A stretch of DNA of 64,000 bases from Burkholderiaceae bacterium (GTDB taxonomy: Bacteria; Pseudomonadota; Gammaproteobacteria; Burkholderiales; Burkholderiaceae_C), in the NCBI GenBank assembly GCA_031253955.1, contig JAIRVJ010000128.1, positions 1 to 64,000 on the forward strand, given 5' to 3'. A program made the translations under genes and the position numbers. Shown in pieces: positions 1 to 64,000 of this stretch. How positions within the stretch are numbered: position 1 is the first letter of the stretch; each line of letters begins with the position of its first letter. The notes under the pieces were generated by a model that searched no databases, was not told where the DNA came from, and saw only the letters and a list, made by a program, of their open reading frames with translations.

Positions 1-9
1 GGCGCTCAT
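1..9 (-). CDS. First three codons of a gene running off the left edge (possible HipA-type partner)
   Basis: An ATG on the minus strand at 9–7 overlaps the TGA stop of the upstream HTH gene as ATGA, a common sign of translational coupling. Only Met-Ser-Ala is visible. The upstream protein resembles HipB antitoxins, whose usual downstream partner is a HipA-type kinase toxin, so that identity is an inference from context. Nothing in these nine bases confirms it. Confidence 0.3.
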
Positions 10-335
10 GATGCAAGTTCTGCCGCGCCATCTTGCGGGCGCTTGCGCGCGCGCTGGCGTTGCACGGTTTGCGCCGCAGCCTCAGCCTGCGCAATGGTTT
101 GCTGCGGCAGCGCGAACAAAGGCTCTATGCCATCGGTGGCCTGTAATGCAACGGCGATGCGGGCCGCCAGATCGAGAGCGCCTTGCCCGCCGGATTCGAA
201 ACGCCGGATGGAAGACAGCGAAGCGCTCGCCATCCGCGCCAGTTCCTGTTGCGACAGATTGCGCGCCAGACGCAGCGCGCGGCTGCGCGCGCCGATCGTG
301 CGGCAGATGGATTTTGGTGATTCCAGGAACAACAT
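6..335 (-). CDS. XRE-family (HipB-like) helix-turn-helix regulator
   Basis: This 109-residue protein has a Cro/CI-type helix-turn-helix at about residues 15–68, with LSQQELARMA followed by SLSSIRRFE. An Ala/Gln-rich C-terminal tail follows. Short proteins of this type are often antitoxins that repress their own operon. The stop overlaps the start of a next gene as ATGA, so it is probably the first gene of a two-gene operon whose second member lies outside the window. The upstream region 336–411 is AT-rich. No strong ribosome-binding site precedes the ATG. HipB-like antitoxin is the best reading, a lone regulator the alternative. Confidence 0.75.
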   Translation of the reverse strand: MLFLESPKSICRTIGARSRALRLARNLSQQELARMASASLSSIRRFESGGQGALDLAARIAVALQATDGIEPLFALPQQTIAQAEAAAQTVQRQRARKRPQDGAAELAS

Positions 336-411
336 TATGTGTTCAAATAAGAGCTATTAAACCACAAAATCAGACTTTATCGCTCGCAAAAGAACCATTG
401 ACTAAAGCCAA

Positions 412-1944
<1,533 letters not shown>

Positions 1945-1960
1945 GGTGTTTTCCAAAAAT

Positions 1961-2983
1961 TCAGGAAGCCATTGTCTCTTGCAAAGAAGCCGCCGCAAGC
2001 AGGTTGCGCGCCGCCGCTGAAGCAGGCAAGCGCCCTGCCGCCACTTGCCGCGTGATCCCCGGCAGCAGCGCGCGCACCTGCGGGTGTTGGTGGAAGGACT
2101 GCCGCAGCCCCGCATCGACGCGCTCCCACATCCACGCCAGCGCCTGCTGCTCGCGCCGCCGGGCCAGCTTGCCGCTGGCGGTCTGCCAAGTCTTGAATTC
2201 TTGCACCGCCGCCCAGAAGGTGTCGATGCCTGTGTTGGCCAGCGCGCTCAGTTGCAGCACCTTGGGGCGCCATTGACGCTGCTCCGCACCGGAATGGCCG
2301 TGCTGACCAAATAACCGCAGCGCCGAAGCAATCTGCGCTTGCGCGCGCGTGGCGGCAGCGGCATCCAGATCGGCTTTGTTGATGACCACCAGGTCGGCCA
2401 GTTCCATCACGCCCTTTTTGATGGCCTGCAAATCGTCGCCCGCGTTGGGCAGTTGCAGCAGCACGAACATATCGGTCATGCCCGCGACGGCGGTTTCCGA
2501 CTGGCCCACGCCGACGGTTTCGACGATCACCACGTCATACCCTGCCGCCTCGCACACCAGCATCGCCTCGCGCGTTTTTTCGGCCACGCCGCCGAGCGTA
2601 CCGCCCGAAGGGCTGGGGCGGATGTAGGCGCGCTCGCTGGTTGAAAGCCGCTCCATGCGCGTTTTGTCGCCCAAAATCGAACCGCCCGAAACGCTGGACG
2701 AAGGATCGATCGCCAGCACCGCCACGCGCTGGCCCTGGGCGATCAAGTGCAGCCCCAGCGCCTCGATGAACGTGGATTTGCCCACCCCCGGCACGCCCGA
2801 AATGCCCAGGCGCAGCGAGCGGCCCGTGTGCGGCAGCAGCGCGGTCAGCAATTCATCGGCCTGCGCGCGATGATCGGGCCGCGTCGATTCAAGCAGCGTG
2901 ATGGCTTTGGCGAGCGCGCGGCGCTGGGCGCTTGCCGGCTCTGTCACAAGCACTTGCGCTGCCAAAGCATCAGGCGAGTTCAA
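1961..2983 (-). CDS. meaB: Methylmalonyl-CoA mutase-associated GTPase MeaB (ArgK family)
   Basis: This G3E-type P-loop GTPase loads and protects the cobalamin cofactor of methylmalonyl-CoA mutase. Walker [10 protein letters not shown] lies at about residues 63–71, the switch region ETVGVGQSE at 155–163 and the guanine-specificity NKAD at 202–205. I place the start at TTG 2983, which has an AGGAG five bases upstream and gives 340 residues. A longer frame from 3040 would overlap the preceding SnoaL-like gene. The gene lies 14 bases after that gene and 16 before pccB, in one minus-strand operon. The older name ArgK (arginine/ornithine transport kinase) is considered a misannotation. Confidence 0.94.
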
Positions 2984-2997
2984 CCCAACTCCTGCTG

Positions 2998-3396
2998 TCA
3001 GGCCGGGTGCCGTGAAAACTGATGGGCAACCACCTGCCACCGTTCGCCTCCCTTGACGAAAAAGAACATGTCTCTGCCGTCTGTGCGGGTGGCGCCGCCG
3101 CCCACGTCAAAGGACATGACGTAGGAGTACACGACCACCGCCGAGTTGCCGTGAACGCGGACGACGGGATCATGTTCCTCCCAGCCATGAATATGGGCCA
3201 TGTTGCAAAAGCCCTTCCATTGCGCGATGCACGCGGCCCGGCCATCCAGGCGGTGATGATCCGTGGGGGTGATGGTCACCATGTCCGGGTGAAAGAACTT
3301 GGCAAGATCGTCCGGGTTGCCCTTGGTCCAGGCATCGTTCATGGCGCGGACGGTGGCCCAGACTTCCTGTTGGATCGGGTCGGTGAAAGAAACCAT
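2998..3396 (-). CDS. SnoaL/NTF2-like protein, copy 1 of a tandem pair
   Basis: This is a 132-residue single-domain protein of the cone-shaped NTF2/ketosteroid-isomerase fold (DUF4440/SnoaL type). It has an N-terminal helix ([16 protein letters not shown]) and later strands ending in [18 protein letters not shown] chose ATG 3396 because AAGGAG lies nine bases upstream and it aligns with the start of the second copy. Its exact role is unknown; relatives are isomerases, cyclases or non-enzymatic binding proteins. It shares length and most residues with the copy at 3721–4119, including identical DNA over about 40 bases, so the duplication is fairly recent. Confidence 0.85.
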
Positions 3397-3495
3397 TTTC
3401 AAAACTCCTTGACCAAGTTTCGGTTGGATGGGTTGACCCGGTAAAAGTTGCGCGTCATGGAGGCCAAAGGGTTGTTCATCCGCATCGCCGATCCC

Positions 3496-3702
3496 TCACA
3501 AAATCTCGAAACCGCGCCCGTCGGGCAGGCGGTAGCGGGAAAAATCGCGCGCGTCCTGGGTCATGATGGTCGTCACGCCGGTTTCTTCAGCCAGCCAGAC
3601 CAGCGAGGCATCGACCAGGTCCATCTCGGTGGGCGGGTGTTCGGTGTAGCGTTGCATCAGCGGCACGAAGTCGAACAAAGCCTGTTGGTCGAACGGAAAC
3701 AC
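3496..3702 (-). pseudogene. C-terminal remnant of a PIN-domain (VapC-like) ribonuclease
   Basis: The 68 residues read like the last third of a VapC-type PIN domain. They contain MDLVDASLVWLAEE, where D-A-S is the usual acidic-site context, then ILTxD-like TIMTQDARDFSRYR and the closing LPDGRGFEIL. The N-terminal half with the first catalytic Asp is missing. The fragment begins 18 bases after the stop of the second SnoaL copy, in the same frame, so the 5' part may have been lost when that copy arrived. A GTG at 3702 could start a short product, but it could not form a complete nuclease. Confidence 0.65.
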
Positions 3703-3720
3703 GGCAATTGTTGTGGTCCG

Positions 3721-4119
3721 TCAGGCCGGATAAGGCGAAAACTGATCGGCAACCGCCCACCACCTTTGGCCTTCCTTGACGAAGAAGAACATATCTCTGC
3801 CGCCCATGCTGACGGTGTTGCCGCCCATGTCAAAGGACATGTCGAAGTCATAGGCGACCACCGCCGAGTTGCCATAGACATAAATGACGGGATCTTTTTC
3901 TTCCCAGTAATGAATGCGCGCCGCATTGCAAAACCCCTTCCATGCGGCCACGCACGCGGCCCCGCCATTCAAGCGGTGACGGTCCGTGGGGGTGATGACT
4001 ACCATGTCCCGGTGAAAAAATTTGGCAAGATCGTCCGGGTTGCCCTTGGTCCAGGCATCGTTCATCGCGCGGACAGTCGTCCAGATTTCCTGTTTGGTCG
4101 GGTCGGTGAAGGAAGTCAT
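3721..4119 (-). CDS. SnoaL/NTF2-like protein, copy 2 of a tandem pair
   Basis: This 132-residue protein has the same length as copy 1 and most of the same residues; both keep [16 protein letters not shown] and RDMFFFVK. It differs mainly in the middle (YDFDMSFDMGG against [11 protein letters not shown]). The ATG at 4119 has AAGGTGG eight bases upstream, and the frame open to 4197 has no counterpart in copy 1. It lies between the SDR gene and the PIN remnant in the split methylmalonyl operon. Small NTF2-like proteins beside an SDR could act in a steroid- or polyketide-like pathway, but nothing here defines a substrate. Confidence 0.85.
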   Translation of the reverse strand: MTSFTDPTKQEIWTTVRAMNDAWTKGNPDDLAKFFHRDMVVITPTDRHRLNGGAACVAAWKGFCNAARIHYWEEKDPVIYVYGNSAVVAYDFDMSFDMGGNTVSMGGRDMFFFVKEGQRWWAVADQFSPYPA

Positions 4120-4247
4120 TTTCAAACCACCTTGGTTTGGTTCTGGCGAAAAAAGCATTTTGCCGAGCAACGACGAAGCCGTCCGCCTTGAATGCAAGGT
4201 CAGGAGTTGTCGATCTGTTCATTATGCACAGCGTTTCGCGGCCCCGT

Positions 4248-5183
4248 TCAATTGCCTTTCGCTCGCTCTGCATCACCCATCTCCAACGCATTCTTAAGGA
4301 AAATGCGATTGCGGAGTTTAGACGGCAAGATACTGAACAGAGCGGCCAGCATGGCATGGCGCCAGTGCCCATGCGACGTGACACAGCGGCCAAGGTGAGA
4401 TAAGGCCGCATGAGCCGCTGCCTGCGGTGTGATGGTGATGGCTGCGGGTTCTGTGCCAGTGGCCATCGCCGTGGCCATAACCGTGGGCTGGAACGACAAC
4501 ACGTCAAGTTGTGCGCGGTACTCAAACGCCAGAGGAACCGTCAAGTGGTCGATAAACGCCTTGCATGCGCCGTAGAGCTGCGTGCCTGGCCAATAAAAGC
4601 GGCCAACAATGGAACCGACATTGAGCAAGGCACCGCGCCGGCCAGTTGTCGCGGTGTGGCGGAGCAACAATGGGAGCGTAGTGTGCGTGACGATGGCGGT
4701 GGTGTTGACGTTAAGGGAGAGCAGATGGCGGACAGTGGAGGAGGGAATATCGGCGTAAAGCTGGTGAACAGTGACACCAACACAGTTGATGACGATGGAG
4801 AGATCAACATCCTGCGCGGCAGCGGTAATGAGCGAGTATGTGGGTTCAGACGAGTTCGACAAATCGGCACATACCGTTCGAGCGTGGATGCCGAAGGTCT
4901 CAAGCTCCGTCTGCAATCGATTCAGCTTTTCTTGCGTGCGTGAAACGAGGAGCAGATTGAATCCGTACCGCGCGAGTTTCTGCGCAAATGCCTTGCCCAG
5001 CCCGTCGCTAGCGCCAGTGATGAGCGCCCAGCTCCCAGGGCCGTAGCGTTCAGCCAAGCGGGAACCTTGTAGCTGGCGCGGCAGCCACGTGTACTGCCAC
5101 AGCCATCGGGCAACATTTACTGCTGCGATGACAAGGAGAATAGCTCCAAGAACTTGAAACAAGAAGAGAGCAGCGAGAATCAT
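4248..5183 (-). CDS. Membrane-anchored SDR, 17-beta-HSD3/12 (3-ketoacyl-CoA reductase)-like
   Basis: This 311-residue short-chain dehydrogenase has an N-terminal hydrophobic anchor at about residues 2–28. The NADP(H) motif TGASDGLG is at 56–63, NCVG at 133–136, the catalytic Ser near 191 and YGACK (Tyr204, Lys208) at the active site. The layout of membrane helix, linker, GSWALITGASDGLGKA and VSRTQEKL resembles eukaryotic HSD17B12/KCR and HSD17B3 reductases more than typical bacterial FabG proteins. The DNA is visibly less GC-rich than its neighbours (30 of 60 bases are G or C at 4741–4800). GGAGA seven bases upstream supports the ATG. It reduces a ketone or 3-ketoacyl substrate, identity unknown. 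Acquisition by transfer is likely. Confidence 0.82.
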   Translation of the reverse strand: MILAALFLFQVLGAILLVIAAVNVARWLWQYTWLPRQLQGSRLAERYGPGSWALITGASDGLGKAFAQKLARYGFNLLLVSRTQEKLNRLQTELETFGIHARTVCADLSNSSEPTYSLITAAAQDVDLSIVINCVGVTVHQLYADIPSSTVRHLLSLNVNTTAIVTHTTLPLLLRHTATTGRRGALLNVGSIVGRFYWPGTQLYGACKAFIDHLTVPLAFEYRAQLDVLSFQPTVMATAMATGTEPAAITITPQAAAHAALSHLGRCVTSHGHWRHAMLAALFSILPSKLRNRIFLKNALEMGDAERAKGN

Positions 5184-5221
5184 AGAAAGTCTCCATTGCG
5201 GAAATCAGCAATCCATAACAC

Positions 5222-7387
<2,166 letters not shown>

Positions 7388-7493
7388 GACGTGAAGCCCC
7401 TGCAAAGGGCTGAACCAAAGTCTGGAATGCGCAACGATACCCGAAGCTGTCGCCGGCGCTCGCAACGCGACTGACTTCGTCATTCCAGCGCGC

Positions 7494-7586
7494 ACAGGCG
7501 CTATATCCTGTCGCTTGGAAATAGTTCTTGCACTCCTGAGTCGAGACCGAACCAATAAGTTTGCCGATCTTTTTACATAGTGTGTT
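7494..7586 (-). pseudogene. Remnant of an IS630-type transposase C-terminus
   Basis: Thirty-one codons read [14 protein letters not shown] then [18 protein letters not shown]630-family transposases commonly close with this pattern, a helix with an acidic-C-x-N-Y-F stretch ending in GY. No upstream DDE domain is present. The strip sits in the gap between the scpA start and the first Bug receptor, next to a sequence resembling an end of repeat family E (about 7475–7505). It marks an old insertion scar. The call rests on a short motif and could be chance. Confidence 0.45.
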
Positions 7587-7749
7587 CAGCTTGGTCTTTT
7601 CCCAGCCCAAAGGCGAACGCTTGTGGAGATGATGATTTCTCGAAATATGGACACCTGCATTCCCATCGGCTGTCGCCTCTGGCCGCTGCGCTGACACACT
7701 CTCATAGTTTTTTCATAGTTTTCATCTCACCGCATCAAGGAGGTTGACC

Positions 7750-8730
7750 GTGACTTTCATCCAGATTTGGAAACGTTTCTGCCTGATCGCCGTGGCCGCG
7801 ATCGGCATCGCGGCAACGGTGACGGCCCAGGCTCAGAGCTTTCCCAGCAGGCCGATTCAAATCATCGGGCCTTATGCGGCGGGCGCCAGCACCGATCTTC
7901 TGGCGCGCACGCTGCTGCCTTCGCTGACCCGGCAGTTGGGCCAGACGGTGCTGGTCAATAACAGGCCCGGAGCTGGCGGCATCATTGCTGCGCAAGAAGC
8001 GCTGCGCGCTCCGGCCGACGGTCACACGATCCTGCTTGTGTCGGCGGCCATGCTCACGGTCAATCAGAGCATCTACGCCAAGCTGCCCTACGACCCCCTC
8101 AAAGATTTCGCGCCGGTCACGATCGGCGTGCGTATGCCGATAGCCCTTGTAGTGAACCCGTCGGAGCCGATCAAGAATGTGCAGGAGCTGATCGCCTACG
8201 GCAAGGCCAATCCCGGCAAGCTGACTTTCGGTTCGGCCGGCACGGGCACCACGCAGCATCTGGCGGGCGAGCTGTTCAAGTCCATGACCGGTCTCGAAAT
8301 TACACATGTGCCATATCGCGGCGGTGCGCCGGCGATGACCGATCTGCTCGGCGGGCGGCTCAGCATGATGTTCGTGCAGGCGCCTTCCGCGTTGCAGCAG
8401 GTCAAGTCCGGCAAGATCCGCGCGATCGCGATAGATGGAACCAAGCGCGACCCCGATCTGCCCGACGTGCCCACGGTCGATGAATCGGGTGTGAAAGGGT
8501 ACGACCTGAACTCCTGGTACGGTTTTGTCGTGCCCTCTGGCGTACCGGAGCCAGTCGTGCGCAAGCTGCACGACGTCTTCGTGCAGGCGCTCAAGGAAAA
8601 CGAGCAAAAACTAGCCGAGCAGGGCTACAGCGTCGACGGCGGATCGGCCAGGGAAATGGCCGACGCCATTGCCGCCGAGTCGAAGAAGTGGGCGGCCATC
8701 GTCAAGGCCGCCAACATCAAGGCAGACTGA
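7750..8730 (+). CDS. Periplasmic TctC/Bug-type solute receptor
   Basis: This 326-residue Bug-family protein has a Sec signal peptide (positively charged start, hydrophobic core, AQAQS cleavage region near residue 28). The mature protein begins with the family strand FPSRPIQIIGPYAAGAS and keeps VNNRPGAGG and APADGHTILL. Bug receptors bind small carboxylates. Most are orphans with no TctAB membrane partner, as here. I chose GTG 7750 because AAGGAGG lies six bases upstream; an in-frame TTG at 7744 overlaps that site. It probably forms an operon with the next two genes. Confidence 0.92.
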   Translation: MTFIQIWKRFCLIAVAAIGIAATVTAQAQSFPSRPIQIIGPYAAGASTDLLARTLLPSLTRQLGQTVLVNNRPGAGGIIAAQEALRAPADGHTILLVSAAMLTVNQSIYAKLPYDPLKDFAPVTIGVRMPIALVVNPSEPIKNVQELIAYGKANPGKLTFGSAGTGTTQHLAGELFKSMTGLEITHVPYRGGAPAMTDLLGGRLSMMFVQAPSALQQVKSGKIRAIAIDGTKRDPDLPDVPTVDESGVKGYDLNSWYGFVVPSGVPEPVVRKLHDVFVQALKENEQKLAEQGYSVDGGSAREMADAIAAESKKWAAIVKAANIKAD

Positions 8731-8749
8731 TTGGCCCTGGCTAGCAACC

Positions 8750-9973
8750 ATGCGCTACACGCATACGTTCCGGGCGGTCAGCCATCCGTTGCGCGTGGTC
8801 AGCGGCCAGGACGCGCTAGCCCAGTTGCCGGCGGAGCTTGCGCGTGCCGATGCTACGCGCGCCGTGGTGCTGTGCGGGCGCAGCGTGCACGATCGCAGCG
8901 ACCTGGTGAAGCACGTGCGCAAGCTTGCGGGCGGGCGCATCGCCGGGGTGTATGCGGATATTGGCGCCGGCGCGCCGCGCCACCAGGTCGAAGCGGCGGC
9001 CGGGTTCGCCGCCGGTCTGAACGGCGACGCGCTGGTCGCCATCGGCGCAGGCAGCGTCACAAAAGCGGCGCGCGTGGTGGCGGTGCGGCTGGCCGAATCA
9101 GGGCCGCTGGAGTCGCTGGCCACCCAATACGACACCCAAGGGCGCGGCAAAAGCACGCGCCTGTTCGCGCCCAAGCTGCCGATCTTTAATGTGCTGACGG
9201 CAGCCACCACGAGCCAGAACCGCGCTGGCGCGTCCCTGCGCGACGAGGCCGCCGGACACCAACTGGAGTTTTTCGACCCGAAGACGCGCCCGCGCGCCGT
9301 CTTCTGGGACGCCAAGGCGCTGCTGACCGCGCCACTGTCGCTGACGCGCGCGGCGGCGGGCATGGAGTACTGGTGGGCCATCGTCAACCTGGCCGGCGCG
9401 AGCGCAGAAAACCCGCTGGTGCGCGCCAGCCGCAATCAGTGCTGGGAAATCGCCCAGGCCGCCATGCCGCGCGTGGACGATCCAGGCGATTGGCGCGTGC
9501 GCGTGGAGCTTTGCGCGGCGTCGCTGCTGCGCACGCGCGATGAAGACGACGGCGGCGTGCCGCTGGGCGTGGCGCCGGGCACGCACGAGGTGCGCATGCA
9601 CCCCATCGCGCGCGCCACCTACATGCTGGCGCAGGGGCTGTTCAATACCTGCGCCGGCATGACCCAATCGCAAGCTACGCTGGCGCTGGCTGCTCCCGCA
9701 GTGCGCGCCTTCGGCGATCTGTGCCCGCAAGCGGTCGCCGAGATGGGCCGCATGTTGAACGCGCCAGACGCAACCGCGCCCGCCGTGGCCGACGCTTTTT
9801 CCGAAAAACTCCGCGGCTTCGGCTACGCCCAGGACTTGCGCGCGGCCAACGTGCCGCACGGCCACGCGCAGCGCGTGATCGACTACGCGCTGCGCACCTT
9901 CAACTGCAATGCGGACGGCTGGATGAACGACAAGAGCGAGCGCCTGCGCGCCATGCTCGACGCCGTCCTGTGA
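8750..9973 (+). CDS. Iron-containing alcohol dehydrogenase-fold protein with degenerate metal site
   Basis: The 407-residue protein has the Fe-ADH/maleylacetate-reductase architecture: an N-terminal dinucleotide domain with GAGSVTKAARVVA at about residue 100, a cluster rich in PIFNVLTAATTSQ, then a helical domain. Positions that normally carry the metal ligands appear changed: GMDxxxHAxE becomes GMEYWWAIVN, and the HGxxNA loop lacks its His. It lies 19 bases after one Bug gene and 25 before another, on the same strand, so it is likely co-expressed with uptake of a shared compound. The start ATG 8750 has no clear ribosome-binding site. It may be a reductase acting without iron or a non-catalytic homologue. 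Confidence 0.7.
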   Translation: MRYTHTFRAVSHPLRVVSGQDALAQLPAELARADATRAVVLCGRSVHDRSDLVKHVRKLAGGRIAGVYADIGAGAPRHQVEAAAGFAAGLNGDALVAIGAGSVTKAARVVAVRLAESGPLESLATQYDTQGRGKSTRLFAPKLPIFNVLTAATTSQNRAGASLRDEAAGHQLEFFDPKTRPRAVFWDAKALLTAPLSLTRAAAGMEYWWAIVNLAGASAENPLVRASRNQCWEIAQAAMPRVDDPGDWRVRVELCAASLLRTRDEDDGGVPLGVAPGTHEVRMHPIARATYMLAQGLFNTCAGMTQSQATLALAAPAVRAFGDLCPQAVAEMGRMLNAPDATAPAVADAFSEKLRGFGYAQDLRAANVPHGHAQRVIDYALRTFNCNADGWMNDKSERLRAMLDAVL

Positions 9974-9998
9974 ATCTCAACTCAAGCATGGAGGCATC

Positions 9999-10988
9999 AT
10001 GAACCGTCAACACTTTCTGCGCGCTCTCGTTCTGGGCGCAACTTTCGCGCTGGGCGCTGGCGTGGTCAGCACAGCTGGCGCGCAGGATTTTCCGAGCCGG
10101 GCGATTCGCATGATGGTGCCCTTCAATCCCGGCAATTCGACCGACACCATCGCCCGCCGCATGGCGCAGCTGATGTCCAAAAAGCTGAATCAGCCGGTGA
10201 TCGTGGAAAACAAACCCGGCGCGAATGCCGCCATCGCGGCGCAAGCGGTGGTGAGCGCGCCGGCGGACGGCTACACGATCTTCTTCGCCTCCGATTCCGC
10301 GCTGGTGCTCAACCCCCTGCTGTACAAAAAACTGGCTTACAACCCCGAGCGCGATTTCACGGCCATCGCCCTGGCCGCCAACGTGCCGCAGGTCATGCTG
10401 GTGAATGCGTCGGTGCCGGCGAAAAACGTGCAGGAATTCATCGCCTATGCCAGGCACAATCCCGGCAAACTCAACTTCAGTTCCACCGGCACGGGCGGCG
10501 CTTTCCATCTGGCCGGCGAAATGTTCGACCAGGCCACCGGCGTCGAGATGACCCACATCCCCTACACCGGCGGCGCCCCGGCGCTGCAAGCCCTGCTGGC
10601 CGACCAGGTGCAGGTGATGTTCGGAGTTGTAGGCTCGGCCCTGCCTTACTTGCATTCGGGCAAACTGCGCGCCCTGGCGCTGGTCACCGGGGAGCCGGTG
10701 GCCGCGCTGCCGGGCGTTCCCACGCTGCACGACAGCGGTTATCCCGACGTCGAAGCCACGATACGCTACGGCCTGGTCGCCCGCAAACAGACGCCGCCCG
10801 AAGTTCTGGCCACTCTCAACGATGCCGCCAGCTACGCCTTGGCCGACCCGGACTACCGCAAAACCATGACCGACGAAGGCTACCTGGTACCCGAACCGCA
10901 CAAGCCGACGCAATACGACCAATGGCTGGCCGCCGACCGCGTGCGCTGGGCGGCGGTCATCAAGGCGCGCCATATAAGCTTGGACTAA
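9999..10988 (+). CDS. Periplasmic TctC/Bug-type solute receptor
   Basis: This 329-residue protein has a clear signal peptide (MNRQHFLRALVLGATFALG, cleavage after STAGA). The mature Bug fold shows DFPSRAIRMMVPFNPG, VENKPGANA and APADGYTIFF. GGAGG six bases before the ATG supports the start. It is the third gene of a probable three-gene operon with another Bug receptor and the Fe-ADH-like protein. Its stop overlaps the stop of the convergent IclR gene by three bases, leaving no room for a separate terminator. The ligand is unknown and no TctA/TctB transporter is nearby. Confidence 0.93.
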   Translation: MNRQHFLRALVLGATFALGAGVVSTAGAQDFPSRAIRMMVPFNPGNSTDTIARRMAQLMSKKLNQPVIVENKPGANAAIAAQAVVSAPADGYTIFFASDSALVLNPLLYKKLAYNPERDFTAIALAANVPQVMLVNASVPAKNVQEFIAYARHNPGKLNFSSTGTGGAFHLAGEMFDQATGVEMTHIPYTGGAPALQALLADQVQVMFGVVGSALPYLHSGKLRALALVTGEPVAALPGVPTLHDSGYPDVEATIRYGLVARKQTPPEVLATLNDAASYALADPDYRKTMTDEGYLVPEPHKPTQYDQWLAADRVRWAAVIKARHISLD

Positions 10989-11842
10989 AAACCCGCATTT
11001 TTCGGCGGACGCTCTCCGCCGACAGCAGACTGAGGCAGCGCCACGGGGCCGCGTTCGGCCAACTCCGCTTCGATTTCGTCCACCGCCTGGCGCAAGATGC
11101 CGGCCACCGCTTGCGTGCGCTTGTCGGTCATGCGCGTCATGACGGTGGAGACGCTGATGGCCGCCACGCACGCCCCGCCAAGCCCGCGAATGGGCACGGC
11201 CACGGTGCGCACCTCCGGCAATTCCAGCACCTTGCTACATACATAGCCGCACGCACGCGCACGGGCAATGTCGCGGCGCAGCACGGCTTCGGAGTAGCGC
11301 GGGTAACGCTTGAGCGAGCGGTCGAGATTGGCGCGGCAGATGCGATCAAGCTCGACATCTTCCATGGCGCTCAGAATGGCGATGGCGCCGCCGCCCACGT
11401 TCAGCGGGCGATGCTTGCCCACTTCCAGCACGTAGGCCTTGATCGGCGCGTTGCCTTCGGCGCGGTCGGTGCAGACCGCGTCCAGCCCCGCGCGTTCGGT
11501 GAGGAACACGGTGTCCCCGGTCAACTGCGCGATGCGCTGCAAGTGCGGGTGGCAAATGTCGCGCAGCGCGACTTGCGGCGAAGCGGCCAGGCCCATCTCG
11601 TAGATCGCCTGCCCAAGAAAATACCGGCGGTTTTCCTTGTCCTGGCGCAGCAGCCGTTCGGTCACAAGCGCCTGCAACAGCCGGTGCGCGGTGGGGCGCT
11701 CCAATTGCGCGGCCCGATACAGGTCCGTCAGGCGCAGCCCGGTGCGTTGCGCGGCGGCCACCAGCCGCATCAGCAGCGCCGCGCGCTGCACCACCTGGCT
11801 GCCGGCGATGCGGCTGGCGGGAGAGCCTTCCTCTTGTTTCAT
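10985..11842 (-). CDS. IclR-family transcriptional regulator
   Basis: The protein (285 residues from ATG 11842) has an N-terminal winged helix-turn-helix (VVQRAALLMRLVA, LTDLYRAAQLERPTAHRLL) and a C-terminal IclR effector domain (residues about 90–260, with GLGGACVAAISVS). IclR proteins commonly regulate aromatic or organic-acid catabolic genes next door. It is convergent with the Bug operon and divergent from the acyl-CoA dehydrogenase at 11965, so it likely controls that gene; a perfect palindrome lies between them at 11918–11931. A GTG at 11866 is an alternative start giving 293 residues. Neither start has an obvious ribosome-binding site. Confidence 0.9.
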   Translation of the reverse strand: MKQEEGSPASRIAGSQVVQRAALLMRLVAAAQRTGLRLTDLYRAAQLERPTAHRLLQALVTERLLRQDKENRRYFLGQAIYEMGLAASPQVALRDICHPHLQRIAQLTGDTVFLTERAGLDAVCTDRAEGNAPIKAYVLEVGKHRPLNVGGGAIAILSAMEDVELDRICRANLDRSLKRYPRYSEAVLRRDIARARACGYVCSKVLELPEVRTVAVPIRGLGGACVAAISVSTVMTRMTDKRTQAVAGILRQAVDEIEAELAERGPVALPQSAVGGERPPKNAGF

Positions 11843-11917
11843 TATGCGGACTTGTTTGGTAGTCACATGACAACCGGTTTAGAGCACCGGTTTCTATGAT
11901 TGCCTGATCGCCGGCGC

Positions 11918-11931
11918 GGACATAGATGTCC
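11918..11931. promoter_or_regulatory. Candidate IclR operator palindrome
   Basis: GGACAT-AG-ATGTCC is a perfect 6-bp inverted repeat with a 2-bp centre in the divergent region between the iclR-type gene and the acyl-CoA dehydrogenase, 34 bases before the latter's ATG. Two direct copies of ACCGGTTT lie close by (about 11872–11893). Position and symmetry suit a regulator operator, but binding is inferred. Confidence 0.4.
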
Positions 11932-11964
11932 ACATGCCGGAATATCGACCGCAAGGAGCGTAGC

Positions 11965-13152
11965 ATGAATTTCGAGATGCCGGAGACCACCCGGATGATC
12001 CGCGACACGGTGCGCGAGTTCACCGAGCGCGAGCTTAAGCCGCTGGAGCCGCTGGTGATCCGGCGCGAATCCGAGCGCGGCATGAAGGACGATCCGATCC
12101 TGCCGCCGGAGGTGGAGCACGCGCTTGGGGAAAAAGCGCGCGCCATCGGCCTGTGGGGTATTGACGTGCCGGAAGAATTCGGCGGCCAGGCGTTCGGCAT
12201 GCTGGCCAAATGCGTGGTGACCGAGCAGTTGAAGCACTCCATCACGCCCTTCGTGCCGCCGCCGGACAGCCCCAACCTGTACCTGCTCAAAGAGCAATGC
12301 AAGGGCGCGCAGATCGACAAATACCTGATGCCCTACGTGCGTGGCGATAAAAAAAGCTGCATTGCCCTCAGCGAGGAAGGCGCGGGTTCGGACGCCGCCG
12401 GCATCCGCACGCGCGCCGAGCGGGTGAACGGCAAGTGGGTCATCAACGGCGCCAAGATGTGGATCAGCAACGCGCGCCGCGCGGATTTCATGATCGTGGT
12501 GACCATGACCGACCCCGCCAAAGGCTCGCGCGGCGGCATGACAGCGTTTCTGGTGGACCGCGACCATCCGGGCGTGAGCATCCCGACGTCGTACCCCATG
12601 ATCGGCGAGTACCACCCGTACCAGGTGTTCTTCGACAACGTGACGCTGGACGACGGCCAGTTGCTGGGTGAGGTGGGCAACGCCTTCGTGCCGATCACCA
12701 ACCGCCTGGGCGTGCGCCGGCTGGATATTGCATCGCGTTGCCTGGGCCTGGCCGAGCGCTGTCTGCAAATGATGATCGAGCAGGCCAAGACCCGCAAGAC
12801 TTTCGGCCAGTTTCTGGCCGACCGCCAGGCCATCCAGTGGATGATCGCCGACAGTTGGCAAGAGCTGGAACTGGTGCGCCTGAAGGTGTATCAGCTCGCC
12901 TGGAAGATCGACCAGGGCGCGAAAGACTTCCGCCGCGACGGTTCCATGGTGAAAGTGCAGGCCACCGAGCTGATCCAGCGGGTGGTGGACCGGGCCATTC
13001 AGCTTTTCGGCGGCATGGGCCTATCGAAAGAATTGCCGCTGGAGTACATCGCGCGTTCGGCCCGCGTGCTGCGCATCGTCGAAGGGCCGAGCGAAGTGCA
13101 TCGCTGGGTGATTGCGCGGGATCTGCTGAAAAACGGCCTGCCGGCCCAGTAA
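11965..13152 (+). CDS. Acyl-CoA dehydrogenase
   Basis: This FAD-dependent flavoenzyme oxidises an acyl-CoA to the 2-enoyl-CoA. The 395-residue protein follows the family layout: helical N-terminus, beta domain with ALSEEGAGSDAAG and the substrate/FAD stretch KMWISNARRADF, then the C-terminal helices. The base region VEGPSEVHRW places the catalytic Glu at about 373. AAGGAG (11953–11958) precedes the ATG. It stands alone, divergent from the IclR gene and followed by a 290-bp composite repeat. The specific substrate cannot be read from sequence. The 24-residue insertion-like stretch near FVPPPDSPN is typical of caiA-like relatives. Confidence 0.93.
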   Translation: MNFEMPETTRMIRDTVREFTERELKPLEPLVIRRESERGMKDDPILPPEVEHALGEKARAIGLWGIDVPEEFGGQAFGMLAKCVVTEQLKHSITPFVPPPDSPNLYLLKEQCKGAQIDKYLMPYVRGDKKSCIALSEEGAGSDAAGIRTRAERVNGKWVINGAKMWISNARRADFMIVVTMTDPAKGSRGGMTAFLVDRDHPGVSIPTSYPMIGEYHPYQVFFDNVTLDDGQLLGEVGNAFVPITNRLGVRRLDIASRCLGLAERCLQMMIEQAKTRKTFGQFLADRQAIQWMIADSWQELELVRLKVYQLAWKIDQGAKDFRRDGSMVKVQATELIQRVVDRAIQLFGGMGLSKELPLEYIARSARVLRIVEGPSEVHRWVIARDLLKNGLPAQ

Positions 13153-13154
13153 TA

Positions 13155-13441
13155 TTCCTGCGTTATTCCCGCGCAGGCGCACAGGTGCTAACTGGGGGTG
13201 AGTGCACGGTTTTCTCCCGCCCCCGCGTGCGGGGGAGGGCTGGGGGGGGGGCGCAGGGCGCTGAAAGAAGTACCGCGTTTGCGATGCGTCGCGCTGCCCC
13301 CATCCCAACCCTCCCCCGCACGCGGGGGAAGGAGACCAGCTTCCCTCCTCCGTGTGCGGGGGAAGGTCAGGGCGGTGGAGAGCGGCGCAAAATCCTCTCG
13401 ATGCTCCAAGTTGGCGCCCACGCTCTTTCGCGGAAATGACG
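13155..13441. repeat. Composite repeat E, copy 1
   Basis: This 287-bp non-coding block lies between two convergent genes. It begins near TTCCCGCGCAGGCGCACAGG and ends with the inverted counterpart GGCGCCCACGCTCTTTCGCG then GAAATGACG. Inside are hairpins of CCCCCGCGTGCGGGGG type in both orientations (about 13215, 13310 and 13345). The same order of modules, including GCGTTTGCGAT in the centre, recurs at 29288–29540. No gene is visible in it. Confidence 0.75.
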
Positions 13442-13445
13442 AGAA

Positions 13446-14105
13446 TCAATTACGAATCACGTCCGCCCCCGCGGGCGGGTGGAACTGGAAGGTTTCTCGC
13501 GGTAGGGCAGCGTTGTTTTGAACGTCGGTGAAAGTGAGCGTCGAACGCTGGCCGAAGCTGTCGGTAATTTCCAAGGTAGTCAGCACGGCGGCGGCGTTTT
13601 CCGTGGCGGGTTTGAAGCCCACGCGCACGCTTTGAATTTGCGTGTCGCGCGTTTTGGGTGTGGCGCGTACCCATTGCAGGCCGTCCTGCTCTGGCTCGTC
13701 GGCCAGTGCGAAGCTTTTTTCCAGCGTTTTCAGATCGGGCGCGGCGGCGACGATGGCCGCCGGCGTGGAATCGAGCACCTGCTCCTGCCGGCGCGCGGTG
13801 ACCTGGTTCAGATCAACGTCGTACAGCCACAGCGTTTGCCCGTCGGCGACGATGGTTTGCTCGAACGGTTTTTCGTAGTGAAAGCGGAATTGGCCGGGGC
13901 GCAGAAACTCGAACGTACCGGAAGATGTTTTCTGCGCCGCCGCCCGCCCCTGTTTGGGCGGCTGGGTGACGACCTGGGTGAACGCGGCCTTGCCTGAGTG
14001 CGTGTCCTTGAGAAAGCGGTCCAGACTGTCCAAACCGCCGGCTTGGGCAAGCGGCGCGATAAGCGCAGCGGCAGCAAGCGGTGTCAATGATGCAAAAAGG
14101 TTCAT
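13446..14105 (-). CDS. lolA: Outer-membrane lipoprotein carrier protein LolA
   Basis: LolA is the periplasmic chaperone that accepts lipoproteins from LolCDE and delivers them to LolB at the outer membrane. The 219-residue protein has a signal peptide ending in APLAQA at about residue 23. The LolA beta-barrel follows, with GTFEFLRPGQFRFHYEKP and WLYDVDLNQV. The ATG at 14105 starts directly with the signal peptide; the frame upstream lies in a repeat. In related genomes lolA follows ftsK; here they are in that order but separated by an extra gene and a repeat D copy. Confidence 0.93.
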   Translation of the reverse strand: MNLFASLTPLAAAALIAPLAQAGGLDSLDRFLKDTHSGKAAFTQVVTQPPKQGRAAAQKTSSGTFEFLRPGQFRFHYEKPFEQTIVADGQTLWLYDVDLNQVTARRQEQVLDSTPAAIVAAAPDLKTLEKSFALADEPEQDGLQWVRATPKTRDTQIQSVRVGFKPATENAAAVLTTLEITDSFGQRSTLTFTDVQNNAALPRETFQFHPPAGADVIRN

Positions 14106-14144
14106 GGTTGAATCGAAAACGCTATGCCTTGGGCAAAATTTCTG

Positions 14145-14234
14145 AATTGATAGCTGACTGCCAAGGTATAATATATGTTTTCTCATATTTTATATCACAA
14201 ATACATACAAAACTTTGGCAATTAGCTATCAAAT
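14145..14234. repeat. Repeat D, copy 1
   Basis: This 90-bp AT-rich element is bounded by AATTGATAGCT and AGCTATCAAAT (10 of 11 bases match as an inverted pair). A second internal pair, TGCCAA and TTTGGCA, suggests a long imperfect hairpin. It contains TATAAT-like strings, so it could also affect transcription of lolA. Confidence 0.8.
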
Positions 14235-14327
14235 AAAGAGTGTTTCCCTCCTGTCTGTGCTGCCTCTATTTCTCGCCAGGAAAGTTTTTCGGCCCATTGC
14301 TCCCAATAGAGTCCCCCAGCAAAAGCA

Positions 14328-15401
14328 TCAGCGCTCCACGCGATCCACCAATTCCGATTCCTTGGCTGCCGCATGTTTGCAAGCAATACGGATGGCTTTC
14401 AGTTTCGCCGGGCCAATTCCCTTGATCGACAGCAGTTCACCATCGGGCACGTTCATGATTTTTTCCGGCGTGGTCAGCCCATGCTCCCCAAAGTAATTCA
14501 CCATGGTTTTCGGAAGACCAGGTATGGTGTCGATGAATCTTGGAAAAAATGCAGCATGAATGGCCTGCCTGCCGCCGAGCTTGCCGCAAAAGTCCTGCCA
14601 TTCCGGCTTGGCGAGTTCATGCTCAAGCGCGGCCAGTCTCTCCTGTGTTGAATCCTCACGCTCCACGACGCGGCGCACGGCTTTGAGGAACATCAAATAA
14701 TCGCCGCCATGGGCTGGTATCTGGCCGATATCGGAGGGCATGGTTTCCATGGGCGCTTCGCCCGCATCACTGCCCAACTTGCGCAACGACTTTATTTTTG
14801 GCAGCCATACGCCCATCCAGATTTTTGTGGCGATGGCTGGCGGCGGCTCGTTGCCGTAATGCATTTCGCCGTGCCTGCGCAAGACGCGATAGGGTGTTCG
14901 CAGTTGCATGGTGGCCGCGAATTTCAGCCCCGATACCACATCCCCGGCTGCTTCCATGCCGCGCCGCGCCGAGTTTTTCGCGCTCGCATCCGCCTGCGCG
15001 TAATAGCCGGCCGCCGTGAACTCCGATGCCATCTGGTCGATGGCGGCCTTTACGCCTTCTTGGTTCTTGATGGTCAAGCCCGGGTTGTCCGCCGCTAGTT
15101 TCTGGAATTGCGCCAGTTTGGTGCGCGCAAACTCCAGCCGGAATACCTTGGTTTCCGGGTTGACGGAGTTGTGCGCGATTTTCAGGGATTCATTGATCTG
15201 TTCCGTCAATATCGCCGCCTGGCCGGCAATAAAATCAGCCCGCGCCCTGCGCTGTTTTCTTTCATCTGGCGTTGCTTTTTGCGGCTGGGCCGTTTTTTCG
15301 GATGGCGGCGTGCCTGCCGGCGGCGGCGCTGAAGCTCCCGATTTCTCTTGCTCGCTGGAGGACGGATCGAACAAGTGCAGAATGGATTTGAGAAATGACA
15401 T
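14328..15401 (-). CDS. Uncharacterised protein with C-terminal helix-hairpin-helix domain
   Basis: I do not recognise the family. The 357-residue protein starts with a low-complexity Pro/Ser/Lys linker (residues 12–50). A mostly helical middle follows, with many Ala and charged residues (FIAGQAAILTEQIN, FARTKLAQFQKLAAD). The C-terminus holds a helix-hairpin-helix-like motif around DGELLSIKGIGPAKLKAI, near residues 325–342. HhH motifs of the form GIGPAKLKAI bind DNA backbone non-specifically. There is no signal peptide or membrane segment, so it is probably cytoplasmic and DNA-associated. It lies between ftsK and lolA, which are usually neighbours, and is likely an insertion. No clear ribosome-binding site precedes ATG 15401. 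Confidence 0.7.
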   Translation of the reverse strand: MSFLKSILHLFDPSSSEQEKSGASAPPPAGTPPSEKTAQPQKATPDERKQRRARADFIAGQAAILTEQINESLKIAHNSVNPETKVFRLEFARTKLAQFQKLAADNPGLTIKNQEGVKAAIDQMASEFTAAGYYAQADASAKNSARRGMEAAGDVVSGLKFAATMQLRTPYRVLRRHGEMHYGNEPPPAIATKIWMGVWLPKIKSLRKLGSDAGEAPMETMPSDIGQIPAHGGDYLMFLKAVRRVVEREDSTQERLAALEHELAKPEWQDFCGKLGGRQAIHAAFFPRFIDTIPGLPKTMVNYFGEHGLTTPEKIMNVPDGELLSIKGIGPAKLKAIRIACKHAAAKESELVDRVER

Positions 15402-15464
15402 GTTTTACCAGCCGATGGGTGACATCATTTGTTCCAGCCGCGTCCTGGCTCTGCTGCGCCGCCC

Positions 15465-17789
15465 TCATTCCGCGCGCACGGGCACAAGGATTTCGCGCTG
15501 GCCGTTGCTGTTCATGCTGCTGACCAGCCCGGCCTGTTCCATCTCTTCCACCAGCCCGGCAGCGCGGTTATAGCCGATTTTGAGGTGGCGCTGCACCAGC
15601 GAAATGCTGGCCTTGCGGTTTTTGAGCACCACTTCGACAGCCTGATCGTAGAGCGCATCTTTTTCGCCGCCTTCGCCTTGCGCGCCGCCTTCGCCGTCCT
15701 CGCCGTCGGCGATGCCGCCTTCGAGCACGCCCTCGATGTAGTTCGGTTCGCCCTGGCTCTTGAGGTATTGAACGACGCGCTGCACCTCGCCGTCGCTGAC
15801 GAAGGCGCCATGCACGCGAATCGGCAGGCCCGCGCCGCTGGGCAGATACAGCATGTCGCCCATGCCCAAGAGCGCCTCGGCGCCCATCTGATCGAGGATG
15901 GTGCGGCTGTCGATCTTGCTGGAAACCTGAAAGGCGATGCGCGTGGGAATGTTGGCTTTGATGAGACCGGTAATCACGTCCACGCTGGGCCGCTGCGTCG
16001 CCAAAATCAGGTGAATGCCGGCGGCGCGCGCTTTTTGCGCCAGCCGGGCGATGAGTTCTTCGATCTTCTTGCCGATCACCATCATCAGGTCGGCCAGCTC
16101 GTCAATCACCACCACGATGTAGGGCATGCGCTCCAGCGGTTCCGGGTCTTCCGGCGTGAGGCTGAAGGGGTTGCCGATGAATTGGCCGCGCCCTTTGGCT
16201 TCGTCAATCTTCTGGTTGAAGCCGGCCAGGTTGCGCACGCCCACCTTGCTCATCACTTTGTAGCGGCGCTCCATTTCGCCCACGCACCAGTTCAAAGCGT
16301 TGGCGGCCTGCTTCATGTCGGTGACCACGGGCGCGAGCAGGTGCGGGATGCCCTCGTAGATGCTCATTTCGAGCATCTTCGGGTCGATCATCAGCAGGCG
16401 CACGTCCTTCGGCTCGGTTTTGTAGAGCAGGCTCAAAATCATCGCGTTCAGGCCGACCGATTTGCCCGATCCGGTGGTGCCCGCCGCCAGCACGTGCGGC
16501 ATCTTGGCCAGATCGACCACCACCGGCTGGCCGATGATGTCCTTGCCCAGCCCCAGTGTCAGCATCGACCTGGCGTCGTTGTACGCCTGCGACCCCAGAA
16601 TTTCCGACAGGCGGATAGTTTGCCGCCGGGCATTGGGCAACTCGAGGGCCATGTAGTTCTTGCCGGGAATGGTTTCCACCACGCGGATGGAAACCAGACT
16701 GAGCGAGCGCGCCAGATCCTTGGCCAGCCCCACCACCTGCGCGCCCTTGACGCCGATGGCCGGCTCGATCTCGTAGCGCGTAATCACCGGGCCGGGCGCG
16801 GCGGCAACCACGCGCACTTCCACGCCGAAGTCCCTGAGCTTTTTCTCGATCAGGCGGCTGGTCATCTCCAGCGTTTCGGCGGCCACGCCGTCCTGGCGCG
16901 CGGGCAGGCCATCGAGCAGGTCGATCTGCGGCAGGCGGCTGTCAGGCAACTCGGTAAAGAGGGGCTTCTGGCGTTCCTTGACGGCTCGCTCGCTCCGGGC
17001 CGCCGGCGCGGGCGCCAGCTCGATATCCACCGGCGCCGGGTGCGCTTTTTCGATCACCTCGCGCTCGTGGTGCAGCACCTGCTCGCGCTGACGGGCCGCT
17101 TCCTGGCCCAGTTTGGCGTCTTCGGCCCGCTCGCGCCGCTCGCGCCGCAGCCGCGCCAGCGCATCCAGCCCCCAGCCCAGCCGCTCGGCCAGCCGCACCC
17201 ACGAAAAACCGAACACCAGCGCCGCGCCCATCATGGCGGCGGCAAAGCCCAGCAGCGCCGAGCCGGTAAAACCGAGCCAGCCGATCGCCAGCGGCCCGAT
17301 CAGGCTGCCCACAATCCCGCCCGCAGGGCCGGGCAAACTGGCGTCCAGCCGGTACAGGCGCGACCATTCCAGCGCGCAACTGGCCGCCACCAGCAGCGCC
17401 AGCCCGCACCAGAACGCCAGCGGCGTGCGCGCCAGTGACGCCCCAGACTCGCTCAAGAAAAAGCGCGGGCGCTCGCGCCCGTGCACCCAGCGCCGCGCCG
17501 CCGCCAGCCACGCCGCCGCACCCGCGGCCACGCACCACCAGATCGAGTAGCCCAGCAGCGCGTAGCCCAGATCGCTGATCCACGCGCCCAGCGCCCCGCC
17601 CCAATTGCGCACCGGCCCGCCCGCGCCCGTGGTGGACCAGGCGGCATCGCCGGGGGCATGGCTGAAGAACGCCAGCGCCACAAAAATCAGCACCGCCAGG
17701 CCGCACACCAGCGCCACTTCCTGTGCGAAACGGCCCGCGCCGCCCTGCGGCGCGGGCGGTCTATTAAGCGTGTTGAGCGTATAGGCCAT
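15465..17789 (-). CDS. ftsK: DNA translocase FtsK
   Basis: FtsK is anchored at the division septum, pumps DNA toward dif and activates XerCD resolution. The 774-residue protein has about four N-terminal membrane helices (residues 25–170), a charged/Pro linker and the RecA-like motor. Walker A GTTGSGKS is at 437–444 and Walker B-like [13 protein letters not shown] follows. The C-terminal winged-helix gamma domain ([23 protein letters not shown]) reads the KOPS polarity motif. I chose ATG 17789, giving [12 protein letters not shown]; the frame upstream runs through repeat C. The linker is short compared with the E. coli protein, as in many betaproteobacteria. Confidence 0.96.
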
Positions 17790-17796
17790 GAACCAA

Positions 17797-17880
17797 AGTT
17801 TAGCGTTTGGCGTTTGGCGTTGAGCGTGTGTAGCGTTGCTTGCCGTAAAAAAGTTCCCGTGCCAACCGCTCAACGCACCC
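17797..17880. repeat. Repeat C, copy 1 (3' of the Crp/Fnr gene)
   Basis: The block starts with TTAGCGTTTGGCGTTTGGCG then TTGAGCGTGTGTAGCG, and closes with the inverted AACCGCTCAACG. A central TTGCTTGCCG/TTCCCG part follows the same plan as the copy near 49320–49392. It fills the space between the regulator stop (17895) and the ftsK start. Confidence 0.65.
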
Positions 17881-17894
17881 CCCCTCAACCACGG

Positions 17895-18569
17895 TCAGTC
17901 GTAAGAAGTCAGCCGCTCTTTGGCCACGATGGAGCCGTCGGGCTGAATTTCGATGAGGCCGCGCTCTTGCAGACCCTTCATTACCCGGCTGACCATCTCG
18001 CGCGAGGCGCCCACCATCTGGGAGATATCGCGGTGCGAAATTTTTTCGCGGATCATCAGCACGCCATCGGGCGCCTTTTCGGCTGCATCCAGCAGCACAC
18101 GGGCCACCCGGCCATAAACGTCCAGCAGGGCCAGCGTCTCGATCTTGCGATCGGCCTGGCGCAGCCGCTGCACCAGGCCGCGCATCACGACGTAGGCAAG
18201 CGAGGTCTTCTCCGGCAGGTAGCGCAAGAACTCCGTGCGCCCCAGGATGAGCGCATCCGTTTGCATCTCGGCGCGCACGGTGGCCGAATGGGGCAAGCTG
18301 TCGATCAGGCTCATCTCGCCGATTGAGTCGCCCGGGCGCAAAATTGCCAAAATTACCTCATGCCCATCGCGGTCGGCCTTGACCACGCGCACCCGGCCAT
18401 TAACCAGGACGAATAGCGCGTCGGTTTTCTTGCCCTGCTCGACAATCGTCTCGCCGCGCTTGAAACGCCGCTTGACCACCGCGTTCGCGAATGCGGCGAT
18501 CTGCTCCTCGGTCAACATGGCAAACAGCGGCGCGCGCCGGATCAGTTCCAAGTTCGTCAGCATCATCAT
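17895..18569 (-). CDS. Crp/Fnr-family transcriptional regulator
   Basis: The 224-residue protein has an N-terminal cyclic-nucleotide-binding-type beta-roll (residues about 15–125, with GDSIGEMSLIDSLPHSATV, close to the cAMP-pocket pattern GExxL…RSAT). A C-terminal Crp-type HTH follows (SHRDISQMVGASREMVSRVMKGL). No Fnr-type N-terminal cysteine cluster is present, so it is Crp-like rather than an oxygen sensor. AGGAGG nine bases before the first of three consecutive ATGs (18569) sets the start. It is divergent from the DUF1841 gene. Whether it binds cAMP or another ligand is not evident. Confidence 0.92.
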   Translation of the reverse strand: MMMLTNLELIRRAPLFAMLTEEQIAAFANAVVKRRFKRGETIVEQGKKTDALFVLVNGRVRVVKADRDGHEVILAILRPGDSIGEMSLIDSLPHSATVRAEMQTDALILGRTEFLRYLPEKTSLAYVVMRGLVQRLRQADRKIETLALLDVYGRVARVLLDAAEKAPDGVLMIREKISHRDISQMVGASREMVSRVMKGLQERGLIEIQPDGSIVAKERLTSYD

Positions 18570-18702
18570 GGGAATTAACCTCCTGCCGGTATGGCGGTTT
18601 TTCTGAAGCCGCCCGCTTTCAAATTTGAACGAACCCTCACCTCCGAATGGTAAGTATCGCATCTTCAGGAGTCGTTTTTTCAGCAGGTGCTACCCTCGCT
18701 CT

Positions 18703-19137
18703 ATGTTCAACCCCACACAAGAAGATGTACGCCGCTTTTTTTGCGGCGCCTGGGCCAAGTCGCGCGCCGGGCAGCCGATGCAGGCTATCGAAACCTTGGC
18801 CGCCGGCTGGATTGCCGAGCATCCACAATGGCATGGCGATCTGGCCGATGCCCAAGCGGCGGTGGCGCGCGTGTATCCCGAAGACAGTCCGGGAGGCAAT
18901 CCGTTCTTGCATCTGTCGATGCACCTGTCGATCAGCGAGCAGTGCGGCATCGACCAGCCGCGCGGCATCCGGCAGGCGGTGGAGCTGCTGGCGCACCGTC
19001 AGGGCGACTTGCACGCCGCGCATCACACCGTGATGGAATATCTGGGCCAGATGCTGGCCGACGCGCAAGCGCGCGGCCAGCCGCCCGACGGCGCGGCCTA
19101 CGTGGCGGCGGTGCAGCGGCGGGCCACGCGGGACTGA
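18703..19137 (+). CDS. DUF1841 family protein
   Basis: This 144-residue cytoplasmic protein shows the DUF1841 pattern: MFNPTQEDVRRFFCGAW at the start, then HLSMHLSISEQCGIDQP and HHTVMEYLGQML. The family is widespread in betaproteobacteria and has no established function; its conserved His-rich stretches could bind a metal. It is divergent from the Crp/Fnr gene and convergent with the Nudix gene, so it forms its own unit. I chose ATG 18703, where the conserved domain begins. Confidence 0.85.
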   Translation: MFNPTQEDVRRFFCGAWAKSRAGQPMQAIETLAAGWIAEHPQWHGDLADAQAAVARVYPEDSPGGNPFLHLSMHLSISEQCGIDQPRGIRQAVELLAHRQGDLHAAHHTVMEYLGQMLADAQARGQPPDGAAYVAAVQRRATRD

Positions 19138-19166
19138 CGCGAGCGCGCCATTTTGCGGGCGAAACG

Positions 19167-20051
19167 TCAGAAATCGAAAAACGCCTCGAACCCCTGTTCC
19201 GGCAGAAAGCGCTCGTTCTGGTAGCGCAGGCGCGTAGGGCAAGGCAGGGCGCGCTGGCGCACGCTGTGGCGTTCGTCGCCGGGGTAGGCGAGCACGCGCA
19301 CGCCGTGGTCGTCGAAGGGTTCCGGGGCAATCAGCGCCGGGGCGCGGCTGCGCGCGTCGGCCAGCGCCGCTTGCACGCTGGCAAAGCGCGCCAAGTGCGC
19401 CAGACTGACGATCTGCGGCGGGGCCAGATCGATGGCATGGTCGCGGTACGCCTCGAGCGCGGCGCGCGGGGTGCGCCACAGCAGCTCGGTGACTTCGTGA
19501 TCGTCTTGCACCGCTTCCTGCCCGGCGGGGGCGGCGGCCAGGAAAAAGCGCGTGTCGAAACGCTTGTTGATGACCGAAGGTTGGCGCGGCGTGATCCAGC
19601 GCGACCAGGGTGCCAGCGCGTCGCTGTCGAGCGTGAGGCCCAGCCGCGCCAGCAAGTGGCCAAAGGGTTCGCCCGCGCGCAGGCTGGCGGCGGCGGCGTC
19701 CATGCCGGACGATTCGCGGCGGCCTGCCTGCATGTAGAGCACGCCCACTTCCTCGAACGCCTCGCGCGCGGCGGCCGCGAAAAAGGCCGCCGCCGCGCGC
19801 GGCGCCAGCGCCGGCTCGGCCAGGCGGGCGTGCAGCTCGCCGGGCGTGCGGTCCAGCCGGTTCAGTACGGCGTCGCTGCTGTCATGCGCATCGAGCTTGC
19901 CGCCCGGAAACACGCAAGCGCCGCCCAGTACCGCCGTTTGCGCATGGCGGCGCACCAGCAGCACTTGCAGGCCGTCCTGACTGTCGCGCAGCATGACCAC
20001 GGTGGCCGCGTCGCGCGGGGGCGTATCCAGGGTCCCGGTATGCAGTTTCAT
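19167..20051 (-). CDS. Nudix hydrolase (NUDT19-like)
   Basis: The 294-residue protein carries a Nudix box split by an insertion: VFPGGKLDAHD at about 48–58, then REAFEEVGVL at 96–105. The insertion between the first Gly pair and the RExxEE part is typical of the NUDT19/NUDT7-like branch that hydrolyses CoA derivatives or other nucleotide diphosphates. The C-terminal region (RFDTRFFLAAAP, TELLWRTPRAAL) also fits this branch. The gene starts at ATG 20051. Its upstream region, shared with gshA, holds a large nested inverted repeat. Substrate is inferred only from family resemblance. Confidence 0.85.
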   Translation of the reverse strand: MKLHTGTLDTPPRDAATVVMLRDSQDGLQVLLVRRHAQTAVLGGACVFPGGKLDAHDSSDAVLNRLDRTPGELHARLAEPALAPRAAAAFFAAAAREAFEEVGVLYMQAGRRESSGMDAAAASLRAGEPFGHLLARLGLTLDSDALAPWSRWITPRQPSVINKRFDTRFFLAAAPAGQEAVQDDHEVTELLWRTPRAALEAYRDHAIDLAPPQIVSLAHLARFASVQAALADARSRAPALIAPEPFDDHGVRVLAYPGDERHSVRQRALPCPTRLRYQNERFLPEQGFEAFFDF

Positions 20052-20102
20052 GGCGGGCACATTGTAGGGTTGAGACACAGACCGCGCGGCTGTGATACCT
20101 TT

Positions 20103-20262
20103 AGAGCCTGCTTGCGATCCCGGCGCGGGCGGGCGCGGACTTGGGCGGTCTGCGGCGTTGCAATCCTTGCCAATGGCACAGGCCATTGGCAAGGATTGCG
20201 CCTTGCAGCCCATCCCAATGCAGCATCCCGCACACCTCGCGCCGGGATCGCAAACAGGCTCT
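20103..20262. repeat. Nested inverted-repeat element between divergent Nudix and gshA genes
   Basis: The outer arms are 25 bp (20103–20127 and 20238–20262, AGAGCCTGCTTGCGATCCCG then GCGCG) and match at 24 positions when inverted. An inner pair of 18-bp arms (20160–20177 and 20182–20199, GCAATCCTTGCCAATGGC) is perfect with a 4-base ACAG loop. Both flanking genes start outward from it, so it is not a simple terminator. I see no clear target duplication. It could be a MITE or a regulatory cruciform. Confidence 0.8.
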
Positions 20263-20328
20263 TACACGTTTCCCGCGCCGCCGCTGCCCGCAACCGGCGC
20301 GCGGAACACCGGAAAGGGGGTCTCACCC

Positions 20329-21870
20329 ATGAACAACAACATGAACGCGCCGGGGCAACGGCTGGCCGCGCTGGCGCCAAGGTTTGCCGGAATGCGGCGC
20401 GGCATCGAGAAGGAAAGCCTGCGCGTGCAGCCCGACGGCCGGCTGGCGCTCACGCCGCATCCGGCGGCGCTGGGCGCGCCGCTGACGCACCCGCGCATCA
20501 CCACCGATTTCAGCGAAGCGCAGCTTGAACTGGTGACCGGCGCCCATGCCAGCGTGCAAGCCATGCTGGCCGAACTGGAGCAAATCCATCAGGTCGTCTA
20601 TCACGAGTTGCAAGCGCTGGGCGACGAGCTGCTGTGGGTGTCCTCCATGCCGTGCAAACTGCCCGCCGACGAGACGATTCCGATCGGCGTGTATGGCTCC
20701 TCCAACCACGGCCGCACCAAGAGCGTGTACCGCATGGGCCTGGGCCACCGCTACGGGCGGCGTATGCAGACCATTTCGGGTATTCACTACAACTGGTCGC
20801 TGCCGGAGCTGTCCAACGACGACTACTTCGGCCTGATCCGCAACTTCCGCCGCCGCGCTTTCGCGCTGCTGTACCTGTTTGGCGCCTCGCCCGCGGTGTG
20901 CCGCACCTTCGTGGCCGGGCGTGAACATGCGCTCATACCGCTGGGCGCAAGTGGCGTCATGCACCTGCCCTGGGCCACCTCGCTGCGCATGGGGCGGCTG
21001 GGCTACCAGAGCCAGGCGCAAGCCATGCTTGCCGTGAGCTACAACGGGCTGGAAAGCTACGCCGCCTCGCTGGAAGAGGCGCTCACCCGGCCCTACCCGC
21101 CTTACGAGGCCATCGGGATCCGCAATCCGGGGGGTGAGTACAACCAGCTTTCCACCACGCTGCTGCAAATCGAAAACGAGTTCTACGGCGCCATCCGCCC
21201 CAAGCGCGTGACCCGCCCCGACGAGCGCCCGCTGCACGCGCTGCGCGAGCGCGGCGTGGAAGACGTGGAAGTGCGGCTGATGGACCTGGACCCGTTCGAG
21301 CCGCTGGGCATCGGCGCCGATACCGCCCGTTTTCTCGATCTGTTCCTGCTGCACTGTCTGCTGGAGGACAGCCCACCCGATACCCCGCAAGAAATCGCCG
21401 CCATCGAGCGCAACCAGCAAGCCGCCGCCGCCCGCGGGCGCGAGCCGGGCCTGAAGGTGGAACTGCACGGCGGCCAGCAATTGCTGACCGGCGCGGTGGC
21501 CGCGCTGCTTGGCCAGTTGCCCCCCATCGCGCAGGCGCTGGACGCCGCGCTGGGCGGCGCGCACTACGCGCAGGCGCTGGCGCGCATTGGCGCGCTCCAG
21601 CAAGCGCCGCAGCGCCTGCCCTCGGCGCGGGTGCTGCAAACGGTGCGGCAGGAGCACGGCGATGACTTCGTCAGCTTCGTGCTGGCCCAGTCCCGCCAAG
21701 CCCAAGCCAGCCTCATGGCCCGTTCCTGCCCCGCGCGGCTGAAAGCCGAATACGACGCCTTGGCCGCCCAATCCGTGAGCGAACAAACCGCCCTGCAAGC
21801 CGCCGATACGCAGCCATTTGAAAGCTACCGGCGACAATACGTTTGCGCGGACCGGCTGCGGGTGGCGTGA
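20329..21870 (+). CDS. gshA: Glutamate–cysteine ligase (gamma-glutamylcysteine synthetase)
   Basis: GshA performs the first step of glutathione synthesis, ATP-dependent joining of glutamate and cysteine. The 513-residue length is close to E. coli GshA. Family signatures are visible: GIEKESLRV near the start, TTDFSEAQLELVTG, VYGSSNHGRTKSVYRMGLGHRYG and ISGIHYNWSLP. The ATG at 20329 has AGGGGG eight bases upstream; the frame upstream crosses the nested inverted repeat and is non-coding. No gshB is adjacent. A repeat D copy follows the stop. Confidence 0.96.
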   Translation: MNNNMNAPGQRLAALAPRFAGMRRGIEKESLRVQPDGRLALTPHPAALGAPLTHPRITTDFSEAQLELVTGAHASVQAMLAELEQIHQVVYHELQALGDELLWVSSMPCKLPADETIPIGVYGSSNHGRTKSVYRMGLGHRYGRRMQTISGIHYNWSLPELSNDDYFGLIRNFRRRAFALLYLFGASPAVCRTFVAGREHALIPLGASGVMHLPWATSLRMGRLGYQSQAQAMLAVSYNGLESYAASLEEALTRPYPPYEAIGIRNPGGEYNQLSTTLLQIENEFYGAIRPKRVTRPDERPLHALRERGVEDVEVRLMDLDPFEPLGIGADTARFLDLFLLHCLLEDSPPDTPQEIAAIERNQQAAAARGREPGLKVELHGGQQLLTGAVAALLGQLPPIAQALDAALGGAHYAQALARIGALQQAPQRLPSARVLQTVRQEHGDDFVSFVLAQSRQAQASLMARSCPARLKAEYDALAAQSVSEQTALQAADTQPFESYRRQYVCADRLRVA

Positions 21871-21912
21871 TGGTTTTTCCCCGGCCCGCTCGCGGAAAAG
21901 AGAAAACTACTG

Positions 21913-22003
21913 AATTGATAGTTATATGCCTTGTTGTTTCATAGATTTAAAACACTTTTCTACATAAAAATTAAGTTACAACAAGGCAGTAAGCTATCAA
22001 ATT
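21913..22003. repeat. Repeat D, copy 2
   Basis: This AT-rich element of about 91 bp is bounded by AATTGATAG and AAGCTATCAAATT. An internal inverted pair TGCCTTGTTGT/ACAACAAGGCA makes a convincing stem. A TATAAT string (22006–22011) follows its right end and could be the –10 box of the sigma-factor operon, though no good –35 box is seen. Confidence 0.8.
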
Positions 22004-22085
22004 AGTATAATCGGCAATCGCGGCACGGGCGTTCGGCCCGCGCCGCAGCCATACTCGCTACCCACCTTCTCCCAAACCCACCGCC

Positions 22086-22649
22086 GTGGCCACCGAACAG
22101 GAACTGTCGGACTTCCTCAAGAGCGTGGAAAAGCGTTCGTTCAAGCGGACGGTCTATCACGTGCAGAACGAAGACGCCGCGCTGGACATCGTGCAAGACA
22201 GCATGATGAAGCTGGCCGAGCGCTACGGCGACAAGCCGGCGGCGCAGTTGCCGCCGCTGTTCCAGCGCATCCTGTCCACCACCACACTGGACTGGTTTAG
22301 GCGTCAGAAGGTGCGCCGCGCCCGCTTTCCCAACATGAGCGAGCTGATATCCGACGATACGCAAAGCGATGCCGATCTGCTGGAAACCCTCGCCGGCGGC
22401 GGCTGGGAGCAAGCCGAAAGCGCCGAAAGCGCCGCCAGCCGGGCTGAACTTCTGCACCGGATCGAAGAACAGATCGCGCAACTTCCTTCCCGTCAACGCG
22501 AAGCGTTCCTGCTGCGTTATTGGGAAGAAATGGATGTGACCGAAACAGCGGCAATCATGGGTTGCGCGCAAGGCAGTGTCAAAACGCACTGCGCGCGCGC
22601 CATTCACACGCTCGCCAAAACGCTCAAATCCAAAGGATGGATATCATGA
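22086..22649 (+). CDS. ECF-type RNA polymerase sigma factor
   Basis: The 187-residue protein has region 2 (AALDIVQDSMMKLAERYG, RILSTTTLDWFRRQKVRR) and region 4 (LPSRQREAFLLRYWEEMDV, then GCAQGSVKTHCARAIHTLAK) with no region 3, as in ECF sigma factors. A GTG at 22086 is the first usable start; no clear ribosome-binding site is visible. The ATG of the next gene overlaps its stop, so the DUF3619 membrane protein is translationally coupled and might act as its anti-sigma factor. The cluster sigma–DUF3619–DUF3106–RDD is a recurrent betaproteobacterial unit of unknown stimulus. Confidence 0.9.
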   Translation: MATEQELSDFLKSVEKRSFKRTVYHVQNEDAALDIVQDSMMKLAERYGDKPAAQLPPLFQRILSTTTLDWFRRQKVRRARFPNMSELISDDTQSDADLLETLAGGGWEQAESAESAASRAELLHRIEEQIAQLPSRQREAFLLRYWEEMDVTETAAIMGCAQGSVKTHCARAIHTLAKTLKSKGWIS

Positions 22650-23128
22650 AACCGCCCCAGGACTACCCGCCTTCCGCATCCCCGGCCACGCTGGAAAACC
22701 GTTTTGGCCTGTGGGTGGCTGCCCGCCTGTCGGCTGGCGCCCAGGAGTTGCCTTACGAAATTGCCGAGCGTCTGCGCGCCGCCCGCGTGCGGGCCGTGGC
22801 CCGGCGCAAGCAACCGGCCCCCGTCCGCGCACTGCGCTGGCGGCCCGGAGCGTGGGCGCAAGGCAACGGACGCACCGCCGTCCTGGGTTTTGGCGGCGAT
22901 GACGCGCTGGACTTCTGGGCGCGCCTGGGTTCCCTGGCCGCGCTGACGCTCTTGGCAGCGGCTCTGGTCACTATCCACATGGTGCAAAGCGACAGCCGCG
23001 CCGCCGACGAGGCCGAAGTGGACACCGCCTTGCTCACCGACGCACTGCCGCCGCAAGCCTACACCGACTCCGGTTTTCTGCAATTTCTCAAAACCGCCAG
23101 CGGCCAGCCGGCCACGCAAACCCGCTGA
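22646..23128 (+). CDS. DUF3619 membrane protein (possible anti-sigma factor)
   Basis: The 160-residue protein has a soluble N-terminal half rich in Arg/Ala (ENRFGLWVAARLSAGAQELP, the DUF3619 signature region). One membrane helix follows at about residues 95–115 (LGSLAALTLLAAALVTIHMV), then a short periplasmic tail ending in DSGFLQFLKT. Its ATG overlaps the sigma-factor stop by four bases. A cytoplasmic domain plus one membrane span directly after an ECF sigma gene is the usual anti-sigma layout, but no ZAS zinc motif is visible, so that role is only inferred. Confidence 0.85.
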   Translation: MKPPQDYPPSASPATLENRFGLWVAARLSAGAQELPYEIAERLRAARVRAVARRKQPAPVRALRWRPGAWAQGNGRTAVLGFGGDDALDFWARLGSLAALTLLAAALVTIHMVQSDSRAADEAEVDTALLTDALPPQAYTDSGFLQFLKTASGQPATQTR

Positions 23129-23143
23129 TCCGCAAAAACCGCC

Positions 23144-23725
23144 ATGTCCCGCCCCGCGCCTTTGCTGACCCTGCTGATCGCCGCCGCCGTGGCCGCCGGC
23201 GCGGGAGCGATTTGGGCGCAGCCGTGGCCGCCCGCGCCCGGCACGCCCGCCGTCAGCCAGCCCGCGCCGCGGACGGGCGGCGGCATCCGTTGGCAAAAGC
23301 TCACCGCCGAGCAGAAAAACGCGCTGCAACCGCTGGCCGCCCAGTGGCCCACCCTCACCGGCCAGCAGCAGCGCAAATGGGTGGCGGTCACCCGCAATTT
23401 CCAGCGCCTGCCCCCAGCCGAGCAAGCCACCTTGCAAAGCCGCATGACCGCGTGGAGCACGCTCACCCCCGCGCAACGCACTCAGGCCCGCCTGAACTAC
23501 GGCGAAGCCCGGCGCGTGCCCGTCACCGAACGCAAGGCGCGCTGGGAGCAGTACCAGACGCTCCCTTCCGAAGAACGCCAGCGCCTGGCCGCCGGCCACC
23601 CCAAACCGCCCCACGGCATGGCCCCCGCGCTGCGTCCCACGCCGCGCGCAAAACTGGCGCGCCCCGTGCGCACAGGCGAAAACCGCCCCCTGCCGATCAA
23701 CGAAAATACGTTGCTGCCGCTTTGA
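23144..23725 (+). CDS. DUF3106 exported protein
   Basis: This 193-residue protein has a signal peptide (LLTLLIAAAVAAGAGAIWAQ) and a Trp-rich repeat region. WQKLTAEQKNALQPLAAQW, W-x-x-L-T-x-x-Q patterns and QYQTLPSEERQRL define DUF3106, resembling Heat-like or CpxP-like helical hairpins. It is probably periplasmic. It starts 15 bases after the DUF3619 stop in the same operon, so it may be part of an envelope-stress loop with the sigma factor. The C-terminus is basic and Pro-rich. The function of the family is unknown. Confidence 0.85.
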   Translation: MSRPAPLLTLLIAAAVAAGAGAIWAQPWPPAPGTPAVSQPAPRTGGGIRWQKLTAEQKNALQPLAAQWPTLTGQQQRKWVAVTRNFQRLPPAEQATLQSRMTAWSTLTPAQRTQARLNYGEARRVPVTERKARWEQYQTLPSEERQRLAAGHPKPPHGMAPALRPTPRAKLARPVRTGENRPLPINENTLLPL

Positions 23726-23744
23726 GCGAGTGGCTGCGTTGGGC

Positions 23745-23897
23745 GTCAAAAATCGTTCACGCTTGCGCGGTTTTCCTCCCTCTCCCACGAGTGGGAGAAG
23801 GTTGGGGAGAGGGCCAGCGGCGCTGGTTGGAGTCACAACGCTTGTGCCGCGCACCCCCTCTCCCTAACCCTCTCTCCCAAGGGGGAGAGGGAACCAT
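23745..23897. repeat. Repeats A/E, partial composite with two inverted hairpins
   Basis: After TTGCGCGGTTTTCC the block holds the hairpin CTCTCCCACGAGTGGGAGA with GTTGGGGAGAGGG. It then passes through GGCGCTGG and ends with the inverse arrangement CCTCTCCCTAACCCTC and CTCCCAAGGGGGAG. This is the same module order as the composites at 13155 and 29288 but lacks their outer ends. It separates the DUF3106 and RDD genes and could form strong RNA stems. Confidence 0.7.
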
Positions 23898-23929
23898 AAA
23901 CCCAAACCACTCTGAACACTCAACCCGAT

Positions 23930-24445
23930 ATGACCGAGCCATCCCCGGCCCAGCCCTTGGCCCCACCGCTGCGCCGGCGCATGGGGTGCTGGGTGTATGA
24001 GGGTTTTTTGACCGCCGGCATCGCGTTCGGCGTGGGTTTTTTGTCCATGCCCCTGGTGCAGCGAATGCCTCCCGAACCGGGACGGCACGCCTTCCAAGCC
24101 CTCTTGTTCATGGCGCTTGGCATCTATTTCGGCTGGTGCTGGTCGCGCGGACAGACGCTGGCCATGAAAACGTGGCGCATCCGCATCGTCGACCGCACCG
24201 GGCAGCCGCCCAGCCGGGCGCGCGCGCTGCTGCGTTACGTGTTGAGCTGGGTCTGGTTTTTGCCTCCGCTGGCTCTGGCCGCGCTCTGGCATCTGCCCGC
24301 CGTCCAGATCGCCGGGCCAGCCGTCATCTGGATCATTCTCTGGGCGCTGGCCAGCCGCCTGCACCCGCAGCGCCAGTTCTGGCACGACGCCTGGGCCGGC
24401 ACGCGGCTGATCGATACGCGCCGACCGCCGACAATCCCGCCATGA
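23930..24445 (+). CDS. RDD family membrane protein
   Basis: The 171-residue integral membrane protein has about three to four hydrophobic segments. It includes the conserved Arg and Asp positions of the RDD domain (RRRMGCWVYEGFL near the start, RIRIVDRTGQPPSRARALLR in the middle, FWHDAWAGTRLID at the end). Some RDD proteins act in Na+/H+ exchange or osmoadaptation, but most are uncharacterised. Its TGA overlaps the dgkA ATG by four bases, so the two are coupled. It follows the sigma/DUF3106 unit with a repeat block in between. Confidence 0.87.
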   Translation: MTEPSPAQPLAPPLRRRMGCWVYEGFLTAGIAFGVGFLSMPLVQRMPPEPGRHAFQALLFMALGIYFGWCWSRGQTLAMKTWRIRIVDRTGQPPSRARALLRYVLSWVWFLPPLALAALWHLPAVQIAGPAVIWIILWALASRLHPQRQFWHDAWAGTRLIDTRRPPTIPP

Positions 24446-24846
24446 CAACGCCCCCCGATCCGCCTGCCCAGCCCCATCCGCAGAAAGCGCGCCGGGGCTT
24501 CTCGCGCCTGTGGTATGCCGCCGGCTATTCCGCCGCCGGGCTGCGCGCCGGCTGGCGCGAAACGGCGTTCCGGCAAGAGGTTCTCGCCGCCATCGTGCTG
24601 CTGCCGGCGGCGTTCTGGGTCGGGCGCGGCTGGGCCGAAATCGCGCTGCTGTGCGCCGTCACCCTGCTGGTGCTGGTGGTCGAGCTGCTCAACACCGGCA
24701 TTGAAGCGGCCATCGACCGCATCGGCCCGCAGTGGCACGATCTCTCCAAAAAAGCCAAGGACATAGGGTCCGCCGCCGTGCTGCTGGCCCTGCTGCTGGC
24801 CGGCGGCGTGTGGCTGGCGGCGCTTTACGCAAGGTTTTTCGCGTGA
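24442..24846 (+). CDS. dgkA: Diacylglycerol kinase
   Basis: DgkA is the small inner-membrane kinase that recycles diacylglycerol to phosphatidate. The 134-residue protein has three transmembrane helices and the family signature: the catalytic/metal ELLNTGIEAAIDRIG, followed by HDLSKKAKDIGSAAVL. The N-terminal amphipathic helix (RLWYAAGYSAAGL) is also typical. It is coupled by 4-base overlaps to the RDD gene upstream and the LOG-family gene downstream (GTGA). Confidence 0.95.
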   Translation: MTTPPDPPAQPHPQKARRGFSRLWYAAGYSAAGLRAGWRETAFRQEVLAAIVLLPAAFWVGRGWAEIALLCAVTLLVLVVELLNTGIEAAIDRIGPQWHDLSKKAKDIGSAAVLLALLLAGGVWLAALYARFFA

Positions 24847-25445
24847 CCTCCGCCCCGCCGCGCGCGCCCGCCTTTTCCCTCTGCGTCTATTGCGGCTCGC
24901 GCCCCGGCCACGACCCGCGCTTTGCCCAAGCCGCCGCGCAAGTGGGCCACTGGATCGGCGCGCGCGGCGGCCAACTGGTCTATGGCGGCGGCCGCGGCGG
25001 ACTCATGGGCGTGGCCGCCGACGCCGCGCTGGCCGCGGGCGGGCGGGTGCTGGGCATCATTCCGCGCGATCTGGTCGAGCGCGAACACGCGCACCGCGGC
25101 TGCACCGAACTGGTGATCGTGGACACCATGCACGAGCGCAAGCGCCTCATGGCCGAACGCAGCCACGCCTTTCTGGCGCTGCCCGGCGGCATCGGCACCT
25201 TCGAGGAATTCTTTGAAGCCTGGACCTGGCGCCAGCTCGGCTACCTGAACCAACCCATCGGCCTGCTCAACCTGCACGGCTACTACGACGCGCTGCTGGC
25301 CTTCATCGCCCACGGCATCGCCGCCGGCTTCATGGACCCAAGCTACCTGCGGCTGATCGAAGTCGGCTCCGAATGCCAACCCCTGCTCCAACACCTCGTC
25401 AGCGCCGCCGGCTGGCCCGCCCCGCAGCGCACGGACGCCATCTGA
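24843..25445 (+). CDS. LOG family protein (cytokinin-activating/nucleoside 5'-monophosphate phosphoribohydrolase-like)
   Basis: The 200-residue Rossmann-fold protein has the LOG signature PGGIGTFEE at 114–122 and the preceding ERK (98–100). VYCGSR and VYGGGRGGLMG form the phosphate-binding part. LOG enzymes release free base and ribose 5-phosphate from AMP-type nucleotides; the bacterial role is general nucleotide turnover. A GTG start at 24843 overlaps the dgkA stop. A repeat D copy follows. Confidence 0.9.
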   Translation: MTSAPPRAPAFSLCVYCGSRPGHDPRFAQAAAQVGHWIGARGGQLVYGGGRGGLMGVAADAALAAGGRVLGIIPRDLVEREHAHRGCTELVIVDTMHERKRLMAERSHAFLALPGGIGTFEEFFEAWTWRQLGYLNQPIGLLNLHGYYDALLAFIAHGIAAGFMDPSYLRLIEVGSECQPLLQHLVSAAGWPAPQRTDAI

Positions 25446-25470
25446 TGCTGGTTTACCCGGATACTTAAAT

Positions 25471-25562
25471 ATTTATAGCTAACTGTCATTTTTATATATA
25501 GTTTTTAGATATTTTCATATATAAAAAATATGTTTTACCTTGATGCGAAGCTATCAATTCAA
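25471..25562. repeat. Repeat D, copy 3
   Basis: A very AT-rich 92-bp block runs from ATTTATAGCT to AAGCTATCAATTCA, with long ATATA runs in the centre. Terminal sequences match the other D copies. It lies between convergent genes (LOG protein and phosphatase) and may act as a shared terminator region. Confidence 0.75.
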
Positions 25563-25583
25563 TGGTTTGCATTGAGCGTCCCT

Positions 25584-26327
25584 TCATCCACCCGCCAAAT
25601 ACAACTCCGCCAGCCGCTGGCGCTCGCGCGGGCCGATGCCGAGTTGGCGGCTGAGGTACGAGTCGATGCCGCCGAAGTCTTCTTGCACCGCTTGCAGCGC
25701 GGCGCGCAGAAATTCTTCCTGCACGCCCCAGAGCACCTGGAGCGCGTCTTGCGGGGCGCGGCCTGCCGCGCCTAGGGCGGGCAGGCGGCAGCAGTCGTTG
25801 GTGAGCAGGTAATCTTGCATCACCATTGGCTCCGGCACGCCCAGGGCCAGCAGGATGAGCGCGGCGGCAAAGCCGGTGCGGTCTTTGCCGGCGGTACAGT
25901 GAAAGACCAGCGGCGCGTCGCTTTCCAGCATGTGGGCCAACAGCCCGGCAAAGGGCGCGGCGTTGTCATGCACGAAGGCGCGGTAGGTTTGCTGCATCAG
26001 CGCCACGGTGCGCGCGGGGGTGACGCGCTGGCCGGCATCCAGCAGATCTTTGATGTGCTGCACAACCGCAGGCTCAATCGGCAAAGCATGCTGCGCCACG
26101 CCCGGCAAGTCGTAGCGCAGCGCCGCGCGCTCGGAAACGCCGCGAAAATCGAACACCCGCGTCACCCCCAGCGCGCGCAGCGTGGCGGCGTCTTGGGGCG
26201 TGAGGCTGGCCAGATGACCGGAGCGGAACAGCCGCCGCCAGCGTACCGTGCGGCCCCGCGCGCCGGTGTAGCCGCCCAGATCGCGGAAATTGCTGACGCC
26301 CTTCAGGCGCAAGAGCCGGTCTGTCAT
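25584..26327 (-). CDS. Tyrosine/serine protein phosphatase family protein
   Basis: The protein (247 residues from ATG 26327) has the N-terminal family pattern GVSNFRDLGGY and the phosphatase P-loop HCTAGKDRTG (His143–Gly152, Cys144 nucleophile, Arg150). This matches the bacterial Tyr_phosphatase_3/LipA-type group that dephosphorylates protein or phosphoinositide-like substrates. An ATG 14 codons upstream (26369) is an alternative start. The gene is divergent from rpoH, with the CIRCE operator between them closer to rpoH. The cellular substrate is unknown. Confidence 0.88.
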   Translation of the reverse strand: MTDRLLRLKGVSNFRDLGGYTGARGRTVRWRRLFRSGHLASLTPQDAATLRALGVTRVFDFRGVSERAALRYDLPGVAQHALPIEPAVVQHIKDLLDAGQRVTPARTVALMQQTYRAFVHDNAAPFAGLLAHMLESDAPLVFHCTAGKDRTGFAAALILLALGVPEPMVMQDYLLTNDCCRLPALGAAGRAPQDALQVLWGVQEEFLRAALQAVQEDFGGIDSYLSRQLGIGPRERQRLAELYLAGG

Positions 26328-26405
26328 GGATGGCCATTGGGAAGCGGCAAGCGCCGCGAATCGTTCCATTGTCGGGCAACGGGGTTGTCTTTGGATTGAA
26401 TCGTC

Positions 26406-26432
26406 TTTAGCACTCTCCCCAAGAGAGTGCTA
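26406..26432. promoter_or_regulatory. CIRCE operator (HrcA site) upstream of rpoH
   Basis: TTAGCACTC and GAGTGCTAA are separated by exactly nine bases, which is a perfect match to the CIRCE consensus bound by the heat-shock repressor HrcA. It ends 31 bases before the rpoH ATG. HrcA itself is not in the window. Confidence 0.93.
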
Positions 26433-26463
26433 AAATTCCATCCATGACGAAAGGAATTCAGCC

Positions 26464-27414
26464 ATGACCCCTTCCGCTTCAAGCTCCGCCAACGCTCGCG
26501 CCGTGGCGCTGGTCAACCCGTGGGCCGTGGTGCCGGCGCTGGGCAATCTGGACGCCTACATCACCGCCGTCAATCGCCTGCCCCTGCTCACGCAGGAGGA
26601 GGAGCAGCGCTACGCCCGCGAACTGCGCGCCAGCGGCAGTCTGGAAGCGGCGGGCAAGCTGGTGCTCTCGCATCTGCGGCTGGTGGTTTCGACCTCGCGC
26701 CAGTATCTGGGCTACGGCCTGCCGCACGCCGACCTGATTCAGGAAGGCAACGTGGGTTTGATGAAGGCCGTCAAACGGTTCGACCCCGACCAGGGCGTGC
26801 GCCTGGTCAGCTACGCGCTGCACTGGATCAAGGCTGAGATTCACGAATACATCCTGAAAAACTGGCGCTTGGTGAAAGTGGCCACTACCAAGGCCCAGCG
26901 CAAGCTGTTTTTCAACCTGCGCTCCATGAAGCATGGCTTCAAGGCTGAAAGCGCGTTGCACGATGACCTGGCCCGCCGCGACGCCCTGACCGCCGAGCAG
27001 ATCGACGTGGTGGCGCGCGAGCTGAACGTCAAGCCCGAAGAAGTGCGCGAGATGGAAACGCGCCTGTCCGGCTGCGACGTGCAGCTCGACCCTTCGCCCG
27101 GCGAAGACGAAGATAAACCGGCCTTCGGCCCCATCGCCTACCTGGCCGACGAGCAGCGCGAACCCACGGCGATGATTCAGGCTGCCCAGCGCGAGGCGCT
27201 CGCCACCCAGGGCATCGCCAGCGCGCTGGAGGGCCTGGACGCGCGCAGCCGCCGCATCGTGACCGAACGCTGGCTTAACGTGCGAGACGACGGCTCCGGC
27301 GGCATGACTCTGCACGAGTTGGCCGCCGAATACGGCGTGAGCGCCGAGCGCATCCGCCAGATCGAGGCGGCGGCCATGAAGAAAATGAAAACCGCGCTGG
27401 TCAGCTACGCCTGA
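26464..27414 (+). CDS. rpoH: RNA polymerase heat-shock sigma factor (sigma-32)
   Basis: RpoH directs transcription of chaperone and protease genes after heat shock. The 316-residue protein has region 2 (HLRLVVSTSRQYLGYGLPHADLIQ, cut here to its core), the RpoH box QRKLFFNLR at 145–153, and region 4 (LHELAAEYGVSAERIRQIE). AAAGGA nine bases upstream supports ATG 26464. A perfect CIRCE operator sits in its promoter region, so HrcA probably represses it directly. It stands alone before two tRNA genes. Confidence 0.97.
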   Translation: MTPSASSSANARAVALVNPWAVVPALGNLDAYITAVNRLPLLTQEEEQRYARELRASGSLEAAGKLVLSHLRLVVSTSRQYLGYGLPHADLIQEGNVGLMKAVKRFDPDQGVRLVSYALHWIKAEIHEYILKNWRLVKVATTKAQRKLFFNLRSMKHGFKAESALHDDLARRDALTAEQIDVVARELNVKPEEVREMETRLSGCDVQLDPSPGEDEDKPAFGPIAYLADEQREPTAMIQAAQREALATQGIASALEGLDARSRRIVTERWLNVRDDGSGGMTLHELAAEYGVSAERIRQIEAAAMKKMKTALVSYA

Positions 27415-27453
27415 ACCAGGCGCGCCCGCCCCGGTAAAATCCCCGCCCTGCGT

Positions 27454-27530
27454 GGGCCGTTAGCTCAGTTGGTCAGAGCAGAGGACTCATAATCCTTTGG
27501 TCGTAGGTTCAAGTCCTACACGGCCTACCA
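27454..27530 (+). tRNA. tRNA-Met (CAU)
   Basis: A complete 77-base cloverleaf with encoded CCA. The acceptor arms GGGCCGT and ACGGCCT pair with a G·U at position 1:72, the anticodon loop is CTCATAA, and the T arm has GGTTCAAGTCC. The elongator tRNA-Met is most likely; a tRNA-Ile2 whose CAU is modified to lysidine has a similar loop and is the alternative. Confidence 0.9.
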
Positions 27531-27559
27531 TGCTTAGGCGCTATAATATAAAGTTCTGC

Positions 27560-27636
27560 GCGGCTGTAGCTCAGTTGGATAGAGTACTTGGCTACGAACC
27601 AAGGGGTCGTGGGTTCGAATCCTGCCAGCCGCGCCA
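27560..27636 (+). tRNA. tRNA-Arg (ACG)
   Basis: A complete 77-base cloverleaf with encoded CCA. The acceptor arm GCGGCTG pairs with CAGCCGC, the anticodon loop is CTACGAA (ACG, read as ICG after deamination), and the T arm has GGGTTCGAATCC. It lies 29 bases after tRNA-Met and probably shares its transcript. Confidence 0.94.
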
Positions 27637-27650
27637 CTATCACACTCTCA

Positions 27651-27683
27651 GCCCTGCAAATCCACGGTTTGCGGGGCTTTTGT
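27651..27683 (+). terminator. Rho-independent terminator after the tRNA pair
   Basis: The stem GCCCTGCAAA/TTTGCGGGGC (one G·U pair) has a 7-base loop and is followed by TTTTGT. It ends the tRNA transcript 18 bases before the ribE start codon, so ribE needs its own or read-through transcription. Confidence 0.8.
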
Positions 27684-27700
27684 CTTGTAAGGTCGCAACC

Positions 27701-28318
27701 ATGTTCACCGGCATCATCACCGCCGTCGGCCGTATCGCCCACGTGCGCGATCTGGGCGCGGGCAGCGCGCACGGCAAGCGGCTGACGCTGCAAGCGCCCG
27801 CGGGCTATCTGGCCGATGCGCAGCCGGGCGAAAGCATCGCCATCAACGGCGCTTGCATGACCGTCACGGAGTTAGACGCACCCGCCGGGCGCTTTGCGGT
27901 GGACGTTTCCGCCGAATCGCTGGCGCGCACCGCCGGTCTGGATCGCTCCGGCCCGGTGAATCTGGAACGTGCACTGCGCGCCAGCGACCGGCTGGGCGGG
28001 CACATCGTCTCCGGTCACGTCGATGGCGTGGGCGCGGTTACGTGCATGGCGCCGGTGGGCGAAAGCTGGCTGCTGGCCGTGCAAGCGCCGCGCGAGCTGG
28101 GCAAGTTCCTGGCCTACAAAGGCTCCATCGCCGTCAACGGCGTGAGCCTGACGGTCAATCAAGTCACCGATACCGCCGACGGCGCGGAAATTCGCATCAA
28201 CCTCATCCCGCATACCGTGCAAAACACCGCCCTGCACACGCTGGCCGCGGGCGCGCGGGTGAATCTGGAAATCGACCTGATCGCCCGCTACGTGGAAAGA
28301 ATGCTCGCTTTCCCGTAG
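27701..28318 (+). CDS. ribE: Riboflavin synthase, alpha chain
   Basis: This enzyme dismutates two 6,7-dimethyl-8-ribityllumazine molecules to riboflavin. The 205-residue protein has two lumazine-binding repeats (about 1–95 and 96–190), starting with the diagnostic MFTGIITAVG and containing GGHIVSGHVDGVG and IAVNGVSLTV. AAGG ten bases upstream supports ATG 27701. Its TAG stop is part of GTAGGGG, the left end of repeat B at 28315. The convergent ogt gene ends in the other arm of that repeat. No FMN riboswitch is visible. Confidence 0.96.
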   Translation: MFTGIITAVGRIAHVRDLGAGSAHGKRLTLQAPAGYLADAQPGESIAINGACMTVTELDAPAGRFAVDVSAESLARTAGLDRSGPVNLERALRASDRLGGHIVSGHVDGVGAVTCMAPVGESWLLAVQAPRELGKFLAYKGSIAVNGVSLTVNQVTDTADGAEIRINLIPHTVQNTALHTLAAGARVNLEIDLIARYVERMLAFP

Positions 28319-28405
28319 GGGTGCAAAATCTTTCGCCCTGCAGCGCCTCATTCTCAAAGCGCCGTTTTTCGTTCACCGCAAGGGCGAAAAATTTTTCGCC
28401 CCTAC
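28315..28405. repeat. Repeat B, long form, copy 1 (supplies stop codons of ribE and ogt)
   Basis: This 91-bp element begins GTAGGGGTGCAAAATCTTTC and ends GGGCGAAAAATTTTTCGCCC then CTAC. Its left TAG (28316–28318) is the ribE stop, and its right CTA (28402–28404) is, inverted, the ogt TAG stop. An inner GCGCC…GGCGC-like pair adds structure. The same ~90-bp form recurs at 63379–63467. Confidence 0.85.
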
Positions 28406-28953
28406 ACATTCAACGCCAAACGCTCAACCCTGGCACGGGCGTCGGCGCCGTCAATGCGCCAGCCTTCCAGCCGCAGCAGCGCCGCCTTGCGCTCCAGGCC
28501 GCCGCCAAAGCCCGTGAGCGCGCCTTGGCTGCCCAGCACGCGGTGGCAGGGCACGATGATGATGAGCGGGTTGGCCCCCACCGCCGCGCCCACGGCGCGC
28601 ACCGCCGCCGGGCGGCCGATGCGCGCGGCCAGTTCGCTGTAGCTCATGCGCGCGCCGCGGCCGATTTCTAGCAGCGCGCGCCACACATCTTGCTGAAACG
28701 GCGTGCCCGCCGACAAATCTAGCGGCAGATCGAAGCGCGTGCGCCCGCCCGCAAAGTACTCGCGCATCTGGCGCGCGGCCTCGGCCAGCACGGGGTGGCC
28801 GGGCATGGCCGGGCCGCGTTCGGGCAGCGCCGGCGTATCGCGCTGGCCGTGGGTGAACCACGCCCCGGCCAAGCCCGCCAGCGTGGCTGCCAGCAACAGA
28901 TCGCCCAGCGGCGTGGGGCAAATAGTGTGAACGGCGGCGGAAGGGTTTTTCAT
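28402..28953 (-). CDS. ogt: Methylated-DNA–protein-cysteine methyltransferase
   Basis: This suicide repair protein removes O6-alkyl groups from guanine. The 183-residue protein has the active-site PCHRV at 135–139 (Cys136), the HTH/Arg-finger part (MSYSELAARIGRPAAVRAVG) and the closing GFGGGLERKAALLRLEG. I chose ATG 28953, where homology starts; the frame upstream crosses repeats. The last eight residues (VERLALNV, 176–183) are encoded by repeat C, and the TAG stop comes from repeat B. The C-terminus has therefore been rewritten by repeats. Confidence 0.94.
   Translation of the reverse strand: MKNPSAAVHTICPTPLGDLLLAATLAGLAGAWFTHGQRDTPALPERGPAMPGHPVLAEAARQMREYFAGGRTRFDLPLDLSAGTPFQQDVWRALLEIGRGARMSYSELAARIGRPAAVRAVGAAVGANPLIIIVPCHRVLGSQGALTGFGGGLERKAALLRLEGWRIDGADARARVERLALNV
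28406..28433. repeat. Repeat C, partial copy inside the ogt 3' end
   Basis: On the minus strand this reads GGTTGAGCGTTTGGCGTTGA and so forms the last coding bases of ogt. It abuts repeat B directly. Confidence 0.7.
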
Positions 28954-29127
28954 GGGCTTTTCAAAGGTTTGCGCAAGCTGGAATTGTGCTTGATTGACCC
29001 ACCGCGCGCCACGCGATTTGCTCCCTCCTCCGCTTATTTCTATAGCCCAAAACGTGGGCCGGCCGCAGGCCAGTAGCAGCACATCGTCAAGCGCGGCGCA
29101 AGAACATGGGTGCACTGGGTTGAGGAT
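28954..29127. other. Unassigned start of a long intergenic region
   Basis: This is the first part of an 810-bp gap between ogt and the phosphohexomutase gene (28954–29763). I see no gene or known RNA here; the remainder of the gap is almost wholly repeats A, E and D. The ogt promoter should lie within the first 100 bases. Confidence 0.5.
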
Positions 29128-29192
29128 GCGTCCTTCCAGCCTCCGGCTGGCCCTCTCCCCAACCCTCTCCCACGAGTGGGAGAGGGAGAAAA
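29128..29192. repeat. Repeat A, isolated copy
   Basis: The stem-loop CAGCCTCCGGCTG is followed by GCCCTCTCCCCAACCCTCTC and CCACGAGTGGGAGAGGG. This is the same two-hairpin plan as the copies inside waaA and the outer-membrane efflux gene, in the waaA orientation. Confidence 0.8.
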
Positions 29193-29287
29193 GCCGCGCA
29201 AACGTCAACAACTCACCCAAACCGCGTCAAGTTAACGCCTGTGCGGGAATGAAGATGTGATTCCATTTCCACTTCAGGACAAGAAAA

Positions 29288-29540
29288 ATACTTCGCCATT
29301 CCCGCGAAAGCGCATAGGCGCTAACTTGGAGTAAGTTACTGACGTTTGCGCGGTTTTCCCCCTCCCCCACGTACGGGGGAGGGCTGGAGATAGGGGCGCA
29401 CGGCGCTAGGAAAAGCACTGCGTTTGCGATATGCCGCCGCCCCCGTCCCAACCTTCCCCCGCACGCGGGGGAAGGGGCAAAACGCGAGCGATTTATTCTT
29501 AAGTTGGCGCCTATGCGCTTTCGCGGGAATGACGATTTTT
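29288..29540. repeat. Composite repeat E, copy 2
   Basis: The ends form a long inverted pair: CATTCCCGCGAAAGCGCATA, then GGCGCTAACTT (about 29297–29327), against AAGTTGGCGCC then TATGCGCTTTCGCGGGAATG (about 29503–29533). Inside are CCCCCACGTACGGGGGAGGG and its inverse near 29455, with GCGTTTGCGAT between them. Module order equals that of 13155–13441. Confidence 0.8.
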
Positions 29541-29603
29541 TGGGCTGGTTTCTTATCATCTTGAACGCGAAATCGAATGAGAAGGTACGGATAAATTATG
29601 AAA

Positions 29604-29692
29604 ATAATAGCTGATAGCCAATTCATGAACTTATTTTTTAAATTTTTTATATATTAAAATCATGTTATACTTTGATATATAGCTATTGTTTT
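29604..29692. repeat. Repeat D, copy 4
   Basis: This 89-bp AT-rich element runs from ATAATAGCTGATAG to ATATAGCTATTGTT, with a long A/T core. Terminal bases are more diverged than in copies 1, 2 and 6. Confidence 0.65.
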
Positions 29693-29763
29693 AAGAGCAT
29701 TGGCCCAACACGAGCGGGCGCCCCGCACATGGCGGATATGGTGTCTGCCTACAATCGCGGCCC

Positions 29764-31146
29764 ATGAAACCCTCGCCGTCGATCTTCAAGGCTTACGACA
29801 TTCGCGGCACGACGCCGGGCACGCTCAATGAGGCGCTGGCGCACGCGCTGGGGCTGGCCTTCGGCACGCTGGCGCTGGCGCAAGGCGAGCGCGCGGTGGC
29901 GGTGGGGCGCGACGGGCGCTTGTCCGGCCCGGCGCTCAGTAAGGCGCTGATGGAGGGGCTGGCCGCCGCTGGTGTGGAGGTGATCGACATCGGGCTGGCG
30001 ACCACGCCGATGCTGTACTTTGCCGCAAGCACGCTGTGCGCCAGCGGCATTCAGGTGACGGGCAGCCACAACCCGCGCGACGACAACGGCTTCAAGATGA
30101 TGCTGGCGGGCCGCGCGATTTACGGCGATGACATTCAGCAACTGCGCCGGATGATCGAGGCCGAAAGCTGGCAGCAGCGCGCCGGAGGCAGCGTGCGGCG
30201 GCACGATGTTTTTGCGGCCTACCGCGACCGCATCGCGGGCGGCATTGCGCTGGCGCGGCCCATGAAGATCGTGACCGATTGCGGCAATGGCGTGGCCGGG
30301 GCCAGCGCGCCGGCCATCTTGCGCGCGGTGGGTTGCGAGGTGCAGGAATTGCACAGCTGGGTGGACGGCAACTTCCCCAACCACCACCCCGACCCCAGCA
30401 AGCCCGAAAACCTGCGCGACGTAATCGCCGCGCTGCAAGCGGGCGATGCCGAGCTGGGCCTGGCCTTTGATGGCGACGGCGACCGGCTGGGCATCGTCAC
30501 CAAGGACGGCCAGAACATCTTTCCTGACCGGCAACTGATGCTGCTGGCCCGCGACGTGCTGGCGCGCGCGCCGGGCGGCGCGATTGTGTACGACGTGAAA
30601 TGCTCGCAGCAACTGGCCCCGGTGATTGAGGCGGCAGGCGGCGTGCCCGTGATTTACAAGACGGGCCACTCGCTCATCAAGGCCCGCATGAAAGAACTCG
30701 ACGCCCCGCTGGGCGGCGAGATGAGCGGCCACATCTTTTTCAAGGAACGCTGGTACGGCTTTGACGATGGCACCTACGCGGGCTGCCGCCTGCTCGAAAT
30801 TTTGAGCCGCTCGCCCGATGCGAGCGCGGTGCTCCATGCGCTGCCCGCCAGCTTTGCCACGCCCGAACTGAACGTGCCGTGCGCCGAGGGCGAGCCGCAC
30901 GCGCTGGTACAAAAAATCGTCGCCGCAGCCAACTTTCCCGCGCCCGCCAGGGTGCTCACCATCGACGGCCTGCGCGTCGATTGGCCCGACGGCTTCGGCC
31001 TGATCCGCGCCAGCAACACCACGCCGATGCTGGTGCTGCGCTTTGAGGGGCAGACCGAAGCGGCGCTGCGCCGCATCCAGGCCGACATGCTGGCGCTGCT
31101 GGCGCGCGTCAAGCCCGATGCGCGGCTGGATGCCGGCGCGCATTGA
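29764..31146 (+). CDS. Phosphomannomutase/phosphoglucomutase
   Basis: This alpha-D-phosphohexomutase shifts phosphate between C1 and C6 of mannose or glucose, feeding LPS and exopolysaccharide precursors. The 460-residue protein has the phosphoserine loop TGSHNP (Ser101), the Mg-binding DGDGDR at 236–241, the sugar-binding GEMSGH at 318–323 and the C-terminal phosphate-binding RASNTTP. Dual PMM/PGM activity (AlgC type) is usual for this branch. Its ATG follows 71 bases of unique sequence after a repeat D copy. A histidine kinase gene begins 42 bases downstream on the same strand. Confidence 0.94.
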   Translation: MKPSPSIFKAYDIRGTTPGTLNEALAHALGLAFGTLALAQGERAVAVGRDGRLSGPALSKALMEGLAAAGVEVIDIGLATTPMLYFAASTLCASGIQVTGSHNPRDDNGFKMMLAGRAIYGDDIQQLRRMIEAESWQQRAGGSVRRHDVFAAYRDRIAGGIALARPMKIVTDCGNGVAGASAPAILRAVGCEVQELHSWVDGNFPNHHPDPSKPENLRDVIAALQAGDAELGLAFDGDGDRLGIVTKDGQNIFPDRQLMLLARDVLARAPGGAIVYDVKCSQQLAPVIEAAGGVPVIYKTGHSLIKARMKELDAPLGGEMSGHIFFKERWYGFDDGTYAGCRLLEILSRSPDASAVLHALPASFATPELNVPCAEGEPHALVQKIVAAANFPAPARVLTIDGLRVDWPDGFGLIRASNTTPMLVLRFEGQTEAALRRIQADMLALLARVKPDARLDAGAH

Positions 31147-31188
31147 ATGGCGTGTCCGCGAATTTCATTTCAGCGCCGCAGTTCCATC

Positions 31189-32574
31189 ATGCGCCGGACG
31201 ACTGATTTCCGCCACTCGGTGGTGTTTCGCATGTCGGCGGGCTACGGCGTGCTGCTGCTGGTTTCGGCGGCGCTCATTTCCTCCGTGTTCTATGTCGGCA
31301 CCGCCGGCCTTATCAACCGCAACATCGACACGCAGCTGGGCACCATCGCGCGCCATCTGGCCGATGTGCACCGGCAACGCGGCATCGGCGCGCTCGCCTA
31401 CGAAATCAACAGCCTGCTGACCGACGACAAGGAAAGCGACACCGAAATCTATCTGCTGCTGGACGGCAGCGGCGGCAAGCTCGTCGGCAACCTCACCGCC
31501 TGGCCGCCGCCGGCTTCCATCGAGGAAGGCTTGCAGCCCATCGAGGTGCAGCGCCTGGGCAAACGCTCGCGCAGCCGCCTGCTGGCCACCCGCCTTGCCG
31601 GCGGCGGCCTGCTGCTGGTGGGCCGCGACATGGACGACGTGCGCAAGCTCGAACACATGATCCTGACGGCGCTGATGCTAAGCGGGGCGCTCACCCTGCT
31701 GTTGATCGGCCTGGGCGCGGTGCTGTGTCGCCGCCAGTTGCAGCGCCCGTTGCGGGCCATCCACCGCGCCACTGTCGAGGTGGCCGGGGGCCGGCTGGAC
31801 CGGCGCATCGCCATCGGCGGTTCACGCGACGAATTCGCCACGGTGGCGCGCGACATCAACGGCATGCTCGAACAGATCGAACGGCTGATGAACGCCGCGC
31901 ACAACGTCTCCAACGCGATTGCCCACAACCTGCGCACACCCCTGGGCCGCATCCGCGCGGCGCTGGAGCAGGCGCTGCGCTCGTCCGATGGCGGTCAACG
32001 GCTGCCGCAGGGCGCGCGCTACGCCATCGGCGAAATCGACGATTTGATCGTCGTGCTCGACAAGCTGCTGCAAATCGCCGAGGCCGAATCGGGCGTGCGC
32101 CGCCAGAGTTTCGAGCCGCTCCAGGTGCGCGAGTTGCTGGGCGACCTGGCAGAGCTTTACCAGCCCGCCGCCGAAGCCGGGGGCATCGTTCTAACCTGCG
32201 GCGTCGAGGGCGATCCCCGCATCCTGGCCGACCGCCACCTGCTGGCCGGCACGCTCGCCAATCTGCTGGACAACGCCTTCAAGTACGCGGGCGCGGGCGC
32301 GCACGTGGAACTGCGCGCGGCCGAGCAGGGCGGCCAAGTCGTCATCACCGTGCAGGACGACGGCCCCGGCGTTGCGCCCGCCGCGCTGCCGCGCATCACC
32401 GAGCGGTTTTTCCGGGCCAGCGCCGGCGACGCCCACCCGCGCGGCAACGGCCTGGGCCTGAGCATCGCCGAGGCCGTAGTGAGCCTGCACCGTGGCCAGT
32501 TGACGCTGGAAAACACCGCGCCCGGCCTCAAAGTCAGCCTGCTGCTGCCAGCGGCCAACCTTTCCAAACTGTAA
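31189..32574 (+). CDS. Sensor histidine kinase, HAMP-containing
   Basis: The 461-residue inner-membrane kinase has transmembrane helix 1 (residues about 15–38), a periplasmic sensor (40–155), helix 2 (157–180) and a HAMP linker. The phospho-acceptor box is NAIAHNLRTPLGRIR (His246), and the ATPase has N box LLDNAFKYAG, G1 DDGPGV and G2 GNGLGLSIAEA. No response-regulator gene lies next to it, which is unusual. The RND efflux operon 57 bases downstream on the same strand suggests it senses a metal or drug for that system, but this is inference. An in-frame ATG at 31147 is an alternative start. Confidence 0.9.
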   Translation: MRRTTDFRHSVVFRMSAGYGVLLLVSAALISSVFYVGTAGLINRNIDTQLGTIARHLADVHRQRGIGALAYEINSLLTDDKESDTEIYLLLDGSGGKLVGNLTAWPPPASIEEGLQPIEVQRLGKRSRSRLLATRLAGGGLLLVGRDMDDVRKLEHMILTALMLSGALTLLLIGLGAVLCRRQLQRPLRAIHRATVEVAGGRLDRRIAIGGSRDEFATVARDINGMLEQIERLMNAAHNVSNAIAHNLRTPLGRIRAALEQALRSSDGGQRLPQGARYAIGEIDDLIVVLDKLLQIAEAESGVRRQSFEPLQVRELLGDLAELYQPAAEAGGIVLTCGVEGDPRILADRHLLAGTLANLLDNAFKYAGAGAHVELRAAEQGGQVVITVQDDGPGVAPAALPRITERFFRASAGDAHPRGNGLGLSIAEAVVSLHRGQLTLENTAPGLKVSLLLPAANLSKL

Positions 32575-32631
32575 CTGGCGGAAAGGCGTTTCCGCCCGCA
32601 TGATGCGCGCAGATTTTTGCGCACGTCACCC

Positions 32632-33801
32632 ATGAAATTCCCTCTTCGCCGCATGATTGCCGGCGGCTGCCTGCTAGCGGCCCTGCTGCCGATGCAGGCT
32701 TGCCGGCAACAGGAAAACGCTCCTGCGCCCGCGCCGCCTCCGGCCGCGCCGCCGCAAAGCGTCACGCTTGATGCCGGGCAGGCCGGGCAAATCCGCGTGG
32801 AGGCGGCCAGCGAGCGCGATTTCGCGCCGCAGGTGCAAGCGCCCGGCCATGTGGATTTCGATCAGGATCACCTGGCCCAGGTTTCCTCGCCGTGGGCGGG
32901 CCGCGTGCAGCAGGTGTTCGTCAAGGCAGGTGATGTGGTGCGCCGGGGCCAGCCGCTGTTTTCGGTTGCCAGCCCCGACTTGGCCCAGGCCGAAGGCGCG
33001 CTAATCGGCGCGCAAGGCACTTGGGCGCAAGCCAAGGCCGCGCTGCAACGCGCCCAGGGCCTGGCGCAGGCGCAGGCCAACGCGCCGCGCGATCTGGAGC
33101 AGGCCGTCTCCGACGAGCAGACCGCCGCCGGCAACTACCAGGCCGCGCGGCAGGCGCTGCGCCTGTACGGCAAGAGCGAGGCGGAGATTGACGGCATCGC
33201 CGCCGCCCGGCGGGTCGATGGCCTGCTGCGCATCGACAGCCCGATGGAAGGCCGCGTGGCGACGCGCGCCATCGCTCCCGGCGCGTTGGTGCAGCCCAGC
33301 GACAGCCCCGCGCCCATGAGCATCGCCCCGTCTTCCACTCTGTGGCTGGTGGCTGACGTGACCGAGGCCGATGCCGCGCAAGTGCGCGCCGGTCAGGTCA
33401 TGACGGCCACGCTGCCGGCGCTGCCCGGAGTGACTCTGGAAAGCAAGGTGGACTACGTGGGCAGCGCCTGCGACGCCGCCACGCACCGCGTGGCGGCGCG
33501 CGCCACGCTGCGCCAGGCCCCCGCCGGGCTGCTGCCGCAGATGCTGGCCGACATCACCATCCGCACCGCCGAACCCGTGCGGCAAGTGGCCGTGCCGATG
33601 GACGCGGTGGTACGCGAAAGCGACGGCACGCTGGTGATTTTCGCCACCGCGGACGCCCTGACGTTTACCCGCCGTCCGGTGCAACTGGACGAGCCGCAAG
33701 GCGGCTATTACCCGGTGCGCTCCGGCCTGCAAGCGGGCGAGCGCATCGCCGCCTCGGGCGCGCTGTTTCTGAGCAATGCGCTGGCGCTGCTGGCGCAGTA
33801 G
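32632..33801 (+). CDS. RND efflux periplasmic adaptor lipoprotein (CzcB/CusB type)
   Basis: The 389-residue membrane-fusion protein bridges the RND pump and outer-membrane channel. Its lipobox is LLPMQAC (Cys24), with a Pro/Ala linker after it. A lipoyl-like half (VSSPWAGRVQQVFVKAGDVV), a coiled-coil hairpin rich in Ala/Gln (residues about 110–190), the second lipoyl half (RIDSPMEGRVATRAIAPG) and beta-barrel domains follow. The order adaptor–pump–outer-membrane factor is the classical HME-RND operon. No His-rich metal-binding N-terminus is seen. Confidence 0.92.
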   Translation: MKFPLRRMIAGGCLLAALLPMQACRQQENAPAPAPPPAAPPQSVTLDAGQAGQIRVEAASERDFAPQVQAPGHVDFDQDHLAQVSSPWAGRVQQVFVKAGDVVRRGQPLFSVASPDLAQAEGALIGAQGTWAQAKAALQRAQGLAQAQANAPRDLEQAVSDEQTAAGNYQAARQALRLYGKSEAEIDGIAAARRVDGLLRIDSPMEGRVATRAIAPGALVQPSDSPAPMSIAPSSTLWLVADVTEADAAQVRAGQVMTATLPALPGVTLESKVDYVGSACDAATHRVAARATLRQAPAGLLPQMLADITIRTAEPVRQVAVPMDAVVRESDGTLVIFATADALTFTRRPVQLDEPQGGYYPVRSGLQAGERIAASGALFLSNALALLAQ

Positions 33802-33831
33802 CCGCTACGTCACCAGCAGGAAAAAACAGCC

Positions 33832-36800
33832 GTGTTCAGAGGTCTGCTCGCATTCGCGCTGTCGCGCCGCTCCATCGTGTTGATGGCGCTGGCCGCTTTT
33901 GCGGTGGGCGGGCTGGTGGCCTACGGCAAGCTCAACATTGAGGCGTATCCCAATCCCGCGCCGGTGATTCTGGAAATTACCGCGCAAGCGCCGGGCCTCT
34001 CGGCCGAGGAGATGGAGCGCAGCTATACGCGCCCGATGGAAGTGGGGCTGGCGACCACGCCGGGGGTGGATACGATCCGCTCGACTTCGTTTTACGGCCT
34101 CTCGTTCGTGCGCGTAACGTTCCGCTATGGCGTTGATTACACGCTGGCCTACACGCAGGCGGCGCTGAACCTGCAACAGAACGTCAGCCTGCCCGACGGC
34201 GTGCAGCCGCAGATTCAGGCGTCCAGCCTGGTCGGCGAAATCTATCGTTATCAACTGATAGGTCCGCCGCATTTGAGCCTGACCGACCTGCGCACCTTGC
34301 AGGATTGGGTGGTCACGCGGCGGCTGCTGTCGGTGTCCGGCGTCGCGCAGGTGGTGACCTGGGGCGGCACAACCAAGGAGTACGAGGTCGAGGCCGACGC
34401 GCGCAAGCTCCAGGGCTACAACATCACGCTGCCGCAACTGATCGCCGCCATAGCCAACGCCAACACCAACGTGGGCGGGCGCACCGTCAACATCGGGCAG
34501 CAGTCGGTCAACATCCGCGGCGTCGGCCTGATCCGCGACACGCAGGACATCGGCAACATCGTGCTCACGCAGACAGGCGGCACGCCGGTGCTGGTCAAGG
34601 ACGTGGCCAGGGTGTTCGTGGGCGCCACGCCGCGCTTGGGCAAGGCCGGGCGCGACGACGCGGACGACGTGGTCACCGGCATCGTGGTGATGAACCGCAC
34701 CATGCAGACCAACGAGGTGCTGGGCCGCGTCAAGGACGAAATCGAAAAGCTTAACCACGACGGCACGCTGCCGGCGGGCGTGCAGGCGGTGCCGTTTTAC
34801 GACCGCGCCAGCCTGGTCAACGTGACCACGCAGACCGTGCTGCATAACCTGATCTTCGGCTGCCTGCTGGTGTTCCTGATCCAGTGGATGTTTCTGGGCG
34901 ATCTGCGCAGCGCGATCATCGTCAGCGCGAACATTCCGGTCGCGCTGCTGTTTGCCATCATCATCCTGGTGCTGACGGGCGAATCGGCCAACCTGCTTTC
35001 GCTGGGCGCGGTGGACTTCGGCATCATCGTCGATTCGGCGGTGATCCTGATCGAGAACATCTTCCGCAATTTCCAGAAGCCCTTGGCCGAGCGCGAGCAA
35101 CTGCTCAACGACCAGGCGCAGCGGTCGTTCGGAATGTACGAGCAGGGCGGCATCGCCTACGGCTGGCCCAAGCGCCTGCGCTTACTGTTCACCAGCGCCA
35201 TCGAGGTGGATCGGGCGGTGCTGTTTTCCACGGCGATCATGGTGGCCGCCTTCATTCCCCTGTTCACCATGCAGGGCGTGGAAGGCCAGATCTTCGGTCC
35301 GATGGCGCGCACCTATGCGTATGCGCTGACCGGCGCGCTGATTGCCACGTTCACCGTCACGCCCGTGCTGGCCTCGCTGCTTTTGCCCGAGCATGTGGCG
35401 GAAACCGAAACCGTGTTCGTGCGCGCCATCCGCCGCGTGTATTCGCCGGTGTTGCGCTGGGCGCTGCGGCGGCGCAAGACCACGGTGGCCCTGGGCGGCG
35501 CGTTCCTGCTGGTGGCCGCGCTGCTGCTGCCGCGCATCGGCACCGAATTTCTGCCCGCGCTGGAAGAAGGCAACCTGTGGATCCGCGCCACCATGCCGGT
35601 CACGATCTCGCTGGAGGCGAGCATGGACAAGGCCAGCCGGATGCGGCAAATCGTCAAGTCGCACCCGGAGGTGATGACCGTCGTCTCGCAGCACGGCCGC
35701 CCGGACGACGGCAGCGATGCCGCGGGGTTTTACAACCTGGAGCTGTTCGCGCCGCTCAAGCCGCGCGAGCAATGGCCGGCTGGGCACACCAAGGAGGCGC
35801 TCGTCAGCGCCTTGCAAAAACAACTGGAAGGCGAGTTTCCCGGCGTGGAATTCAACTTCTCGCAGTACATCCAGGACAACATTCAGGAAGGGCTATCGGG
35901 CGTCAAGGGCGCCAATTCGGTGAAGATCATCGGCCCCGATCTGGCAGAACTGGAAAAACTGGCCGCCCAGGTGCTGCACGAGATCACGCAAGTCAAGGGC
36001 GTGCAAGACGCAGGCGTGTTCAGCGTGCTGGGCCAGCCCAACCTCAACATCACCATCGACCGCGCTAAGGCCGCGCGCCACGGCCTGAACACCGGCGACA
36101 TCAATGCCGTGGTGCAGGCCGCCGCCGGCGGCACGACAGCCACCACCGTGCTGGAGGACGACCGCCAGTTCGACCTGGTGGTGCGGCTGGCGCCCCGCTA
36201 CCGCTCCGACGTGCGCGCCATTGGCGACATTGCCGTCGGCACCTCCGCGCCATCGGGCGCGACCGCGTATGTGCCGTTGCGCGAGCTGGCGGCGATTTCG
36301 CTGGATACCGGCGCTTCGTACATCTATCACGAGCGCAACGAGCGGTTCATCCCGGTCAAATTCAGCGTGCGCGGGCGCGATCTGGGCAGCACCGTGCAAG
36401 AGGCGCAGGCGCGCATCGCCCGGCACGTAACGCTGCCCGCCGGCTATCACCTGGCCTGGGCCGGCGAGTTCGACAGCATGCGGCAGGCCGCGCAGCGGCT
36501 GGCGGTGGCGCTGCCGGTTGCGATCCTGCTCATCCTGGCGCTGCTCTACACCCTGTACGGCTCAGTGCGCGACAGCCTGCTCACGCTGGCGGCGATTCCG
36601 TTTTCCATTGCCGGCGGCATCATCGCGCTGTACGTTTCGGGCCTCAACTTGAGCGTGTCGGCGGGCATCGGTTTCATCTCGCTGTTCGGCGTGTCGGTGA
36701 TGAGCGGGATTTTGGTGATCTCCTGGTTCAATCACCTGCTGTTTGCCGGGCGCACGGCGGTCGATGCGATGACCCTCGCCGCCGAAGAACGCATGCGCCC

Positions 36801-37017
36801 GACGCTGATGATGGCGTTTTCAGCCTGCATCGGCCTGCTGCCCGCCGCCCTGTCCACCGGCATCGGCAGCCAGGTGCAGCGGCCGCTGGCTACCGTAGTG
36901 GTGGGCGGCATGCTGCTAGGCCCCATCATGCTGCTGATCGTGGCCCCGGCCTTGCAGGTGATGATGGTGCAGTGGTCGCTGCGGCGCAAGGAACGCCGTT
37001 TGGGAGCGGCGTCATGA
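33832..37017 (+). CDS. Heavy-metal-type (HME) RND efflux pump, CzcA/CnrA-like
   Basis: The 1061-residue proton-driven inner-membrane pump has the RND repeat layout: helix 1, large periplasmic domain (40–330), helices 2–6, helix 7, second periplasmic domain, helices 8–12. Helix 4 carries DFGIIVDSAVILIEN, with acidic residues Asp395, Asp401 and Glu408. This is close to the HME1 signature of Zn/Co/Cd/Ni pumps and unlike the drug-exporting HAE pattern. The start is GTG 33832, 31 bases after the adaptor. Its stop overlaps the ATG of the outer-membrane factor as ATGA. Confidence 0.94.
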   Translation: MFRGLLAFALSRRSIVLMALAAFAVGGLVAYGKLNIEAYPNPAPVILEITAQAPGLSAEEMERSYTRPMEVGLATTPGVDTIRSTSFYGLSFVRVTFRYGVDYTLAYTQAALNLQQNVSLPDGVQPQIQASSLVGEIYRYQLIGPPHLSLTDLRTLQDWVVTRRLLSVSGVAQVVTWGGTTKEYEVEADARKLQGYNITLPQLIAAIANANTNVGGRTVNIGQQSVNIRGVGLIRDTQDIGNIVLTQTGGTPVLVKDVARVFVGATPRLGKAGRDDADDVVTGIVVMNRTMQTNEVLGRVKDEIEKLNHDGTLPAGVQAVPFYDRASLVNVTTQTVLHNLIFGCLLVFLIQWMFLGDLRSAIIVSANIPVALLFAIIILVLTGESANLLSLGAVDFGIIVDSAVILIENIFRNFQKPLAEREQLLNDQAQRSFGMYEQGGIAYGWPKRLRLLFTSAIEVDRAVLFSTAIMVAAFIPLFTMQGVEGQIFGPMARTYAYALTGALIATFTVTPVLASLLLPEHVAETETVFVRAIRRVYSPVLRWALRRRKTTVALGGAFLLVAALLLPRIGTEFLPALEEGNLWIRATMPVTISLEASMDKASRMRQIVKSHPEVMTVVSQHGRPDDGSDAAGFYNLELFAPLKPREQWPAGHTKEALVSALQKQLEGEFPGVEFNFSQYIQDNIQEGLSGVKGANSVKIIGPDLAELEKLAAQVLHEITQVKGVQDAGVFSVLGQPNLNITIDRAKAARHGLNTGDINAVVQAAAGGTTATTVLEDDRQFDLVVRLAPRYRSDVRAIGDIAVGTSAPSGATAYVPLRELAAISLDTGASYIYHERNERFIPVKFSVRGRDLGSTVQEAQARIARHVTLPAGYHLAWAGEFDSMRQAAQRLAVALPVAILLILALLYTLYGSVRDSLLTLAAIPFSIAGGIIALYVSGLNLSVSAGIGFISLFGVSVMSGILVISWFNHLLFAGRTAVDAMTLAAEERMRPTLMMAFSACIGLLPAALSTGIGSQVQRPLATVVVGGMLLGPIMLLIVAPALQVMMVQWSLRRKERRLGAAS

Positions 37018-38537
37018 GCGGTTTTGTTTTTCTCCCTCTCCCGCTTGCGGGAGAGGGTTGGGGAGAGGGCCAGCCGAAGGCTGGCAGGCGCTTGTTTTTG
37101 CGCTGCTGGCCCACGCTCGCCATCGCCCTGGCCGCCCTCGCCGGCTGCGCCGTAGGCCCCGACTACCAGCGCCCCGAAACCCCCGCTCCGGCCCAATTCA
37201 CCCGCCAGCCGCTGGCGGCGACCAAGGGCAGCGAGCACGGCCCGGCGCAGCAGTGGTCGCCCGGCGCATCCATCAGCCAGACCTGGTGGCAAATGTTCGG
37301 CTCGCCTGCGCTCGATACCCGCGTGGAGCGCGCATTGGCCCATAACCCCGATCTGCAAGCGGCCACCGCCGCCCTGCTGCAAGCGCGGGAAAACGTCGCG
37401 GCCCAGCGCGCCGCGTTCTTTCCCACGGCGCAGCTTGGCTACACGCCGTCGCGCCAGCGCGAGGCGGTGGGCACGCTCTCGCCCAGCCTGGAGTCGGGCG
37501 CGGCAATTTACACGCTGCACACCGCCCAACTCACCATCAGCTACGCCCCCGACGTGTTCGGGCTGAACCGCCGCACGGTGGAAGCGCTCGCGGCGCAGGC
37601 CGATAACCAGCGTTATCAGCTTGAAGCGGCGCGGTTGACCCTGGCCACCAATGTGGTCAACGCCAGCATCGAGGAAGCCGCGTTGCGCGCGCAGATCGAG
37701 GCCATCCAGGCCGTCATTGACGCGCAAACGCACGCGCTGGCGATCCTGCACGATCAGTTTCGCCTGGGCCACGCATCAGCCTTGGACGTGGCCGCGCAGG
37801 AAGGCGCGCTGGCGCAGGCGCGGCAAGCCCTGCCGCCTTTGGAAAAACAGTTGCAGCAAAACCGCGACCTGCTGGCAATTTTGTGCGGCGACACGCCCGA
37901 TCAGGCCGGCGCGCCGCAGTTCGATCTGGAGCATTTCACCCTGCCGGTCACGCTGCCGCAAGGCGTGCCCTCGCAACTGGTCACGCAGCGTCCCGACGTG
38001 CGCGCCGCCGAAGAAAACGTGCGCGCCGCCAGCGCCCAGGTCGGCGTGGCCGTGGCCAACCGCCTGCCCCAGTTCACCTTGCAGGGCGCTTACGGTGGCA
38101 GTTCCACGGCGTTTGCCCGCATGTTCGCCGCCGACAACCTGTTCTGGTCCCTGGCCGGCAGCGTCAGCCAGACCCTGCTGGACTTCGGCGCGCTCGCGCA
38201 CCAGCAGCGCGCCGCCGAAGCGGCCTTGCGGCAGGCGGCGGCGCAATACCGCGGCGCGGTGCTCGCGGCATTCCAGAACGTGGCCGATGCGCTCTACGCC
38301 ATCGACGCCGACGCCCATGCGCTGGCCGCCGCCGATGACGCCGAACGCGCCGCCGCGCGCACGCTGGAACTTACCGGCAAGCAGCAGCAACTGGGCTACG
38401 TCGATGCGCTCACCCTCATCAACGCGCAGCAGGCGTACCAGCAAGCGCGCGTCGCCCGCATCCAGGCCCAAGCCGCGCGCCTGAGCGACACGGCGGCGCT
38501 GATCCAGGCGCTGGGCGGTGGCTGGCAGGATTCGTGA
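37014..38537 (+). CDS. Outer-membrane efflux lipoprotein, NodT/CusC type, with repeat-encoded N-terminus
   Basis: The 507-residue TolC-like channel has the family features LAGCAVGPDYQRPE (lipobox Cys45), WWQMFGSPALD, two halves of coiled-coil hairpins (ALAHNPDLQAATAALLQARE and LRQAAAQYRGAVLAAFQNVA) and QRPDVRAAEENVRAA. The ATG at 37014 overlaps the pump stop. Residues 4–24 (FVFLPLPLAGEGWGEGQPKA region) are the in-frame translation of a repeat A copy at 37024–37085, placed before the signal peptide. If translation instead begins at an in-frame TTG (37092 or 37098), the repeat would be untranslated. Metal-efflux partner of the preceding two genes. Confidence 0.9.
   Translation: MSGFVFLPLPLAGEGWGEGQPKAGRRLFLRCWPTLAIALAALAGCAVGPDYQRPETPAPAQFTRQPLAATKGSEHGPAQQWSPGASISQTWWQMFGSPALDTRVERALAHNPDLQAATAALLQARENVAAQRAAFFPTAQLGYTPSRQREAVGTLSPSLESGAAIYTLHTAQLTISYAPDVFGLNRRTVEALAAQADNQRYQLEAARLTLATNVVNASIEEAALRAQIEAIQAVIDAQTHALAILHDQFRLGHASALDVAAQEGALAQARQALPPLEKQLQQNRDLLAILCGDTPDQAGAPQFDLEHFTLPVTLPQGVPSQLVTQRPDVRAAEENVRAASAQVGVAVANRLPQFTLQGAYGGSSTAFARMFAADNLFWSLAGSVSQTLLDFGALAHQQRAAEAALRQAAAQYRGAVLAAFQNVADALYAIDADAHALAAADDAERAAARTLELTGKQQQLGYVDALTLINAQQAYQQARVARIQAQAARLSDTAALIQALGGGWQDS
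37024..37085. repeat. Repeat A inside the 5' end of the outer-membrane efflux gene
   Basis: Hairpin 1 is CCCTCTCCCGC/GCGGGAGAGGG (37034–37044 and 37047–37057, perfect 11 bp, TT loop). Hairpin 2 is CCAGCC/GGCTGG (37070–37084, GAA loop), with GTTGGGGAGAGGG between. The block is in frame with the gene and adds no stop codon. Confidence 0.85.
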
Positions 38538-38684
38538 CACCCGCCAACCGCTGCCCTAGGCTTTACTATTCGCATTGTCGGCTGCTTGTCTTTCCGTCCA
38601 GGTATTTTGGCGAGCCGCGATAACTTTGGGATGTATCGCACGCAGCCCCATCGTCATGCGGCTGTTTTTGTGTACCCTTATCCC
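38538..38684. other. Intergenic region before waaA
   Basis: I see no gene or repeat here. It should contain the waaA promoter, but no convincing –35/–10 pair stands out. Confidence 0.4.
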
Positions 38685-40031
38685 ATGATCGGCGCTTTGT
38701 ACGACCTGGCCATTTGGGCGGCGCAGCCGCTGTTGCGGAGCAAATTGCGCCGCCGTGGGCGGGCCGAGCCAGGATATCTGCACGCGGTGGAAGAACGCTT
38801 TGGGCATTACACGCAGCCCCGCCAGCCTTCGGCTGCCCCTCTCCCCACCCCTCTCCCGCAAGCGGGAGAGGGAGCAAACGCCAATCCGCATGATGGGCAG
38901 CCGCTGATCTGGATCCACGCCGTCTCGCTAGGCGAAACGCGCGCGGCGGCCATCCTGCTCCACGAATTGCGCGCGCGCTGGCCGCAGATGCGCCTGCTGC
39001 TCACGCACGGCACGGCCACCGGGCGGGCCGAAGGCGGCAAGCTGCTGCGCGCGGGCGACGTGCAGGTCTGGCAGCCGTGGGATACGCCCGCCGCCACGCG
39101 GCGCTTTTACGCGCACTTTAGGCCCGACGCGGGCGTGCTGATGGAAACCGAAATCTGGCCGAACCTGATCGGCGAAGGCCGACGCGCGGGCGTGCCTATT
39201 GTTCTTGCCAATGCGCGCTTGTCGGAAAAATCCCTGCGCGGCGCGCGGCGCGCGGCGGCTGTGTTGCGCCCGGCTTACGCGGCCTTGTCTGCCGTGTGGG
39301 CGCAAACCGAGGCCGACGCCGCCCGCCTGCACCAGGCCGGAGCGCACGGCGTGGCCGTGCTCGGCAACCTGAAATTCGACGCCGCGCCCGACGCCACCGC
39401 CGTCGCGCGGGGGCAGGCTTGGCGCGCGCGGTGCGGCAAGCCCGTCGTCATGCTCGCCAGTTCGCGCGAAGGCGAAGAAGTCATGCTGCTGCAAGCCCTG
39501 CGCGCCCAGCCGCCGCGCCTGCCCATCCAGTGGCTGATCGTGCCGCGCCACCCGCAGCGGTTTGACGCCGTGGCCGATTTGATTGGCACGGCGGGCTGGC
39601 CCGTGAGCCGCCGCAGCGGGTGGGCCGATGACGCGCCACCAGCCGATGCCGCCAACGCTATTTGGCTGGGCGACAGCCTGGGTGAAATGGCCGCCTGGTA
39701 CACGCTGGCCGACGCCGCGCTGCTGGGCGGCAGCTTCGCGCCGCTGGGCGGGCAGAACCTGATTGAAGCGGCGGCCTGCGGCTGCCCGGTGCTCATGGGG
39801 CCGCACACCTACAACTTCGACGAGGCCGCCCACCTGGCGCTGCAAGCAAACGCCGCGCTGCGCGCAGCCGGCATGGCCGACGCCGTGGCGCAAACCGCCG
39901 CCCTGCTGCAAGAGCGCGCGCAACACACCGCCATGACGCAAGCGGCCCGCGCCTTTGCCGCCAGCCAGCGCGGCGCAGCGCAACGCATGGCCGGGGCGCT
40001 GGCGCGGTTGCCTGGCATTGCGCGTTCGTAG
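38685..40031 (+). CDS. waaA: 3-deoxy-D-manno-octulosonic acid (Kdo) transferase, with in-frame repeat insertion
   Basis: WaaA adds Kdo to lipid A precursor at the inner-membrane face. The 448-residue GT-B enzyme starts with a membrane-associated helix (MIGALYDLAIWAAQPLL). Family motifs are WIHAVSLGE (catalytic Glu84), METEIWPN, LGNLKFD and the nucleotide-binding GQNLIEAAACGCPVLMGPHTYNF. Residues about 45–70, between ERFGHY and PLIWIHAVSLGE, are the translation of a repeat A copy, which explains a length about 20 residues above usual. The insertion precedes the active site and keeps the frame. The TAG stop is the start of a repeat B copy. Confidence 0.93.
   Translation: MIGALYDLAIWAAQPLLRSKLRRRGRAEPGYLHAVEERFGHYTQPRQPSAAPLPTPLPQAGEGANANPHDGQPLIWIHAVSLGETRAAAILLHELRARWPQMRLLLTHGTATGRAEGGKLLRAGDVQVWQPWDTPAATRRFYAHFRPDAGVLMETEIWPNLIGEGRRAGVPIVLANARLSEKSLRGARRAAAVLRPAYAALSAVWAQTEADAARLHQAGAHGVAVLGNLKFDAAPDATAVARGQAWRARCGKPVVMLASSREGEEVMLLQALRAQPPRLPIQWLIVPRHPQRFDAVADLIGTAGWPVSRRSGWADDAPPADAANAIWLGDSLGEMAAWYTLADAALLGGSFAPLGGQNLIEAAACGCPVLMGPHTYNFDEAAHLALQANAALRAAGMADAVAQTAALLQERAQHTAMTQAARAFAASQRGAAQRMAGALARLPGIARS
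38821..38873. repeat. Repeat A inserted in frame within waaA
   Basis: Hairpin CAGCC/GGCTG (38823–38835) is followed by CCCTCTCCCGC/GCGGGAGAGGG (38849–38859 and 38862–38872, AA loop). The 11-bp stem is identical to that of the copy at 37034, in reverse module order. It encodes a Pro/Ala/Gly-rich stretch with PLPQAGEG. Confidence 0.88.
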
Positions 40032-40055
40032 GGGCGGAAAATTTTTTGCCCTTAC
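40028..40055. repeat. Repeat B, short form (supplies the waaA stop)
   Basis: This imperfect 28-bp palindrome GTAGGGGCGGAAAATTTTTT plus GCCCTTAC carries the TAG stop of waaA at 40029–40031. It can also fold as a terminator-like hairpin. Confidence 0.8.
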
Positions 40056-40066
40056 GCTACGCTAGA

Positions 40067-40160
40067 TTTTCTATAGCTTGATACCTTGATTTATATTTTA
40101 TTTACCAGTATTTTATATGCCAAATATATACAATAAATTGGCTTAAAGCTCTCAAATTGA
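40067..40160. repeat. Repeat D, copy 5
   Basis: This AT-rich 94-bp element runs from TTTTCTATAGCTTGATA to AAAGCTCTCAAATT, with internal TTTACCAGTATTTTATAT. Ends are diverged (AGCTCTCAA instead of AGCTATCAA) but the plan is the same as in the other copies. Confidence 0.65.
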
Positions 40161-40180
40161 GAGTTACCACTTTCAAACGC

Positions 40181-40329
40181 CAAGGCGATCGCATCTAAAT
40201 TCCATGAGTTGAATTTCGACGCGACAAATAACACTTGTGCCGTCGTAGGGGCGAAAAATTTTTCGCCCCTACATCCGTGCTCCATCGCCAACTGGTTGAT
40301 TCTTAAGAAATTCAGATGCGATCGCCCTG
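40181..40329. mobile_element. MITE-like element with 23-bp inverted ends and 10-bp flanking repeats
   Basis: The left end CAAGGCGATCGCATCTAAAT and the right end, inverted, CAGGGCGATCGCATCTGAAT agree over a 23-bp span with three mismatches. TTTCAAACGC is repeated directly on both sides (40171–40180 and 40330–40339), as a target duplication would be. The interior is 100 bp and contains a perfect repeat B palindrome at 40245–40272. No coding capacity. The flanking sequence resembles repeat C, so it likely inserted into a C copy. Confidence 0.7.
40245..40272. repeat. Repeat B, short form, perfect palindrome
   Basis: A perfect 28-bp palindrome, GTAGGGGCGAAAAA and its exact inverse. It lies inside the MITE-like element 40181–40329. 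Confidence 0.85.
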
Positions 40330-40346
40330 TTTCAAACGCTCAACGC

Positions 40347-41363
40347 TCAGGGTTCCCCCAAGCCCAGCCCTTTGGTGAGCTGCCGGTAGATGGGCCACGT
40401 GCGTTCGATGAACTTGCGGGCCGCCGCGCCTGTCAAGGGAGGCTGATCTTCCGCCATCAATTCATTGACCGACTTCATGCGGCTGGACTGGGTGAAGGAC
40501 TGCGCCACCAGTTCCGCCACGCGCTCAAGAATGCTGGCGGGCGTGCCGGCGGGCGCGAAGAGAACATTGGTTTCTTCCAGATCCTGGAACGCCGGCCCGG
40601 TGAACCCCACCTCGGCCCAGGTGGGAACCGCAGGCAGGCGCGGCGAACGCTTGCGCGTGAACACCAGCAGCGGGCGCACCGTGCCTTGCGCGATGGCGCC
40701 GCCAAGCGAGGTGAGCGAGGCCGCGCCGATGTCCACCGAGCCGGAGTAAAGATCGACCAGCATCGGTCCCGATCCCTTGTAATTGACGATGTTGAATTCC
40801 GCTCCGGTAGATTTAATGATTTCCGTGAGCATGATCTGCCAGCCGGAGCCGATGGCGTAATTGCCCGCGTTGACGGGTTTCTGCTTGGCGTAGGCAATCA
40901 GCTCTTCAAAAGAGCGGACGGGGAAATTCTTGTTGGCCGTCACGGTGATCGGCCCCACGCCCAGGGAAGCGATCGGCACCAGGTCCTTGTCCACATCGAT
41001 GGGCATCTTGCGCAGCATCACGGGCGCTTGCGCCAGTTGGCTGTTGAGCGAGATCAGCAGCGTGTAGCCGTCCGGGTTGGCCTTGGCGACGGCGGTGGCG
41101 GCAATCATGCTGACGCCGCCCGCCCGGTTTTCCACGATCACCGGCACGCCAAGCTGCTGCGAAAACCAGTCGGCCAGCGCCCGCGCCGTGGCGTCGTTGG
41201 ACGAGCCGGGCGCCTGCGCGGCGATGATCCGAATGGGTTTGGATGGCCACGCGGCCTCGGCCAAGGCACGCACGCCATACAGCCCGGCGGCGAGCGCCGC
41301 GCCGCAAAGCGCCGTTCGGCGAGAGATCATCCCATCGGCTGACGAGGGTGTGCGAACGGCCAT
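40347..41363 (-). CDS. TctC/Bug-type solute receptor with a Tat-like signal
   Basis: The 338-residue Bug protein shows WPSKPIRIIAAQAPGSSND, VENRAGGVSMI and ANPDGYTLLI. The N-terminus has SRRTALCGAALAAGL, a twin-arginine-type motif before the hydrophobic core, so export may use Tat rather than Sec, which is seen in some Bug proteins. I chose ATG 41363 (GGAG eight bases upstream); ATG 41369 adds two residues. It is divergent from the enoyl-CoA hydratase gene. Its stop falls at the edge of a repeat C copy. Ligand unknown. Confidence 0.9.
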   Translation of the reverse strand: MAVRTPSSADGMISRRTALCGAALAAGLYGVRALAEAAWPSKPIRIIAAQAPGSSNDATARALADWFSQQLGVPVIVENRAGGVSMIAATAVAKANPDGYTLLISLNSQLAQAPVMLRKMPIDVDKDLVPIASLGVGPITVTANKNFPVRSFEELIAYAKQKPVNAGNYAIGSGWQIMLTEIIKSTGAEFNIVNYKGSGPMLVDLYSGSVDIGAASLTSLGGAIAQGTVRPLLVFTRKRSPRLPAVPTWAEVGFTGPAFQDLEETNVLFAPAGTPASILERVAELVAQSFTQSSRMKSVNELMAEDQPPLTGAAARKFIERTWPIYRQLTKGLGLGEP

Positions 41364-41447
41364 GTTCATTGCTCCAAAAAACCGCAAAACCGTAAAACCG
41401 TAAACTGTAGCTGAGCCGGATTTCAAACCCCTTGCCGCTTTGCCGAC

Positions 41448-42251
41448 ATGAACGCCTTTCAACCCGCCTACGCCACGCTCCAGACCGCGCGAGCCGATGA
41501 GCATGTGCTCGTGGTCACGCTCAACCGCCCCGCCGTGGGCAACGCGCTCAACACGCAGATGGGGCACGACCTGCTCAATTTGTGGAGCCGTTTGACGGAA
41601 AACCCTGAAGCGGCGCGCTGCATCGTGCTGACCGGCGCGGGAGACCGGATTTTTTGCGCGGGCGGCGACTTGCGTGAGCGCAACGGCATGACCAGCCAGC
41701 AATGGCGCCAGCAGCACGAACTGTTCGAGCGCGCGCTGTGGACCATGGCCGATCTGCCCGTGCCGGTCATCGCCGCCATCAACGGCCACGCTTACGCCGG
41801 CGGGCTGGAAATCGCTCTGTATTGCGACTTTGCCTACGCCAGTGAGCAGGCCAGATTCGCCCTGACGGAAGTCACCATCGGCATCATGCCTGGCGGCGGC
41901 GGCACGCAGAATTTGCCGCGCGCCATCGGCGAGCGCCGGGCTAAGGAAATTTTGCTGACGGGCGCGCCGTTTTCCGCCGCGGATGCCCATGCGTGGGGGC
42001 TGGTGAACCGGGTCTGCCCGGCGGGCGAGGTGCTCGCGTGCGCCCTGGAAACCGCGCGCACGATTGCGCAAAACGCGCCGCTGTCGGTGCGGCAAATCAA
42101 GAAGTCGGTGCGCTTTGGCGGGCAGATGGAATTGCGCACCGCGCTGCGCTTCGAGGTGGAAGCCTACAACCACCTGGTCGGCACGCAAGACCGGCTGGAA
42201 GGCGTGCGGGCGTTCAACGAAAAGCGCAAGCCGGTGTTCCATGGCAGTTGA
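41448..42251 (+). CDS. Enoyl-CoA hydratase/isomerase family protein
   Basis: The 267-residue crotonase-fold protein hydrates or isomerises an enoyl-CoA. It has VVTLNRPAVGNALN, FCAGGDLRER (oxyanion hole), HAYAGGLEIALYCD and TEVTIGIMPGGGGTQ, with Glu residues in both usual catalytic positions. It is divergent from the Bug receptor gene and probably shares a regulatory region with it. Its stop TGA lies at the start of a repeat C copy (GTTGAGCG). The specific pathway is not evident. Confidence 0.92.
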   Translation: MNAFQPAYATLQTARADEHVLVVTLNRPAVGNALNTQMGHDLLNLWSRLTENPEAARCIVLTGAGDRIFCAGGDLRERNGMTSQQWRQQHELFERALWTMADLPVPVIAAINGHAYAGGLEIALYCDFAYASEQARFALTEVTIGIMPGGGGTQNLPRAIGERRAKEILLTGAPFSAADAHAWGLVNRVCPAGEVLACALETARTIAQNAPLSVRQIKKSVRFGGQMELRTALRFEVEAYNHLVGTQDRLEGVRAFNEKRKPVFHGS

Positions 42252-42305
42252 GCGTTTGGCGTTGAGTGTGCATGGCGTTACGTCCGCCCACGCCAAACGC
42301 TCCGC
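42248..42305. repeat. Repeat C, copy at the hydratase 3' end
   Basis: GTTGAGCGTTTGGCGTTGAG is followed by TGTGCATGGCG and, inverted, CCACGCCAAACGCTCCGCC. The hydratase TGA (42249–42251) is part of it. The two arms could pair as a terminator-like stem. Confidence 0.75.
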
Positions 42306-42356
42306 CTTCTTTACAAGCTGCTACATTCACGCCTGACCGCGTTTCGCCTGCTTGCC

Positions 42357-42878
42357 GTGTACCGCTTCTTCTTCATCTTTCTGACCGTTCTGGCCGTGCT
42401 GTTTGGCGTGGAAATGCTCAACCCGGTGCAGGAGGCGGTCGTAACCCCTTGGACCAGTTGGCTGGCAACGGTCAGCGCGGCCGTCGCGCGCCTGATTGAT
42501 CCCACCGTCATCTCGCATGGCCGGGTGCTGCAACAAAGCGCGCCGCCTTACTTTGGCGTTTCCATCGAAGCCGGCTGCAACGGCGTGGAGGCCACCATCG
42601 TGCTGCTGGGGGCAATGCTGGCCTTTCCCTCGAGCTGGAGGATGAAGCTGTGGGGCATCGGCCTGGGCTTCATCGCCGTGCAGAGCGTCAACCTGATCCG
42701 CATCGTCAGCCTGTTCTTTCTTGGGCAGTGGAGCTTCAAGGCGTTCGAGTTCGCCCACCTGTACATGTGGCAGGCGCTCATCATGCTCGACGTGCTGGTG
42801 GTCTGGCTGCTGTGGATGCGCATCGTCGCCAGGCGCGGCCCGCTGCCCGCGCCTGCGCCACAAACTGCCGCAGCCTGA
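42357..42878 (+). CDS. xrtH: Exosortase H (XrtH)
   Basis: Exosortases are inner-membrane cysteine transpeptidases that cut C-terminal PEP-CTERM-like signals; XrtH is paired with IPTLxxWG-CTERM proteins. The 173-residue protein is the minimal single-domain form. It has the catalytic Cys in EAGCNGVEA (Cys74), Arg in NLIRIVSLFF (Arg115) and His in EFAHLYMWQ (His134), and about five membrane helices. The start is GTG 42357. The next gene, 17 bases downstream, is its usual membrane partner. No protein with an IPTLxxWG tail is encoded in the window, so targets lie elsewhere. Confidence 0.88.
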   Translation: MYRFFFIFLTVLAVLFGVEMLNPVQEAVVTPWTSWLATVSAAVARLIDPTVISHGRVLQQSAPPYFGVSIEAGCNGVEATIVLLGAMLAFPSSWRMKLWGIGLGFIAVQSVNLIRIVSLFFLGQWSFKAFEFAHLYMWQALIMLDVLVVWLLWMRIVARRGPLPAPAPQTAAA

Positions 42879-42895
42879 AAACGGAATTCCCCGCC

Positions 42896-43531
42896 GTGCG
42901 CGCCACCCTCATCGGACGCTTTCTGCTGATCGCCATCGCCGCCCTGGCGGCCCTGCTGCCGCTGTGGTACTGGGCCTCGCCTTGGCTGTCCACGCCGCCC
43001 ATCTGGCTGGCCGGCAAGGTGATGAAGCTGTGCTTTTCCTGGGTCGATGGCTTCGAGCAAAACGACATCATCGCCACGCTGGTCACCCGCGTGCAGGTGC
43101 GCATGGAGCACGGCGGCGCGCAGGTGCTGGGCGAACTGGCGCCCGAAGTGAGCTACCCCACCTATGGCTACGGCCTGGTGCTGCTGTGGGCCATGCTGAT
43201 CGCCTCGCGCCCGCGCCGCTGGTGGCTCAAGGGGCTGCTCGGCAGCGCGATTCTCATCCCCGTGCAAGCGTGGGGCATCTGCTTTCAGTGGCTGCGCGAT
43301 GTGGTGCTGCTCTCCGGCGCCAATGGCGCGGCGTACCTGAACTACTCGGTATGGGCGCAAAACGCCATCGCCTACGGCTACCAGTTCGGTTTCCTGATGC
43401 TCCCCCCGGTCGCGCCCATCGCCCTGTGGCTGCTGTTCGACAAACGCTTCGTCGCCGCCCTCTGGCTCGAAGCGGCGCTGCATGGCCAGCCCAACCAACC
43501 CGCCCCTGCCGCGCCCATGCACGAGAGGTAA
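42896..43531 (+). CDS. Exosortase H-associated membrane protein
   Basis: The 211-residue protein has four to five hydrophobic segments (LIGRFLLIAIAALAALLPLW, YGLVLLWAMLIAS, LGSAILIPVQAWGICF, FGFLMLPPVAPIALWLLF). A loop with FEQNDIIATLVTRVQV and YPTYGYG follows the first. It is found next to XrtH in related bacteria and is thought to assist sorting, but its biochemical role is not known. GTG 42896 begins the conserved region. Its stop precedes a repeat C fragment and a repeat D copy. Confidence 0.8.
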   Translation: MRATLIGRFLLIAIAALAALLPLWYWASPWLSTPPIWLAGKVMKLCFSWVDGFEQNDIIATLVTRVQVRMEHGGAQVLGELAPEVSYPTYGYGLVLLWAMLIASRPRRWWLKGLLGSAILIPVQAWGICFQWLRDVVLLSGANGAAYLNYSVWAQNAIAYGYQFGFLMLPPVAPIALWLLFDKRFVAALWLEAALHGQPNQPAPAAPMHER

Positions 43532-43577
43532 ACCGGGCGTTTGGCGTTAAGTATTTCCCTCGAAGATGGAAAATTCA

Positions 43578-43670
43578 AAATTGATAGCTGGATACCAGTA
43601 ATCTATCTAATTTTCATATATTTTTATACGTGAAAATCAGGCTATACTATGGCAACAAGCTATCAAATTT
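43578..43670. repeat. Repeat D, copy 6
   Basis: This 93-bp AT-rich element runs from AAATTGATAGCTGGATACCA to GGCAACAAGCTATCAAATTT. It has one of the best-preserved pairs of terminal inverted repeats in the window. It lies between convergent genes. Confidence 0.8.
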
Positions 43671-43716
43671 GCAGGCTTGGATGAAATTCCAGCACGCTTG
43701 ACGCTTCGGCGATCCT

Positions 43717-44394
43717 TCAGAAGTGAAAGCGCGCAGGCTCGGAGAAACCTTGCAGCCTGGGAGCGTCGCAGTCCCAAGGCTGGGTTTCGGCCCAGGTATC
43801 TTCGCCAGTGCGCTGCGTCAGGCTCATGCGCATGACCGGCTCCTGGCCGGCGATGCCGATCAAGCGCCCGCCGGTTTTGAGCAGCGCCAGCAGGCGCTGC
43901 GGCACTTGTGCCACGGAGCCGGAGAGCACGATCACGTCGAACGGGCCGTCGCCTGAAAGATCGGCGCTGGCGCCGTCGGCCTGCCGCACTTCCACATTGA
44001 GCGCGCCGGCGCGTTGCAGGTTGGCGCGAGCGGTTTGGGCCAGTTCCGGGTCGATTTCCAGCGTGAGCACGCGCTGGGCGCGGTGGCCGAGCAGGGCCGC
44101 CATGAAGCCGGAGCCGGCGCCGATTTCCAGCACCCGCTCGTGCTTGGCCACACCCGCATCTTGCAGTAGGCGTGCTTCCACGCGGGGTTCAAGCATGACC
44201 TGGCCGAGCGCCACAGCCTGCGCGCCGCTTTTGAGCGGCACGCGCAGATCGGCAAAGGCCAGGTGGCGGTACGCGGCGGGCACGAAGTCTTCGCGCCGCA
44301 CGGCGGCCAGAAGCTCCAGCACACCGCCATCGAACACGTCCCAGGGGCGGATCTGCTGCTCGATCATGTTGAAACGGGCTTGTTCGACGTTCAT
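43717..44394 (-). CDS. pcm: Protein-L-isoaspartate O-methyltransferase family protein
   Basis: This SAM-dependent enzyme would methylate isoaspartyl residues in damaged proteins. The 225-residue protein has motif I VLEIGAGSGFMAALLG at about 88–103 and the acidic loop LTLEIDPELA. The N-terminal half (MIEQQIRPWDVF, REDFVPAAYRHLAFAD) is typical of the betaproteobacterial Pcm-like branch that begins with MNVEQARFNM. The SQP-type substrate loop is replaced by ALGQVMLEP, so activity on isoaspartate is probable but not certain. A separate gcdH gene lies 56 bases upstream in the same direction. Confidence 0.85.
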   Translation of the reverse strand: MNVEQARFNMIEQQIRPWDVFDGGVLELLAAVRREDFVPAAYRHLAFADLRVPLKSGAQAVALGQVMLEPRVEARLLQDAGVAKHERVLEIGAGSGFMAALLGHRAQRVLTLEIDPELAQTARANLQRAGALNVEVRQADGASADLSGDGPFDVIVLSGSVAQVPQRLLALLKTGGRLIGIAGQEPVMRMSLTQRTGEDTWAETQPWDCDAPRLQGFSEPARFHF

Positions 44395-44450
44395 GGCGCG
44401 CACCTTGGCATGGAGAGATGGAATTAAATGAAGAATTTTATCTGCCGCGC

Positions 44451-45629
<1,179 letters not shown>

Positions 45630-45659
45630 GATGCTTCAGTCTTTCGTGGATAAGTATTA

Positions 45660-47540
45660 ATGAGAAACGCGCAACTTTTCAGTTTACCTTGGCCCCAAAG
45701 CGAACCTGCCACGCGCTCTGGCGTCAATGCCCTGTGCGCGCTGCTGGCGCTGACGCTGCTGACGTTGCTGGCGGCGGTGTCGGTCTGGCTGTGGCAGGCG
45801 GGGCGGCAGCCGCTGCTGCTCGCCCCGGCCATCGGCGGGCTGAACGAATGCCTGCAACTGAGGGCGCTCACCGCGCCGCAAGAGCCGGCCTGCACGGGCG
45901 AGCATGGCTCGGCGGCGGCCCGCGTAAAGCAGGCGCTGGACGCGCTCGGCCCGCGCCGCAGCGCGGACGGCCATTTCGAGCTGGGCTACACGCTGGTGGT
46001 GCCCCTGCTCAATCTGTTCGAGCCGGACGCGCAGGGCGGTTGGCAGATCAACCGGGAGGCGCTGGGGCGCATCGCGCGCACTGTAGAGCAGGTCGATGCC
46101 CCGGTCGTGCTGTACCTGTTTTCCACCCATTTCTCCGAGCTGGCCCCCATCGAGCCGGCGCTGGCGCAAGACCCGCACAACATGGCCGAGACGCCCGCCG
46201 GCCCGCTGCCGGTGGACCATTACATGGGCCGCCCGCTCTACCCGTGGAGCGTGGCGCGGCTGGACAACGGCATCACGCAGCGGCGCGAGCAGGCCATGGA
46301 TGCCATCGCGGCGGCCCTGTGCCGCCTGCCGCCCGCCGCGCGCGGGCGCATCGCGGGCATCAATGTGTTGGGCGAGGCGCACCAGCTCTACCCCGATTAC
46401 GAAACCGGCATGGGCTATGGGTGGCCTTACGTGCTGACCGATTACTCCGCCGCGTCGCGCCAAGGATTTGCCGAGGATTTGCGCCGGCGCTTTGGCAGCG
46501 TGCAGGCGCTCAATGCCTGGCTGGGTTCGGATTTCACCGATTTCGCGCAGGCCGCGCCGCCGTCCAAAGACCCGCGCCGCGAGCCGCTGGATAACGACTG
46601 GCAGCACCTGGACGCCACTGCCGCCGGCGCCGTGCCGGTAAGCGGCTGGGTGCACGACGGCGCGCAGCCGCCCAGCGCTGCCACCTGGGTACGCGTGTAC
46701 CTGAATGGACGGCTGGCAGCCCGCGTGCCAGCGCATTCCGTGCGGCAAGACGTGGCCCAGGCGCTGCCCAATCTGGGCACGGCCAACGTGGGCTGGCGCT
46801 ACGACCTGCGCTACAGCGGCCTGCCGCCGGGCCGCCATCGCATCGACGTGGCGCTGGAGCGCGCCGCCGCGCACCTGATCCACTTGGGCACGCGCCACTT
46901 CACGGTCATGGAGCGCCAGTCAAGCGCCCCGCCCGCCGATCAGCCCATGCGCCAGCCGCTGCCGCCAATGGCTCTGCCCGATGCCGGTGTCGCATTCTGG
47001 ATTGACGCGCCGCAAGAAAACCAGGTGCTCCGGTATAACCCGCTGGTTCCGCTGTGGCACGCCTTCCGCGAACAGCAGGTGGTGAACTATCTGGAGCACT
47101 TCGACCACGTGCTGGACCAAAGCTGCCTAGCCGATGTGCCCCGCAACACGCAACAAATCTATCCAGCGGAGCAGGCCGGCTGGGACGAAAGCCGCTTTGC
47201 CAGCGCGCAATCGCTGCTGCCATTCGGCCACATGGGGCTGGGCATCAACCTGTACGGCGAGGCCACTTATGACGATTCGTTCTTCGACTGGCTGGCACGC
47301 TCACGCCAGCCGGACTACAGCATCACCGAATTTCATCCGCTGCGCGTCATGAGCGCGAGCGAACTGCGCCAAACGCTGGAACGCCACCGCGCGCGCGGAG
47401 CGCGCAGGCTGTCTTTTTTCCTGCACCCGCCGGATGCCGGTGGCCACATGGACAATCCCTTCGCATTCGACCCGGCCAACCCAGCCTACGGTTCCGACCA
47501 GCTTTACCGCGCAATGCGGGAGGTGTTGGGGGAACGCTGA
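45660..47540 (+). CDS. Membrane-anchored glycoside-hydrolase-like protein (GH-A clan TIM barrel)
   Basis: The 626-residue protein has one N-terminal membrane helix (about 23–45), so the bulk is periplasmic. The barrel shows strands such as GYTLVVPLLNLFEP and APVVLYLFSTHFSEL. A candidate acid/base Glu lies in INVLGEAHQLYP (Glu239) and a candidate nucleophile in SITEFHPLRV (Glu557). The NVLGE and TEFH contexts are those of GH42/GH5-like clan GH-A enzymes. Between them lies a beta-rich insertion (about 315–420, VSGWVHDG, WVRVYLNGRLAARV) resembling a carbohydrate-binding or Ig-like module. Substrate unknown. It is divergent from gcdH and stands alone. Confidence 0.65.
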   Translation: MRNAQLFSLPWPQSEPATRSGVNALCALLALTLLTLLAAVSVWLWQAGRQPLLLAPAIGGLNECLQLRALTAPQEPACTGEHGSAAARVKQALDALGPRRSADGHFELGYTLVVPLLNLFEPDAQGGWQINREALGRIARTVEQVDAPVVLYLFSTHFSELAPIEPALAQDPHNMAETPAGPLPVDHYMGRPLYPWSVARLDNGITQRREQAMDAIAAALCRLPPAARGRIAGINVLGEAHQLYPDYETGMGYGWPYVLTDYSAASRQGFAEDLRRRFGSVQALNAWLGSDFTDFAQAAPPSKDPRREPLDNDWQHLDATAAGAVPVSGWVHDGAQPPSAATWVRVYLNGRLAARVPAHSVRQDVAQALPNLGTANVGWRYDLRYSGLPPGRHRIDVALERAAAHLIHLGTRHFTVMERQSSAPPADQPMRQPLPPMALPDAGVAFWIDAPQENQVLRYNPLVPLWHAFREQQVVNYLEHFDHVLDQSCLADVPRNTQQIYPAEQAGWDESRFASAQSLLPFGHMGLGINLYGEATYDDSFFDWLARSRQPDYSITEFHPLRVMSASELRQTLERHRARGARRLSFFLHPPDAGGHMDNPFAFDPANPAYGSDQLYRAMREVLGER

Positions 47541-47545
47541 AAGAA

Positions 47546-47590
47546 GGTTGAGCGTTGCGCGTTTGGCGCGGGAACCGCCTTGCGGCAAGC
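47546..47590. repeat. Repeat C, copy downstream of the glycosidase-like gene
   Basis: GGTTGAGCGTTGCGCGTTTG then GCGCGGGAACCGCC begins six bases after the stop at 47540. A palindrome GGCGGGAACCGCCTTGCGGCA-like tail follows. Between convergent genes. Confidence 0.6.
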
Positions 47591-47676
47591 GGTATCTTGC
47601 GCGTCCTAAAAAACAGCGCCCCCACCGCCAATGGCTGCGGGGGGTGCGCACGCTTGATTTCAGCTTCAGACCCGTT

Positions 47677-49116
47677 TTATTGCGTGGCCGTAGCCGGGCA
47701 CTGACCGGTTCTTATGTACTCCGTCGCGGCATTCAGCAGGGCTTCGCGGCCGTCGCCCAGCGGGTAATTGAAGTCGTCGTGAACGAGGCAAGTGGGCGCA
47801 AGGCCGCCCGTATAGTCGCCGAAACCCTTGTTGTTGAAGCCTTGGTATTCAATCGGATAGTACGCTTCGCCGCAGTTGTCGCGCCGGTTGGAACCGTAAG
47901 GTATGCCGGCGGTGAGGGTGCCGATCTGCACCACGTCCACGTCCACGCCGCGCAGAGCGTTGATGAGCGATTCGCTGGCCGAGGCCGTGAGATCGGTAGT
48001 CAGGATGTACACGCGCGACAGGTTCAGCGCCGGCAGCGGGTAGCCGATGGAGTATTTGACCCTGTTGCTGCTGTTGTTGTAGCCGGGGGGCAGCGAGGTG
48101 ATGCCAGGCTGCCAGGTCACCGTGGTGGTGAAAGGCAAAGTGACGTTGGGAACCTTGCCGTTATAGACTTGCCGCTCGAACGTGCGCACCATGCCGAAGC
48201 CGCCGACGGCATTGGAGCCAGCGATCATGGACGCCAGGCTTTGGGCCGCGTGGATGAAGCCGCCCTGGTTGTAGCGCAGATCCAGCACCAGCTCGTTCAT
48301 GCCTTGCACGCGCAAGCTGGTGATGGCGTCGATCAGCTTGTCCTGCGCAATGCTGGAATAGTCGAGGACCAGCAGATAGCCTATCTTGCGGTTGTTAACC
48401 GGGAAGGGGCTGGGAGTGACGATGCTGACGATGGGCACCGGGTCTTGCTGGAACGGCACGGTGGCAAGCGGGATGGAGCGCACCGCGCTGCCAGGGTCCT
48501 GATAGGAAAGGGTCGTGCTGTTTGCCCCGTAGGGGTACGTGCCGGCGCCATAGCTGTCGAACCCTCGCAACACGCCGCCGCGCCTCATGCCGGCCTGAGC
48601 GGCCGGGGAGCCAGGCGCGACGTACGCCACGCGCTGGAGGCCGTTGCGGTCAGTAACCCAACTGAAACCGTAGCCGCCGGGGCTGTAGCCGGTATCCATG
48701 ATGTCGGCCATGTACGTTGAGGTGACGTAGCTGTAGCTATCAACTGGGTGGGGAACGGGGTGAGCGCTGGTACCGGGTCTGTAGGACAGCAGAGCCTCAA
48801 AGTAACCCACCTCGTTGTACTGATCGACACTGGGCGGCACCATCTCGGAGTACCACAGATAGTTCTCGTTCATGTAAGTGAGCACGAAGGATTTTTCTGG
48901 ATACCAAGGCTGCCCGGTGCATATGTTGGCGTAGGAGGACGAAGGCGGCAGCGAGTTCATGTCGGGATCGACAATCGGGTAGGACGGGCTGGTGGTCGCG
49001 TCGCAGTCGCTGCCGCACCCTCTCGTATCGCTCCCGCCGCCGCAGGCGGTGAGCAGCAAGGCGGCCAGCAGGCCGGAGGCCGCGAACGTCAGATGGGAAA
49101 AAGATTTGGAAAACAA
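47677..49116 (-). CDS. S41-family (tail-specific protease-like) lipoprotein, Lys of the dyad apparently replaced
   Basis: The 479-residue protein (TTG start at 49116, AGGAG six bases upstream) has a lipobox LLLTACGGG (Cys25). A PDZ-like domain (YVAPGSPAAQAGMRRGGVL) and an S41 catalytic core follow, with LVLDLRYNQGGFIHAAQSLAS and LTASASESLINAL (nucleophile Ser379 or Ser381). The motif that normally reads T-x-G-K-P-Y-G is TAGIPYGSN here, so Ile405 occupies the position of the catalytic Lys. The C-terminal GFGDYTGGLAPTCLVHDDF is typical of this S41 branch. It may be inactive or use another base. Outer-membrane or periplasmic location expected. Confidence 0.82.
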   Translation of the reverse strand: MFSKSFSHLTFAASGLLAALLLTACGGGSDTRGCGSDCDATTSPSYPIVDPDMNSLPPSSSYANICTGQPWYPEKSFVLTYMNENYLWYSEMVPPSVDQYNEVGYFEALLSYRPGTSAHPVPHPVDSYSYVTSTYMADIMDTGYSPGGYGFSWVTDRNGLQRVAYVAPGSPAAQAGMRRGGVLRGFDSYGAGTYPYGANSTTLSYQDPGSAVRSIPLATVPFQQDPVPIVSIVTPSPFPVNNRKIGYLLVLDYSSIAQDKLIDAITSLRVQGMNELVLDLRYNQGGFIHAAQSLASMIAGSNAVGGFGMVRTFERQVYNGKVPNVTLPFTTTVTWQPGITSLPPGYNNSSNRVKYSIGYPLPALNLSRVYILTTDLTASASESLINALRGVDVDVVQIGTLTAGIPYGSNRRDNCGEAYYPIEYQGFNNKGFGDYTGGLAPTCLVHDDFNYPLGDGREALLNAATEYIRTGQCPATATQ

Positions 49117-49317
49117 CGCCGACTCCTGTTCTGGCGCAATGCGCCTTGCAGACCAAACTCCAGTGATGGTGGTAATTATCAACGCCTCTTGGCGTTGCGC
49201 GCCAGTGGCGCGCGTTATTTTTGTTGCGTAAATGCTGCGTTATCGGCTTACAAGCGACATTGAACCAAGGTCTGTTCACGCTGTTTTCGTGGTCACACAG
49301 GGTAATTTTGGCTCGTC

Positions 49318-49392
49318 TCCTGGCGTTGAGCGACGAGCGCGAATACGGCTCGTTGTGGAGAAGTTCCCGCGCTAAACGCCCGACGTTCGATC
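49318..49392. repeat. Repeat C, copy downstream of the LysR gene
   Basis: CCTGGCGTTGAGCGACGAGC is followed by TTGTGGAGAAGTTCCCGCGC and TAAACGCCCGACGTTCGATC. It follows the plan of copy 1 (17797–17880). The rest of the gap 49117–49317 holds nothing I recognise beyond the promoter of the S41-like gene. Confidence 0.6.
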
Positions 49393-50283
49393 TTATTGCA
49401 GCGTTTCCTTCGCGTATTCCACGAAGTTGTGCGCAAGTCGGCTGCCGCTGCCGCGCAACGTGACCGCGGCGATGCCGATGTGAAAGTTCCTGGGCGTGTC
49501 TGTCAGCTCCAGCAGCCTGACGCCGCGCTGCGCGTAATGTTTGGCCACGCCAGCTACTAGCGCTACGCCCAAGCGGCTGGCCACGAGGCTGAGAATGGTT
49601 TGCACCTGCATCGCTTCCTGCACCACGCGCGGCGCGAAGCCCGACTGGTGGCAGCGCATCATCGCCAGCGAAAACAGGCCGGGCACGCGCGCCTGTTCGT
49701 ACATGATGAAGGGTTCCGGCGCGGCGGCGGACAGCGCGATGCGCGCGCGGCGCGCCAGCGGGTTATCCGGCGGCGCGGCGAGCATGAATTGGTCCTCGTC
49801 GAGTGGCGTCATCTCGAACGGGCCGCCGTGCAGCATCGGATAGCGGATCAGGCCCACGTCAAGCCGGCGCTCGACCAGCGCGCCGAGCGCGTTTTGCGTC
49901 GTCACCTCGGTCAGTTCCAAGTCGATCCTAGGATAGCGCGCCCGAAAGCCCGGAATGATGCACGGCAACAATTCGCAAGTAGCCGTGCCGATGAAGCCCA
50001 CGCGCAGCAGGCCGCCAATGCCGTTTTGCGCCGCATGCACCGCCTGCTGACACTGCTCGGCGTGCAGCAGCGCCTGGCGCGCGTCGGCCAGCATCGCTTG
50101 GCCTGCGGGGGTCAGGTGCACGCCCGAAGGCGTGCGCAGAAAAAGCGCGCCGCCCAGTTCATCTTCCAGTTTGCGGATTGACACCGACAGCGGCGGCTGC
50201 GCCATGTGCAAACGTTCGGCGGCCTTGTGGAAGTTGCGCGTTTCGGCGAGGATGACGAATTGCTTGAGTTGGCGCAGGTTCAT
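49393..50283 (-). CDS. LysR-family transcriptional regulator
   Basis: The 296-residue protein has the N-terminal LysR winged HTH (MNLRQLKQFVILAETRNFHK, then AAERLHMAQPPLSVSIRKLE, LGGALFLRT) and a two-lobed effector domain from about 90 (LLRVGFIGTATCELLPCIIPGF). ATG 50283 begins the conserved HTH; an in-frame start ten codons upstream is less likely. It is divergent from the Bug–CaiB–ACAD operon, with a palindromic LysR-type box between them at 50299–50323, so it probably activates that operon in response to an organic acid. Confidence 0.93.
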   Translation of the reverse strand: MNLRQLKQFVILAETRNFHKAAERLHMAQPPLSVSIRKLEDELGGALFLRTPSGVHLTPAGQAMLADARQALLHAEQCQQAVHAAQNGIGGLLRVGFIGTATCELLPCIIPGFRARYPRIDLELTEVTTQNALGALVERRLDVGLIRYPMLHGGPFEMTPLDEDQFMLAAPPDNPLARRARIALSAAAPEPFIMYEQARVPGLFSLAMMRCHQSGFAPRVVQEAMQVQTILSLVASRLGVALVAGVAKHYAQRGVRLLELTDTPRNFHIGIAAVTLRGSGSRLAHNFVEYAKETLQ

Positions 50284-50298
50284 GTCGATAGCCGACAG

Positions 50299-50323
50299 AT
50301 ATTGGAAATGCAATTTTCAATAT
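50299..50323. promoter_or_regulatory. Candidate LysR operator
   Basis: The 25-bp imperfect palindrome is ATATTGGAAA, five central bases, TTTTCAATAT (nine of ten positions paired). It contains T-N11-A spacing and lies 16 bases upstream of the lysR start codon and 65 before the divergent Bug gene. That is where LysR recognition sites normally sit. Confidence 0.6.
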
Positions 50324-50387
50324 TAGACAAGAACAGCCTTCCCGGTTAAATTTATTAGTTTTCCAACCACATACGGGGAACACTTTC

Positions 50388-51380
50388 ATGGCTACAAGCA
50401 ATTGGAGACACGGCTGGCTTGGCGCGCTGTGCTGCGGCGTGGCGCTGCTGGCGGCAGCGGCGATGGGCGGCGTGGCGCGGGCGCAGGACTTTCCCTCCAG
50501 GCCGATCAGGTTCATCGTGCCCTTCCCGCCGGGCAGCGGCACCGACACCGAGGCGCGCCACTTTGCAATCAAGCTTTCGGAGATCATCGGCCAATCGGTG
50601 GTTGTGGAAAACAGGCCGGGCGGTAATGGTTTCATCGCGGTGCGCGCAGTGCTTGCGGCGCCGGCGGACGGCTACACGGTGTTTATCGGCAGCAACTCCA
50701 CGCTCGCGGTGAACGCGGCGCTGTTCAAGGCGCTGCCCTACGATCCGGTCCATGATTTCAAACCGCTCACGATGATGATGCGCTCGCCCGCGCTGCTCGT
50801 GGTGCCAGGCAACTCGCCCTACAAGACACTGCGGGAACTGGTGGCCGACGCTAAAGCGCACCCCGGCAAGATCGACTACGGCGCGGGTTCGGCGGGCTAT
50901 CAGCTCATGGCCGAGCTGTTCAACGTCATGGCCGATGTCAAAACCAACCACATCCCCTTCAAAGGCGCCAGCGAAGCCACCGCCGCCGTGACCGCCGGCA
51001 CGGTAGGTATGTCTTTCGCTGAGGTCACCAGCGCTGGGGAATTGGTCAGATCGGGCAAGGTGCGCGCGCTGGCGGTGGCCTCCGACAAGCGCGTGCCCTC
51101 GCTGCCCGACGTTCCTACTTCCGCCGAGGCCGGGCTGCCCGGCTTCACGGCCTACACTTGGGTGGCTGGCATGGTGTCCGCCAAAACGCCCCCGGACGTG
51201 GCCGACAAGCTCGCGCAACTTATGACACGCATCGAGAACATGCCCGAAACCCGCGCTTTCAATGATCGCCTTGGCATTGAAACGCTGCAAGGCGGCCCCG
51301 CCGAATTGCACGAGTTCCAGAACAAGGAAATCGAACTGTGGAAGCGCATCGCCAAACAAGCCAATATCGAACTGCTCTGA
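50388..51380 (+). CDS. Periplasmic TctC/Bug-type solute receptor
   Basis: The 330-residue Bug protein has a signal peptide (GWLGALCCGVALLAAAAMGG, cleavage near ARAQD). The mature part begins DFPSRPIRFIVPFPPGSGTD, with VENRPGGNG and APADGYTVFIG. GGGGA nine bases upstream supports ATG 50388. It is the first gene of the LysR-controlled operon, with the CoA-transferase start one base after its stop, so the ligand is probably the acid that this operon activates and oxidises. Confidence 0.93.
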   Translation: MATSNWRHGWLGALCCGVALLAAAAMGGVARAQDFPSRPIRFIVPFPPGSGTDTEARHFAIKLSEIIGQSVVVENRPGGNGFIAVRAVLAAPADGYTVFIGSNSTLAVNAALFKALPYDPVHDFKPLTMMMRSPALLVVPGNSPYKTLRELVADAKAHPGKIDYGAGSAGYQLMAELFNVMADVKTNHIPFKGASEATAAVTAGTVGMSFAEVTSAGELVRSGKVRALAVASDKRVPSLPDVPTSAEAGLPGFTAYTWVAGMVSAKTPPDVADKLAQLMTRIENMPETRAFNDRLGIETLQGGPAELHEFQNKEIELWKRIAKQANIELL

Positions 51381-51381
51381 C

Positions 51382-52635
51382 ATGAATACCACTGCCTCGA
51401 CTACCCTGTCCCCCGGCGCGCTTGAAGGCGTGCGCATTCTCGATCTTTCGCGCGTGCTGGCCGGCCCGTGGGCCACGCAGACGCTGGGCGACATGGGCGC
51501 GCAGGTTATCAAGGTCGAGCGCCCCGGCGGGGGCGACGACTCGCGCACCTGGGGGCCGCCCTTCCTGAAAGACGCCGCCGGCAATGACACGCGCGACGCG
51601 GCCTATTACCTGTGCACCAACCGCAACAAGCAGTCGATCGCCATCGACATCACCCGCCCCGAAGGGCAGGCGCTGATCCGCGAGCTGGCGGCCAAGTGCG
51701 ACGTGCTGGTGGAAAACTTCAAGGTCGGCGGCCTCAAACAATACGGGCTGGATTACGAAGCGGTGCGCGCGATCAACCCACACATCGTCTATTGCTCGAT
51801 CACCGGCTTCGGTCAGGACGGGCCTTACGCGCAGCGCCCCGGCTACGACTTTCTGATGCAGGGCATGGGCGGTCTGATGAGCGTGACAGGCCGCGCCGAC
51901 GGCGGACCCGGCGCCGGGCCGATGAAAGTGGGCGTGGCGCTGACCGACATCATGACCGGCCTGTATGCGGCCATCGCGATCCTGGCCGCGCTGCGCGCGC
52001 GCGATGCCGCCGGGCAGGGCCAGCAGATCGACTTGGCGCTGCTCGACGTGCTGGTGGCCTGCATGGCCAACCAGGGCATGAATTACCTCTACAGCGGCCA
52101 GGCGCCCCGGCGCATGGGCAACGCGCACCCCAACGTGGTGCCGTATCAGGACTTTCCGACGGCTGACGGGCACATGATCGTCGCCATCGGCAACGATGAG
52201 CAGTTCGCCCGCTTTTGCGTCGCGGCGGGCCGCCCCGAATGGGCTGCTGACGAACGCTTCAAGCGCGGTGTGGCGCGCGTGGCAAACCGCGACGTGCTGA
52301 TTGCGGCCATGCGCGAAGTCACCGCCACGCGCGCCACGCGCGAATGGGTCGCGCTGCTGGAGCGCGCCAACGTGCCCTGCGGCCCGATCAATACCTTGGC
52401 CGACGTGTTCGACGATCCGCAGGTGCGCGCGCGCGGCCTGCGCATCGAGGTGGAGCGCGCGGGCTGCGGCGCCATTCCGCTGGTGGCCAGCCCGATCCGC
52501 CTGTCGGCCACGCCAGTGCGCTACGAGAAAGCGCCGCCCGCGCTGGGGCAAGACACCGCTGCGGTCGCCGCGCAATGGCTGGACTTGTCGCCAGCGCAAA
52601 TCGACGAACTCATCAAGAAAGGGGTGCTGGCATGA
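51382..52635 (+). CDS. CaiB/BaiF family CoA-transferase
   Basis: This class III CoA transferase moves CoA from a donor thioester to a carboxylic acid. The 417-residue protein has the family N-terminus GVRILDLSRVLAGPWATQTL, GDMGAQVIKVE, NRNKQSIAIDI, ENFKVGGLKQYGLDY and GYDFLMQGMGGLMSVTG. The catalytic Asp is expected in VGVALTDIMTG. It starts two bases after the Bug stop and ends in a 4-base overlap with the next dehydrogenase. It likely activates the imported acid. The exact substrate is unknown. Confidence 0.93.
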   Translation: MNTTASTTLSPGALEGVRILDLSRVLAGPWATQTLGDMGAQVIKVERPGGGDDSRTWGPPFLKDAAGNDTRDAAYYLCTNRNKQSIAIDITRPEGQALIRELAAKCDVLVENFKVGGLKQYGLDYEAVRAINPHIVYCSITGFGQDGPYAQRPGYDFLMQGMGGLMSVTGRADGGPGAGPMKVGVALTDIMTGLYAAIAILAALRARDAAGQGQQIDLALLDVLVACMANQGMNYLYSGQAPRRMGNAHPNVVPYQDFPTADGHMIVAIGNDEQFARFCVAAGRPEWAADERFKRGVARVANRDVLIAAMREVTATRATREWVALLERANVPCGPINTLADVFDDPQVRARGLRIEVERAGCGAIPLVASPIRLSATPVRYEKAPPALGQDTAAVAAQWLDLSPAQIDELIKKGVLA

Positions 52636-53789
52636 CTGCCATTGCCGACCTCGCCCTCACCCCCATCCCGCCGGAGGACGAGGCGCTGCGCGCCCCCGTG
52701 CGCGCCTTTTTGCGCGAGGCGCTGCGCCAGACGCCCGCGCACATCCGCGCGCGCTCCTGGGGCGGCTACAGCGCCGAATTCAGCCGCGAGCTGGGCCGCC
52801 GCGGCTGGCTGGGCCTGACGCTGCCCGTGCAGTACGGCGGCGGCGGGCGCAGCGCGTTCGCGCGCTACGTGCTGGCCGAGGAATTTCTGAACGCGGGCGC
52901 GCCCGTCGGCTCACACTGGATCACCGACCGCCAGAGCGGCCCGCTCATCCTCAAATACGGCAGCGAAGCGCAAAAATCCTTCTATCTGCCGCGCATCTGC
53001 AAGGGCGAAGCGTTCTTTTGCATCGGCATGAGCGAACCCAACTCCGGCTCCGATCTTGCCAGCGTGAAAACGCGCGCCACCCAAAACGGCAAGGGCTGGC
53101 TCTTGAACGGCCAGAAAATTTGGACCACCAACGCGCACCACTGCCACTACATGATCGCGCTGGTGCGCACCTCCGGCCAGGCGCAAGACCGGCAAAAGGG
53201 CCTGTCGCAAATCATCATCGATCTGCACAGCCCCGGCGTCACCGTGCGCCCGATCACCGATCTGTCGGGCGACAGCCATTTTTGCGAAGTTTTCTTCGAC
53301 AACGTGCAGTTGGATGCCGACGCGCTCATCGGCGCCGAAGGCAACGGCTGGGAGCAGGTCACGGCGGAACTGGCCTTCGAGCGCAGCGGCCCGGAGCGGC
53401 TGTATTCCAGCATTGTGCTGTTCGACGAATGGCTGGCTTTCGCGCGCACAAAAGCCGGGCGCACGCCGCAGGCCGAGCGGCTGGCCGGAAAAATCCTCAC
53501 GCAACTGGCGCCGCTGCGCGCCATGTCGCTGGCCATTCAGGACAAACTCACGCACGGCGAAAGCCCGGTGGTGGAAGCCGCGCTGGTCAAGGATCTGGGC
53601 ACGGGCGTGGAGCAGCTCATTCCCGCCGCGATTGCCGACGACCTGTTTTCGCGCCCGGCGCGCGGCGTGCCGCTGGAGCTTTTGCAAACGCTCGACTACG
53701 TCACGCAGGTGGCCCCTTCGTACTCGCTGCGCGGCGGCACGCGCGACATTCTGCGCGGCATGATCGCGCGCGGTCTTGGGTTGCGTTAA
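52632..53789 (+). CDS. Acyl-CoA dehydrogenase, large-type subunit
   Basis: The 385-residue ACAD has FCIGMSEPNSGSDLASV, QKIWTTNAHHCHYMIAL and C-terminal YSLRGGTRDILRGMIARGLG. The FAD- and acyl-binding parts are kept. The Glu normally present in the C-terminal YEGT motif is Gly (RGGTRD), as in ACADs whose base lies elsewhere or in one member of a heteromeric pair. Its start overlaps the CaiB stop by four bases. The next gene is a second, shorter ACAD, which fits the alpha2-beta2 enzymes known for steroid side chains and related acyl-CoAs. Confidence 0.9.
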   Translation: MTAIADLALTPIPPEDEALRAPVRAFLREALRQTPAHIRARSWGGYSAEFSRELGRRGWLGLTLPVQYGGGGRSAFARYVLAEEFLNAGAPVGSHWITDRQSGPLILKYGSEAQKSFYLPRICKGEAFFCIGMSEPNSGSDLASVKTRATQNGKGWLLNGQKIWTTNAHHCHYMIALVRTSGQAQDRQKGLSQIIIDLHSPGVTVRPITDLSGDSHFCEVFFDNVQLDADALIGAEGNGWEQVTAELAFERSGPERLYSSIVLFDEWLAFARTKAGRTPQAERLAGKILTQLAPLRAMSLAIQDKLTHGESPVVEAALVKDLGTGVEQLIPAAIADDLFSRPARGVPLELLQTLDYVTQVAPSYSLRGGTRDILRGMIARGLGLR

Positions 53790-53862
53790 GCATTAAGCGT
53801 TGAGCGTATGAAGCGCCGTGCCCCTTCGCCAAACGCTCAACGCAAAACGCCAAACCCTTAAA
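53790..53862. repeat. Repeat C between the two acyl-CoA dehydrogenase genes
   Basis: GCATTAAGCGTTGAGCGTAT follows the stop, and the inverted CGCCAAACGCTCAACGCAAA then ACGCCAAACCC closes the block. It interrupts an otherwise tightly coupled operon; the pairing arms could act as an attenuator or mRNA processing site. Confidence 0.7.
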
Positions 53863-53876
53863 TAAAGGAAATCGCC

Positions 53877-54899
53877 ATGGACGACCTTTTCTCCGGCGCG
53901 CTGCGCCAACTGCTGGAAGGCCGCTGCACGCCGCAGGTGGTGCGCGAGATCGAAGGCGGCGCCTCGCCGCAACCCTTGCGGCAGGCCATCGAGGAATCCG
54001 GCTTTGCCGACGCGCTCGTGCCCGAAGCGCAAGGCGGCGCTGGCCTGGGGCTGTCGCAGGCTTTTGCGCTGCTGCAACTGTGCGGCGCTTTCGCCTTGCC
54101 CGTGCCGCTGCCTGAAACCATGCTGGCGCGCGCGCTGCTCGCGCAAGCAGACATTAAGCCGCCCAAGGGTTCGATGGCCCTGGCCGAAGAAGCCACGCAA
54201 AGCCAAGACGGCACGCTGCGCTGCGAGAGCGTTCGGCACGGCCGCACCGCCGACGCGGTGCTGGTTTCTCACCAAGGCCAATGCCGCCTGCTGCCCGTTG
54301 CTACCGCCGCGCGCGAGGCCGCCGTGTTCCCGCTCGACGCCGACCTGCAATGGCCCGCCTCCGCCTGGGCACAGGCCACACCACTGCCCGGTGCGCACGA
54401 TTTGCGCACGCTGCATGCCGTGCTCGCAGCGGCGCAGCTTGCCGGCGCGCTCATGGCGGTGTGCCAGCGCACCCTGCAATACGCCAACGAGCGGGTGCAG
54501 TTTGGGCGGCCTATCGGCAAGTTCCAGGCCATTCAGCACCAGCTTGCCGTGATTGCCGAACACGCCTTCGCCGCGCGCATGGCCGCGCAGATCGGCTGCC
54601 AGTGCGAGGGCCTTGCGCCTGACCCGCTGCGCGCGGCCATCGCCAAGGCGCGCACCGGCGAGGCGGCGGTCGAAGTGGCCGCGCTCGCGCATTCCATTCA
54701 CGGCGCCATCGGCTTCACCGCTGAGTTCGACCTGCAACTGTTCACCCGCCGCCTGCACCTGTGGCGGCAAACCGCCGGTTCCGAGTCGTATTGGCACGGT
54801 GTGGCGGGCGCCGCCCTGCTCGACAGCCCGGCAGCTCTGGCGCTGGACACCCTGCGCGCCGCCACCGACATTCACCCAACCTTGGAGACCACCGTATGA
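53877..54899 (+). CDS. Acyl-CoA dehydrogenase, short-type subunit
   Basis: The 340-residue protein keeps the ACAD C-terminal helical domain (QYANERVQFGRPIGKFQAIQ, HSIHGAIGFTAEFDLQLFTR) but has a reduced beta domain with weak FAD/substrate motifs. This is typical of the smaller partner of heterotetrameric ACADs such as FadE28/FadE29. AAAGGAAA is ten bases upstream of ATG 53877. Its stop overlaps the start of the hydratase gene by four bases. Together with the preceding ACAD it probably forms one enzyme. Confidence 0.87.
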   Translation: MDDLFSGALRQLLEGRCTPQVVREIEGGASPQPLRQAIEESGFADALVPEAQGGAGLGLSQAFALLQLCGAFALPVPLPETMLARALLAQADIKPPKGSMALAEEATQSQDGTLRCESVRHGRTADAVLVSHQGQCRLLPVATAAREAAVFPLDADLQWPASAWAQATPLPGAHDLRTLHAVLAAAQLAGALMAVCQRTLQYANERVQFGRPIGKFQAIQHQLAVIAEHAFAARMAAQIGCQCEGLAPDPLRAAIAKARTGEAAVEVAALAHSIHGAIGFTAEFDLQLFTRRLHLWRQTAGSESYWHGVAGAALLDSPAALALDTLRAATDIHPTLETTV

Positions 54900-55690
54900 C
54901 CGCCCCCTTCCTGAAAACCACGCGCGCGGGCGCCATCCTCACGCTCACCATGAGCCAGAGCGAAACGCGCAACGCCCTCACCGGCAACAGCGCCGTGGCC
55001 GAATTCGTCGCCGCGTGCGAAACCATCGCGCAAGACCGCTCGGTGCGCGCCGTCATCCTCACCGCCGAAGGGCCGGTATTCAGCTCCGGCGGCAACATCA
55101 AGGACATGGAACGCTTCGGCAACCCCGAGTTCACGCCCGACGCCCTGCGCGACTGGTACCGTCAAGGCATCCAGCGCCTGCCGCGCGCGCTCTATCAGTT
55201 GGACGTGCCCGTCATCGCCGCCGTCAACGGCCCGGCCATCGGCGCCGGGCTGGACCTGGCCTGCATGTGCGATCTGCGCATCGCCAGCGAAAAAGCCGGC
55301 TTTGCCGAGAGCTTCGTCAAGGTCGGCCTGGTTCCGGGCGACGGCGGCGCATGGCTGCTGCCGCGCGTGGTCGGCTGGGCCAAGGCCGCCGAAATGGCTT
55401 ATACCGGCGACATGCTCACCGCCCAGGAGGCGCTGGCCTGCGGCCTGGTCTCGCGCGTGGTGCCGCCTGAAAACCTCATGAGCGCCGCGCAAGAGCTGGC
55501 CGCCAAAATCGCCGCCAACCCCGGCACCGCCCTGCGCCTGACCAAGCGCCTGCTGCGCGAAGCGCAACTGAACTCGCTTGAATCGGTGCTCGAAACCTCC
55601 GCCGGCTACCAAGCCATCGCCCACAAAACCCCCGACCACCGCGAAGCCGTGCGCGCTTTCATCGAAAAACGCCCGCCAAGATTTGCGTGA
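54896..55690 (+). CDS. Enoyl-CoA hydratase family protein (crotonase)
   Basis: The 264-residue crotonase-fold protein has ILTLTMSQSETRNAL, FSSGGNIKDME (oxyanion hole), NGPAIGAGLDLACMCD and FAESFVKVGLVPGDGGAW. The first catalytic Glu position (GGLE/GGGE) is Asp in GAGLDLA, and the second is also altered (KVGLVPG). Activity may therefore be isomerase-like or atypical. It is the last gene of the LysR-controlled operon, coupled to the short ACAD. A repeat C fragment and repeat D copy 7 follow. Confidence 0.9.
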   Translation: MTAPFLKTTRAGAILTLTMSQSETRNALTGNSAVAEFVAACETIAQDRSVRAVILTAEGPVFSSGGNIKDMERFGNPEFTPDALRDWYRQGIQRLPRALYQLDVPVIAAVNGPAIGAGLDLACMCDLRIASEKAGFAESFVKVGLVPGDGGAWLLPRVVGWAKAAEMAYTGDMLTAQEALACGLVSRVVPPENLMSAAQELAAKIAANPGTALRLTKRLLREAQLNSLESVLETSAGYQAIAHKTPDHREAVRAFIEKRPPRFA

Positions 55691-55731
55691 GGGCAGGTTT
55701 TGCGTTGAGCGATTGCAGAAGCAAAGCTCAT

Positions 55732-55825
55732 GAATTAATAGCTGCGTGCCATTGTACAGTGTATATATACTACATAAAACATGGATAAATACATACCACA
55801 CCATGGTGTAGAGCTATCGATTTTA
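55732..55825. repeat. Repeat D, copy 7
   Basis: This AT-rich 94-bp element runs from GAATTAATAGCTGCGTGCCA to GGTGTAGAGCTATCGATTTT, with TGTATATATACTACATA in the centre. The ends are moderately diverged. Confidence 0.7.
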
Positions 55826-55849
55826 AATTTCCCCTCCTCTCCGGTGCAT

Positions 55850-55904
55850 GGGCGTCTCGCCTGCAATGGGTCTCGCGCGTGAGCAAGATACGAACGAGAC
55901 GCCC
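55850..55904. repeat. Inverted repeat upstream of ndk
   Basis: Perfect 10-bp arms GGGCGTCTCG and CGAGACGCCC enclose 35 bases, about 115 bases before the ndk start. It may be a leader hairpin or the terminator-like end of the upstream operon. The remainder of the gap 55691–56020 contains a short repeat C fragment, repeat D and nothing else I recognise. Confidence 0.45.
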
Positions 55905-56020
55905 GCGCACCGAGATCACATCGTCGCCGCCTTAAAATTAATTGTTTTGCTTGCCCGGCGCATCTTCGCGCCGCGCGCGGATCCTGACCTTCCAAACCTC
56001 GGAAAGAAATGAAGCTCCCT

Positions 56021-56446
56021 ATGGCTACCGAACGCACCCTCTCCATCATCAAGCCCGATGCCGTCGCCAAGAACGTGGTCGGCAAGATCTACAGCCGCTT
56101 CGAGAGCGCCGGACTGAAGATCGTGGCGGCCCAGATGCGGCACCTCTCGCGCCGCGAGGCCGAGCAGTTTTACGCGGTGCACAAGGCGCGGCCCTTCTTC
56201 AAGGATCTGGTGGACTTCATGATCTCCGGCCCGGTGATGGTGCAGGCGCTCGAAGGCGAGAGCGCCATCGCCAGGAACCGCGAACTGATGGGCGCGACCG
56301 ATCCCAAGAAAGCCGCCCCCGGCACGATCCGCGCCGACTTTGCCGATTCGATCGACGCCAACGCGGTGCACGGCTCGGACGCGCCGGAAACCGCCGCCGT
56401 GGAAGTGGCGTTTTTCTTCCCCGCGCTGGCCATTCACAGCCGCTAA
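56021..56446 (+). CDS. ndk: Nucleoside diphosphate kinase
   Basis: Ndk balances nucleoside triphosphate pools through a phosphohistidine. The 141-residue protein from ATG 56021 has the usual length and begins [18 protein letters not shown]. The catalytic His is in [12 protein letters not shown]. An ATG four codons upstream (56009) sits close behind GGAAAG and could be used, adding MKLP. It opens the conserved block ndk–rlmN–pilW–rodZ–ispG–hisS, with small gaps to the next gene. Confidence 0.96.
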
Positions 56447-56469
56447 ACACAGCCGCTGATTCGCGCGCA

Positions 56470-57627
56470 ATGGCCGCCCCGCTCAACCTGCTCGATTTCG
56501 ACCGCCAGGCGCTGTCGGCGTGGTGCGGGCAGTTGGGCGAAAAGCCCTTCCGCGCCACGCAATTATTCCGCTGGATGCACCAGCGCGGCGCGGGTGATTT
56601 CGGCCAGATGAGCGATCTGGCCAAGCCGCTGCGCGAAAAGCTGACGGGCCGCGCCCAGGTGTGCGCGCTGCCGGCGCTTGGTGAGCAGGCGTCCAGTGAC
56701 GGCACGGTCAAGTGGCTGTTCGACGTGGGTGGCGGCAACGCGGTCGAATCGGTGTTCATTCCCGAAGATGACCGGGGCACGCTGTGCGTTTCCTCGCAAG
56801 CGGGCTGCGCGGTGGGCTGCCGCTTTTGCGCGACGGGGCATCAGGGCTTTGCGCGCAACCTCACGACCGGCGAAATTCTGGCGCAGCTGTGGTTTGCCGA
56901 GCACACGCTGCGCCGCCGCTTCAATTCACAGGAGCGCATGATTTCCAACGTGGTGCTGATGGGCATGGGCGAGCCGTTGCACAACTACGGCGCGCTGCTG
57001 CCCGCGCTGCGCGTCAGGCTCGACGACCACGGCTACGGCCGGTCGCGCCGGCGGCTGACGGTGTCCACGTCCGGCGTCGTGCCGATGATCGACCGGCTGG
57101 CCGCCGATTGTCCGGTGGCGCTGGCGGTATCGCTGCACGCGCCCGGCGACGCGCTGCGCGACCAGCTCGTGCCGCTCAACCGCAAATACCCGCTGGCCGA
57201 GCTGCTGGCCGCCTGCGCGCGCTATCTGGATGCCGCGCCGCGCGACTTCATCACCTTTGAATACTGCCTGCTGGGCGGCGTCAACGACGCGCCGGAACAG
57301 GCCCAAACGCTGGTCCGGCTGATGCAGACCTATCGCGCCGAGGGTCTGCGCGCCAAGTTCAACCTGATTGGGTTCAACCCGTTCCCGGCTTCGGGGCTGG
57401 TGCGCGCCGCGCCCGAGCGCGTGCGCGCATTCGCCGCCATCCTGAGCGATGCCGGCATCGTCACCACCGTGCGCAAAACGCGCGGCGACGACATCGCCGC
57501 CGCCTGCGGCCAGTTGGCCGGCGACGTGCAAGACCGCACCCGCGCGCGCGAGCGCATGGCGCGCCGGCGCGCGGCGGCGGCGGTGGCGTTCCATCGAAAA
57601 CAGCCGGCGGCTGCCGCGCCCGCGTGA
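56470..57627 (+). CDS. rlmN: Dual-specificity 23S rRNA/tRNA adenine-C2 methyltransferase
   Basis: RlmN is a radical-SAM enzyme that methylates A2503 of 23S rRNA and A37 of some tRNAs. The 385-residue protein has the cluster motif CAVGCRFC (Cys113, Cys117, Cys120), GMGEPLHNY and the SAM-binding [14 protein letters not shown] second Cys pair needed for the mechanism is in the C-terminal half ([20 protein letters not shown]). It starts 23 bases after ndk. The C-terminal tail is longer and Ala/Arg-rich. Confidence 0.97.
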
Positions 57628-57640
57628 AAGGAAAGCTCCC

Positions 57641-58495
57641 ATGTTCGCACTGCGTCCGGTTTCCGATTTTTCCGTGCGGCGCTGCGCGGGTGCGCTGGCG
57701 CTCGCGTGGCTGCTGGCCGCCGCCGGTTTTGGCGCGCTGGGGGGCTTGAGCGGCTGCGCCAGCACGCAAGGCGCGTCGGGCGACGTGCCGCAAGAGCTGC
57801 GCACCGCCGCCGACGAAAGCGACGCGCGCAAGCGTGCCGGCACGCGCCTGGAGCTGGCCGCCCGCTACTTTCAGGACGGCAAGAACAGCATCGCCCTGGA
57901 CGAAGTGAAAAAGGCCATGCAGATTGACCCCGCGTTCGGCGATGCCTACGCCTTGAGCGGGGCGATCTACATGGCGCTGAACAACCTGCCGCAGGCGCAG
58001 GCGCACTTCGAGCGGGCGCTCTCGCTCAACCCGCGCGACGGCGGCGCCATGCACAACATGGGCCTGCTCAAGTGCCGACAAAAGCAGTACGACGCGGCCA
58101 CCGCATGGTTCCAGCGCGCCATTGCCCTGCCGGAGTACCCCGACAAGGCCAAGTCCTGGCTGATGCAGGGGGCGTGCGAGGCCGGCAGCGGCGAACGCGC
58201 CAAGGCCGAGGAAAGTTTCATGCGCTCTTTCCAGATTGACCCCGGCAACCCCGCCACCGAGTACAACCTGGCCAAACTGTTCTTCGGGCGCGGCGACCTG
58301 GAGCGCGCGCGGTTCTACATCCGCCGGCTCAACAACAGCGAGCAGGCCAACGCTGAATCGCTGTGGCTGGGCATCAGGGTGGAGCGGCAGCTGAACCACG
58401 CGCAGGCCGTGGAGCAGCTTGCCTTGCAACTGCGCCGGCGCTTTCCCGATTCCAGCCAGCTCGCCGCCTACGATCATGGAGCTTTCGATGACTGA
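57641..58495 (+). CDS. pilW: Type IV pilus biogenesis/stability lipoprotein PilW (PilF)
   Basis: This outer-membrane lipoprotein helps the PilQ secretin multimerise. The 284-residue protein has an N-terminal hydrophobic stretch and lipobox GLSGC (Cys39), then about six TPR units (LAARYFQDGKNSIALDEVKKA, QAQAHFERALSLNPRDGGA, AATAWFQRAIALPEYP). GAAAGG lies in the gap before ATG 57641. Its stop overlaps the rodZ start by eight bases, and the gene order is typical for proteobacteria. Confidence 0.93.
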   Translation: MFALRPVSDFSVRRCAGALALAWLLAAAGFGALGGLSGCASTQGASGDVPQELRTAADESDARKRAGTRLELAARYFQDGKNSIALDEVKKAMQIDPAFGDAYALSGAIYMALNNLPQAQAHFERALSLNPRDGGAMHNMGLLKCRQKQYDAATAWFQRAIALPEYPDKAKSWLMQGACEAGSGERAKAEESFMRSFQIDPGNPATEYNLAKLFFGRGDLERARFYIRRLNNSEQANAESLWLGIRVERQLNHAQAVEQLALQLRRRFPDSSQLAAYDHGAFDD

Positions 58496-59282
58496 GAGCA
58501 CGCCGCTGCCGGGCGCGCCGGAAAATCCGGCGCCCTCCTCCACCAACCTTGATTCCGCGGGCGCATCGGCGGGCGCGCTGCTGCGCCAGTTGCGCCAGGC
58601 CGCTGGCATGGATGCGGGCGCGCTGGCCGTCATCCTGAAAGTGCCCGTGCGAAAGATCCAGGCGCTGGAGGCTGACCGCCTGGAGCAGTTGCCCAATCTG
58701 CTTTTCGCGCGCAGCCTGGCCGGTGCCATTTGCCGCGCTTTGCGCGCGGATGCGTCCGCGGTGCTGGCGCGTATGCCGGCGGTGGCCATGACTGTGCCGC
58801 GCGAGCAAGCCGCGTCCATCAACCAGCCATTTCGCCGCAGTAGCGAGGGGCCGACGCCGATGCTTGCCGCAAGGCCGTCCAGTCCGCGGCTGATCCTCAT
58901 GGTCGTGCTGCTGGCGGGCGCGGCGCTGCTGATGCTGTGGCCAACCTTGCCGGTTCGTCCTGGCGCGCCGCTGCCGGAGACCGCCGATGAAGCGCAGCAA
59001 GACCCCGCCGCCGCGCCGTCATGGCCATCATTCGAGCAGGCCAGCGCGCCGGCGCTGGCCGCGTCGCAGGCCGGGGCGGAACCGGCAATGGCTCCCACAT
59101 CGGCCCCCGCCCCCGTTTCCACCTTCGCCCCGGCAAGAAGCGCGACAGCCTCTGCCCCGGCGCGAAGGCATGCGGCAGCCTCCGCCCCGGCGCGGAGCGC
59201 GCCTGCTTCCGCCCCCGCGCTTGGAGCGGCGGCGCCAGAGGCTTCGGCTTCGGCAGTGCACCAGGCCCACGGGCTGGATTGA
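58488..59282 (+). CDS. rodZ: RodZ-family cytoskeletal membrane protein without the periplasmic DUF4115 domain
   Basis: RodZ links MreB to the cell-wall machinery and helps set rod shape. The 264-residue protein has the cytoplasmic HTH_25 domain at about 27–95 ([40 protein letters not shown]) and a membrane helix at 135–152. The periplasmic part is only an Ala/Pro/Ser-rich tail of about 110 residues ending in HQAHGLD. The beta-domain DUF4115 that usually ends RodZ is not present. The stop overlaps the ispG start (TGATG), so the shorter form is fixed in the operon rather than broken by a frameshift. Confidence 0.87.
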
Positions 59283-60541
59283 TGCAGGCGAACGCGCCCA
59301 CCGTGGCCGCACCCGCCGCGCCGCGCCGCACGCGCCGGGCGCGCGTAGCTTGGGGCGGGCATGTGGTGACGGTGGGCGGCGGCGCGCCGGTGCGCGTGCA
59401 GTCCATGACCAACACCGGCACGGCGGACGCAGCGGCCACCGCCGCTCAAGTGAAAGAACTGGCGCAAGCGGGCAGTGAACTGGTGCGCATCACCGTCAAC
59501 ACGCCCGAAGCCGCCGCCGCCGTGCCCGCCATCCGCGAGCTGCTCGACCGCATGGGCATCGCCGTGCCGCTAATCGGCGACTTTCACTACAACGGCCACC
59601 GGCTGCTCACCGAATTTCCCGGCTGCGCCCAGGCGCTATCCAAATACCGCATCAACCCCGGCAACGTGGGCAAGGGCGGCAAGCGCGACGCGCAGTTCGC
59701 GCAGATGATCGAGGCCGCGCTGAAGTGGGATAAACCCGTGCGCATCGGCGTCAACTGGGGCAGTCTGGATCAGGATTTGCTCGCCCGTCTGATGGACGAA
59801 AACAGCCGCCGCCCCCGGCCCTGGGACACGCGGCAAGTCATGGCCGAGGCGCTGATTGCGTCAGCCCTCGAATCGGCGCGCGCCGCCGAATCGCTGGGTA
59901 TGCGCGGCGAGCAGATCATCCTTTCCTGCAAGGTCAGCGGCGTGCAGGACTTGATCGCCGTCTATCGCGCGCTCGCGCGCCGCTGCGACTACGCGCTGCA
60001 CCTGGGCCTGACCGAAGCTGGCATGGGCGTCAAGGGCACGGTGGCATCGAGCAGCGCGCTGGCGATCTTGCTGCAAGAGAGCATCGGCGACACCATTCGC
60101 GTCAGCCTCACACCCCGGCCGGGCGAAGCGCGTGCGCAAGAGGTGGTGGTGGCGCTAGAGATTTTGCAGGCGCTGGGCCTGCGCGCCTTCGCGCCCAGCG
60201 TCACCGCCTGCCCCGGCTGCGGGCGCACCGCCAGCACGGCGTTTCAGCAGCTTGCCGCGCAAATCGACGACCATCTGCGCGCACAAATGCCGCTCTGGCG
60301 CGACCAATATCCGGGCGTGGAAACGCTCAAGGTCGCGGTGATGGGCTGCATCGTCAACGGCCCGGGCGAAAGCCGCCACGCCGACATCGGCATCAGCCTG
60401 CCGGGTACGGGCGAGCAACCCGCCGCGCCGGTGTTCATCGACGGCCAGAAAGCCATGACCCTGCGCGGCGAAAATATCGCCGCCGAATTTCAGGCGATCG
60501 TGCAAGGTTACGTCGAGAAAAAGTTTGGCAGCCCCGCCTGA
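59282..60541 (+). CDS. ispG: 4-hydroxy-3-methylbut-2-enyl diphosphate synthase
   Basis: IspG is the [4Fe-4S] enzyme of the MEP isoprenoid pathway. The 419-residue protein has an N-terminal TIM barrel starting [19 protein letters not shown] and a C-terminal cluster domain with CPGCGRT (Cys310, Cys313) and GCIVNGPGE (Cys356). ATG 59282 overlaps the rodZ stop by one base. A short unassigned gap follows, then hisS. Confidence 0.96.
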
Positions 60542-60632
60542 TTTGCTATCGTAACAGTAGCTGTTATCTAAGGCACATCCTAGTTCATAGGCTGATTTGT
60601 CTTGTAATTCATAGTTATCCCACCCAACCAAC
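60542..60632. other. Gap between ispG and hisS with possible decayed repeat D
   Basis: This AT-rich gap contains GCTATCGTAACAGTAGCTGT and ATTCATAGTTATCCC, which recall the ends of repeat D but are too diverged to call. It may hold a separate hisS promoter. Nothing else is visible. Confidence 0.35.
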
Positions 60633-61925
60633 ATGCCCGACAAATTCACCGCCGTCAAAGGCATGAACGACATCCTGCCGCCGCAGTCGGCGCGCTGGGA
60701 GTGGCTCGAAAGCACGGTGCGCGAGCTGATGGCGCGCTTTGCCTATCGCAACATCCGCACCCCCATCCTCGAACATACGGCGCTTTTCGTGCGCGGCATC
60801 GGCGAGGTCACCGACATCGTGGAAAAGGAGATGTATTCCTTTCACGACCGCTCCGACAAGTACGGCGACAACGACCACCTCAGCCTGCGCCCTGAAGGCA
60901 CCGCCAGCGCCGTGCGCGCCGTGGTTGAGCACAACCTGCTGTACGACGGCGGCAAGCGCCTGTACTACATGGGGCCGATGTTCCGGCGCGAGCGGCCGCA
61001 GCGCGGGCGCTACCGGCAGTTTCACCAGATCGGCGCGGAGGCGCTGGGCTTTCCAGGGCCGGATGTCGATGCCGAACTCATCCTGCTGGCCGCCGCGCTG
61101 TGGCAGGCGCTGGGCCTGACCGATGTGCGGCTGGAACTGGGCAGCCTGGGCCAGGCAGACGAGCGCGCGGCGCACCGCGCGCAACTGGTCGCGCATTTCC
61201 AGCAGCACGCCGATCAGCTCGACGAAGACGCCCGCCGCCGCCTGCACAGCAACCCGCTGCGCATTCTCGACACCAAAAACCCGGCGATGCGCGAGGTGGT
61301 CGAATCCGCGCCCCGGCTGATGGACTTTCTCGGCCCCCAATCGCTGGCGCACTTCAACGCCCTGCGCGCCATTCTGGACGCGAGTGGCATCGCCTACACC
61401 ATCAACCCGCGCCTGGTGCGCGGGCTGGATTACTACAACCTGACGGTGTTCGAGTTCGTCACCGACCGGCTCGGCGCGCAAGGCACCGTGTGCGCGGGCG
61501 GGCGCTACGACGGCCTGATTGCGCAAATGGGCGGCAAACCTGCCCCGGCGGTTGGCTGGGCGCTGGGCGTGGAGCGCGTGCTGGAACTGCTCGGCGAGCA
61601 GGGCCGCGCGCCCGCCGCCCCCGCGCCGCACGCCTACGCCGTCGTGCCCGACGCCGCCGCCATGCCCCAGGCGCTGCACACCCTGCAACAGTTGCGCGCC
61701 GCCGGCGTGCGCGTGCAGATGCACGCGGCGGGCGCGGAAGGCTTGGGCAGCTTCAAATCCCAATTCAAAAAAGCCGACGCCAGCGGCGCTGCTCATGCGC
61801 TCATCTTCGGCGCCGATGAGCTTGCGGCAGGCGAAGTCACCATCAAGGCGCTGCGCGACGGCGCGGGCGCCCAACGGCGCGAACCGTTGGGCGACGCGAT
61901 CCGGTGGGCCATAACCTTGAAATGA
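60633..61925 (+). CDS. hisS: Histidine–tRNA ligase
   Basis: The 430-residue class II synthetase has motif 1 around [16 protein letters not shown], motif 2 [16 protein letters not shown] and motif 3 near [13 protein letters not shown]. The histidine-specific [15 protein letters not shown] and [14 protein letters not shown] are also present. The anticodon-binding domain follows ([15 protein letters not shown]…). Start ATG 60633. It follows ispG and is followed by an MFS gene that normally does not belong to this operon. Confidence 0.97.
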
Positions 61926-61955
61926 GCAGCCCCGCCCGGGCATGAGCAATTCGCC

Positions 61956-63143
61956 ATGAAAAGCCGCCAGATGCCGCGCCTGGTGCTGGCGCAGGTGTGT
62001 GTGCACAGCGCCATGACGGGCTGCCGGCTGGCGGCGCCGTTGTTGGCGCTGCAACTGGGCTACAGCGCGGCGGCGGTGGGGGTGCTGCTAGCGCTGTATG
62101 CGCTTTCGCCGGTGCTGCTGGCGCTGCCCGCAGGGCGGCTGGCGGATCGTCACGGGCTGCACCGGCCGCTGGCGCTGGCGGTGGGCGCGGCCACGCTGGG
62201 GGCGGCGCTGGCGGCGATCTGGCCGGTGTATGCGGTGCTGTGCCTGGGCAGCGTGCTGGCGGGCGGGGCGGCGGGCACAGCGCAGATTGCGTTGCAGCGC
62301 CACGTGGGGCGGGCCGCCGCCAGCCAGGCGGAGTTGAAATCGGTTTTCAGTTGGCTGGCGATTGCGCCGGCGGCGGCCAATTTTCTCGGTCCGCTGCTGG
62401 CCGGGCTGCTGATCGACCACGCGGGTGCGCGGCCTGCGGATGAAACCGGCTTTCGCGCTGCTTACGTCGCGCTGGCCGTGTTGCCGCTGCTGTGCTGGGC
62501 GCTGGCGCGGCGTGCGTCGGCGCTGGCGGTGCAGGATGCGGGCAAGGCCGGCGCGCGCGGCCCGGTGTGGAATCTGCTGGCGCTGCCGCGCCTGCGACGG
62601 CTCCTCTTCGTCAACTGGATGCAGTCGGCGGCGTGGGATGCGCATACCTTCGTGCTGCCGATTCTGGGGCACGAGCGGGCGCTGAGCGCCTCGGCCATCG
62701 GCGCGCTGATGGGCGCTTTCGCGGTGGCGGCGGTGCTGGTGCGCATGGCGCTGCCGACGATTGCCAAACGGGTGGCCGAGTGGCGGGTGATTCTGACGGC
62801 CACGCTGATCGCCGCCGCCGCGCTGGCGTTGTATCCGCTGGCGCCGGGCGTGGCGGGCATGGGTCTGTGTTCGCTGGCGCTGGGTGCGGCGCTGGGCGCG
62901 GTGCAGCCGATGGTGATGAGCCTGCTGCACCAGATCGCGCCCGCCGCGCGCCAGGGCGAGGCGATGGCGCTGCGGGTGATGGTGATGAATCTGTCGAGCT
63001 TTCTGCTGCCGATGCTGTTCGGTTCGATTGGCGCTGTCACCGGCGTGGCCGGCCTGTTCTGGCTGGTGGCCGGCGCCCTGACCACCGGCGCGCGGGCAGT
63101 CGTGCCGCTGCGGGCGCTGGGCGAAAAAGAGGTTGAGCGCTAA
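61956..63143 (+). CDS. MFS transporter
   Basis: The 395-residue integral membrane protein has 12 predicted helices. An MFS motif A-like loop (GRLADRHGLHRPL) lies between helices 2 and 3, and a central cytoplasmic loop at about 190–200. It resembles sugar/drug-efflux or YcaD-like permeases without a clear substrate. It lies 30 bases after hisS and separates it from yfgM, its usual neighbour. The last residues VER and the TAA stop come from a repeat C-like GTTGAGCGCTAAACG. Two repeat elements follow. Confidence 0.85.
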   Translation: MKSRQMPRLVLAQVCVHSAMTGCRLAAPLLALQLGYSAAAVGVLLALYALSPVLLALPAGRLADRHGLHRPLALAVGAATLGAALAAIWPVYAVLCLGSVLAGGAAGTAQIALQRHVGRAAASQAELKSVFSWLAIAPAAANFLGPLLAGLLIDHAGARPADETGFRAAYVALAVLPLLCWALARRASALAVQDAGKAGARGPVWNLLALPRLRRLLFVNWMQSAAWDAHTFVLPILGHERALSASAIGALMGAFAVAAVLVRMALPTIAKRVAEWRVILTATLIAAAALALYPLAPGVAGMGLCSLALGAALGAVQPMVMSLLHQIAPAARQGEAMALRVMVMNLSSFLLPMLFGSIGAVTGVAGLFWLVAGALTTGARAVVPLRALGEKEVER

Positions 63144-63159
63144 ACGTGAATACTATATT

Positions 63160-63250
63160 TTTAATAGCTTGTTACAATTATATAATATGTGTTTGATATA
63201 TATTTTATTCTGCAAAACCATGTGATATATTGGCAAACAGCTATCAAATC
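63160..63250. repeat. Repeat D, copy 8
   Basis: This AT-rich element of about 91 bp runs from ATTTTTAATAGCTTGTTACA to GGCAAACAGCTATCAAATC. It is adjacent to the nested repeats at 63262–63467. Confidence 0.7.
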
Positions 63251-63273
63251 AGGAATTTGACCCTGTAGGGGCA

Positions 63274-63373
63274 ATACGGTTCAGTCAAGGCGCCTCAAGT
63301 CGTCATTTCCGCGCAGCTCTCGCCTGCGCGGAAATGACGAAATCATGGACTCGTGTACTTGACTGGACCGTAT
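63274..63373. mobile_element. MITE-like element inserted in repeat B
   Basis: The terminal inverted repeats are 16 bp, ATACGGTTCAGTCAAG and (inverted) ATACGGTCCAGTCAAG, with one mismatch. CCTGTAGGGGC is repeated directly on both sides (63262–63272 and 63376–63386), and the right copy begins repeat B. The centre is a perfect 16-bp-arm palindrome, TCGTCATTTCCGCGCA and its inverse (63300–63340), like the outer end of repeat E. No coding capacity. Confidence 0.7.
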
Positions 63374-63378
63374 GGCCT

Positions 63379-63467
63379 GTAGGGGCGAAAAATCTTTCGC
63401 CCTGCGGCGTTTCGTTCAAAACGGCGTGATTTTTTGGGCACAAGGACGAAAATTTTTTCGCCCCTAC
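63379..63467. repeat. Repeat B, long form, copy 2
   Basis: This 89-bp element runs from GTAGGGGCGAAAAATCTTTC to GGACGAAAATTTTTTCGCCC then CTAC. Same plan as 28315–28405, but not at a stop codon. The rest of the gap up to 63565 is a repeat C-like string (ACGTTCAACTCTCAACGTTC). Confidence 0.8.
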
Positions 63468-63565
63468 GATATTCCACGCCTCACGCCCCTCGCCACACGT
63501 TCAACTCTCAACGTTCCACGCCCAACGTAAAATATTTGATTGACCCAAAACGCGCGGCACCCGGC

Positions 63566-64000
63566 ATGGCTATTCAAATCCAGAATCTCGACCTCGAAGA
63601 GCAGGAACAGCTCGAACAGATCAAACACCTGTGGAACAAATGGGGCAACCTCATCACCTGGGTGCTGATCGTGGTGCTGGGCGCTTACGCGGCCTGGAAC
63701 GGCTGGCAGTACTGGCAGCGCCGGCAGGCGGCGCAGGCTTCGGTTTTGTGGGGCGAGCTGGAGCGCGCGGCCACCGCTGGCGAAACGGCGCGCGTGACGC
63801 AAAGCCTGGGCGATCTGCAAAGCCGCTTCGGCGGCACCTGGTATGCCGCGCAGGGCGCGCTGCTGGCGGCCAAGACGCTGGCCGACAAGGGGCAAAACGG
63901 CCCGGCCATGCAGGCGCTGGCGTGGGCCGCCGACAAGGGCGGCGACGCGGGGCTGCGCGCCGTGGCCCGGCTGCGGCTGGCCTCGCTACAAATGGGCGAA
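63566..64000 (+). CDS. yfgM: YfgM-like inner-membrane protein, partial at the window edge
   Basis: The first 145 residues are present. A short acidic cytoplasmic part (LDLEEQEQLEQIKHLWNKWG), one membrane helix at about 30–46 (LITWVLIVVLGAYAAWNGW) and the start of a TPR-like periplasmic domain (QSLGDLQSRFGGTWYAAQ) match YfgM, a partner of the SecYEG/PpiD translocon machinery. It usually lies between hisS and bamB; here an MFS gene and 420 bp of repeats precede it. The 3' end is outside the window. Confidence 0.88.
   Translation, partial: MAIQIQNLDLEEQEQLEQIKHLWNKWGNLITWVLIVVLGAYAAWNGWQYWQRRQAAQASVLWGELERAATAGETARVTQSLGDLQSRFGGTWYAAQGALLAAKTLADKGQNGPAMQALAWAADKGGDAGLRAVARLRLASLQMGE

Follow-up and report, generated by a model that had tools for sequence, protein, structure and literature searches.

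Upstream of the codons for its catalytic motif, the waaA (kdtA) gene of this Burkholderiaceae genome contains a palindromic segment whose stem also occurs elsewhere in the genome. The question is whether a dispersed repeat has entered a working Kdo transferase gene in frame, what kind of repeat it is, and how the enzyme has accommodated it. We analysed the window, that is, the whole stretch of 64,000 nucleotides containing waaA, as well as the genome it comes from and genomes of related species.

The waaA coding span (38685-40028, forward strand) encodes 448 amino acids and is followed by a stop codon. Its product, an essential enzyme of lipopolysaccharide synthesis, matches PF04413 (E-value 9.4e-60) and retains the conserved glutamate of the HAVSLGE motif. 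The sequence-only reading had placed a complete two-hairpin repeat in frame within this gene, and both parts of this claim hold. The main 24-nt perfect hairpin reads CCCTCTCCC-GCAAGC-GGGAGAGGG, and the small accessory hairpin is the counterpart of a GGCC-rich spacer found beside other copies. Both appear in the DNA fold of the region (-15.9 kcal/mol, z -3.59). The waaA copy is a singlet with an accessory hairpin, not a doublet. The reading frame is open throughout the repeat, and the element itself is free of stop codons in all six frames. The inserted segment encodes approximately QPSAAPLPTPLPQAGEGAN. The coordinates are collected in the table.

Table. Coordinates of waaA, the repeat within it, and further elements in the window and in one relative.
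Feature	Position	Strand	Basis
waaA (kdtA), Kdo transferase, in-frame insert included	38685..40031	+	PF04413, NCBIfam, AlphaFold2 match
Inserted segment, limits approximate: accessory hairpin, boxC unit and GCAAA edge	38820..38878	.	empty-site alignment; family consensus with TTTTCT edge
36-nt boxC/TM_ECO unit, CCCTCTCCC-GCTTGC-GGGAGAGGG-GTG-GGGAGAGGG	38837..38872	-	exact consensus match
Main palindrome, 9-bp stem and loop	38849..38872	.	pattern search, DNA fold
Small accessory hairpin, CAGCCTTCGGCTG	38823..38835	.	dispersed family D4, DNA fold, family consensus
Second exact boxC unit, 5' end of the upstream OEP lipoprotein reading frame	37034..37069	+	pattern search
Third exact boxC unit; no ORF spans the hairpin with 30 aa on both sides	29151..29186	-	pattern search
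Inverted doublet, REPIN-like arrangement	23778..23891	.	
uvrC repeat of relative G024 (L280)	G024:C208:41148-41336		

An alignment with WaaA of relatives had been named in advance as the comparison that could refute an insertion, and it did not do so. The empty-site alignment of waaA took in five genomes (G022, G024, G004, G002, G027). The nearest relatives without the segment are G022 (WaaA 82% identical) and G024 (79% identical). Their linkers read ERFGHYVQPRPAADAAQGQPLIWIHAVSLGET and ERFGHYTQPRPESDTAQGRPLIWIHAVSLGET, respectively, versus ERFGHYTQPRQPSAAPLPTPLPQAGEGANANPHDGQPLIWIHAVSLGET in the window genome, a net gain of 51 nt, or 17 residues, in the latter. The repeat peptide is likewise lacking in the WaaA linker of 79 of the 80 relatives retrieved by database search. 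Given these relatives, the possibility that the residues are ancestral was rejected. The insertion thus stands, with 17 net residues rather than the approximately 20 proposed earlier; it does precede Glu84, the glutamate of the HAVSLGE motif, which lies about 14 residues downstream of the insert rather than immediately after it. No target-site duplication could be read at waaA because the linker is too divergent.

The sole exception among the 80 loci (L056) belongs to the sister species G021, which has a different insert of its own: a doublet in the same linker, adding 84 nt and lying in another reading frame. In the WaaA tree, G021 groups with the insert-free G022 (support 96/83) inside a fully supported clade that also contains the window genome and G024. 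A single inherited insertion common to G021 and the window genome is not favoured, since G021 pairs with G022 and has an insert of different composition and frame. Two independent insertions into the waaA linker are the simplest reading of these sequences.

The 36-nt unit in waaA and two other units of the window fit the boxC/TM_ECO consensus CCCTCNCCC-N3-6-GGGNGAGGG-N3-GGGNGAGGG exactly (three occurrences versus 0.00 in shuffled sequences). Many further sites in the genome have the identical 24-nt hairpin, in agreement with the earlier claim of a stem common to other copies. The strict hairpin of this type (type A) was found at 63 sites in the 2.6-Mb genome versus none for the reversed control, and a sister subfamily with the CCYTCCCCC stem (type B) at about 240 sites, again with no control matches. 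Locally, the consensus reads TTTTCT-CCCTCTCCCGCTTGCGGGAGAGGG-TTGGGGAGAGGG, after which comes a GGCC-rich hairpin. Two hairpins are present in 100 of the 168 clustered elements, and opposite-strand pairs are about 63 nt apart. The repeat is therefore REP-like: a short palindrome with many dispersed copies, mainly in inverted doublets. The tetranucleotides GTAG/CGTC, as read, were found near none of the 31 type-A and none of the 44 type-B units, and the complement GACG near one unit of each set. Judging by the consensus match, the repeat carries a candidate intrastrand-triplex motif of the boxC type; the structure folded here is that of the hairpin.

The second boxC unit of the window lies just ahead of the signal peptide in the OEP lipoprotein frame (36972-38534); it may belong to the 5' untranslated region or decorate the N-terminus. 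The window contains further dispersed repeats. Another palindrome, GTAGGGGCGAAAAATTTTTCGCCCCTAC-like, occurs in spacers at 28305-28405, 40018-40272 (after waaA) and 63416-63467. AT-rich repeats of 47-58 nt with GCTATCAAAT-like ends, at 14188, 21946, 25503, 29645, 40111, 43612 and 63203, stand out against the 65% GC genome.

Other coding sequences were surveyed in 623 kb of the window genome sampled around repeats, and host genes were identified by Pfam and NCBIfam. Many ORFs spanning a repeat proved to be 5' read-through frames (RseB, T2SS protein K, TamA, Ung), so that such ORFs could not all be counted as decorated and a two-sided test was needed; an element was accepted only if the sequences before and after it had a coding signal in one common frame. 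By this test 14 of the 168 sampled elements count as in-frame insertions, distributed over 13 genes: mfd, uvrC, a uvrA-family gene, mutL, hrpA (two), rluC, glnD, aceF, aroC, metH, waaA, a NirDL-like fusion and an ABC transporter. PLPxAGEG peptides had been expected in other coding sequences, and were found in many genes. Alignments to solved structures of Mfd, UvrC and UvrA are interrupted where the inserts lie, and the UvrC and MutL inserts are also visible as gaps against relatives. In samples from three further members of the genus, 3 of 17 (G019), 3 of 14 (G014) and 1 of 25 (G001) elements passed the test; these are upper bounds, as the hosts were taken without a family check and some look spurious.

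The insert of UvrC amounts to about 50 residues relative to its relatives and lies in a loop ahead of MPDLVLIDGG. In G024, the same loop contains a repeat of about 160 nt that belongs to another family, with 43 matches in that genome including the uvrC copy; an insert common to G024 and the window genome was therefore rejected. In both the waaA linker and the uvrC loop, two species have distinct inserts at one site, which points to a filter of tolerance. The great majority of elements lie outside conserved frames, as expected if most insertions into coding sequence are removed. The uvrA-family host was rejected as the canonical UvrA, being part of a larger paralogue whose open frames measure about 1500-2350 aa in the genus; contig C7 carries a second UvrA-like gene. 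Linkers of this paralogue (L326-L350) are variable near query residues 505-550 and 890. The linkers of the ABC transporter, AroC and the NirDL-like protein also hold SFPRRRESI- and DSRLRGNDE-like residues (L148:2-1858, L198:1675-3099, L278:1-3327). Apparently these stem from a further repeat family, and tolerant linkers gather repeats of several kinds.

An AlphaFold2 model of WaaA, built with 34 sequences, has a mean pLDDT of 90.8 and falls below 50 in one segment only, residues 57-69, a stretch inside the insert or at its edge. Its best match among solved structures is WaaA of Aquifex aeolicus (2xci, E-value 2e-18). The model shows an intact predicted fold in which the insert alone is disordered, as a putative loop between the helix 35-39 and the strand 74-78, ahead of the Glu84 motif.

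The repeat is dispersed, close relatives lack it at this site, it lies in frame, and the parts of the gene on either side of it are conserved as protein. Very probably, this is a tolerated in-frame insertion of a boxC-type repeat. On this reading, the flexible linker that joins the N-terminal anchor region to the catalytic HAVSLGE motif would have received a copy of a boxC-type REP, a short mobile palindrome with an intrastrand-triplex motif. With a net length that is a multiple of three, the insert would become a short disordered loop rich in proline, glycine and glutamate (PLPTPLPQAGEG), because the GC-rich repeat is stop-free in six frames, and the enzyme would still fold. The copies now seen in frame would be survivors of selection against harmful insertions, located in linkers and loops since insertions elsewhere would be lost. 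Most likely the waaA insert is selfish and tolerated; we do not think that the peptide has a function in WaaA.

The likeliest source of mobility would be a REP-associated tyrosine transposase (RAYT) acting on the single-stranded hairpin. The genome contains two such genes recognised by NCBIfam, one on contig C13 (NF047646, 188.8 bits) and one on C153 (88.4 bits). A type-B REP is located about 130 bp from the first and 177 bp from the second. This concerns two genes in one genome and type-B copies rather than the waaA type. In five other members of the genus with RAYT-like genes, no such repeat occurs within 1.5 kb of them, and thus the link is suggestive only. We consider the chances that the repeat is mobilised in this way to be evenly balanced. 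On contig C1 of G027 there are about 20 matches to Y1 transposases, several identical and some split into two frames, which suggests that this relative holds an active IS200-like element.

The insert might instead lie outside the working protein, if waaA were a pseudogene or if translation restarted past the repeat. The NCBIfam WaaA models indeed match (E-value 6.8e-141) with a score of 469.9, below the strict cutoff of 524. However, the gene has no stops or frameshifts, and the part preceding the insert has few amino acid changes, with a pN/pS of 0.17 against G022 and a range of 0.13-0.43 for its conserved stretch, over 29 codons only. Invariant columns among 34 WaaA relatives flank the insert on both sides, from Glu28 to Tyr42 and from Trp76 onward. 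For the gene with the linker excluded, pN/pS against G022 is 0.24, similar to pairs without the window genome, and these substitution patterns point to continuing purifying selection on waaA. A dead or restarting gene is therefore very improbable, and we infer that translation runs through the insert. A misjoin induced by the repeat in a metagenome contig is hardly credible. The genome is fragmented (167 contigs, 4.8% contamination), and repeats do cause misjoins, but the sequence on either side of the insert comes from one gene and matches relatives in order and frame, the two-sided coding signal recurs in 12 other genes, and independent assemblies of other species show inserts of the same kind.

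It has also to be considered whether the insert is co-opted, with the PLPxAGEG loop or the DNA/RNA hairpin regulating WaaA (by translation pausing, mRNA stability or as a binding loop) and kept by selection. Two observations agree with this. The PLPxAGEG frame (frame b) is used by 17 of the 26 in-frame hairpins versus one third expected (p 8e-4 if hairpins are independent, which within doublets they are not), with the three frames open about equally often (0.60-0.73). Further, DNA-repair genes recur as hosts: they make up 4 of the 13 (Mfd, UvrC, MutL and, as a paralogue of such a gene, the uvrA-family one), with a binomial p of 1e-4 to 1.4e-3 in a post hoc comparison that assumes a background of 2-4% and ignores gene length, and a similar bias has been reported for other REP families (PMC3733652). 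On the other hand, even the closest relatives do not share the waaA insert, the insert of G021 having a different sequence and frame; the frame bias is explained simply by avoidance of Arg- or Cys-rich peptides, the hairpins of one element being non-independent; and the hosts have no function in common. Co-option in waaA is therefore unlikely. A related idea is that RAYT-mobilised boxC/triplex repeats repeatedly enter repair proteins because altered repair benefits the element or the host, so that the decoration would be selected and not merely tolerated; this we regard as quite unlikely. The preferred reading remains a selfish insertion that the enzyme tolerates.

Among known systems, the closest in sequence is the boxC/PIT/TM_ECO intrastrand-triplex motif, with 3610 occurrences in 262 proteobacterial genomes (PMC4666352). 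The repeats described here share with the E. coli motif the exact consensus, the 3-nt loop between G-rich arms, and closely spaced inverted pairs. However, the 23 copies of E. coli K-12 are all intergenic, and no mobility genes were found to accompany the E. coli motif (PMC4666352), whereas here the waaA copy and 13 other sampled elements lie inside reading frames, and RAYT genes adjoin related type-B copies. The predominance of inverted doublets and the presence of RAYT genes in the genome are as in REPINs (PMC3116915). Unlike here, where copies occur in frame in genes, REPs of P. fluorescens SBW25 are overwhelmingly extragenic (14 of 1,067 16-mers overlap genes; PMC3116915), and in the present case the link between RAYT genes and repeats comes from two genes in a single genome.

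In behaviour, the elements, which lie in frame in unrelated genes and are missing in relatives, resemble the Rickettsia palindromic elements (RPEs), likewise in-frame palindromic repeats in unrelated proteins; the analogy drawn from the sequence alone is thus apt, although the taxon is different. The same reading knew of no such description for this family. In-frame REPs in proteins of several bacteria outside Rickettsia have in fact been known since 2013, tagged with GTAG/CGTC, over half of them in dimers or groups and adding 20-30 aa (PMC3733652). Their hosts are often DNA-repair genes, uvrA among them, but RNA helicases and pseudouridine synthases occur as well. Two related species have a REP insertion at about the same site of recB, and RPE-4 and RPE-6 correspond to intragenic R. 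conorii repeats of the CGTC type (PMC3733652). The present repeats share the in-frame position and the repair-gene hosts but lack the GTAG/CGTC tag and carry the triplex motif. What stands of the novelty is the family: no report of boxC-type repeats inside proteins was found in the open-access literature.

The observations imply that boxC-type triplex repeats can propagate within coding sequence and become part of essential enzymes. The preference for DNA-repair hosts, described in 2013 and still unexplained, is seen here for a second time and in another repeat family. The genus offers natural before-and-after pairs of empty and filled sites for testing how proteins absorb selfish DNA, and in annotation PLPxAGEG-like peptides in conserved proteins flag translated repeats. 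This kind of event is rare but already known from RPEs and GTAG/CGTC REPs, and the boxC-type family in proteins is clearly a new case of it.
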